Assembly: GCA_022773965.1 (NCBI GenBank)
Contig: JALFNQ010000144.1
Location: forward strand, 1-38,692
DNA length: 38,692 nt
Reading direction: 5' to 3'
Source: Lachnospiraceae bacterium
Lineage (GTDB): Bacteria > Bacillota > Clostridia > Lachnospirales > Lachnospiraceae
Position 1 is the stretch's first letter; each line of letters opens with the position of its first letter. A program made the translations under genes and the position numbers. Positions 1-38,692 of this stretch are shown one piece after another. The notes under the pieces were generated by a model. It was not told where the DNA came from and ran no database searches. It saw only the letters and a program-made list of their open reading frames with translations.

Positions 1-212
1 AGCGCCGGTCCGATCGCATAGGTGGAGATGAGCGTTTTCCAGTTTTCTGCCAGATATCCCCCGGGAATCAGCGTTCCGCGCAAAATATCCACACTTTTAT
101 TTGTTGCCGCCACGATCACCCAGAACAGTGGAAACACACAAAATAAAGAAATGATCGTCAGCACAATATTTTTCGGCGCACGTCGCAACAATTTTTTTAC
201 TGTCTTATTCAC
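1..212 (-). CDS. Carbohydrate ABC transporter permease (MalG/LacG-like), partial, truncated by window start
   Basis: Manual translation from GTG at 212: MNKTVKKLLRRAPKNIVLTIISLFCVFPLFWVIVAATNKSVDILRGTLIPGGYLAENW; overlaps the stop of the upstream permease by 8 nt. Confidence 0.8.
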   Translation of the reverse strand, partial: MNKTVKKLLRRAPKNIVLTIISLFCVFPLFWVIVAATNKSVDILRGTLIPGGYLAENWKTLISTYAIGPA

Positions 213-1086
213 GCTTATCACCTACCTTCATCTGAACAAATGTAATGACAGCTGCCATCACAAGGATCAGCATACCCATTGCACAGGAATAGCCAAAGTT
301 CGGCACATTGACAAAGGATGTGTTGTATACATAATGTGCCAGTGACATCGTCGAAAATCCGGGACCGCCGTTTGTCAGGTTGACGGACTCATCATAAACC
401 TGTAAGGCACTGTTGACCGCCATAACGGTCGTAAATAAGATCATGGGTTTTAGCATCGGCAGTGTGATCCGCCAGAAGCTCTGCCACTTATTTGCGCCGT
501 CGATCTTGGCTGCCTCGTACATGGACGCATCGATATTCTGCAGTCCTGCGAGGAAGAAGATCATCTGGTAGCCCAGCCAGCGCCAGATTCTCATAATGAT
601 GATAATGATCCTGGCACTGGTCGGATGCCCCAGAAAATTATAGGGAGTATCGAATATGCCCAAGCCTACGAGGACGATATTAACAAAGCCGTCCGTCGCA
701 AACAAGGAGCGGAAAATGACTGCCGAAGCAACGAGGGACACTGCTGCCGGCAGGAAAATACAGGTTCTGTAAATTCCTTTCAGCTTCAGCATCTGATCGT
801 TTAACAGTACCGCCAGCAAAATTCCAAGAATGATCATGATGGGTACTGTCCAGATCATATAATAAAAGGTCGTAATGATCGTCTGCTTAAAATTCGGATC
901 CTGAAGCATTCTGGCATAATTTAAAAATCCTGCCCATGACAGGTTACTGCCCCGCCCGGATTGCAGGGAAAGCAGAAATGCCTTGATCAATGGAATCATG
1001 CTGAGCACCACCAGCAGGATGACCGCGGGCGCAATAAACGCCCATCCGGTCAGGTTATGCCGCATTTCCAGACTTCTTTTTTTCAC
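205..1086 (-). CDS. Carbohydrate ABC transporter permease (MalF/UgpA-like)
   Basis: Multiple TM segments; EAAKIDGANKWQSFWRITLPML inner-membrane EAA motif. Confidence 0.92.
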   Translation of the reverse strand: MKKRSLEMRHNLTGWAFIAPAVILLVVLSMIPLIKAFLLSLQSGRGSNLSWAGFLNYARMLQDPNFKQTIITTFYYMIWTVPIMIILGILLAVLLNDQMLKLKGIYRTCIFLPAAVSLVASAVIFRSLFATDGFVNIVLVGLGIFDTPYNFLGHPTSARIIIIIMRIWRWLGYQMIFFLAGLQNIDASMYEAAKIDGANKWQSFWRITLPMLKPMILFTTVMAVNSALQVYDESVNLTNGGPGFSTMSLAHYVYNTSFVNVPNFGYSCAMGMLILVMAAVITFVQMKVGDKRE

Positions 1087-1099
1087 CGAAAAACCTCCT

Positions 1100-2485
1100 C
1101 TACTGCTGGCTCATCTCAAAGTTTAAGGTATCCTGGGCAGCGCTTAAAGCACTGTCCATATCTGTGCCGGAATAGATGATCTCTGTCACTGCATTTGCCA
1201 CATCCATCATGGCATTTCTGAAATAAGTGCCCACATAACACTCCGGAACGTTTGCAGAATATGCTGTGATCATTGCGAATACCGGCTGTCCACTGAAGAA
1301 TTCATCCGGCAATGTATATTTTTCACCATTGGATGCCGGTAACCAGGTAGAGATCGCACCGGTCGATAAAATCTCATCATAGAGCTTTGTGCTGCCACCA
1401 AAGGTTGATTTGAAGAAATCTACTGCCAGTTCGGGATTTGCACAGTTTGTCGTGATCGCCCAGCTGGAACCGCCCTGGCTGGAATAATTGGTCGCACCCT
1501 CGATGCCGTCCAGACTCGGAAGATTTGTGATCTGCCACTTGCCGCTCTGATCTTCGGCAGCCCGCAGGGAAGACATGATCCAGCAGCCATTCATTGCACC
1601 TGCAATACGTCCGGTATTCATTCCACCGATGTAGGTATCCCATCCGGTCTCCTCTGTATAGACACCAGCCTCCACCATCTGTGTATAGAGTTCGATCGTT
1701 TTTCTCAAAATCTCATTATCTGTCAGGTTTGCCGTGCCATCCTCGTTAAAGAAGGATCCGCCTGCTGACTGGAGCATGATCGTCAGCTGATTGTAGCAGC
1801 TCAGACCGTTTAATAACGGACAGCCTGTCACATCCAGCACATGCTTCGCCTTTTCTATCCAGTCCTCCCATGTGATATCGGTGAAGTCATCGATCGTATA
1901 ACCGGCCTGCTCTAAAATATCTGTACGATAACATGCGATCGCAGTGCCGCTGTCAAAGGGAATTCCATAATGTCTTCCATCTACGGATGACATACCGACT
2001 TTTCCGGGTGAAAATTCCTCATAATTGAATCCATAATCAGTCAGATCCAGAAATACCTCGGGATAACTGATCACACTCTTCTGGAATCCGGTGTCATCAA
2101 ACAGGATAATATCGGGCAGCGTATTTAACTCCCCTGATGTAGACGCTGTCGCCAGCTTTGCAGAAATGCTCTCTCCATCAATCTCTTCTACGTCCAGTTC
2201 AAAATCAGGATGCTCCTCCCGGTAAATATCCGCTGCCACATTCAATGCATTGATATTATAGGTGGGATCCCAGCACCATACTTTGAGTGTCTGTGATCCC
2301 CCGGCGGCAGCATCTGCCGCAGTATCCGGGTTCTCTTCTGACGCATCCGCTGTTTCCCCGGTATTTTCTGTCTCTGTGTTCGTTTCTTCCTCTGTCTTAG
2401 CTGAATCTGCCTTGCTTCCACAGCCTGCCAGTAACGTCACTGCCATCGCACCTGTGAGCAGCATTGCTAAAAGTTTCTTTTTCAT
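1100..2485 (-). CDS. Extracellular sugar-binding lipoprotein of ABC transporter
   Basis: Lipobox signal peptide MKKKLLAMLLTGAMAVTLLAGCGSK; solute-binding family 1 pattern; next to permeases. Confidence 0.92.
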   Translation of the reverse strand: MKKKLLAMLLTGAMAVTLLAGCGSKADSAKTEEETNTETENTGETADASEENPDTAADAAAGGSQTLKVWCWDPTYNINALNVAADIYREEHPDFELDVEEIDGESISAKLATASTSGELNTLPDIILFDDTGFQKSVISYPEVFLDLTDYGFNYEEFSPGKVGMSSVDGRHYGIPFDSGTAIACYRTDILEQAGYTIDDFTDITWEDWIEKAKHVLDVTGCPLLNGLSCYNQLTIMLQSAGGSFFNEDGTANLTDNEILRKTIELYTQMVEAGVYTEETGWDTYIGGMNTGRIAGAMNGCWIMSSLRAAEDQSGKWQITNLPSLDGIEGATNYSSQGGSSWAITTNCANPELAVDFFKSTFGGSTKLYDEILSTGAISTWLPASNGEKYTLPDEFFSGQPVFAMITAYSANVPECYVGTYFRNAMMDVANAVTEIIYSGTDMDSALSAAQDTLNFEMSQQ

Positions 2486-2502
2486 TGTCCTTACCCTCCG
2501 TT

Positions 2503-3543
2503 TTACATATATTTTTTATAGGCACTTAATGCCTTTGTGTACTGTAATGTTTTGTCACCAACCAGTCTGGATGCACCCAGCAGATAATGATCCGGCAGAA
2601 TCTCCCGACATACCTCCGGCTCCCAGTAGAAGACGCCCAGTCCCTGTTCCTTTGGAAGTGACTGCAATACCTCTACACAATCACAAATGAGATCATAGGT
2701 TCCCTCCACATCTGTATCCTCACCGCCGACCTCTGCGATCAGCACCGGCTTTTGATACTTCTGCTGATACTGCTCCAGCCATCCCCGCAGCATTTTCTGG
2801 TTATCTTCTTTTGACTCATACCAGGCAGGATAAAAAGACATATCCAGTCTCTCATACCAGTAGGGATAATAGGAGAATCCCAGGATATCTGTTTTTCCGC
2901 CATTTTCGAAAAAATTATCCCAGAATGGCATACACCATGATTCGTTATGTAAACCAGCCACATGGGTGATGACAAGTGTCTCCGGGCAAACCTCTTTTAC
3001 GGCGTCATAACCACGGTTCAAAAACCGGACAAGCTGCTTCGGAGCCGTCTTCCGGCTTCCATGAGGCAATAAAATACCGGGATTGATCTCGTTACCGACC
3101 TGTACCCATTTTGGGATTACTCCATTTTCACGAAACAGTGTCAGCACTTCCTTCGTGTGTGCATAAACACGTTCCTCCAGCTGTTCGTCCGTATCATTCT
3201 CCCATGCTTTTGGAACGTCCTGAAGCATGGGATCCGCAAAGTGATCGCTGTAATGAAAGTCCAGCATCAGATCCATATCAAGCTCTTTGACCCGCTTTGC
3301 CACTGCAAGAACACTTTTTGCATCGCAGTAACCCAGCATACAGGTTTCATCCTCTTTCTTTTTCCACAATGCATCCTTCGGCGGATCTACAAAGATCCGA
3401 AACCTTACCGCATTCACGCCCATTTCCCTGCACTGTCTGATCGGATCCGTCACATTTCCGGCATCGTCGATCCATGAATAGCCCAGCGCCTCCAGCTGGC
3501 TCACCCAGCCAAGATCCGCGCCAAGCGCAATTTTTTTTATCAT
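2503..3543 (-). CDS. Arabinogalactan endo-beta-1,4-galactanase (GH53), no signal peptide
   Basis: GH53 motifs WVQVGNEINPG and VLIAEVGGE; start set to MIKKIALGADLGW with GGAGG upstream (ORF track start 3621 is longer). Confidence 0.9.
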   Translation of the reverse strand: MIKKIALGADLGWVSQLEALGYSWIDDAGNVTDPIRQCREMGVNAVRFRIFVDPPKDALWKKKEDETCMLGYCDAKSVLAVAKRVKELDMDLMLDFHYSDHFADPMLQDVPKAWENDTDEQLEERVYAHTKEVLTLFRENGVIPKWVQVGNEINPGILLPHGSRKTAPKQLVRFLNRGYDAVKEVCPETLVITHVAGLHNESWCMPFWDNFFENGGKTDILGFSYYPYWYERLDMSFYPAWYESKEDNQKMLRGWLEQYQQKYQKPVLIAEVGGEDTDVEGTYDLICDCVEVLQSLPKEQGLGVFYWEPEVCREILPDHYLLGASRLVGDKTLQYTKALSAYKKYM

Positions 3544-3886
3544 TTTTTCCTCCAAATTCCATTCATCCGTAACTGTTCTGCAGCCCCAAAATGATGTTGA
3601 GTCTGTTTTTGCAGCGGCCATTTAAAACAATTACCTCTTTTATTTTTTGGATCTTTTAGCTAAAATGATCTTATGAGAAAATTATATGTTTTTTTCTCTT
3701 CGGGCACAATGTCTGCGACCGACAAGCAAGACCTTTTTTGTATCAAATATGGGAATAAGGATTCCTTTCTGCACTCCTGCCAACCATGGATATCAGCATG
3801 CAGAAAATTCCATTGCACGGACAAATGTACAGGCAAACCGTAATTTAGGAACAATTTGGATATACTCACAGAAACGGAGCAGAAAA

Positions 3887-4957
3887 ATGGATACACACGA
3901 ATTGCTGACAAAACTGCGCACGGAAAATGAAAACGCATCCTTTGATATTTTAAATACATCCAGTGATATCAACATGCTCTACAAGCTGAAGACTTCCTTC
4001 CAGGTCACCTATGAATTTTGCAGCGGTATCAGTGAAGACGATTTTTTAAATGTACTGTCCCTGTCTCCCAACGGTCCCTCCTACACCAGGGAACCCATCG
4101 GACTGCACAATTACATCTATCATCACATGGCGCCACACTTCCACGATTACTATGAATTTCTGATCGTCCTTGAAGGTGCGCTCTGCCAGCAGATCGAGGG
4201 CAAGGAATATCTCTACCCGGAGGGCTCCTGCTGCCTGATCAACCGCAACCTGCGGCACAAAGAGATTTTTGACCAGGCATCAAAGATTCTGTTTTTGGGA
4301 TTTTCGGCGGAATATATGACAAAGCTGCTGCAGTCAGACGAGGCTGGTAGCGACATCCCGGAGGTGCGCATCACCGATACTGCCCTCTCCCGTTTTATCA
4401 TGGAGGATATCCAGTCTCCCGGCAGAAAAGCTTATCTGGACTTTATCCCGAACTATCAAAACAAGCGTTCCCTGCGCACGCTGCACCGGCTTTCTGAAGC
4501 ACTCATTGACACGATGATGTTTCCAAAATTTGGTTCCTCGCATATGACCAGGGGACTGCTCTGTTATATTTTGCAATATTTATCCTCACAGGAGGATTAT
4601 CACTGCTCGCTGATCGAGCTCAGCAGTGACCGCGATTATCTGCTGTTTGCCCGTGTGGAGCATCTGTTAGAGGAAAACGACGGGAGAATATCCCGTGAAG
4701 AATTGTCAAAGCTTTTAAACTACAGCGGTGACTATCTGAACCGGATCGTAAAAAAATACACCGGCATGTCACTGCATGAATACGGCATGAAGATCTGCAT
4801 GAAAAAAGCTGCAAACCTGCTGGTAAAAACAGACCGTTCCGTCTCTGAGATTGCAAGCGATCTGCAGTTCACAAACCGCACCTATTTCTACAAGCTGTTT
4901 ACGGCTCAGTATGGCATGACACCACGGGAATACCGCGCACAAAAACGGGCATATTAA
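3887..4957 (+). CDS. AraC family transcriptional regulator (cupin sensor + C-terminal HTH)
   Basis: N-terminal HFHDYYEFLIVLEG cupin; C-terminal SVSEIASDLQFTNRTYFYKLFTAQYGMTPREYR; start at MDTHELL; divergent from GH53. Confidence 0.9.
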   Translation: MDTHELLTKLRTENENASFDILNTSSDINMLYKLKTSFQVTYEFCSGISEDDFLNVLSLSPNGPSYTREPIGLHNYIYHHMAPHFHDYYEFLIVLEGALCQQIEGKEYLYPEGSCCLINRNLRHKEIFDQASKILFLGFSAEYMTKLLQSDEAGSDIPEVRITDTALSRFIMEDIQSPGRKAYLDFIPNYQNKRSLRTLHRLSEALIDTMMFPKFGSSHMTRGLLCYILQYLSSQEDYHCSLIELSSDRDYLLFARVEHLLEENDGRISREELSKLLNYSGDYLNRIVKKYTGMSLHEYGMKICMKKAANLLVKTDRSVSEIASDLQFTNRTYFYKLFTAQYGMTPREYRAQKRAY

Positions 4958-4981
4958 AAGGGCTGTGTTTTCAGCCCTTTT
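4956..4981 (+). terminator. Rho-independent terminator of araC-type gene
   Basis: Perfect stem AAAAGGGCTG / CAGCCCTTTT overlapping the stop codon. Confidence 0.85.
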
Positions 4982-4994
4982 ATAATCCCACTAT

Positions 4995-5034
4995 AATTCT
5001 CTAGCCATCTCACCGCCTTAGAGGTGGACGAATT
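4995..5034 (-). repeat. Imperfect hairpin resembling an IS200/IS605 right end / TnpB omega-RNA 3' hairpin remnant
   Basis: Minus strand AATTCGTCCACCTCTAAGGCGGTGAGATGGCTAGAGAATT; outer GAATT/AATTC and CCATCTC/GAGGTGG pairing; no tnpA/tnpB ORF nearby. Confidence 0.35.
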
Positions 5035-5056
5035 CTTACATATCTCATGTTATATT

Positions 5057-5743
5057 TTATGTACTGCTTCCATAAAAAGCATCCAGCTTTCCTATGAAAT
5101 AATTGAAACTTGGTGAGGCATTTCTTCGAATATCCATGAGCGTACCAATGTTTCTTGCACATTCACATTTAAACAACCCAATCTCATAATATGATGAAGC
5201 ATTCCTTTTAAGAGTTTGCAAACCGCCTTTATAAACAATGTCCGCCAAATACTCCCAAGTCCCAATAATGCTATCTTGGACATACCTTTGTAATAACTGC
5301 CGCTTAGCCATTGGATATGCTGTTATTAACGCTTCACTATCTCCTAAAAGCCATGCTTCCATCTCTTCAATCGCTATACAAAAGAACACCTGTATTGATA
5401 TACCTAATTCCTGGTACATTTGTACTAAACTACGCTTCATATTTGCACAATCTTCATCATCACAATCTAAAATAACAAAAATTGCTTTTTTCCCTGACAT
5501 ATTCTTTAAAGATGAGTCCATCCCTTTCAAGTACATTGGTAAGTCTGTTAATAACCTTTTAGATTTTATTTGTGACATTTTGTTCATTTTTGAAGGTATT
5601 TTCCCTATTCCTTTAAAACTATGAATTTTGTACGTAATATTTTCCTTATCCATCACATACTTATCCATAATTTGCTCTACAAGAATACCTCCTGACTTAT
5701 CTTCTATTAAGATTTCAATATATGTGTATTCATCCATTTCCAT
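5057..5743 (-). CDS. TOPRIM-like (DUF4276-type) protein, partner of AAA ATPase; candidate defence effector
   Basis: N-terminal IEILIEDKSGG acidic motif and AIFVILDCDDED (DxD-like) fit a TOPRIM fold; starts 10-16 nt after the AAA gene stop; start 5743 or 5737. Confidence 0.65.
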   Translation of the reverse strand: MEMDEYTYIEILIEDKSGGILVEQIMDKYVMDKENITYKIHSFKGIGKIPSKMNKMSQIKSKRLLTDLPMYLKGMDSSLKNMSGKKAIFVILDCDDEDCANMKRSLVQMYQELGISIQVFFCIAIEEMEAWLLGDSEALITAYPMAKRQLLQRYVQDSIIGTWEYLADIVYKGGLQTLKRNASSYYEIGLFKCECARNIGTLMDIRRNASPSFNYFIGKLDAFYGSST

Positions 5744-5753
5744 TCCTCGCAAC

Positions 5754-6980
5754 TTAACCAAAATAATCACTATACCACAAATCACCTAATTCAATATCTG
5801 AATCACATAGCTGTTTAACATGCTCATATTCCGATGCCCTCGTAATAGTTGAAAAACCATCTTCCTGTTTTTCCAACACCCATACTTCATCCGGAGATAG
5901 CGCATTTACAAAAAAAGGACTATGCGTTGTAACAAAAAGTTGCTTTGAGTAAATACCTTTAATACTATTTTTCATTTGCAATGCCAAATCAGCTAAATAT
6001 TTATGATACAATCCATTTTCAGGCTCTTCAATAAAAACCAATGGACGTGCATCTTTTTCATGTAACAACAAATAGTATGCAAAAAGCTTTAGTGTTCCAT
6101 CCGACATTTTTTGTGAATAAAATGGTTTTTCAAATCCTTGCTCCAAAAATTCCAACACTAATTGACCATTTTGCAATTTAACCGGTTTAATTTCTTTAAT
6201 ACCAGGAAGTTTTGTTTGGATGCTGCGTAATACCTTTAAGAAATCTTTCGGATCTTCCCTATATAAAAACTCGGCTACATTATTGACATTATTGCCCAAA
6301 CGATTCAAATATTTTTGAGGCCCTGCATTGGGAATTTCACGGGCTGAAGTTGGACTAAAATAGCACAAAAACCAGTTCTTTAAAAAATTCTTAAATTTAA
6401 CAATTCTGGGATGTTCTTTTAACTCACCAAGTGTTACAATTCCTAATTGTCTAGGATCTGCCAACTCAACATCAACCTTATCTCCAATCTCCTGATTTTC
6501 TTCTTCCAAAAATCCACTATTATTTCCTTTAAAAGCAAACCCTTTTCCATATTCGAGAAATAAGAACGACATTGGTCTCCCATATCTTTCATTTGCTCGT
6601 CTTTGGCGTAATCTTTCTTTCTCGACTACAGGTCTATCATATTTATCTAGTCCGATTGACAATTCATACGTAATGGGAGGCTCATTGCTTGTCTCCCGAT
6701 AATATATTTCAAATTCTATTGGTTCAACTACACTTTGGGAAATAAGTTTCTCATATCCACCCCTGCCATTTAAGTCACATGCAACCTCTACACCTTTTTC
6801 CAAACAGTCCGCAAGGAAACCAAATGCATCTGCTAAGGTGCTCTTTCCTGTTCCACTTTGACCAATGATAGCATTCATATTTGTTAATTCTTTTCCGTTA
6901 TTGTCAAACAGTAATTTCCCCATTTTTATGTCTTTTAAAGATCCATAATTTTTAATCCGAATGCCTGCTATTCTTCCCAT
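5754..6980 (-). CDS. AAA/ABC-type (AAA_21, OLD-like) ATPase, candidate defence sensor/motor
   Basis: Walker A IIGQSGTGKST, signature-like KMSDGTLKLF, Walker B LVFIEEPENGLY, switch FVTTHSPFFV; start at MGRIAGIRIKNYG with GGGAGG upstream. Confidence 0.85.
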   Translation of the reverse strand: MGRIAGIRIKNYGSLKDIKMGKLLFDNNGKELTNMNAIIGQSGTGKSTLADAFGFLADCLEKGVEVACDLNGRGGYEKLISQSVVEPIEFEIYYRETSNEPPITYELSIGLDKYDRPVVEKERLRQRRANERYGRPMSFLFLEYGKGFAFKGNNSGFLEEENQEIGDKVDVELADPRQLGIVTLGELKEHPRIVKFKNFLKNWFLCYFSPTSAREIPNAGPQKYLNRLGNNVNNVAEFLYREDPKDFLKVLRSIQTKLPGIKEIKPVKLQNGQLVLEFLEQGFEKPFYSQKMSDGTLKLFAYYLLLHEKDARPLVFIEEPENGLYHKYLADLALQMKNSIKGIYSKQLFVTTHSPFFVNALSPDEVWVLEKQEDGFSTITRASEYEHVKQLCDSDIELGDLWYSDYFG

Positions 6981-7156
6981 ATCTTTGCCTCCCAAAATAC
7001 CATATCCATACTAAAGTAATATTTTCAAATAATATTCATTACCATTAATCTACCATTTACTGATTACAACGCCCAATCAAATTAGGTAACATTATATCTA
7101 TCTCTTCTTCCGAAAAAGTCTACTCTTCTATGCACTCCTTTGTAATATAAAGAGAA

Positions 7157-7176
7157 AGGGACGATTTCTCGTCCCT
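7157..7176 (-). terminator. Intergenic hairpin between ilvA and the AAA gene, possible terminator
   Basis: Perfect AGGGACGA-TTTC-TCGTCCCT; minus-strand tail TTCTCTTTATATT. Confidence 0.5.
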
Positions 7177-7319
7177 CATTTTTGGTTCCTCGCTTTTTGG
7201 CGGAGGTTCACCGCTTTCTCCAATAATAGTATAAACAAAAATGCGATTTGTCAATCGATTTTTTTTAATTGACATAAAAAAGCAAGAGATACCGGATGTG
7301 GAAGTGACCGATATGTTTC

Positions 7320-8531
7320 CTACAGCGTCGTCCGCACCAGCTTCGGGCGATAGCCCTCTTTTTCCAGTGCACTCATGATCTGCTGTTTATGCTCCGTACC
7401 AAAAGACTCTAAGGTAATGCGAAGCTCCACTGCCGCACTGCGGTTGGTGGTGACAAACTGGTTGTGCTCCAGCTTGATGACGTTGCCCTGGACGCCTGCG
7501 ATGAGACCGGATACCTTGCACAGCTCGCCCGGCTTGTCGGGAAGCAGCACAGACACGGTGAAAATACGATCGCGGAAGATCAGTCCCTGCTGAACGACAG
7601 AGGACATGGTGATCACATCCATGTTTCCACCACTTAAAATGGAGACCACACGCTTGTTTTTTGCTTTCAGCTTCTTTAACGCTGCCACAGTCAAAAGGCC
7701 GGAATTTTCCACGATCATCTTGTGATTTTCCACCATATCAAGGAATGCCACGATCAGCTCATCGTCCTCGACAGTGATGATATCGTCCAGATTCTTTTTG
7801 ATATAAGGGAAGATCTTCTCACCCGGCGTCTTTACCGCCGTGCCATCTGCAATCGTATTAACGCTAGGAAGTGTTGTAACCTTTCCCTCCTTGAAGGATA
7901 CCTGCATACAGTTTGCCCCGGCAGGCTCCACCCCGATGACCTTGATCTTCGGATTTAAGAGCTTCGCCAGCGTAGACACACCGGTTGCCAGACCGCCGCC
8001 GCCGATGGGGACAAGGATATACTCTACCAAAGGCAGCTCCTTGAATATCTCCATTGCGATCGTGCCCTGTCCGGTAGCTACCGCCAGATCGTCAAAGGGA
8101 TGAATAAATGTATAGCCGTGCTCCTTGGCAAGCTCTAATGCATGGGCACATGCCTCGTCATAGACATCTCCGTACAGGACAACATCCGCACCGTAGCTCT
8201 TGGTACGGTTCACCTTAATGAGCGGCGTTGTCGTGGGCATCACGATCGTTGCCTTACAGCCATAGCACTTTGCCGCGTATGCCACGCCCTGGGCATGGTT
8301 TCCTGCGGAGGCAGTGATCAGACCCTTTGCACGCTCCTCATCGGTGAGGGTGCTGATCTTGTAATAGGCACCGCGCACCTTATAAGCGCCTGTAAACTGC
8401 ATGTTCTCCGGTTTTAAATACACTTTGTTTCCGGTGAGATTGCTCAGATAGTCACTGTAGACGAGCTTTGTCTCCAGTGTGACCTCCCGCACCTTCTCAC
8501 TGGCTTCCTCAAATTTATCTAATGTCAGCAT
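7320..8531 (-). CDS. ilvA: Threonine ammonia-lyase with C-terminal ACT domain
   Basis: PLP site KPENMQFTGAYKVRGA, SAGNHAQGVA, SGGNMD; C-terminal ACT; start at MLTLDKFEEA with GAGGAG upstream. Confidence 0.92.
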   Translation of the reverse strand: MLTLDKFEEASEKVREVTLETKLVYSDYLSNLTGNKVYLKPENMQFTGAYKVRGAYYKISTLTDEERAKGLITASAGNHAQGVAYAAKCYGCKATIVMPTTTPLIKVNRTKSYGADVVLYGDVYDEACAHALELAKEHGYTFIHPFDDLAVATGQGTIAMEIFKELPLVEYILVPIGGGGLATGVSTLAKLLNPKIKVIGVEPAGANCMQVSFKEGKVTTLPSVNTIADGTAVKTPGEKIFPYIKKNLDDIITVEDDELIVAFLDMVENHKMIVENSGLLTVAALKKLKAKNKRVVSILSGGNMDVITMSSVVQQGLIFRDRIFTVSVLLPDKPGELCKVSGLIAGVQGNVIKLEHNQFVTTNRSAAVELRITLESFGTEHKQQIMSALEKEGYRPKLVRTTL

Positions 8532-8634
8532 CTTTTTTCTCCTCTCACGGTCGACACACGAAAAAAATCCCCACACTTCGCGAATCCTCCCTTTGCGATG
8601 CACGGCAGCAAGTGCTTCGACCTATCCATTACAT

Positions 8635-9591
8635 TTACTCATCCTTATTTTCATCGCCTCTGTCAAAGAGTGCGTTCACAAAATCGTTAGAATCAAACTT
8701 CTGCAGGTCGTCAATGGACTCACCCACGCCAATATACTTGACAGGAATGCCAAGCTCTGACTGGATCGCCACTGCAATACCACCCTTTGCCGTACCATCC
8801 ATCTTCGTTAAGATGATACCCGTGATATCAGCCACCTCCGCAAACTGCTTTGCCTGGGACAACGCATTCTGCCCGGTGGTTCCGTCCAGCACAACCAAAG
8901 TCTCACGGAAAGCCTCCGGATACTCCCTGTCAATGATGCGGTTGATCTTGCGCAGCTCCTCCATCAGGTTTTTCTTGTTGTGCAGGCGCCCTGCCGTGTC
9001 ACACAGCAGGACATCCGCATGGCGCGCCTTAGCTGCTGCCACTGCATCGTAAACCACGGAAGCCGGATCCGCACCTTCCTGGCCACCGATCATCTCCACG
9101 CCGGCACGGTTAGCCCACTCCTCCAGCTGGCTGCCTGCCGCTGCGCGGAACGTATCTGCCGCCGCTAAAACGACCTTTTTGCCCTGCGCTTTGAGCTTTC
9201 CTGCCAGCTTGCCCACAGAAGTCGTCTTTCCCACACCGTTGACACCGATGACCATCACCACAGACTGCTCATTTTCAAACCGATAGGCCGTCTCACCGAC
9301 ATCCATCTGCTTTTTGATGCTCTCGATCAAAAGCTCCTTGCAATCTGCCGGCTCCTTGATATGCTGTTCTTTCACCTGCTTTTTCAGATTCTCGATGATC
9401 GCCTCTGTGGCATGCACACCCAGATCACCCATGACAAGGATTTCCTCAATCTCCTCATAAAAATCATCATCAATATGGGAAAAGCCACTAAACACGGAAT
9501 CAATTCCCTTTACAATATTATCTCTCGTCTTTGTCAGACCTGCTACCAGCCTGCCAAAGAAGCCTTTTTTCTCCTTCTTCTCTCCTGCCAT
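8635..9591 (-). CDS. ftsY: Signal recognition particle receptor FtsY
   Basis: NG-domain [30 protein letters not shown]; start at [11 protein letters not shown] with GGAGG. Confidence 0.96.
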
Positions 9592-9679
9592 TATTTTTCC
9601 TCCAAATGCTAACTGCTCCAAGACGGCAAGATTACTACTTCTTCCCCGTCTTTCGATTGCCCCATATCTTTATCTTCTC

Positions 9680-12600
9680 TTATTCATCCAGATCTGCCTC
9701 TACCAGATTGACAGATACAAGCGTGGAAACGCCCTTCTCCTGCATGGTGATACCGTATAGGCGATCCGCCGCGTTCATCGTACCACGTCGGTGCGTAATA
9801 ACAATAAACTGCGTATTCTTCGTCAGCTTATGCAGATACTTTGCAAAACGGTCAACGTTGGAATCATCCAGCGCCGCTTCGATCTCGTCCAGCAGACAAA
9901 ACGGTGACGGCTTTAAGTTCTGGATCGCAAACAAAAGCGCGATCGCCGTCAGCGATTTCTCACCACCAGAGAGCTGCATCATATTCTGAAGCTTCTTTCC
10001 AGGGGGCTGGGCGATGATACGGATCCCACATTCCAGAAGATCATGCTCCTCATCCTCTAAAAGCTCCAGCGTACCCTTGCCGCCTCCAAAAAGATCCTTG
10101 AAGGCCTTGTCAAACTCACGCTGAATATCCGCAAATTTCTCTGAAAACTGCTTACGCATCCCTGCATCCAGATCTTCAATGATCTTCATGAGCGTCTGCT
10201 CCGCCTCGATCAGATCATCGTGCTGGGTCTTTAAGAAAGTATAGCGCTCATTCAGCTCCTTGAAATCCTCGATGGCATTCACATTGACGTCACCGAGCTT
10301 TCGGATCTCATCTTTGACTCCTGATATCAGTTTTTTCAGTTCAGGGAGCGTATAGGTATCCTCGCCACGCAGCGCAAGGGCATTGTGATAAGTCAGTTCA
10401 TACTCATTCCACATGTAAGAGGTCTGGTATTCCTTCGCCTCCGACAGTTTTTCCTGACTGTTATTCAAACGGAAGATCTCTTTTTCCAGATTACCGATCT
10501 GTCCGGACAATTCATCATTTTTCTGATAAAAATTCTTGTTATCCTCAGACAGTGCCTCTTTTTTTGCCACCGCATCCTTTAACTGCTGCTCTAATCTCGC
10601 ATAATTATCGTCACCGGCCAGGATCGTCTGTCGGATCTGTTCGATCTGGGCTGTTTTTTTCTCCACATCCTCCTTGGACTGGTTCAGTCCCTGTGTCAGC
10701 TGCACAGTCTCATCTGCCAGCTTTTGCAGTTCTCCGGTCACACGGTCAAAATTTTCCTGTAAAAATCCGGTCTTTTGGCGGAAATTGGACTCATCAATCT
10801 GAATCGCAGAAAATTCCTTTGTTGCACCCTCTTCCAGATAGATCTGTTCATCCAGAATCGCCTGCAGACGCTCATTTTCCTCTTCAATCTCCTTCTGACG
10901 CTGATTGGCCTGTTCCAGCTCTTCCACGATCTGTTCCTTATCCTGCTGGATCTGCGCCTGCTGTGCCTCTAACTCTCTTGCCTCCAGAACCAGACCGGTG
11001 AATACCTTCTCGCTCTGCTCCTTCTGCTCCTTCGCACGATTGTAGTTCAGCTTTGCGGTATTTGCAGCCAGATACCCCTGCTGCAGCTTTTCTCTGGCTT
11101 CCTCAAGATCGCTCTTTAACAGCTCCCGCGCAGTCTTGATGTCCTCGATACGTTTTTTCTTCTCTGCGATCTCCTCCCGCAGCGCATTGATGGCCTTTTC
11201 CAGATCCTGCAGCTCGCGGTTTCGTCCCAGCAGATTGCTGTTGTTTTTGAATGCACCACCCGCCATGGAACCGCCGGGGCTCAGATACTCACCCTCCAGC
11301 GTAACGATATGTAAGGAATAATGGAATTCCTTTGCCAGCGCGATAGCATGATCAATGGTGTCCACCACCACCACCCGGCCAAGCAGATATGCCATGATCC
11401 CATCATAGACCGCATCTGTCTTTACTAGCTCATTGGCCATACCAAGAACGCCCGGCTTGCCCAACGCTTTCGTATATTTGCTGTTGTCTCCACCTTTTAC
11501 ACTGGTAAGGGGTAAAAATGTCGCACGGCCAAGACGGTTTTTCTTGAGATAAGTGATCAGCTCCTTAGCAGTTGCCTCATCCTCGGTAACCACATTCTGG
11601 ATATTACCTCCAAGAGCCGTCTCCACTGCCGTCTCATATTTTTTCTCGACCTTCATGAGGTCAGCTACCACGCCATGAATACCGGGAATCTCATCCTTTT
11701 TCTCCATCACACGGCGCACACTGCCGCCATATCCCTCATAACGCTCTGCGATATTTTGCAAGGATTCCAGACGTGACTGCTTTTTGTGAAAAGAAACAGT
11801 CGCCTCCTCCAATTCACTGCGCGTTGTGCCAAGCTTCTTCTGCCATTCGCGTTCCTTTTGTTCAAGCTCTCCGATCTCCTTCTGCAGATCGGCATTCTGA
11901 TCCTGTGCTGCCTTTAATTCTTCCTCACAGCGGGAAAGCTCCTTCTCAAAGCCAGACTCCTCTGTCTTCCGCTGTAATCGGCGCTTGGTCAGCTGCGCCT
12001 TCTGAATGTTGATCTGCTCCAGCATAGTATCATACTTCTGTCCTTTGGACTTGATATTACCACGATGATTGAGCAATTCGATGATCTCATTCTTGCCTTT
12101 TTCAATGCCTGCATTGCATTCACTGATCTTCTCCTGAACCTGTGACAGGCGATCCTGCAGCGTCTGTCTTTTTTTCGTGATCGCAGACAGCTGCTCATCC
12201 AGACTCGCCTTTTCCTCCTCATAGGAAGCTTTCTGGCTCTCGCGCTCCGAGCGCTCTGCCTCGATAGCACTCATACGTTTTTGATAGTGCTCATCCGACA
12301 TCTGGGCTGTATGGATCTGCTCCTTTAAGACATTGATCTCGCCCTCAAGCTTTCCCTTTGTCACACTGGTTCCTGAAATCTCATCGCGGATGGCCGTGAT
12401 CTGCTCGTCCATGGAACGGATCGTTTCCTGCAATTCATTGTAGGCAGTCTCATTCTTTGCCTTTTTTCCCTTTGTATCAGCCAGCTGCTCTGATGCAATC
12501 CGGTACTTTTCCTCCAGTGCCTTCGCCTGCTGCTCCATCTGATCCATTTCCATCAGAAAAGAACTGATATCATACGCCTTCAATTCTTCTTTTTTCTTTA

Positions 12601-13246
12601 AGTAAACACGCGCCTTTTCTGCCTGACGCTCCAACGGGCCCACCTGGCGCTCTAATTCTGCCAAAATATCATTGATACGAACCAGATTTTCCCGCTCAGA
12701 TTCCAGCTTTTTTTGTGTGGTCGCCTTTCTCCGCTTGAATTTCACGATACCTGCTGCCTCATCGAACAGCTCCCGGCGCTCCTCCGGTCTTCCACTCAGG
12801 ATCTTATCGATCTGACCCTGACCAATGATGGAATAGCCCTCTTTTCCGATACCGGTATCATAAAACAGCTCATTGACATCCTTCAATCGACAAGGACTGC
12901 CGTTGAGCAGATATTCACTCTCTCCGGAACGGTACACGCGCCTGGCAATCGTCACCTCATTGTAATCCACCGGAAGCTGATGGTCAGAATTGTCCAGCGT
13001 GATCGCCACATATGCATAGCTCAAGGGCTTGCGGTTTTCCGTTCCCGCAAAAATGACATCCTGCATACTGGCACCACGCAGCTGCTTTGCACTCTGTTCT
13101 CCCAGTACCCAGCGCACTGCATCTGCAACATTGCTCTTTCCGGAGCCATTGGGCCCCACAATGCCTGTGATTCCATTATGAAAATCAAACACCAGCTTAT
13201 TGGCAAAGGACTTGAAACCATGGATCTCTATACTTTTTAAATACAT
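9680..13246 (-). CDS. smc: Chromosome segregation protein SMC
   Basis: 1188 aa; N-terminal GITGIVGPNGSGKSN, hinge, C-terminal QLSGGEKSLTAIALLFAI and LLDEIEAALDD. Confidence 0.97.
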   Translation of the reverse strand: MYLKSIEIHGFKSFANKLVFDFHNGITGIVGPNGSGKSNVADAVRWVLGEQSAKQLRGASMQDVIFAGTENRKPLSYAYVAITLDNSDHQLPVDYNEVTIARRVYRSGESEYLLNGSPCRLKDVNELFYDTGIGKEGYSIIGQGQIDKILSGRPEERRELFDEAAGIVKFKRRKATTQKKLESERENLVRINDILAELERQVGPLERQAEKARVYLKKKEELKAYDISSFLMEMDQMEQQAKALEEKYRIASEQLADTKGKKAKNETAYNELQETIRSMDEQITAIRDEISGTSVTKGKLEGEINVLKEQIHTAQMSDEHYQKRMSAIEAERSERESQKASYEEEKASLDEQLSAITKKRQTLQDRLSQVQEKISECNAGIEKGKNEIIELLNHRGNIKSKGQKYDTMLEQINIQKAQLTKRRLQRKTEESGFEKELSRCEEELKAAQDQNADLQKEIGELEQKEREWQKKLGTTRSELEEATVSFHKKQSRLESLQNIAERYEGYGGSVRRVMEKKDEIPGIHGVVADLMKVEKKYETAVETALGGNIQNVVTEDEATAKELITYLKKNRLGRATFLPLTSVKGGDNSKYTKALGKPGVLGMANELVKTDAVYDGIMAYLLGRVVVVDTIDHAIALAKEFHYSLHIVTLEGEYLSPGGSMAGGAFKNNSNLLGRNRELQDLEKAINALREEIAEKKKRIEDIKTARELLKSDLEEAREKLQQGYLAANTAKLNYNRAKEQKEQSEKVFTGLVLEARELEAQQAQIQQDKEQIVEELEQANQRQKEIEEENERLQAILDEQIYLEEGATKEFSAIQIDESNFRQKTGFLQENFDRVTGELQKLADETVQLTQGLNQSKEDVEKKTAQIEQIRQTILAGDDNYARLEQQLKDAVAKKEALSEDNKNFYQKNDELSGQIGNLEKEIFRLNNSQEKLSEAKEYQTSYMWNEYELTYHNALALRGEDTYTLPELKKLISGVKDEIRKLGDVNVNAIEDFKELNERYTFLKTQHDDLIEAEQTLMKIIEDLDAGMRKQFSEKFADIQREFDKAFKDLFGGGKGTLELLEDEEHDLLECGIRIIAQPPGKKLQNMMQLSGGEKSLTAIALLFAIQNLKPSPFCLLDEIEAALDDSNVDRFAKYLHKLTKNTQFIVITHRRGTMNAADRLYGITMQEKGVSTLVSVNLVEADLDE

Positions 13247-13941
13247 GGATTCCCTCCGTTTAAACCGCGAAGCTTCAACAATGTTTCATAGGCAGCTTGC
13301 TGTTCTGCTGCCTTTTTCGTCGGTCCCTCGCCCATGCCAAGCTTTTCCTCTCCCACATAGGCTGCCACAACAAAATGCTTGTTATGATCCGGTCCTTCCT
13401 CCCTGACAAGCTCATAGTGCAGGCTGCCTTTATCGCTGCCCTGAACCTCCTCCTGAAGGATAGTCTTGCTATCATAAAAGAGCTGCTTATGCTCTGTATC
13501 TGTCAGTATATACTTGGAGATAAACTCCTTTGCACTAGCAAAACCACCATCCAGATAAATGGCACCGATCACCGCCTCCAAGGCATCGGATAATATGGAT
13601 TTTCTTTTTCGCCCGCCTGTCATATCCTCGCCCTTACCAAGCAGAAGATAATCTCCCAGCTGCAACGGCTGGGTACAAAATGCCAATGTCGGTTCACACA
13701 CAAGGCTTGCACGCAGCTTGGTCAGCTCTCCCTCCGGCAGATTCGGGTATTTGTGATACAAAAACTCACTTGATACGATCTCCAGCACGGCATCTCCCAA
13801 AAACTCCAGGCGTTCATTGTCAGAGCCCTTTTTCATATGCTTTTCATTGGCATAAGAGCTATGTGTCAATGCCTGCGTCAGCAGTCCCACTTCTTCAAAC
13901 TGATAACCGATCACTTCCTGTAATTCCCCTGGTCTTTTCAC
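13237..13941 (-). CDS. rnc: Ribonuclease III
   Basis: NERLEFLGDAVLEI, C-terminal dsRBD; GTG at 13941 preceded by AGGAGG preferred to GTG at 13956. Confidence 0.95.
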   Translation of the reverse strand: MKRPGELQEVIGYQFEEVGLLTQALTHSSYANEKHMKKGSDNERLEFLGDAVLEIVSSEFLYHKYPNLPEGELTKLRASLVCEPTLAFCTQPLQLGDYLLLGKGEDMTGGRKRKSILSDALEAVIGAIYLDGGFASAKEFISKYILTDTEHKQLFYDSKTILQEEVQGSDKGSLHYELVREEGPDHNKHFVVAAYVGEEKLGMGEGPTKKAAEQQAAYETLLKLRGLNGGNPCI

Positions 13942-13966
13942 GTGATTCCTCCTCACTTTTCATTCC

Positions 13967-14040
13967 GTCCCTGTTCAGTGCCTTCACAAATACGATGCAA
14001 AAATGCATGAAAATTGCTTCGACCTGTTCTGAACAGTTAC
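13967..14040. mobile_element. 74-bp MITE-like element (copy A), GT(CC)CTGTTCAG...CTGAACAGTTAC
   Basis: Termini match copy E at 31872; flanks TTCATTCC / TCCATTCC agree at 7 of 8 bases (target duplication). Confidence 0.65.
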
Positions 14041-14076
14041 TCCATTCCTGATATTATTTTTTTCTCTTATGATGTG

Positions 14077-14107
14077 AAAACGGAGGTGCCTCTCGTCAGC
14101 GCCTCCG
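14077..14107 (-). terminator. Terminator downstream of acpP
   Basis: Minus strand CGGAGGCGC...GCACCTCCG followed by TTTTC. Confidence 0.7.
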
Positions 14108-14141
14108 TCGTTACTGTTCACTCGCACACACGTTCCAGTAA

Positions 14142-14372
14142 TTAGCTCAATGCGTTCTTGATCTGCTCAACCGCATCGCCTACCGTGCTGATCTTTTCTG
14201 CTTCCTCAGTGGGAATCTCAATGTCAAATTCTTCCTCGATTCCCATGATGATCTGGAAAATATCCAGCGAATCTGCTCCGAGATCATCGATAAAGGTTGT
14301 CTCCTCTGAGATCTCATCCTCGTCTACATTCAGCACTTCCACAATGATTTTTTTCAGCTTTTCCAGTTCCAT
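14142..14372 (-). CDS. acpP: Acyl carrier protein
   Basis: Phosphopantetheine site [15 protein letters not shown]. Confidence 0.96.
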
Positions 14373-14406
14373 TTGTTATTCCTTCCCTTTCTGTTTAAAT
14401 TTCTTT

Positions 14407-15444
14407 TTATGATTCTTTATCATTTTCGTCCCCGCTCTTTGATGCGAGAATATTTTCCTTTATTTTTTCGTTGATGGCCTGTTGCTTAAAGGTCACACAC
14501 TGAATGATTGAATTTTTCACCTCGATCGCCTTTGCGCTGCCGTGGGTTTTTACAACCAGACCCTTACAGCCGAGAAGCGGTGCTCCGCCATAAGCAGTCG
14601 CATCAAAGCTCTTGAGTGTCTTTTTCAGTGCCGGCTTTGCCAGTGCTGCGCCGATGGTGCTGGTCACTGTGCTTGTCAGACCCTTTTTGATCACGCCGAT
14701 CAGAGTGCCTGCCAGACCCTCATACAGCTTTAGGATCACATTTCCCACAAAGGCTTCACAGACGATCACGTCTGCCGCTCCATGGGGAATCTCACGCGCC
14801 TCGATACTTCCGATAAAATTGATGCCGGGGCATTCCTTCAATAACGGAAACGTCTCTTTTACAAGTGCATTTCCCTTTTCTTCCTCTGCACCGATATTCA
14901 CGATCGCGACCCGCGGATTCTTGATACCAACCACATGCTCCATATAAATCGCACCCATCTGTGCAAACTGTAGCAGATGCGATGCTCTTGCATCTACATT
15001 CGCCCCGCAGTCTATCAGCAGTGACACACCTTTTTCTGTCGGGATCAGCGGTGCCAGCGGCGGGCGCTCAATGCCTCGTATCCTGCCGACGATCAGCTGT
15101 CCGCCTGCAAGAATCGCGCCTGTGCTTCCGGCAGAGACAAAGGCATCTGCCTCTTCGTGCTTGACCATATTTAGTCCGACCACAATGGATGAATCCTTTT
15201 TTTTGCGAATTGCCGCAACCGGGGGTTCTGCCATTGCGATCATCTCCGTCGCATTTCTGATCTCGATCTGGCTCTTCGGATAGTCATACTGTGCTAATTC
15301 CTTCGCCACAGCGCTCTCCTGTCCAACCAGTGTCACCTTAATATCGGAGCGTTCTTTTACGGCATCAACCGCACCTTTGACGATCTCTCCCGGTGCATTG
15401 TCGCCGCCCATGGCATCCAATGCCACATGAACTATTTCTGACAT
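14407..15444 (-). CDS. plsX: Phosphate acyltransferase PlsX
   Basis: VALDAMGGDNAPGEIVKGA; start at MSEIVHVALD. Confidence 0.96.
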   Translation of the reverse strand: MSEIVHVALDAMGGDNAPGEIVKGAVDAVKERSDIKVTLVGQESAVAKELAQYDYPKSQIEIRNATEMIAMAEPPVAAIRKKKDSSIVVGLNMVKHEEADAFVSAGSTGAILAGGQLIVGRIRGIERPPLAPLIPTEKGVSLLIDCGANVDARASHLLQFAQMGAIYMEHVVGIKNPRVAIVNIGAEEEKGNALVKETFPLLKECPGINFIGSIEAREIPHGAADVIVCEAFVGNVILKLYEGLAGTLIGVIKKGLTSTVTSTIGAALAKPALKKTLKSFDATAYGGAPLLGCKGLVVKTHGSAKAIEVKNSIIQCVTFKQQAINEKIKENILASKSGDENDKES

Positions 15445-15534
15445 ATGTTTCCTCCTCATACGCTACGGTCAGCGTGTCTAAAAGGACTATACTATAACTC
15501 ATTCTAAAAAGCAACAGAAAATATAATTAGAATG

Positions 15535-15571
15535 ACAAAAAAAAGAGCCGCAAGCGACTCTTTTTTCAACC
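15535..15571 (-). terminator. Terminator downstream of rpmF (possibly bidirectional)
   Basis: Minus strand AAAAAAGAGTCGCTTGCGGCTCTTTTTTTT. Confidence 0.8.
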
Positions 15572-15574
15572 TTA

Positions 15575-15754
15575 TTAGTCCTGAGGAATGATCTCTTTCT
15601 TGTTGTATGTTCCACAGTTCTTGCAAACTCTGTGAGGCATCATCAGCTCGCCACACTTGCTGCACTTTACTAAGGTAGGAGCAGTCATTTTCCAGTTTGC
15701 TCTTCTTCTATCACGTCTACCTTTTGAAGACTTATTCTTGGGACAGATTGACAT
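15575..15754 (-). CDS. rpmF: 50S ribosomal protein L32
   Basis: MSICPKNKSSKGRRDRRRANWK and CSKCGELMMPHRVCKNCG zinc motif; AAGGAGGTG RBS. Confidence 0.97.
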   Translation of the reverse strand: MSICPKNKSSKGRRDRRRANWKMTAPTLVKCSKCGELMMPHRVCKNCGTYNKKEIIPQD

Positions 15755-15758
15755 TCGG

Positions 15759-16292
15759 TTACACCTCCTTAAACTTATTAAACACATCCTGAAACTGTGC
15801 CATGCGTGGATCTAACTCTCCCTGCTCACAGTCGCAGGTCGCTAAATTCAAATTCGTGCCGCATTTCGGGCAAATCCCTTTGCAATCGGGTTTGCACAAA
15901 ACCTTTGCCGGCCAGGTCACCAAAATCTCATTGAAGATCAGCCGATCCACATCCAGTACGCGTTCCTCATCAATATAGGAAAGCGCCTCATCACTGTCAT
16001 CCTCTGCATCCTCTGACACATCAGCAATCGATAACACCTTTTCTATCACAAAGTGAAAAGGTACATCCACCTCCTGCAAACAGCGATCACATGGAATCTG
16101 AACCGTCACATTTCCCTCGCCCGAAAGTCGCAGCCGCTTGCCTTCCTCGTTGGCGATCGTCAAATCGAATGGTTCACCTGCCTGAATAGGAAATGCACCC
16201 TGACGGGATTTAAACTCTGCCATGTCTATATGGACTTTTCTGTTTATTACCTTATTGTCTAAGGAATATACATCTGAAATATCTATTTTCAT
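15759..16292 (-). CDS. YceD/DUF177 family protein
   Basis: Cys-rich C-terminus CKPDCKGICPKCGTNLN; upstream of rpmF. Confidence 0.92.
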   Translation of the reverse strand: MKIDISDVYSLDNKVINRKVHIDMAEFKSRQGAFPIQAGEPFDLTIANEEGKRLRLSGEGNVTVQIPCDRCLQEVDVPFHFVIEKVLSIADVSEDAEDDSDEALSYIDEERVLDVDRLIFNEILVTWPAKVLCKPDCKGICPKCGTNLNLATCDCEQGELDPRMAQFQDVFNKFKEV

Positions 16293-16372
16293 GGTCAGTC
16301 TCCTATCCACACTTTCCCTATTATATCTATCGCGAAAAAGTTTGTCAACAATATTTTTTACTTATTTTGCTA

Positions 16373-17566
16373 TTACTTTAATAAGGCAACCGTTTCACGT
16401 GCAATTGCAAGCTCCTCATTGGTAGGAACGATCCATACAGGAACCTTGGAATCCGGAGTAGAAATAGCGATTTCTTTTCCGCGTCCGTTGTTATTTGCTT
16501 CGTCATCCAGCTTGATTCCAAGATATCCGAGGCGGTTGACAATCTTGCGGCGAACAATCTCATCGTTCTCGCCAAGTCCTGCTGTAAATGCGATGGCATC
16601 CACACCATCCATAGCTGCTACATATGCACCAATATACTTTACGGCACGATAGCAGAATACATCAACTGCCATTGCGCAGCGCTCATTTCCCTCTGCTGCT
16701 CCCGCCTGCAGATCACGGAAGTCTGAAGATACACCGGACAGTCCCTGCACGCCGGACTTCTTATTTAATACTTCCATGATGCCGTTTATGTCCATATTTT
16801 CCTTCTTGCAAATGAACTCCATAACGGAAGGATCGATATCTCCGGAACGTGTTCCCATGATCAATCCCTCCAGCGGAGAAAGACCCATGGAAGTATCTAT
16901 AGATTTTCCACCTTTCACTGCACAGATAGAAGCACCGCCGCCAAGGTGGCAAACAATGATCTTCAGATCCTCTACCGGCTTTCCTAAAAGCTCTGCCATG
17001 CGCTTTGATACAAAGCTGTGGCTGGTGCCGTGAAAACCATACTTACGAACCTTATATTTCTCATAGTACTCGTAAGGCACTCCATACATATATGCCTCCT
17101 GAGGCATTGTCTGATGGAATGCGGTATCAAACACACCTGCCTGAGGAGTATTCGGCATCAGTTCCTGACATGCACGCACGCCGATCAGGTTTGCAGGATT
17201 ATGAAGGGGAGCCAGATCACAGCACTCCTCCACTGCCTTGATCACATCCTCATCGATCAGTGTTGAGCAGGCAAACTTCTCACCGCCGTGTACCAGACGA
17301 TGTCCAACTGCACCGATCTCATCCAGGCTCTTGATGACACCGGTCTTCTCATTGGTCAGTGCGTCAATCACATATTGAACCGCCTGCTTATGAGTAGGCA
17401 TATCCAGATCGCTCACTTCTTTCTCACCGCCTGCCGGAGTATAAACCAGTCTTCCGTCAATGCCAATACGCTCACAAATACCCTTTGCCAGTACCTGCTC
17501 GGTCTCAGAATCGATCACCTGATATTTCAATGATGAGCTTCCACAATTGATAACTAATACGTTCAT
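16373..17566 (-). CDS. ackA: Acetate kinase
   Basis: MNVLVINCGSSSLKYQ, HRLVHGGEKF, GFHGTSH, TAGLGEND. Confidence 0.97.
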   Translation of the reverse strand: MNVLVINCGSSSLKYQVIDSETEQVLAKGICERIGIDGRLVYTPAGGEKEVSDLDMPTHKQAVQYVIDALTNEKTGVIKSLDEIGAVGHRLVHGGEKFACSTLIDEDVIKAVEECCDLAPLHNPANLIGVRACQELMPNTPQAGVFDTAFHQTMPQEAYMYGVPYEYYEKYKVRKYGFHGTSHSFVSKRMAELLGKPVEDLKIIVCHLGGGASICAVKGGKSIDTSMGLSPLEGLIMGTRSGDIDPSVMEFICKKENMDINGIMEVLNKKSGVQGLSGVSSDFRDLQAGAAEGNERCAMAVDVFCYRAVKYIGAYVAAMDGVDAIAFTAGLGENDEIVRRKIVNRLGYLGIKLDDEANNNGRGKEIAISTPDSKVPVWIVPTNEELAIARETVALLK

Positions 17567-17794
17567 GTTCCTCTCTTCTCCTTTATCATTCTTTTTTATT
17601 CATTTACTTATAAATCGCAGTTACATTGATTATAACCCTTTTATTTCAAGTGGACAAGTGTCAAAATGGGTGTTATCATAGTTTTATACCGTTTTTTATT
17701 GATTTTCGATGTATTTTTTTGCATACATTATTGTTTTTGTGTTTGTTTTATTTTTAACAATCTTTGTTTTATGTTGATTTGCAACCATTCAGAG

Positions 17795-17863
17795 CCAAGG
17801 CAATCAACACACATGCAGATGTCATGCTCGCATGTACAACTGTATGTGTGTTGATTTCTTTGG
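17795..17863. repeat. Long imperfect inverted repeat upstream of tmcAL
   Basis: CCAAGGCAATCAACACACATGCAG / CTGTATGTGTGTTGATTTCTTTGG, 24 positions with one mismatch and two G.U. Confidence 0.75.
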
Positions 17864-17940
17864 CGAGAAGCCACATCGAGATGGAGCTTTAGCGGAATCG
17901 AGATGAGTGCTGAATAGTTGAAAAAAATAGGAGGAAAACC

Positions 17941-19332
17941 ATGAAGATCTGCGGCATCATTGCAGAATATAATCCCTTTCACAGCGGACATGCATACCAG
18001 ATCGCCCGGGCACGTAAACTGAGCGGCTGCGACTATATTATCGCCGTCATGAGCGGTGATTTCGTACAGCGGGGAGCACCGGCGCTGATGGAAAAATATT
18101 CCCGGGCACGTATGGCCCTCGCCGAGGGTGCTGATCTTGTGCTCATGCTGCCGGTATACGGCTCCACGGCAAGCGCGGAAGGCTTCGCCCGGGCAGGCGT
18201 CTCTGCCCTGCTCACCACAGGAGTCGTGGATGCCATCAGCTTTGGATGTGAGAATCCTTCTGTCTGTTCGGACAGCTACCGCCACCTGGCAAAAGAGCTC
18301 GCGCATGAATCCGCAGATTTTACAGCTGCGCTGGGGAAGCATCTGGCAAAAGGAATGCCCTACGCGCAGGCACGCATAGAAGCGGTTCGTGCCTGCTACG
18401 GCAGTGACTTTGACCTTTCATTGCTCGATACGCCGAATAATATGCTGACTTTTGAATATATGCGTGCCCTGGATTATTTTGGGGCAGAGCTGGAGCTGGT
18501 GCCTGTCCGGCGCCTGGGAAACTATCATGATGTGAGGAAAATTTCCTCTATGCAGACCACGGCATCCAGCCATTCCGAAAATATGCACTCCAAAATTAGC
18601 GCAAACCGCAGTGCCTCTCCACTCATCACCAGTCTCACAGACGATCCGCCCGCGCAAAAAGATGGGCTGTCAATTTCAGGTGAAATCAGTTTCGCCTCCG
18701 CTTCCGCATGCAGGAAAGCAATTCTGTCGGATTTCTCACGGGAATTTCAGACATTAGACCGGGCACGTCAGATACCACCGGAGGTATGCCGGTTATTGGC
18801 GGATTACGCTGCAAACTACCCTTTTTTACAGGAGGATGACTTGTCACTTCCACTGCACTATGCACTGCTTGCCAGAAAGCCTCTCGGATATGGGTCATTT
18901 TTAGACTGCGGCGCAGACCTTTCCGCACGGATCAGCAACTGCTTGGAAGCATATCAAAGCGTTTCCGGCTTCTGCGATCTGCTGAAAAACAAGAGCGTCA
19001 CCCATGCACGTATCGCCCGTGCACTCACACACATCCTGCTGCAGCTTCCGGCCGCAATGCCAGCCCCACTTGTATCCGACCGTGGTACACTGCCCTACCT
19101 GCGTGTACTAGGCTTTCGTCAGGCCTCAGCACCGCTTTTGCACGAGATCAGGCAGCGTGCAAAGTCACCACTCATCACCCGTGTTCCAGAGGCAGAACGC
19201 ATGCTGTCTGCTGATGCACTGCAATATTTCAGGCAGGATCTGTTTGCAAGTGAAGTTTATCGCAGCGTCATATTGCACAAATGTGGACACTGTTATCCGG
19301 ATGATTATCGACGAAGGATTGAAATTGTGTGA
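17941..19332 (+). CDS. tmcAL: tRNA(Met) cytidine acetate ligase (TmcAL, nucleotidyltransferase)
   Basis: GIIAEYNPFHSGHAYQI, VMSGDFVQRGAPAL; AGGAGG RBS. Confidence 0.93.
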   Translation: MKICGIIAEYNPFHSGHAYQIARARKLSGCDYIIAVMSGDFVQRGAPALMEKYSRARMALAEGADLVLMLPVYGSTASAEGFARAGVSALLTTGVVDAISFGCENPSVCSDSYRHLAKELAHESADFTAALGKHLAKGMPYAQARIEAVRACYGSDFDLSLLDTPNNMLTFEYMRALDYFGAELELVPVRRLGNYHDVRKISSMQTTASSHSENMHSKISANRSASPLITSLTDDPPAQKDGLSISGEISFASASACRKAILSDFSREFQTLDRARQIPPEVCRLLADYAANYPFLQEDDLSLPLHYALLARKPLGYGSFLDCGADLSARISNCLEAYQSVSGFCDLLKNKSVTHARIARALTHILLQLPAAMPAPLVSDRGTLPYLRVLGFRQASAPLLHEIRQRAKSPLITRVPEAERMLSADALQYFRQDLFASEVYRSVILHKCGHCYPDDYRRRIEIV

Positions 19333-19444
19333 TATTTACTGTACAATGATAGCAGTTTTGCGCAGAAGAATCAGATATTGCGCACGATTATTTTATATCG
19401 GAAGCACAAAGGTGCACTCCGCCAATGATATCAGGAGGTACAAT

Positions 19445-20548
19445 ATGGCAGGTTCCACATACGGAAGATTATTTACGATCACAACATGGGGAGAATCCCA
19501 CGGAAAAGGCATCGGCGTTGTCGTTGATGGCTGCCCCGCCGGGCTTCCTTTAAATGAAGAAGACATACAGATTTACCTGGATCGGCGCAAGCCCGGACAA
19601 TCCAAATTTACGACACAACGAAACGAGGCAGATACCGTACAGATCCTTTCCGGTGTTTTTGAGGGAAAGACCACAGGTACACCCATCTCTCTGGTGGTGT
19701 TCAACACCGACCAGCGCTCCCGGGATTACGGCGATATCGCAACCTATTACCGCCCGGGACATGCAGATTACACCTTTGATGAAAAATACGGTTTTCGGGA
19801 TTACCGGGGTGGCGGTCGTTCCTCCGGCCGCGAGACGATCGGACGTGTTGCTGCCGGTGCCATCGCTGCCAAGCTGTTAAAAGAGCTGGGAATCAATGTG
19901 CACGCCTACGCAACGGCCATCGGTCCCGTACAGATTGACCGCGCATCCTTTGATCTGGAAGAATCCTTCGCCAATCCGGTGGGAATGCCGGATGCTGCGG
20001 CTGCCAAAGCCGCTCAGGAGCATTTGAGCCAATGCATGAAAAATCAGGATTCCTGCGGAGGTATCATCGAATGCACCATCACCGGCATGCCTGCCGGAGT
20101 TGGAGATCCTGTTTTTGAAAAACTGGATGCGAATCTTGCCAGAGCAATGCTGTCCATTGGCAGCGTCAAGGGCTTTGAGATCGGTGATGGCTTTGAGGCC
20201 GCCACCTCATGCGGCAGCACGAACAACGATGCATTTACGATGTCAGATGGACAGATAACGAAGGCAACCAATCATGCCGGGGGCACTCTGGGCGGAATCA
20301 GCGATGGTTCTCCCCTCATCTTCCGTGTGGCAGTCAAGCCTACCCCCTCCATCAGCCAGACACAGCACACTGTCAATCAGTCCGGTGAAGAGATCGACAT
20401 CTCCATTAAGGGGCGCCACGACCCCATTATCGTGCCCCGCGCGATCGTTGTCGTAGAGGCGATGGCAGCGCTTACGGTGCTGGATCTTATGATGACAAAC
20501 ATGAGTGCAAAATTGGATCATATGAAAAAGATCTATACAGAAGAATAA
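19445..20548 (+). CDS. aroC: Chorismate synthase
   Basis: MAGSTYGRLFTITTWGESHGKGIGVVVDGCPAG; AGGAGG RBS; ORF-track start 19157 is over-extended. Confidence 0.96.
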   Translation: MAGSTYGRLFTITTWGESHGKGIGVVVDGCPAGLPLNEEDIQIYLDRRKPGQSKFTTQRNEADTVQILSGVFEGKTTGTPISLVVFNTDQRSRDYGDIATYYRPGHADYTFDEKYGFRDYRGGGRSSGRETIGRVAAGAIAAKLLKELGINVHAYATAIGPVQIDRASFDLEESFANPVGMPDAAAAKAAQEHLSQCMKNQDSCGGIIECTITGMPAGVGDPVFEKLDANLARAMLSIGSVKGFEIGDGFEAATSCGSTNNDAFTMSDGQITKATNHAGGTLGGISDGSPLIFRVAVKPTPSISQTQHTVNQSGEEIDISIKGRHDPIIVPRAIVVVEAMAALTVLDLMMTNMSAKLDHMKKIYTEE

Positions 20549-20550
20549 AC

Positions 20551-20577
20551 GTAACTGTGAGGGTACTGATCAGTTAC
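20551..20577. repeat. 27-bp solo hairpin related to MITE termini (copy C)
   Basis: Reverse complement GTAACTGATCAGTACCCTCACAGTTAC matches first 27 nt of copy E with two differences. Confidence 0.6.
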
Positions 20578-20592
20578 GTTTATGCAACAAAA

Positions 20593-20639
20593 CGCCCGGG
20601 GCAAATTGCAAACATGGTTTGCAATTTGCCACCCGGGCG
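20593..20639. terminator. Strong bidirectional terminator between convergent aroC and lactonase genes
   Basis: CGCCCGGGGCAAATTGCAAAC ATG GTTTGCAATTTGC-CA-CCCGGGCG, followed by ATTTGTTTTATTT. Confidence 0.85.
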
Positions 20640-20646
20640 ATTTGTT

Positions 20647-21705
20647 TTATTTAATCTTATGGATTGCTACACAGTTCGGTTTGTCAACGTGCAGCGGTTT
20701 ACCCTGCATAAGGAAATAATGATCTTCATAGTTCATCTTGAAAACGCAGATCTCATTGTTCTCATGGTTCAGTGTCATGAAATGCTCATTGTCAGGGAAT
20801 ACACGAACCGCCTTCGGAAACTCTCCACTGATCTTATTGTTGCAATTTAAAGTCAGCATGCCGGTCTCCTGATCGATATCATAGATCACCGCAGAATTTA
20901 CACCTGCATTGACCACATACAGATGCTTTCCATCCGGAGTGATCGTCATGGCAGTTGCACTGCAGATATCATCATCTTTCGGATCAGTCGTAGTGATCTC
21001 CTGTAAAAATTCAAACTCAGGCTCGCCATTACGCACCTCATAGCGATATACATTCACACAGTTTAACAGCTCACAAAGCACATAAGCAAAGCGACCATCA
21101 TCAGAAAAGCGCATACTCTTCGGTGCCGAATCGATCTGGCAGCGCAGAATATCCGTATTATGGATCTCACCGGTGTCATCCGATATATGATACAGCTTCA
21201 CCTGATCCAGACCGCCATCCACTGCACACAAATATTTCTGATCCGGTGTCAGACGCACACAATTCACATGAGGACGGGAACTGCGCTCTGCAATACAACG
21301 ACCCATACCTTTGTGGAACACACCGTCTGCAATACCCACGATCGATCCATCCTCCGGATTCAGCTTCATCACTGTCACACGGGCATCGTGATAACCGCCA
21401 ACCAACAGGAAACGGTCATCCTTGGAAACGTCCACAAAACATCCTCTCATTCCACCGATCCATGCCTTATTGATCGGTTCCAGATCTCCATCCTCTAAAA
21501 TACGGAAAGACTGCACACCCTCATCTGCAATGGAATACAGATACTTCCCGCTATTGGAAACAACCAGATAGGATGCGTTATTGATCGGAATCACCTTCCG
21601 CTCCACCATCGTCCCATCTCCTGCATCCAGATCATACAGATGAATACCGATACTGTTTTCGTGGGTATAGGTACCCACATACGCTACATATTTGTCTTTA
21701 CTCAT
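20647..21705 (-). CDS. Lactonase family beta-propeller protein (6-phosphogluconolactonase-like)
   Basis: YVAYVGTYTHENSIGIHLYDLD and repeated propeller blades; start overlaps upstream stop. Confidence 0.85.
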   Translation of the reverse strand: MSKDKYVAYVGTYTHENSIGIHLYDLDAGDGTMVERKVIPINNASYLVVSNSGKYLYSIADEGVQSFRILEDGDLEPINKAWIGGMRGCFVDVSKDDRFLLVGGYHDARVTVMKLNPEDGSIVGIADGVFHKGMGRCIAERSSRPHVNCVRLTPDQKYLCAVDGGLDQVKLYHISDDTGEIHNTDILRCQIDSAPKSMRFSDDGRFAYVLCELLNCVNVYRYEVRNGEPEFEFLQEITTTDPKDDDICSATAMTITPDGKHLYVVNAGVNSAVIYDIDQETGMLTLNCNNKISGEFPKAVRVFPDNEHFMTLNHENNEICVFKMNYEDHYFLMQGKPLHVDKPNCVAIHKIK

Positions 21706-22939
21706 GTCCCTCTTCATCTTCCTTTCTTCTTAGTATGTCATACAAGTCAAGCGGGCAGCCCAGATCGATCCAGAGCTTTTGCTTCGGATGAGGAGCACTC
21801 GTCTGATCTTCTCCATTTTCATTGACGATCCGCTGCACAACAACCTCGATATTGGATCCATCGGGCTTCATGACCTCGATCGTCTCTCCAACAGAAAACT
21901 TATTGCGCTGTTCAATCTCATAAAGCCCCTGCTCATTTACCTCGCCTACGATACCAAGATATGTGTATTCCTTTACATAAGTGTTGCTGTCATAGATCTG
22001 GGCTTCTTCTGATGGCTTTCCAAAAAAGAATCCGGTCGTAAACTGGCGATACGTGCAGTTCGATATCTGATCCAGATACCAGGGCATATGTTTCTCATAT
22101 AACTCCGGCGATTCCAGATAATCATCAATGGCCCGCCGGTAAGTTCTGGCCACAGTTGCCACATACAGCGCTGTCTTCATTCTACCCTCTATTTTGAAAC
22201 TGTCAATACCTGCATCGATCAATTCCGGAATATATTCGATCATACACAGATCCTTGGAATTAAAAATATAGGTTCCGCGCTCGTTTTCATAAACCGGCAG
22301 ATATTCACCCGGTCGGCTCTCCTCCATCACCGCATACTTCCAGCGGCACGGATGGGTGCACGCACCCTGATTAGCATCCCTTCCGGTAAAATAATTAGAT
22401 AACAGGCACCGTCCGGAATAAGAAATACACATTGCCCCATGAATAAAAGTCTCGATTTCCAGATCATCCGGAATATTTGCGCGAATCTCTTTAATCTCCT
22501 TCATCGACAGCTCTCTGGCAGAGACCACACGTTTTGCTCCCTGTTTCTGCCAGAACTGATAAGTGCCGTAATTCGTATTATTTGCCTGGGTGCTGATGTG
22601 CAGCTCCATATCCGGCAACACTTCACGGGCGATCATAAAAACGCCCGGATCTGAAATAATAAGGGCATCCGGCCCTACCGCCTTCAATTCTTCAAAATAT
22701 CCACGAACACCCTCAAGATCTGCATTATGTGCGAGAATATTTGCAGTCACATAAACCTTCACGCCACGTGCATGGGCAAATTCCACACCCTCACGCATTT
22801 CTTCCAACGAAAAATTTTTCGCCTTCGCACGCAGCCCAAATGCTTCACCGCCAATATAGACTGCATCCGCACCAAAAACAACTGCTATTTTTAATACTTC
22901 CAGACTGCTCGCCGGAACGAGAAGTTCAGGTTTTCTCAT
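21698..22939 (-). CDS. Peptidase U32 family protein
   Basis: PELLVPASSLEVLKIAVVFGADAVYIGG; ETFIHGAMCISYSGRCLLSNYFTGRDANQGACTHPCRW. Confidence 0.93.
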   Translation of the reverse strand: MRKPELLVPASSLEVLKIAVVFGADAVYIGGEAFGLRAKAKNFSLEEMREGVEFAHARGVKVYVTANILAHNADLEGVRGYFEELKAVGPDALIISDPGVFMIAREVLPDMELHISTQANNTNYGTYQFWQKQGAKRVVSARELSMKEIKEIRANIPDDLEIETFIHGAMCISYSGRCLLSNYFTGRDANQGACTHPCRWKYAVMEESRPGEYLPVYENERGTYIFNSKDLCMIEYIPELIDAGIDSFKIEGRMKTALYVATVARTYRRAIDDYLESPELYEKHMPWYLDQISNCTYRQFTTGFFFGKPSEEAQIYDSNTYVKEYTYLGIVGEVNEQGLYEIEQRNKFSVGETIEVMKPDGSNIEVVVQRIVNENGEDQTSAPHPKQKLWIDLGCPLDLYDILRRKEDEEGHE

Positions 22940-23047
22940 GTTTCATATCTCCCTTACTCTATTTACAGCCCATACCTGGAACAAAATCCTGAATCTTACC
23001 ACAGAAAGCACACCGATCCCGCAGATATCCTCATCTGCGAATTTCTG

Positions 23048-23740
23048 TCATCTGTCAACGGCTTTGATCTGATCAGTCAGCCCTGCGTTGCTGCATTTTA
23101 CACTGACCGCTGCGCCATCTCCCACCGGAAGTACCGTGGTCGTAAGCTCATCATGATGTGTCAGTGTATACAAATACTCCCTCATACGCTTATGGATCGT
23201 CCGGTTTCGTCTGGTCACCACAAAGCGGGATTCGATGATCTCTCCGTCAAATAACACGTTATCGCTCACAAGCACGCCATCATCTGCAAGCAGCTTCACG
23301 GCGGTCGGAAGCAGCACCGGGTACTGTCCTTTTGCTGCATCCATAAAGATCCAGTCATACTGCCTTCCTTCAGTCAGCAGCTGCGGCAGGATCTCTCCTG
23401 CATCTCCTTCAAGAAGGGTGATCTGCTCCTGCCTGCCAGCGCGCCTGAAATTTTCCCGTGCCACCGGTATCCGCGGCTTCCAGTTCTCAATCGTAGTCAC
23501 TTTACAATCCACCGGATTCCACTGTGCCATTAAAAGCGCCGAAAAACCGATCGCACAACCTACTTCCAGAATTCGCCGTGGCTTTTTAACCGCCAGCAAA
23601 AACTTTAAAAAACTTTGCATATCCTTTCTGACGATGGGGACATCATCAGAAAGCGCTTCCTGTTCAATCTGATCCAGAAGTACTCCATTCCCACGATCCA
23701 GAGAATTCAGATAAGTTAAAAGTCTCTCGTCCAGAATCAT
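23048..23740 (-). CDS. Class I SAM-dependent O-methyltransferase
   Basis: ILEVGCAIGFSALLMAQ, DWIFMDAAKGQYP. Confidence 0.9.
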   Translation of the reverse strand: MILDERLLTYLNSLDRGNGVLLDQIEQEALSDDVPIVRKDMQSFLKFLLAVKKPRRILEVGCAIGFSALLMAQWNPVDCKVTTIENWKPRIPVARENFRRAGRQEQITLLEGDAGEILPQLLTEGRQYDWIFMDAAKGQYPVLLPTAVKLLADDGVLVSDNVLFDGEIIESRFVVTRRNRTIHKRMREYLYTLTHHDELTTTVLPVGDGAAVSVKCSNAGLTDQIKAVDR

Positions 23741-24099
23741 TCTTCTGCCTCCACAGGTGTCATCGCCGCCATCATCTCACGGGCAGTCATGGAAGTACTC
23801 ACCTTATACACCCCCGGCTGCAAGTCAAATCCAGCAAGCTTTGCCTGAAAATAAAACAGACGCGCATCCCGCACAAGTCCTTTTTCTTCCAATAACTCCG
23901 CCAGATCCTTAGTTCCCATATCCTCTGTGATCTGTACGATCTGTTCTTTGCCATTCTCCTGCGATACAGCCGGTTCTGTATAGACACGGTAACCAAAATC
24001 ATAGCACTTCAAACCGACCTGATAAAGCCCACAGACTACCAGCACACAAAACAGTACGGTAATGCTGATACTGAGCACACGCATTACTACCTTGGCCAT
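23737..24099 (-). CDS. Short MltG/YceG-like membrane protein (LysM-like part only)
   Basis: TM helix then MGTKDLAELLEEKGLVRDARLFYFQAKLAGFDLQPGVYKVSTSMTAREMM; stops before transglycosylase domain; AGGAGG RBS. Confidence 0.75.
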   Translation of the reverse strand: MAKVVMRVLSISITVLFCVLVVCGLYQVGLKCYDFGYRVYTEPAVSQENGKEQIVQITEDMGTKDLAELLEEKGLVRDARLFYFQAKLAGFDLQPGVYKVSTSMTAREMMAAMTPVEAEE

Positions 24100-24115
24100 A
24101 ACAACCTCCTGTCGC

Positions 24116-24496
24116 TTATCCCTGCAAAAAACCGGTGTCAAAATCCAGATTCTGCATGATTGTCCAGTTGACCTGCTGGAACATACGGCACAGCGCCAGC
24201 TCTGCCGCCAGAAATTCCTGCACGTAAGGATTTTCGCGAAAGTCCATATATTTTTCCTCTACCTCATCGATCTGTCCGAACAGATCCGGTGCTCCGCTGC
24301 TCTGCAGTGCATACCAGCTGCCGCGAAATTCATCTATCCTCTGCTGTAGTCCGGAAAACTCTGCCACCTTCGCCTCTGCCCGTCTGAAACGGACATATTC
24401 CTCACTGTTTTTCATTGCTGTCACAAGCTGCTCAAGGGCAGCCTCTATATTCAGTCCTTCGTTCTTTACCTGTTCATCCATAGTAATATCTGTCAT
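24116..24496 (-). CDS. YlbF family regulator
   Basis: EEYVRFRRAEAKV...NPYVQEFLAAELALCRMFQQVN pattern; near rnj. Confidence 0.75.
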   Translation of the reverse strand: MTDITMDEQVKNEGLNIEAALEQLVTAMKNSEEYVRFRRAEAKVAEFSGLQQRIDEFRGSWYALQSSGAPDLFGQIDEVEEKYMDFRENPYVQEFLAAELALCRMFQQVNWTIMQNLDFDTGFLQG

Positions 24497-24518
24497 CTGC
24501 CTAAAACATAAATCTGTG

Positions 24519-24545
24519 GTAACTGTTCATTACCCTCACAGCTAC
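24519..24545. repeat. 27-bp solo hairpin related to MITE termini (copy D)
   Basis: GTAACTGTTCATTACCCTCACAGCTAC; flanks AATCTGTG / GATCTGTC share ATCTGT in register. Confidence 0.55.
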
Positions 24546-24579
24546 GATCTGTCCTTCATAAAAACTATTCTTTCAAAGA

Positions 24580-26247
24580 CTATACTTCCATAATGATCGG
24601 TATGATCATCGGACGGCGCTTCGTCTCCTTCCATACAAAGCTTCCAAGCGCATCCTTGATATCCTGCTTGATCCTGCCCCAGTCCGTAACACCCTTATCC
24701 ATCAGGTGATCCATCGTTGTATTCAGAACAGCCTGCGCATCATCCATCAGATCTCCTGCATCCCGCACATATACAAAGCCGCGTGATACGATGTCAGGAC
24801 CTGCCAGTACCTGTCCGGACTGTCCATCCAGCGTCAGAACAACGATGATAATACCTTCTTCTGCCAGAATATGACGGTCACGAAGTACGATATTTCCAAC
24901 GTCTCCGACACCCAGTCCATCCACCATGACATCACCCACATGAACCTTTCCGTTCACACGTGCACCTGTATCATCCAGCTCTAACACATCACCGGAATTG
25001 ATCAAAAAGATATTATCTTTGTCAATGCCAAGCTCCTGAGCGATCTTTGCCTGTGCCTTTCTATGCTTATACTCACCGTGGATCGGGATCGCATATTTCG
25101 GACGAACCAGTGAATAGATCAGCTTGATATCCTCCTGGCAGGCATGTCCCGAAACATGCACATCCTGAAAGATCACCTCTGCACCCTTGCGGGACAGGTC
25201 ATTGATCACCTTTGAAACCGCTTTTTCATTTCCCGGGATCGGATTGGAGCTGAACACGATCGTATCATTCGGACGAATGCTGACCTTGCGGTGCGTACCA
25301 TTCGCCATACGTGACAGTGCTGCCATGGACTCTCCCTGACTTCCGGTAGTGATCAACACGGTCTTCTCCGGCGGATAATTTTTCAGATGTTCAATATCAA
25401 TGAGCGTATGATCCGGGATGTTGATATAGCCAAGCTCCGTTGCAGTGGAAATGATATTGACCATACTGCGTCCTTCTACCACTACTTTTCTGCCGTTTTT
25501 ATATGCATGATTGATGATCTGCTGCACACGGTCTACATTTGACGCAAACGTCGCAACAATGATCCGGCTGTTCTGATGCTCCTCAAATATATTTTCCAGT
25601 GCTCTGCCTACGGTTTTTTCCGACATCGTAAAACCGGGGCGCTCTGCATTGGTACTGTCACACATCAGTGCCAGTACACCCTTCTTTCCTATTTCTCCAA
25701 AACGCTGAAGATCGATGGCATCACCGAATACCGGTGTATAATCCACCTTAAAATCACCCGTGTGCACCACGATACCCGCCGGTGAATAGATCGCCAGTGC
25801 GGCAGCATCCTGAATGCTGTGATTTGTCCTGATAAACTCTACGCGAAAGCATCCTGCATTGATATGCTGACCATATTTTACGATCTTCTTTTTCACCTTG
25901 CGAAGCAGATCATGCTCCTCCAGCTTGTGATCAATAATGCCCATTGTCAGCTTGGTCGCATAGATCGGTACGTTGACCTCACGCAAAATATACGGCAATG
26001 CGCCGATATGATCCTCATGTCCATGGGTGATGAAGAATCCCTTGACCTTGTCCAGATTGTCCTTTAAATAGGTCACATCAGGAATTACAAGATCAATTCC
26101 GAACATATCATCCTCCGGGAATGACAGTCCGCAATCCACAACAATAATACTGTCCTCGTATTCGAAGGCAGTAATATTCATTCCTATCTGCTCTAAACCG
26201 CCTAAAGGAATGATCTTCAACTTCTTATTCTGTTTTTCTTTCTTCAA
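24580..26247 (-). CDS. rnj: Ribonuclease J
   Basis: KIIPLGGLEQIGMNITAFEYEDSIIVVDCG; THGHEDHIGALPY; probable TTG start at 26247 after AGGAGG. Confidence 0.92.
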   Translation of the reverse strand: MKKEKQNKKLKIIPLGGLEQIGMNITAFEYEDSIIVVDCGLSFPEDDMFGIDLVIPDVTYLKDNLDKVKGFFITHGHEDHIGALPYILREVNVPIYATKLTMGIIDHKLEEHDLLRKVKKKIVKYGQHINAGCFRVEFIRTNHSIQDAAALAIYSPAGIVVHTGDFKVDYTPVFGDAIDLQRFGEIGKKGVLALMCDSTNAERPGFTMSEKTVGRALENIFEEHQNSRIIVATFASNVDRVQQIINHAYKNGRKVVVEGRSMVNIISTATELGYINIPDHTLIDIEHLKNYPPEKTVLITTGSQGESMAALSRMANGTHRKVSIRPNDTIVFSSNPIPGNEKAVSKVINDLSRKGAEVIFQDVHVSGHACQEDIKLIYSLVRPKYAIPIHGEYKHRKAQAKIAQELGIDKDNIFLINSGDVLELDDTGARVNGKVHVGDVMVDGLGVGDVGNIVLRDRHILAEEGIIIVVLTLDGQSGQVLAGPDIVSRGFVYVRDAGDLMDDAQAVLNTTMDHLMDKGVTDWGRIKQDIKDALGSFVWKETKRRPMIIPIIMEV

Positions 26248-26278
26248 ATGAAACCTCCTCATTTTTTCGGATACAAGA

Positions 26279-26336
26279 CCCACAGAAGTCTCTGCCGGAT
26301 CACAAATTCGCCCTGCTGTGGGCATCCTCTGTGATC
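26279..26336 (-). promoter_or_regulatory. Candidate H-type pseudoknot in rnj leader
   Basis: Interleaved perfect 7-bp pairings GATCACA/TGTGATC and CCCACAG/CTGTGGG on the minus strand. Confidence 0.4.
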
Positions 26337-26590
26337 TAGATGATCTCTACGTCGTCCATCATCTCAGCAAATACTTTTGCAAGTACATTTAATTCCGTGT
26401 CATCCTCCACCATGTCGTAGGTAGATTCGCCGTCCGATTCGATGGTCTCCTTCATGATATAGCAATCACAATCGCCATCCTCGTCCTCTGTCACTAAAAT
26501 ATAATTATATCCGTTGATCTTTGTTTGTTCTAACACGTAAAATTCTACTGTTTCCCCGTCTATCGGGTCTGTAAATCCAACTTTTTCCAT
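26336..26590 (-). CDS. DUF1292 domain-containing protein
   Basis: FTDPIDGETVEFYVLEQTKINGYNYILVTEDEDGDCDCYIMKE; GGAGG RBS. Confidence 0.9.
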   Translation of the reverse strand: MEKVGFTDPIDGETVEFYVLEQTKINGYNYILVTEDEDGDCDCYIMKETIESDGESTYDMVEDDTELNVLAKVFAEMMDDVEII

Positions 26591-26653
26591 CGCGTCCTCC
26601 ACCGGTCAAACCTGCGCTGTACATACATCCAGTGCACTGATAAACATCTGGCT

Positions 26654-27097
26654 TTAGCCAATGCCCTCTTCTGTTTTCAATGTCCTTGCAGCCATATACC
26701 CCTGCAAGATAAAGACAGCAGCGATCTCGTCCACATACTCTTTCCGCTCATAGCGTCCCAGACCTGCCTCCATCATCGAACGGTCTGCCGCAACCGTTGT
26801 CAAACGCTCGTCCCATAACGCCACCGGCAATCCTGTCCGCTTTTCTAACAGTTCTTTAAATTCTTTTGTCTTTTCACAGCGCTCGCCCTCTGTACCGTTC
26901 ATGTTTTTCGGATAACCGAGCACTAGTTCCTCCACGCCATATTCATGCACCAGTTCATCGATCCGCGCAAGTGTCTGCCGCAGCTTATTCGGCGATTTGC
27001 GGCGCACGATCTCTACGCCCTGTGCGGTAATGCCCAGAGGATCACTGACTGCTACTCCTACAGTTTTTGAGCCAAAATCCAATCCCATGATCCGCAT
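26654..27097 (-). CDS. ruvX: Holliday junction resolvase RuvX (YqgF)
   Basis: [42 protein letters not shown]. Confidence 0.95.
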
Positions 27098-27105
27098 TGT
27101 GGCAC

Positions 27106-27369
27106 CTACTTCTGAAAATTCTTTCTGATATAGTCAGCAAGCAGCTCCTCTACTAGCTCATCACGCTCCACCTTCATGATCAGGCTGCGCGCGTTATTGT
27201 GACTCGTAATATATGTCGGATCACCGGACATGATATAGCCTACGATCTGATTCAGAGGGTTATAGCCTTTCTCTGACAAAGAGCGGTAAACGATCTCCAA
27301 CACATCCTTTACCTGTATCTCCGGTTCTTTTTCCACTTTAAAAAATTGTGTCTGATTCTTATCCTGCAT
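27106..27369 (-). CDS. IreB family regulatory phosphoprotein (DUF965)
   Basis: [38 protein letters not shown]. Confidence 0.94.
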
Positions 27370-27502
27370 AATTTCACGTCCTCTTATGTGCTCTCTTTTG
27401 TATTTAAAACTGTTTCAAGCACGATTCTTTTTTATTGTAATATAATTGTAACAAAAATTCAACCTTTATTCGTATTGAAACAGATCCACCTAACATAACA
27501 AA

Positions 27503-27636
27503 GTTACATTTCAGACCCCAGCCTGAAATGTAACGAATTTGGCAATGCTTCGCATGAAAAATCGCCAAATTCATGGCTCATACATGTTTTTGGCACGTAG
27601 CCCGCAGTGAATGCTGGCTACTGTGTGAAAAGTAAC
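27503..27636. mobile_element. 134-bp MITE-like element (copy M) inserted in mtaB 3' end, 8-bp target duplication ATAACAAA
   Basis: Termini GTTACATTTCAGACCCCAGCC and (rc) GTTACTTTTCACACAGTAGCC match at 16/21; ATAACAAA at 27495-27502 and 27637-27644; two internal hairpins. Confidence 0.75.
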
Positions 27637-28972
27637 ATAACAAATACAGTTCCTCTGTCAGCGCCTCGCCCACAACTCCGGAAAAAAGCCGGTTCGTGTA
27701 AGCAGCTTCGTCCATATCCGGTGTAAGCTCCATGGCAAGACGCACGTATTCCGGTGTAAAGCCCACCATATAGCGCTTTTCACCGATCTGCACAGACTCC
27801 TCAAAAAGCACAGTCTGTGTTTTTCCGACATAGTACTCCCGAAACTCCTTTGACTGTGCCTTTTCCAGCGCCAGCAGTTCCACACTCCGCTCTTTTTTCA
27901 CAGTCTCCGGTATCTGATCCGGCATACGTTCTGCCCGTGTCCCATGACGTTTGGAATACTGGAACACATGCATTTCATAAAAACCGATGCGCTCCAGAAA
28001 CTGCTTTGTCCGGGCAAATTCTTCCGGTGTCTCCCCCGGAAATCCCACGATCACATCCGTCGTGATCGCCGGGTGCTCAAAAGCCCCACGTAAAAGCTCA
28101 CAGCTGCGGGCATACTCCTCCGTTGTATATTTACGGTTCATGCGCACAAGTGTCTCATCACAACCGCTCTGCAGGGAAAGATGAAAATGCGGACAGATTT
28201 TTGGAAGCTTTCCCAGCTGCTCCACAAAATCTTCTGTGATGATCCGCGGCTCCAGAGAACCGAGACGAATCCGTTCAATTCCGGGTATCGCGTGCACCAT
28301 CCGGATCAGGTCAAGCAGTCCAAAAGCTTCCCCCACACCGTAGGAGCTCAGATGAATACCCGTCAGCACGATCTCACGATAGCCGTTTTCTGCCAGTGTC
28401 CGGGCCTCCTCGTAGACACTCTTCGGATCCCGGCTGCGCACTCTGCCCCTGGCATAGGGAATAATACAATAGCTGCAAAACTGGTTACAGCCATCCTGCA
28501 CCTTCATAAAAGCCCGGGTATGCTCACCTGTTTTTGAAAGGATCATTTCCTCATAAGGCTGCACACCATCGTTGATGTCGATCACATCCACCGTATGCTC
28601 ATGTGCCTCAAAATACTGATCCAAAAGCGGGATCAGCTCCGCCTTTTTATTATTTCCGATCAATATATCGATTGAGAGATCCTTTTTGATCTCCTCCCCG
28701 GCAGTCTGCACGTAGCAGCCAGCGGCAACGATCACCGCCTGCTCATTTTTTCCTCTGGCCCGGTGGATCATCTGGCGTGATTTACGGTCTGCCATATTCG
28801 TCACGGAGCAGGTATTTATGATATACACGTCTGCAATATCTGCAAAATCCACGATCTTGTATCCAGCCTGTTCTAACATCTGCTGCATGGATTCCGTCTC
28901 GTATGCATTTACTTTGCAGCCGAGATTATGCAGGGCTGCCGTTCGTTGTTTCATTTCTTTTTTCACTGTCAT
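27578..28972 (-). CDS. mtaB: tRNA (N6-threonylcarbamoyladenosine(37)-C2)-methylthiotransferase MtaB
   Basis: LGCKVNAYETESM, radical SAM CNQFCSYCIIPYARG; last 18 residues encoded by copy M. Confidence 0.93.
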   Translation of the reverse strand: MTVKKEMKQRTAALHNLGCKVNAYETESMQQMLEQAGYKIVDFADIADVYIINTCSVTNMADRKSRQMIHRARGKNEQAVIVAAGCYVQTAGEEIKKDLSIDILIGNNKKAELIPLLDQYFEAHEHTVDVIDINDGVQPYEEMILSKTGEHTRAFMKVQDGCNQFCSYCIIPYARGRVRSRDPKSVYEEARTLAENGYREIVLTGIHLSSYGVGEAFGLLDLIRMVHAIPGIERIRLGSLEPRIITEDFVEQLGKLPKICPHFHLSLQSGCDETLVRMNRKYTTEEYARSCELLRGAFEHPAITTDVIVGFPGETPEEFARTKQFLERIGFYEMHVFQYSKRHGTRAERMPDQIPETVKKERSVELLALEKAQSKEFREYYVGKTQTVLFEESVQIGEKRYMVGFTPEYVRLAMELTPDMDEAAYTNRLFSGVVGEALTEELYLLCYFSHSSQHSLRATCQKHV

Positions 28973-29056
28973 TTTATTCCTCTTATGAGTTGACTTTTCC
29001 ATGGAAAAACGGTACTATGAACATAGATAAAAACGTATTCCAAGGAGGTTTTTTAT

Positions 29057-29290
29057 ATGAAAACAGTACAGATTTCTCTGAATTCCATTGATAAGGTAAA
29101 ATCTTTCGTGAATTCAATCACTCAGTTTGATTTTGACTTTGATTTAATTTCCGGAAGATATGTCATCGATGCGAAATCCATCATGGGTATCTTCAGTCTG
29201 GATCTCTCCAAACCCATCGAGCTGGCAATCCACGCTGAGGCAAACACGGATGAGATCTTAGAAGTCATCAAACCGTATTTAGTTGAGTAA
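29057..29290 (+). CDS. HPr-like protein lacking active-site His (Crh-like)
   Basis: 78 aa; KSIMGIFSLDL matches HPr Ser46 region; no GLHARPA motif; AAGGAGG RBS. Confidence 0.8.
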   Translation: MKTVQISLNSIDKVKSFVNSITQFDFDFDLISGRYVIDAKSIMGIFSLDLSKPIELAIHAEANTDEILEVIKPYLVE

Positions 29291-29311
29291 TCATCAGAGG
29301 AGCACTCACCA

Positions 29312-29345
29312 AAGCCGACACCCTAGGGTGGCGGCTTATTTTTTT
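29312..29345 (+). terminator. Terminator of HPr-like gene
   Basis: AAGCCGACACCCTAGGGTGGCGGCTTATTTTTTT. Confidence 0.9.
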
Positions 29346-29370
29346 GTCTCCCGGAACATGCTGTTGCATT

Positions 29371-30555
29371 TTAAGGTTCTGCGTAGATCACTTCTGCCGT
29401 CTCAATGGCAGTCTGCATCATCTCCTCTATCTTTTCCTGCAGATGTGTCTCCGATTTTTTAATAGACTTCAGATTCGGCTTTGTCACCGGATGCTTTGCC
29501 ACAAAGATCGTACAACAGTCCTCAAAAGGTAAAATAGATGTTTCATAGGCGTCGATTTTATAAGAGATATCCACGATTTCCTGTTTATCAAAGCCTATGA
29601 GCGGCCGGTATACAGGCAGTGTACATACCTCGTTTGTCACTGCAAGCGACGGCATGGTCTGACTGGCCACCTGTCCGATGCTCTCTCCGGTGATCAGACC
29701 AAGACATCCTGATTCCTTTGCAAAATGCTCTGCGATCATCATCATATACCGTCTCATGATGATCGTGAGCTGGTCATGGGGACATTTCTCATAAATATAG
29801 AGCTGAATCTCCGTAAAATTGACAATGTTCAGCTTGATCGGACCACTATAGCGTGCCACGATCTTAGCCAGATCGATCACCTTCTGCTTTGCACGCTCTG
29901 ACGTATAAGGCGGTGCATGGAAATAAGTTGCCTCCAGTCTGACACCGCGCTTCGCGATCATATATCCCGCAACCGGACTGTCAATGCCTCCTGAGAGCAG
30001 CAACATTGCCTTTCCTGCGGTTCCCACCGGCATACCGCCAGGACCCGGTATTTCTGTCGAATATACATTGATATGGCTGCGGATCTCTACGTTGATGCAA
30101 ACCTGTGGCTTATGCACATCGACACGCACCTCCGGAAATGCATCCAGGATCTTCTCTCCAAGAGCTGCTGCCAGCTCCATGGATGTCATCGGATAATTTT
30201 TGCGTGCTCTTCGCGCATTGACCTTAAAGGTAAAATGTTTGTCTTCATAGGCTTCCTCCACGTAAGAAACGATTGCTTCTGCCAGCGCATCAAAGCCCTC
30301 ATCCTCCAGACGAACCATCGGACAAATGCCCACAACGCCAAACACCTTTGTCAAAGCATCCATGAGCTCCTCATAGTCATAAGCACTGAGTGCTTCCACA
30401 TACATGCGTCCGTTTTCCTTGCTCACATGAAATTCACCCTCCACACGCCGAAGGGCATTCTGTATCTGCGAGAGCAGCGTATCTTCAAAGATATGCCTGT
30501 TTTTTCCTTTGACGGCGATCTCGCCATATTTGATTAAAAATGCCTGATAATTCAT
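29371..30555 (-). CDS. thiI: tRNA 4-thiouridine synthase ThiI
   Basis: THUMP then LLLSGGIDSPVAGYMIAKRGV PP-loop. Confidence 0.95.
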   Translation of the reverse strand: MNYQAFLIKYGEIAVKGKNRHIFEDTLLSQIQNALRRVEGEFHVSKENGRMYVEALSAYDYEELMDALTKVFGVVGICPMVRLEDEGFDALAEAIVSYVEEAYEDKHFTFKVNARRARKNYPMTSMELAAALGEKILDAFPEVRVDVHKPQVCINVEIRSHINVYSTEIPGPGGMPVGTAGKAMLLLSGGIDSPVAGYMIAKRGVRLEATYFHAPPYTSERAKQKVIDLAKIVARYSGPIKLNIVNFTEIQLYIYEKCPHDQLTIIMRRYMMMIAEHFAKESGCLGLITGESIGQVASQTMPSLAVTNEVCTLPVYRPLIGFDKQEIVDISYKIDAYETSILPFEDCCTIFVAKHPVTKPNLKSIKKSETHLQEKIEEMMQTAIETAEVIYAEP

Positions 30556-30639
30556 GAATTCTCCTTTTTATGAATGCCCGGAGCCGTTTTGCCTGCCATG
30601 TGCATCCCCGCTCTCCGGGCGATCTTTTCCAACCTGTAA

Positions 30640-31845
30640 TTAATGTCTCCGAAATCTGCGGAGCATCGGAAGCAGCTCTGTCAGCTGCGCTATCACATAA
30701 TCCGCTTCCTCCCGTGTACTCTCCACCGAAAGGGAAAAACGCACGGTCGCATCCAAAAGCTCTGGTTTCACACCAATTGCCTTTAATGTACCTGAGATTG
30801 CCGGATGATTAGAGGAACACGCGGAGCCTGTGGACACATAAATTCCCCGCTCCTCCAAGGCATGCAATAGCACCTCTGCCCGAATACCCGAAAAGCTCAC
30901 ACTGACGATATGCGGAGCGGCACATCTTCCCCCCGCACCATTGATGGTTGTCCCCTCCAGCGAACGCATACCTGCGATCAGATACTCCCGCAGTTCATAC
31001 AGCCGGTCTATTTTTTCCTCAAAGTTCAATGCCTTGAAGCCACTTGCTCCATTCACTTCTTCCGTGCAAGCAGCGCTTCCATACAATTCCTGCACCGCAA
31101 CGCCAAGTCCTGCAATACCCGCAACATTTTCCGTGCCGGAGCGCATATTTTTCTGTTGCCCGCCGCCATAGATGATGGGCAGTATTTTTGTCTTATCCTT
31201 CACATATAAAAATCCGACACCCTTGGGTCCATGAATCTTATGCCCACTCACGGACAACATATCGATTCCCATTCGTTTCGGGTAAATACGCATTTTACCA
31301 AAAGACTGGATCGCATCCACATGAAACAGTGTCTTTGGATTTTTTTCATGGATCAGCTTTGCCGCCTCTTCCACCGGCTCGATCGTTCCGATCTCATTAT
31401 TGACATGCATCATGGATACAAGGATCGTATCCTCACGCACGGCCTCTGCCAGCGCATTTAACGACACCACTCCCTGTGCATCGACAGGAAGATAGGTCAC
31501 CTCAAAGCCCTGCTCCTCCAGAAAGATCAACGGATTATAGACCGAGGCATGCTCGATCGATGTGGTAATAATATGTTTACCAGCCCGCTTATTTGCAAGC
31601 GCTGTTCCAATAAGAGCCAGATTATTACTCTCTGTTCCACCTGACGTAAAAATGATCTCTTTTTCTGTGACCTTCAATGCCTTTGCGATCTGCTCTGCAG
31701 CAGTCTTTATATATTTTTCTGCAACAACACCTCTCATATGCAGTGAAGATGGATTTCCATAATCCTCAAGCAGTACCTTCTGCATGAGATCCACCGCCGA
31801 TTGAGAGCAGCGTGTCGTAGCCGAATTGTCAAAATATGCTTCCAT
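30640..31845 (-). CDS. Cysteine desulfurase (NifS/IscS family)
   Basis: AYFDNSATTRCSQSAVDLM, SGHKIHGPKGVGFLYV, STGSACSS. Confidence 0.95.
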   Translation of the reverse strand: MEAYFDNSATTRCSQSAVDLMQKVLLEDYGNPSSLHMRGVVAEKYIKTAAEQIAKALKVTEKEIIFTSGGTESNNLALIGTALANKRAGKHIITTSIEHASVYNPLIFLEEQGFEVTYLPVDAQGVVSLNALAEAVREDTILVSMMHVNNEIGTIEPVEEAAKLIHEKNPKTLFHVDAIQSFGKMRIYPKRMGIDMLSVSGHKIHGPKGVGFLYVKDKTKILPIIYGGGQQKNMRSGTENVAGIAGLGVAVQELYGSAACTEEVNGASGFKALNFEEKIDRLYELREYLIAGMRSLEGTTINGAGGRCAAPHIVSVSFSGIRAEVLLHALEERGIYVSTGSACSSNHPAISGTLKAIGVKPELLDATVRFSLSVESTREEADYVIAQLTELLPMLRRFRRH

Positions 31846-31871
31846 AGATGAACTCCTTTATGATCTTGTTC

Positions 31872-32004
31872 GTAACTGTTCAGTACCCTCACAGTCACGA
31901 TGCAAAAATCCATGAAAATCGTCTTCGCCGATGGGATTTTTGCACTCCTGAATCATTTTCTCACGATCTACGCGGTTCCGCTCCGATCTGTTCTGAACTG
32001 TTAC
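31872..32004. mobile_element. 133-bp MITE-like element (copy E), GTAACTGTTCAG...CTGAACTGTTAC
   Basis: 12-bp inverted termini with one mismatch; flanks TCTTGTTC / TCTTGTTA (7 of 8); internal hairpin TGCAAAAATCCAT/ATGGGATTTTTGCA. Confidence 0.75.
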
Positions 32005-32036
32005 TCTTGTTATATTGAGCCGGGCATTCACGCAGA

Positions 32037-32792
32037 TCACCTTGACTCCATGCTATGACTCATCTCCAGATGCATCATGAGCATGGACAGCATGGTAATG
32101 GATGCCGTGTCCGTGCGCAGGATCCGTTTTCCCAGCGAGATCACCTGCGAATCTGCACGCAACGACTCGATCTCCTCTCCGGCAAAACCGCCCTCCGGAC
32201 CGATAAACACACTGATGGATTCCACTCCTTTCAAATGTTCAAAGGCACGCGCAGTTGCCGCCATTCCCTCCTCGTTCTCATAGGGTACCAGACGGCAATC
32301 ACACCGCATCGCGTAGGCTGCCGCATCCTGAAAGCTCATCAGCGGGTGAATCCTTGGTATGATGCTGCGTTTGGACTGTTTTGCCGCGCTGCGGGCGATC
32401 TCCTGCCAACGCGCCACCTTTTTTTCTGCTTTTTTTTCATCCAGTTTTACCACACAATATTTCATAGCCACGGGAATGATCTCATAGACACCCAGCTCCA
32501 CGGCCTTCTCAATAACAGTCTCCATACGCTCCCCCTTGGGGATGCCCTGAAACAAATAGATCTTTGCCGGGAGCTCCGTGCCGGGAATATCTTTTTGTTC
32601 AATGTGAAGCAATACCTCCTGTTCTGACAATGCCTCTATGCTGCACAAAAAGTCCCTGCCGATCTGATTGCTGATGCGCACCCGCTCTCCAGGCTTCATG
32701 CGTAATACATTTTTCATGTGATTCACATCGGAACCGATGACCCGGATCGTATCCTCGCCGATCTGGTTGTCCTCTACAAAAAACTGATACAT
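32037..32792 (-). CDS. rsmE: 16S rRNA (uracil(1498)-N(3))-methyltransferase RsmE
   Basis: FIGPEGGFAGEEIE, LGKRILRTDTASI; GGAGG RBS before MYQFFVED. Confidence 0.95.
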   Translation of the reverse strand: MYQFFVEDNQIGEDTIRVIGSDVNHMKNVLRMKPGERVRISNQIGRDFLCSIEALSEQEVLLHIEQKDIPGTELPAKIYLFQGIPKGERMETVIEKAVELGVYEIIPVAMKYCVVKLDEKKAEKKVARWQEIARSAAKQSKRSIIPRIHPLMSFQDAAAYAMRCDCRLVPYENEEGMAATARAFEHLKGVESISVFIGPEGGFAGEEIESLRADSQVISLGKRILRTDTASITMLSMLMMHLEMSHSMESR

Positions 32793-32842
32793 TTCATTCC
32801 TCCGGCTGTGCACTTTGTTTTTACAGTGCCGCAGTCCTTTTT

Positions 32843-33805
32843 CTAATTCTTACGGGCAGTGATATTGACCCACTCGCCCTGATGGTTGATCTCTACAATT
32901 GAAAGTCCTGCAGCCTCAATGGCAGCCGCAACCTCTTTTTCTTTAAAATCAATAATTCCTGACGTGATAAACATACCGCCGGACTTCATCCGGGCAGGGA
33001 TCACAGGTGCCATCGGAATAATGACATCCGCCAGAATATTGGCCACCACAATGTCATACTCTCCCCCGACCGTCTCCTGCAGACCGGTATCATCGATCAA
33101 ATTTCCGCAATAAAAGGTTCCCAGCTCCCGCGCAAGATGATTTACCTCAAAATTTTCATAGGTGGAAGTCAGACATGCCTCATCAATATCCGTGCCTGTC
33201 ACACTGCCTGCGCCAAGCTTCAATGCCACAATGGACAAAATTCCGCTGCCGCAGCCCACATCCAGCACACGATCTCCATCCTTCATATATTTGCGCAGCT
33301 GGCGGATGCACAGCTGTGTGGTCTCATGCTTTCCGGTTCCAAATGAGATACCGGGATCGATCTCAATCATGACGCGGCCCTCATCCTCCGGCTTTAATTG
33401 CTCCCATGTTGGCTTGATCAGAATATCGTCCAGATAAAAAGAGCTGAAAAACTTTTTCCAGTTGTTGATCCAGTCGATATCCTCTGTCTGTCCCGCAGTA
33501 ATTGTTGCCGGGCCAATGTCTGCATACTGTTTCTGTTCCTCCAGCGCCAGCATCACCTTTTTTAAAAGCGCCTCCCGCTCCTCTGTCGTGGATTCATCCG
33601 CATCCAGATAAAAGGTCACCTTACTGCTACCATCATCCTCACCCAGCTCTGGCGGAAAATCGATAAACATCTCTCCGATCTCCTCTTTTGTAAGGGGAAC
33701 ATGATTTTCAATCATCGCTCCCTCAATGCCCAGCTCATCCAGCATGGCAACGATCAGATCCTCCGCTGCTGTTGTTGTTTCTATCGTATAACTATTCCAT
33801 TTCAT
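32843..33805 (-). CDS. prmA: Ribosomal protein L11 methyltransferase PrmA
   Basis: DPGISFGTGKHETTQLCI; VLDVGCGSGILSIVA. Confidence 0.95.
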   Translation of the reverse strand: MKWNSYTIETTTAAEDLIVAMLDELGIEGAMIENHVPLTKEEIGEMFIDFPPELGEDDGSSKVTFYLDADESTTEEREALLKKVMLALEEQKQYADIGPATITAGQTEDIDWINNWKKFFSSFYLDDILIKPTWEQLKPEDEGRVMIEIDPGISFGTGKHETTQLCIRQLRKYMKDGDRVLDVGCGSGILSIVALKLGAGSVTGTDIDEACLTSTYENFEVNHLARELGTFYCGNLIDDTGLQETVGGEYDIVVANILADVIIPMAPVIPARMKSGGMFITSGIIDFKEKEVAAAIEAAGLSIVEINHQGEWVNITARKN

Positions 33806-33845
33806 GAAGCTTTCTCTCCTTTAATAGTCGCCTGTTCTTCCTGTT

Positions 33846-35534
33846 TTACTTATCATTTCCATAAATGGTATACCTGTTTTTACCGCTTTTTTTTGCCCGG
33901 TACATTGCCTGATCCGCGCATCCGATCAACGTTTTTGCATCCATTCCGCTCTCATAAAAGGCCACTCCCACGCTTCCGCCGATCTGCAGCTTCACACTTC
34001 CCAGATCAAAAGGCTCCGCAAAAATGTCCATACATTTTTTTGCACAGGTATGAATATCATCTGTGTTCCATGAACGCAACAGTGCAATAAATTCATCACC
34101 TGCATAGCGGTAAGCGATCAATTCCTCGTTCTTTAATGCATGCAGACGTACTGCCACCTGACGCAATGCATCATCACCAACACGGTGACCATAATTGTCA
34201 TTGATACTCTTAAAATTGTCAATATCGATCATAAACGCTGCGCGAAGCATTCCCTTCTGCGTATAACGTATGATATCCTCTTCCAGCTTGGCACGGTTGC
34301 GTATACCGGTCAGCTTATCATGGCTGTTTGCCTGTATCAGATTGATCTGTTCAATCTCCAGCTGCTTGGCAAGCTTACTCTTTCTGAGATTATCGATTCC
34401 GATCAGAAGCATGATTGAAATCATTGCCACGATCACCAGCAAACCGGGAATGACCAGCTCCCGGTAACGCTCGATAAAGTCTGGCGTATGATTCACGATC
34501 TGTGTCCCCTCTGGAACCAAAGACAGGTCCAGACCAAATTTTCGCATCACGATCTCATCCAAATAATAAACATTCGGACTATCCCTTACAACATCAAATT
34601 CCGCGGGATCCTTACCTGCAATGATCTCATTGGCCATCTGTGCCGCCATCTGACCGGAAAGCTTCATGGAGACAACATTTCCTCCCAGTACGCCATCTCC
34701 AATATCACCATCTACGATTCGGAAAATCGGAACCTGCGCTACCTGGGTAAGCAGCTGCACCGACTGGTCATTTGAATAATGTCTGCCACTGGCATCCTCA
34801 TTCATCACAACATAGAGCAGGATCGTGTCCGTATCAATGGCCGCGATCGTCTGTTTTAATTCCTCCGTTGTATATCTGGATGTACTGATATCAGAAAAAC
34901 TAAGCTCCGGATACTGCTCCGCCACTGCATAAAAAGACTTTCTGAGCGCTTCTCCCGTTATGGTATCATCCAAAATAACGACCACCTTTGTTGCCTCCGG
35001 ATAGAAAATGCGCGCCAGATCCACGTTCTTTTCAAAGGAGATCCGCTCTGCGATACCTGTGATCATCGGATCTTTCTCTGCCTCATTGGCAAGATCCTCG
35101 TCATTGATCCCCTCAAAGATCACCGGAACCCCTAAAAACAGATCATTCTCATGCTCCATCGCAAAACGCAGCGCCGCGTCATCCCCGACAATGATCACAT
35201 CATAAGGATCTACCTTTGACATACGATAGGCCAGACCTTCTGTAAACAGTCTGCGGCTCTCCGCATCATCCACGCGCTTCGTATCCATAAATTCATAGTC
35301 AAGCTCTACGTTACTTCCAATCCCTTCCTTCAGCCCCTCGATCTGAAGCTGAACAGTGTCCCATGCGTAAGAATACGAACTGAGAAAGAGCACTCTTCCG
35401 GAATTCATCGCATCGGGATCCGGATCAGCATCGCCCTCGACTGCCAGTGCCTGTATAGGTACCAGAACAAGCAGCAACGCAAAAAAGAACTCTGCAATCC
35501 ACCTTTTATGACTTGGCTCACGATGAAAATTCAT
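33846..35534 (-). CDS. Diguanylate cyclase with extracytoplasmic ABC substrate-binding-like sensor
   Basis: Signal/TM, type 1 periplasmic-binding-like region, TM (LLVIVAMISIMLLIG), GGDEF domain with YAGDEF. Confidence 0.88.
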   Translation of the reverse strand: MNFHREPSHKRWIAEFFFALLLVLVPIQALAVEGDADPDPDAMNSGRVLFLSSYSYAWDTVQLQIEGLKEGIGSNVELDYEFMDTKRVDDAESRRLFTEGLAYRMSKVDPYDVIIVGDDAALRFAMEHENDLFLGVPVIFEGINDEDLANEAEKDPMITGIAERISFEKNVDLARIFYPEATKVVVILDDTITGEALRKSFYAVAEQYPELSFSDISTSRYTTEELKQTIAAIDTDTILLYVVMNEDASGRHYSNDQSVQLLTQVAQVPIFRIVDGDIGDGVLGGNVVSMKLSGQMAAQMANEIIAGKDPAEFDVVRDSPNVYYLDEIVMRKFGLDLSLVPEGTQIVNHTPDFIERYRELVIPGLLVIVAMISIMLLIGIDNLRKSKLAKQLEIEQINLIQANSHDKLTGIRNRAKLEEDIIRYTQKGMLRAAFMIDIDNFKSINDNYGHRVGDDALRQVAVRLHALKNEELIAYRYAGDEFIALLRSWNTDDIHTCAKKCMDIFAEPFDLGSVKLQIGGSVGVAFYESGMDAKTLIGCADQAMYRAKKSGKNRYTIYGNDK

Positions 35535-35579
35535 CTTAATCCTTTCCCCCCGTGTATATACACTCATATTTTTTATCAT

Positions 35580-35610
35580 ACCAAAAACCCCGGCTTTTTA
35601 CAAGCCGGGG
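35580..35610 (-). terminator. Terminator downstream of J-domain gene
   Basis: Minus strand CCCCGGCTTGTAAAAAGCCGGGGTTTTTGG. Confidence 0.9.
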
Positions 35611-35697
35611 TGTACATACACTTTGCGTTTTTATCAATACACGTCACGCTTCACGCCAATCTGTTACTCACCGATCAATCACGGCGGAGCTGGTTCA

Positions 35698-36234
35698 TCA
35701 GGACGCGGTAAAAAGCAACCGGAGACGATCATACTCCCGATTGATCTCCTGCAACGTTTCCGTATCACCGCACACATTGTCCGGATGATAGATTCTGACC
35801 AGATCCTTATACCGTTTTTTTAACGCGATCTCACTTTTTACACCAATAAAAAAGAGCTCGCCCTTTACAACTGAAGGATTTTTCTGCGTCACAGGCTCCT
35901 GTTTTTGCTGGAACTGCCTGACACGATCATAAAATTCCCTCTTGCGCTCTAAATGCTGCTTTTCATCTGCCAGCTTTCTGAGTTCATCCTCCAACACCTG
36001 CTGCTTCATCTGCAGCACATATTCCTCCTGTGCACGAAAACGCGCATCCGCCTCGCGCTGTCTTCTGAAATCCTTCCGCTCACGCTCCAGCTTCTGCCGC
36101 TGCATCTCCAGACACCGTTTTTCGTCCTCGAGTCTGCGCTTATCATGCTCTATTTCAATGGTCTTCTTAAAAAACCACTGCTGAAACGCCATCAATTCAT
36201 CCTGTGTTTCAGGTACGACCATCTGCATGGACAT
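35698..36234 (-). CDS. Coiled-coil protein with C-terminal J domain
   Basis: Charged coiled coil; ALKKRYKDLVRIYHPDNVCGDTETLQEINREYDRL (HPD). Confidence 0.8.
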   Translation of the reverse strand: MSMQMVVPETQDELMAFQQWFFKKTIEIEHDKRRLEDEKRCLEMQRQKLERERKDFRRQREADARFRAQEEYVLQMKQQVLEDELRKLADEKQHLERKREFYDRVRQFQQKQEPVTQKNPSVVKGELFFIGVKSEIALKKRYKDLVRIYHPDNVCGDTETLQEINREYDRLRLLFTAS

Positions 36235-36310
36235 ACGCAATCGCTCCTTTACAAATATAACCAAATTAACTGCTTCTTACCAGTATATCGACAACCTTAA
36301 CAAAAAATCA

Positions 36311-36356
36311 AGATGTTGCGACAAAAAAATTAAAATTTTTTTCATCTACAACATCT
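36311..36356 (-). terminator. Hairpin downstream of dnaJ, probable terminator
   Basis: AGATGTTG...AAAAAAATT/AATTTTTTT...CAACATCT; minus-strand tail TGATTTTTTG. Confidence 0.55.
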
Positions 36357-36414
36357 CGATACTAAAATTGCTCATTTATACACAAAACTGCAAGTAATCC
36401 ATGCAGTTATCCAC

Positions 36415-37575
36415 TTATTTTTTGCCTCCAAAGAGCTTCTTCTTTCCTTTGTGCTCTCCATCCGCTGCTCCATTCTGGTTTGCCAGCGAATTACCAGCCA
36501 CTGCGTCAAACTGGCGGAGCAGTTCCTTAGCCTCACTGTTTAATCCGGTAGGAACCTGAACTACCAATGTCACATACTGATCACCGCGTACATTTGCATT
36601 GCGCAGTGAAGGAACGCCTTTACCCTTTAGTCGAATACGTGTATCTGTCTGCGTACCCGGTTTTACTTCATAAACCACATCGCCATCAACCGTACCGATA
36701 CGCACCTCACCACCCAGAGCAGCCTGTGCGTAAGAGATCGGTGCAGTGGAGAACAGATCCATATCCCGTCTCTGCAGGAACGGATGAGCGCTGACGATCA
36801 CCTCAACCAGCAGATCTCCTCGCGGGCCACCGTTTGTACCCGGCTCACCCTTTTCACGAATACGGACACTCTGTCCATTGTCGATTCCGGCGGGAATGCT
36901 CACCTCAATCTTCTTGCGGTTATTCAGATAGCCTGTTCCGCGGCATCCGGGGCATTTCTCTTTGACTACCTTACCGCTTCCATTACAATCCGGACAGGTC
37001 GTGATATTCTGAACCACACCAAACAATGACTGCTGCGTCATGCGAACCTGGCCGCGGCCACCACATTTTGTACATGTCTCCGGCGATGTACCGGGCTTCG
37101 CTCCTGTTCCATGGCAGTCGGGACACTCATCCTTAAGTATCATGTCGATCTCTTTTTTACAGCCGAATACGGCTTCCTCAAAGGTAATTCGCACCTGCGT
37201 GCGGACATTTGCACCCTTCATAGGGCCATTGTTCGCGCGTCTGCTGCCTCCAAAGCCGCCGCCAAAAAGGTCTCCGAAAATATCTCCGAAGCTTCCGAAG
37301 ATATCTCCCATATCATTAAAATCAAAACCGCCGCCTCCGGCACCACCCTCAAATGCCGCATGACCAAACTGATCATACTGCCGTCTTTTATCCGGATCAC
37401 TCAAAATCGCATATGCCTCAGAGGCTTCCTTGAACTTTGCCTCAGCCTCCTTATCACCCGGATTGGTATCCGGGTGATATTTTTTGGCTAAGGTACGATA
37501 TGCTTTTTTCAGCGTCGCGTCATCAGCGTTTCTGTCAACGCCAAGAACCTCGTAATAGTCTCTCTTGTCTGCCAT
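36415..37575 (-). CDS. dnaJ: Chaperone DnaJ
   Basis: J domain YHPDTNPGD, Gly-rich linker, four CxxCxGxG zinc motifs. Confidence 0.97.
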
Positions 37576-37577
37576 GA

Positions 37578-38692
37578 TTATACTTCCTTGAAGTCTGCGT
37601 CTACGACATCGTCATCTGCAGCAGATGCACCTGCTCCACCCATATCAGGACCAGCACCGGCACCCATATCAGGGCCTGCGCCTGCTGCCTGTGCGCCCTC
37701 GTACATCTTTGCAAATACCTTCTGTGCGCTCTCCATCAGTTTCTCTTTTGCTGCCTTCATCTCATTTACAACGGACTCTGTCATATTTTCAGGCTCGGGA
37801 TTCGCATCAACCAGTGCCTTCAATGCATTCAGATCAGCTTCAACTGCAGACTTGTCAGCTGCATCCAGCTTATCACCCACCTGGTCTAATGCCTGCTGTG
37901 TCTGGAATACGAAGGAATCGGCATCATTTCTTGTATCAATTGCCTCTTTACGCTTCTTATCCTGCGCCTCGTACTCAGCAGCTTCCTTGACTGCCTTCTC
38001 GATCTCGTCATCAGACATGTTAGAGCCTGCAGTGATGGTGATATGCTGCTCCTTGCCGGTTCCAAGATCCTTTGCGGATACATTTACGATACCATTTGCA
38101 TCGATATCAAAGGTAACCTCGATCTGAGGAACACCACGACGTGCCGGAGGAATACCATCCAGACGGAACTGTCCCAGAGACTTGTTATCTCTTGCAAACT
38201 GACGCTCACCCTGTACAACGTTGATATCTACGGCAGTCTGATTATCTGCTGCAGTAGAGAAGATCTGGCTCTTCTTGGTAGGGATCGTTGTATTACGCTC
38301 GATCAGTCTGGTTGCAACACCACCCATGGTCTCGATAGACAGTGACAGCGGAGTAACATCCAGCAGTAAGATCTCACCTGCACCGGCATCGCCGGCTAAC
38401 TTACCACCCTGAATAGATGCACCAATCGCTACGCACTCGTCAGGGTTCAGGCTCTTGCTGGGCTCCTTGCCGGTCAGCTGTTTTACCTTCTCCTGTACAG
38501 CCGGGATACGTGTAGATCCACCAACTAACAGCACCTGACCAAGATCAGCGTTTGTCAGACCAGCATCCTTCATTGCGTTCTGTACCGGAATAGCTGTCTT
38601 CTCTACTAAGTCATGTGTCAACTCATCAAATTTTGCTCTGGTAAGGTTCATATCAAAGTGCTTCGGTCCCTCTGAAGTTGCAGTAATGAACG
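37578..38692 (-). CDS. dnaK: Chaperone DnaK, partial (N-terminus beyond window end)
   Basis: [31 protein letters not shown]-terminal [12 protein letters not shown]. Confidence 0.97.

Follow-up and report, generated by a model that had tools for sequence, protein, structure and literature searches.

A 134-bp inverted-repeat element at the end of mtaB in a Lachnospiraceae genome and its relatives across the group

The tRNA t6A37 methylthiotransferase gene mtaB ends inside a 134-bp element (27503-27636, plus strand) in the window, i.e. the whole stretch of 38,692 nucleotides of Lachnospiraceae DNA analysed here. We consider this element, with a probability of roughly 93%, to be a MITE which was inserted by a trans-acting transposase, hit the end of mtaB and adds 18 element-encoded residues to its product.

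The altered end of mtaB

The mtaB gene (27578-29002, minus strand, 474 amino acids) was identified in a profile search with NCBIfam TIGR01579 (residues 24-426, 448.6 bits), a model that stops well short of the MtaB tail, and its end was defined by empty-site comparison. It is followed by ireB and then ruvX. The element is flanked by perfect copies of the 8-bp target site duplication ATAACAAA (27495-27502 and 27637-27644), and its inverted-repeat ends GTTACATTTCAGAC and GTTACTTTTCACAC agree at 12 of 14 positions; a preceding sequence-only reading had given coordinates, duplication, inverted ends and reading frames correctly. The direct repeat at the mtaB site comprises 12 nt (TAACATAACAAA), the TAAC of the target being the same as the end of the element. 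Due to this match, the boundary cannot be fixed from the mtaB copy alone; other copies in the genome, 27 of them with perfect duplications, show that the element runs GTTAC...GTAAC and that the duplication measures 8 bp.

Cutting out 134+8 bp joins the flanks to the predicted empty site CCTAACATAACAAATACAG, in which mtaB ends CTG TAT TTG TTA TGT TAG and the protein ...EELYLLC*, the ancestral end that had been proposed. With the element present, mtaB reads C-YFSHSSQHSLRATCQKHV-TGA. The codons across the junction are TAC TTT TCA CAC ... CAT GTA TGA, and the last 18 residues, the YFSHSSQHS tail among them, together with the TGA stop are element sequence which is matched at other copies; the number of added residues and their origin had thus been given correctly. 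The claim that the stop codon had been replaced needs a small correction, as the old TAG still exists. It now lies beyond the element at 27490-27492 (minus strand, by flank join), unused and pre-empted by the in-element TGA. The predicted MtaB tail is presumably translated.

Mechanistically, a transposase acting in trans, probably of the DDE type, would have made an 8-bp staggered cut and thereby duplicated ATAACAAA. The element would have entered the last mtaB codons with its right end leading, as seen from the gene, and MtaB would have gained 18 element-encoded residues past its last conserved stretch. The downstream gene ireB (27106-27369, minus strand; NCBIfam NF003997, 128.9 bits) is the expected neighbour of mtaB in sister species. 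Its promoter-like site TTGAAT-17-TACAAT (27434-27462, minus strand) is intact, 40 bp beyond the element, and the joined mtaB flanks can be aligned to sister species, also across the conserved TTGAAT...TAAAAT block ahead of ireB.

Sister species, compared by one genome each, lack the 134-bp element at this site, and the YFSHSSQHS tail is absent from MtaB of all nine of them, in line with the insertion read from the sequence. After the conserved LY (or equivalent), length and sequence of MtaB vary across these nine species, with ends such as LFC-RADDAAK..., LFRLS, LFAHD, SFDVHGEQYNS, RVEF and IIQNL. Since MtaB tails vary freely in the genus and the ireB promoter is spared, the insertion was probably tolerated and may be nearly neutral. 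In one sister species (G006), mtaB ends VTIHGPGGRS* inside a 147-bp element with the duplication ggatagcc/ggataacc; as this element belongs to a different subfamily and lies in the opposite orientation, it represents a separate event. A second species (G005) has a 187-bp relative with GTAAC-type ends (gaatgatg/gaatcgtg) in the mtaB-ireB gap and a third (G002) a possible 31-bp remnant there. These cases suggest that the gap may be a favoured target, hit in 3-4 of 10 species in a pattern noticed post hoc. Occupied in at least three of the ten, it offers a natural test site for insertion preference.

Copies in the host genome

The element in mtaB belongs to subfamily A, whose other full-length copies in this genome are about 90-98% identical to it. 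Inverted-repeat search and folding reveal a left hairpin (27503-27534) formed by the terminal repeat GTTACATTTCAG and an inverted inner copy CTGAAATGTAAC (12/12 complementary) and a middle hairpin GAATTTGGC...GCCAAATTC (27535-27572). Inverted-repeat search and covariation across subfamilies define a right hairpin GTAGCC-CGCAG...TGCT-GGCTAC with a widely shared CAG...TG loop (27597-27621), and the right terminal inverted repeat GTGTGAAAAGTAAC (27623-27636), common to most copies, closes the element (all plus strand).

The source genome is a 3.4-Mb draft of 260 contigs, about 90% complete. A DNA search with the element gave at least 41 matches (40 of 163 candidates were scored), and after pattern searches 88 distinct places with element sequence were found. 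By alignment extent 62 of the 88 are full length, a few of them reaching a contig edge, i.e. about 60, and the further copies anticipated from the mtaB site are therefore present. They fall into two subfamilies distinguished by the left hairpin, A with 134 bp and GTTACATTTCAG...CTGAAATGTAAC, B with 144 bp and GTTACAATTCACAC...GTGAATTGCAAC. Among 56 copies with both flanks, the 8-bp duplication is perfect in 27, has one mismatch in 10 and two in 8. The end pattern GTTACWNTTCA matches the genome 221 times, as compared to 19 for the reversed control. About 60 full-length copies and this excess exclude a chance origin.

Several contigs of the draft terminate in element copies. Some copies (L213, L215, L175, L202, L191, L198, L214 and L168) have an intact right end and a variably truncated left part without duplication, and are probably deletion remnants. 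A LINE-like 5' truncation was considered for them and rejected, because sampling favoured right ends and left-only copies also exist. Derivatives of 34-39 bp, barely more than the two terminal repeats, occur at L161 (253-291) and in another genome (L332 of G012). At L016 (500-661), the duplication TAACTGTC of an A copy is directly abutted by another GTTACTTTTCACAC end, i.e. the two insertions lie side by side.

Four further genes with recognisable families terminate within element copies in this genome: RNase H (L037) ends LLLFTQ* in place of LV*, a spermidine-synthase-like protein (L155) QLSFTQ* in place of QAL*, a metallophosphoesterase (L209) VLQFTRQPADL* in place of VSAIFQGIL*, and a resolvase (L197) TLQFTCQSADL* in place of ITFSPEM*. 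In a placement count of 38 other copies with good duplications, exclusive of the copy in mtaB, the majority were intergenic and 11 lay within an open frame according to crude gene calls. Four of these 11 are at most 60 bp from the frame end, five at most 57 bp from a predicted, possibly mis-called start. Predictable gene-end tails such as LLFTQ*, LQFTxQxADL* and YFSHSSQHS... can mislead annotation.

A wider family, its fold and its mobiliser

Elements in three other genomes (G004, G006 and G008) have ends, duplication and layout in common with the present one, but not stem sequence. Many other Lachnospiraceae genera show a strong enrichment of the 12-mer GTTACTGTTCAC, with 217 matches versus 2 for the control in G403, 173 versus 0 in G136 and 118 versus 0 in G246. 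Ten of 20 places fetched from GTTACTGTTCAC-rich genomes contain a complete element with an 8-bp duplication (0-2 mismatches), some of these with another internal plan. Family members examined are mostly 130-200 bp long, many with 8-bp duplications and most with the common hairpin layout, the stems of which change by paired Watson-Crick exchanges. Copies of the family are numerous in this major gut-bacterial group and are found where contigs of draft assemblies break off. Two elements from different genera, L307 (G004) and L333 (G403), differ at about 4 of 133 aligned positions (about 97% identity), a similarity which suggests transfer between genera. Phage and plasmid collections gave no element match, and viral contigs yielded 74 stretches with GTTACTTTTCACAC, nearly all of them single matches.

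The window itself holds a second full member of 133 bp (31872-32004, plus strand) with GTAAC-type ends GTAACTGTTCAG/CTGAACTGTTAC and the duplication TCTTGTTC/TCTTGTTA. It has a similar middle hairpin and a CTGAATCATTTTCTCACG linker, and sits just past the stop of a minus-strand ORF ending at 32037. A remnant GTTACTGTTCACTCG...CCAGTAA at 14110-14145 directly abuts the stop of a minus-strand gene that probably encodes an acyl carrier protein, and precedes a terminator-like palindrome. Two more decayed fragments of GTAAC type lie at 13997-14040 and 24519-24550.

Most of the members examined share a fold plan: a left hairpin containing the inverted inner end copy, a middle hairpin whose inner loop is lopsided, a CTGAATCATnTTCTnACG linker and a right hairpin with the CAG...TG loop. 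In a sequence-only alignment of the right hairpin from 15 diverse members, 89.6% of the cells pair, and covariation is 0.781 as compared to 0.208 for shuffled and at most 0.149 for slid alignments. For the middle hairpin, aligned from nine members with segments delimited by eye, the values are 0.547, 0.202 and at most 0.330, and in this genome its bulge lies on the opposite side. Both sets consist of few, related sequences picked for sharing the plan.

This layout, kept over several genera with paired changes in the right and middle hairpins, would also fit an element retained at gene ends mainly for its function as a structured RNA or regulatory cassette, e.g. as a terminator or RNase III site, with mobility secondary. 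The earlier suggestion that the hairpins supply the 3' end of the mtaB mRNA bears on the same point. The mtaB strand carries a single terminator-like hairpin (27534-27503, then TTTGTTATGT; one site versus 0.3 expected), a faint hint that the element might serve as mtaB terminator. We regard the structured-RNA explanation as rather improbable. The orientation at mtaB differs between species, and an Rfam search of the element gave no match at gathering threshold or at E<=1. Stem changes within this genome show no wobble preference (39 G-U, 56 A-C and 55 other mismatches; G-U versus A-C, two-sided binomial, 0.10), and changes of the right hairpin across subfamilies are two-sided in 42 cases and one-sided in none, i.e. 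there is no one-sided G-U step, unlike in typical RNA helices. The lack of G-U steps or excess would rather argue for constraint at the DNA level or wholesale stem replacement than for ordinary RNA selection. We tentatively envisage, at clearly less than even odds, a Lachnospiraceae-wide superfamily in which the fold is conserved while stems are replaced wholesale, some transposase or host factor recognising the fold, probably as DNA. For a short mobile element, a conserved shape with free sequence is unusual, and it opens structure-guided transposition to testing.

Concerning the mobiliser of the presumed MITE, elements of 134-144 bp have no room for a transposase gene. No interval of 0.4-6 kb with matching ends and an 8-bp duplication was found among the 369 sequences examined for an autonomous partner; the family end pair expected of a candidate mobiliser is GTTACTGTTCAC...GTGAACAGTAAC. 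Paired intervals of 0.3-2.2 kb between terminal repeats (L155, L156, L158, L196 and L296) contain ordinary genes. The resident IS256 copy has ends (GAGTCTGTGAAAG) that do not match the element, and the host has no ISL3 transposase match (profiles searched, PF00872, PF01610 and PF03050; host draft about 90% complete). IS66 insertion sequences generate 8-bp target duplications and have ends that begin with GTAA. This equal length and the GTAAC ends of some family members could indicate an IS66-derived element that an insertion sequence of this type mobilises. However, the ends of IS66 copies in the genus read GTAAGCG, and neither the host nor the copy-richest genomes G403, G136, G246 and G161 have an IS66 transposase, by which this very unlikely origin appears largely refuted. 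In G008, a fragment of IS66 lies 95 bp away from a GTTACTGTTCA end, an association that did not generalise. Least credible of all is a misjoin of a repeat to the mtaB end during assembly, conceivable in a draft of 260 contigs several of which end in element copies, since this copy lies in the interior of a 38.7-kb contig, is flanked by a perfect duplication, which a misjoin would not create, and faces ireB, the neighbour expected from sister species.

Comparison with known elements

Gene-end remodelling by MITEs is already known in other bacteria. MITEs fused to genes have been described in enterobacteria, Yersinia, Neisseria and Rickettsia (PMC2229807). The element family and its shape-conserving evolution, as judged from sequence comparison, look new: in openly licensed papers, no relevant description turned up for the end sequences or for Lachnospiraceae MITEs, and a 2024 review of prokaryotic MITEs mentions neither Clostridia nor Lachnospiraceae (PMC10969869).

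Like the present element, the enterobacterial MITEs YPAL/RU-2 and ERIC/RU-1 are intergenic, 100-200 bp long, form stable hairpins, duplicate their target and make in-frame fusions with other reading frames, and co-translation with upstream genes has been reported for YPAL (PMC2229807). They differ in phylum and termini (ERIC has 5'-TA ends) and form a single long end-to-end stem, whereas the present element has separate hairpins and an 8-bp duplication. The RUP element of Streptococcus pneumoniae has TA-type ends and is tied to an IS630-like transposase. Likewise a Firmicutes element with terminal repeats and many intergenic copies (107 bp, about 100 copies), it is supposed to be mobilised in trans (PMC2229807). 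The present element is set apart from it by the 8-bp duplication and by the fact that no parent was found. Caulobacter CIR repeats resemble it in their phylogenetically conserved structure of two arms and a linker (PMC2229807), but have neither terminal repeats nor a proven duplication, both of which are present here. Rickettsia palindromic elements are known for inserting into reading frames without closing them. Like the element in mtaB, these small repeats lengthen proteins by additional residues (PMC2229807). The present element differs from them in its position at gene ends, where it provides the stop codon.
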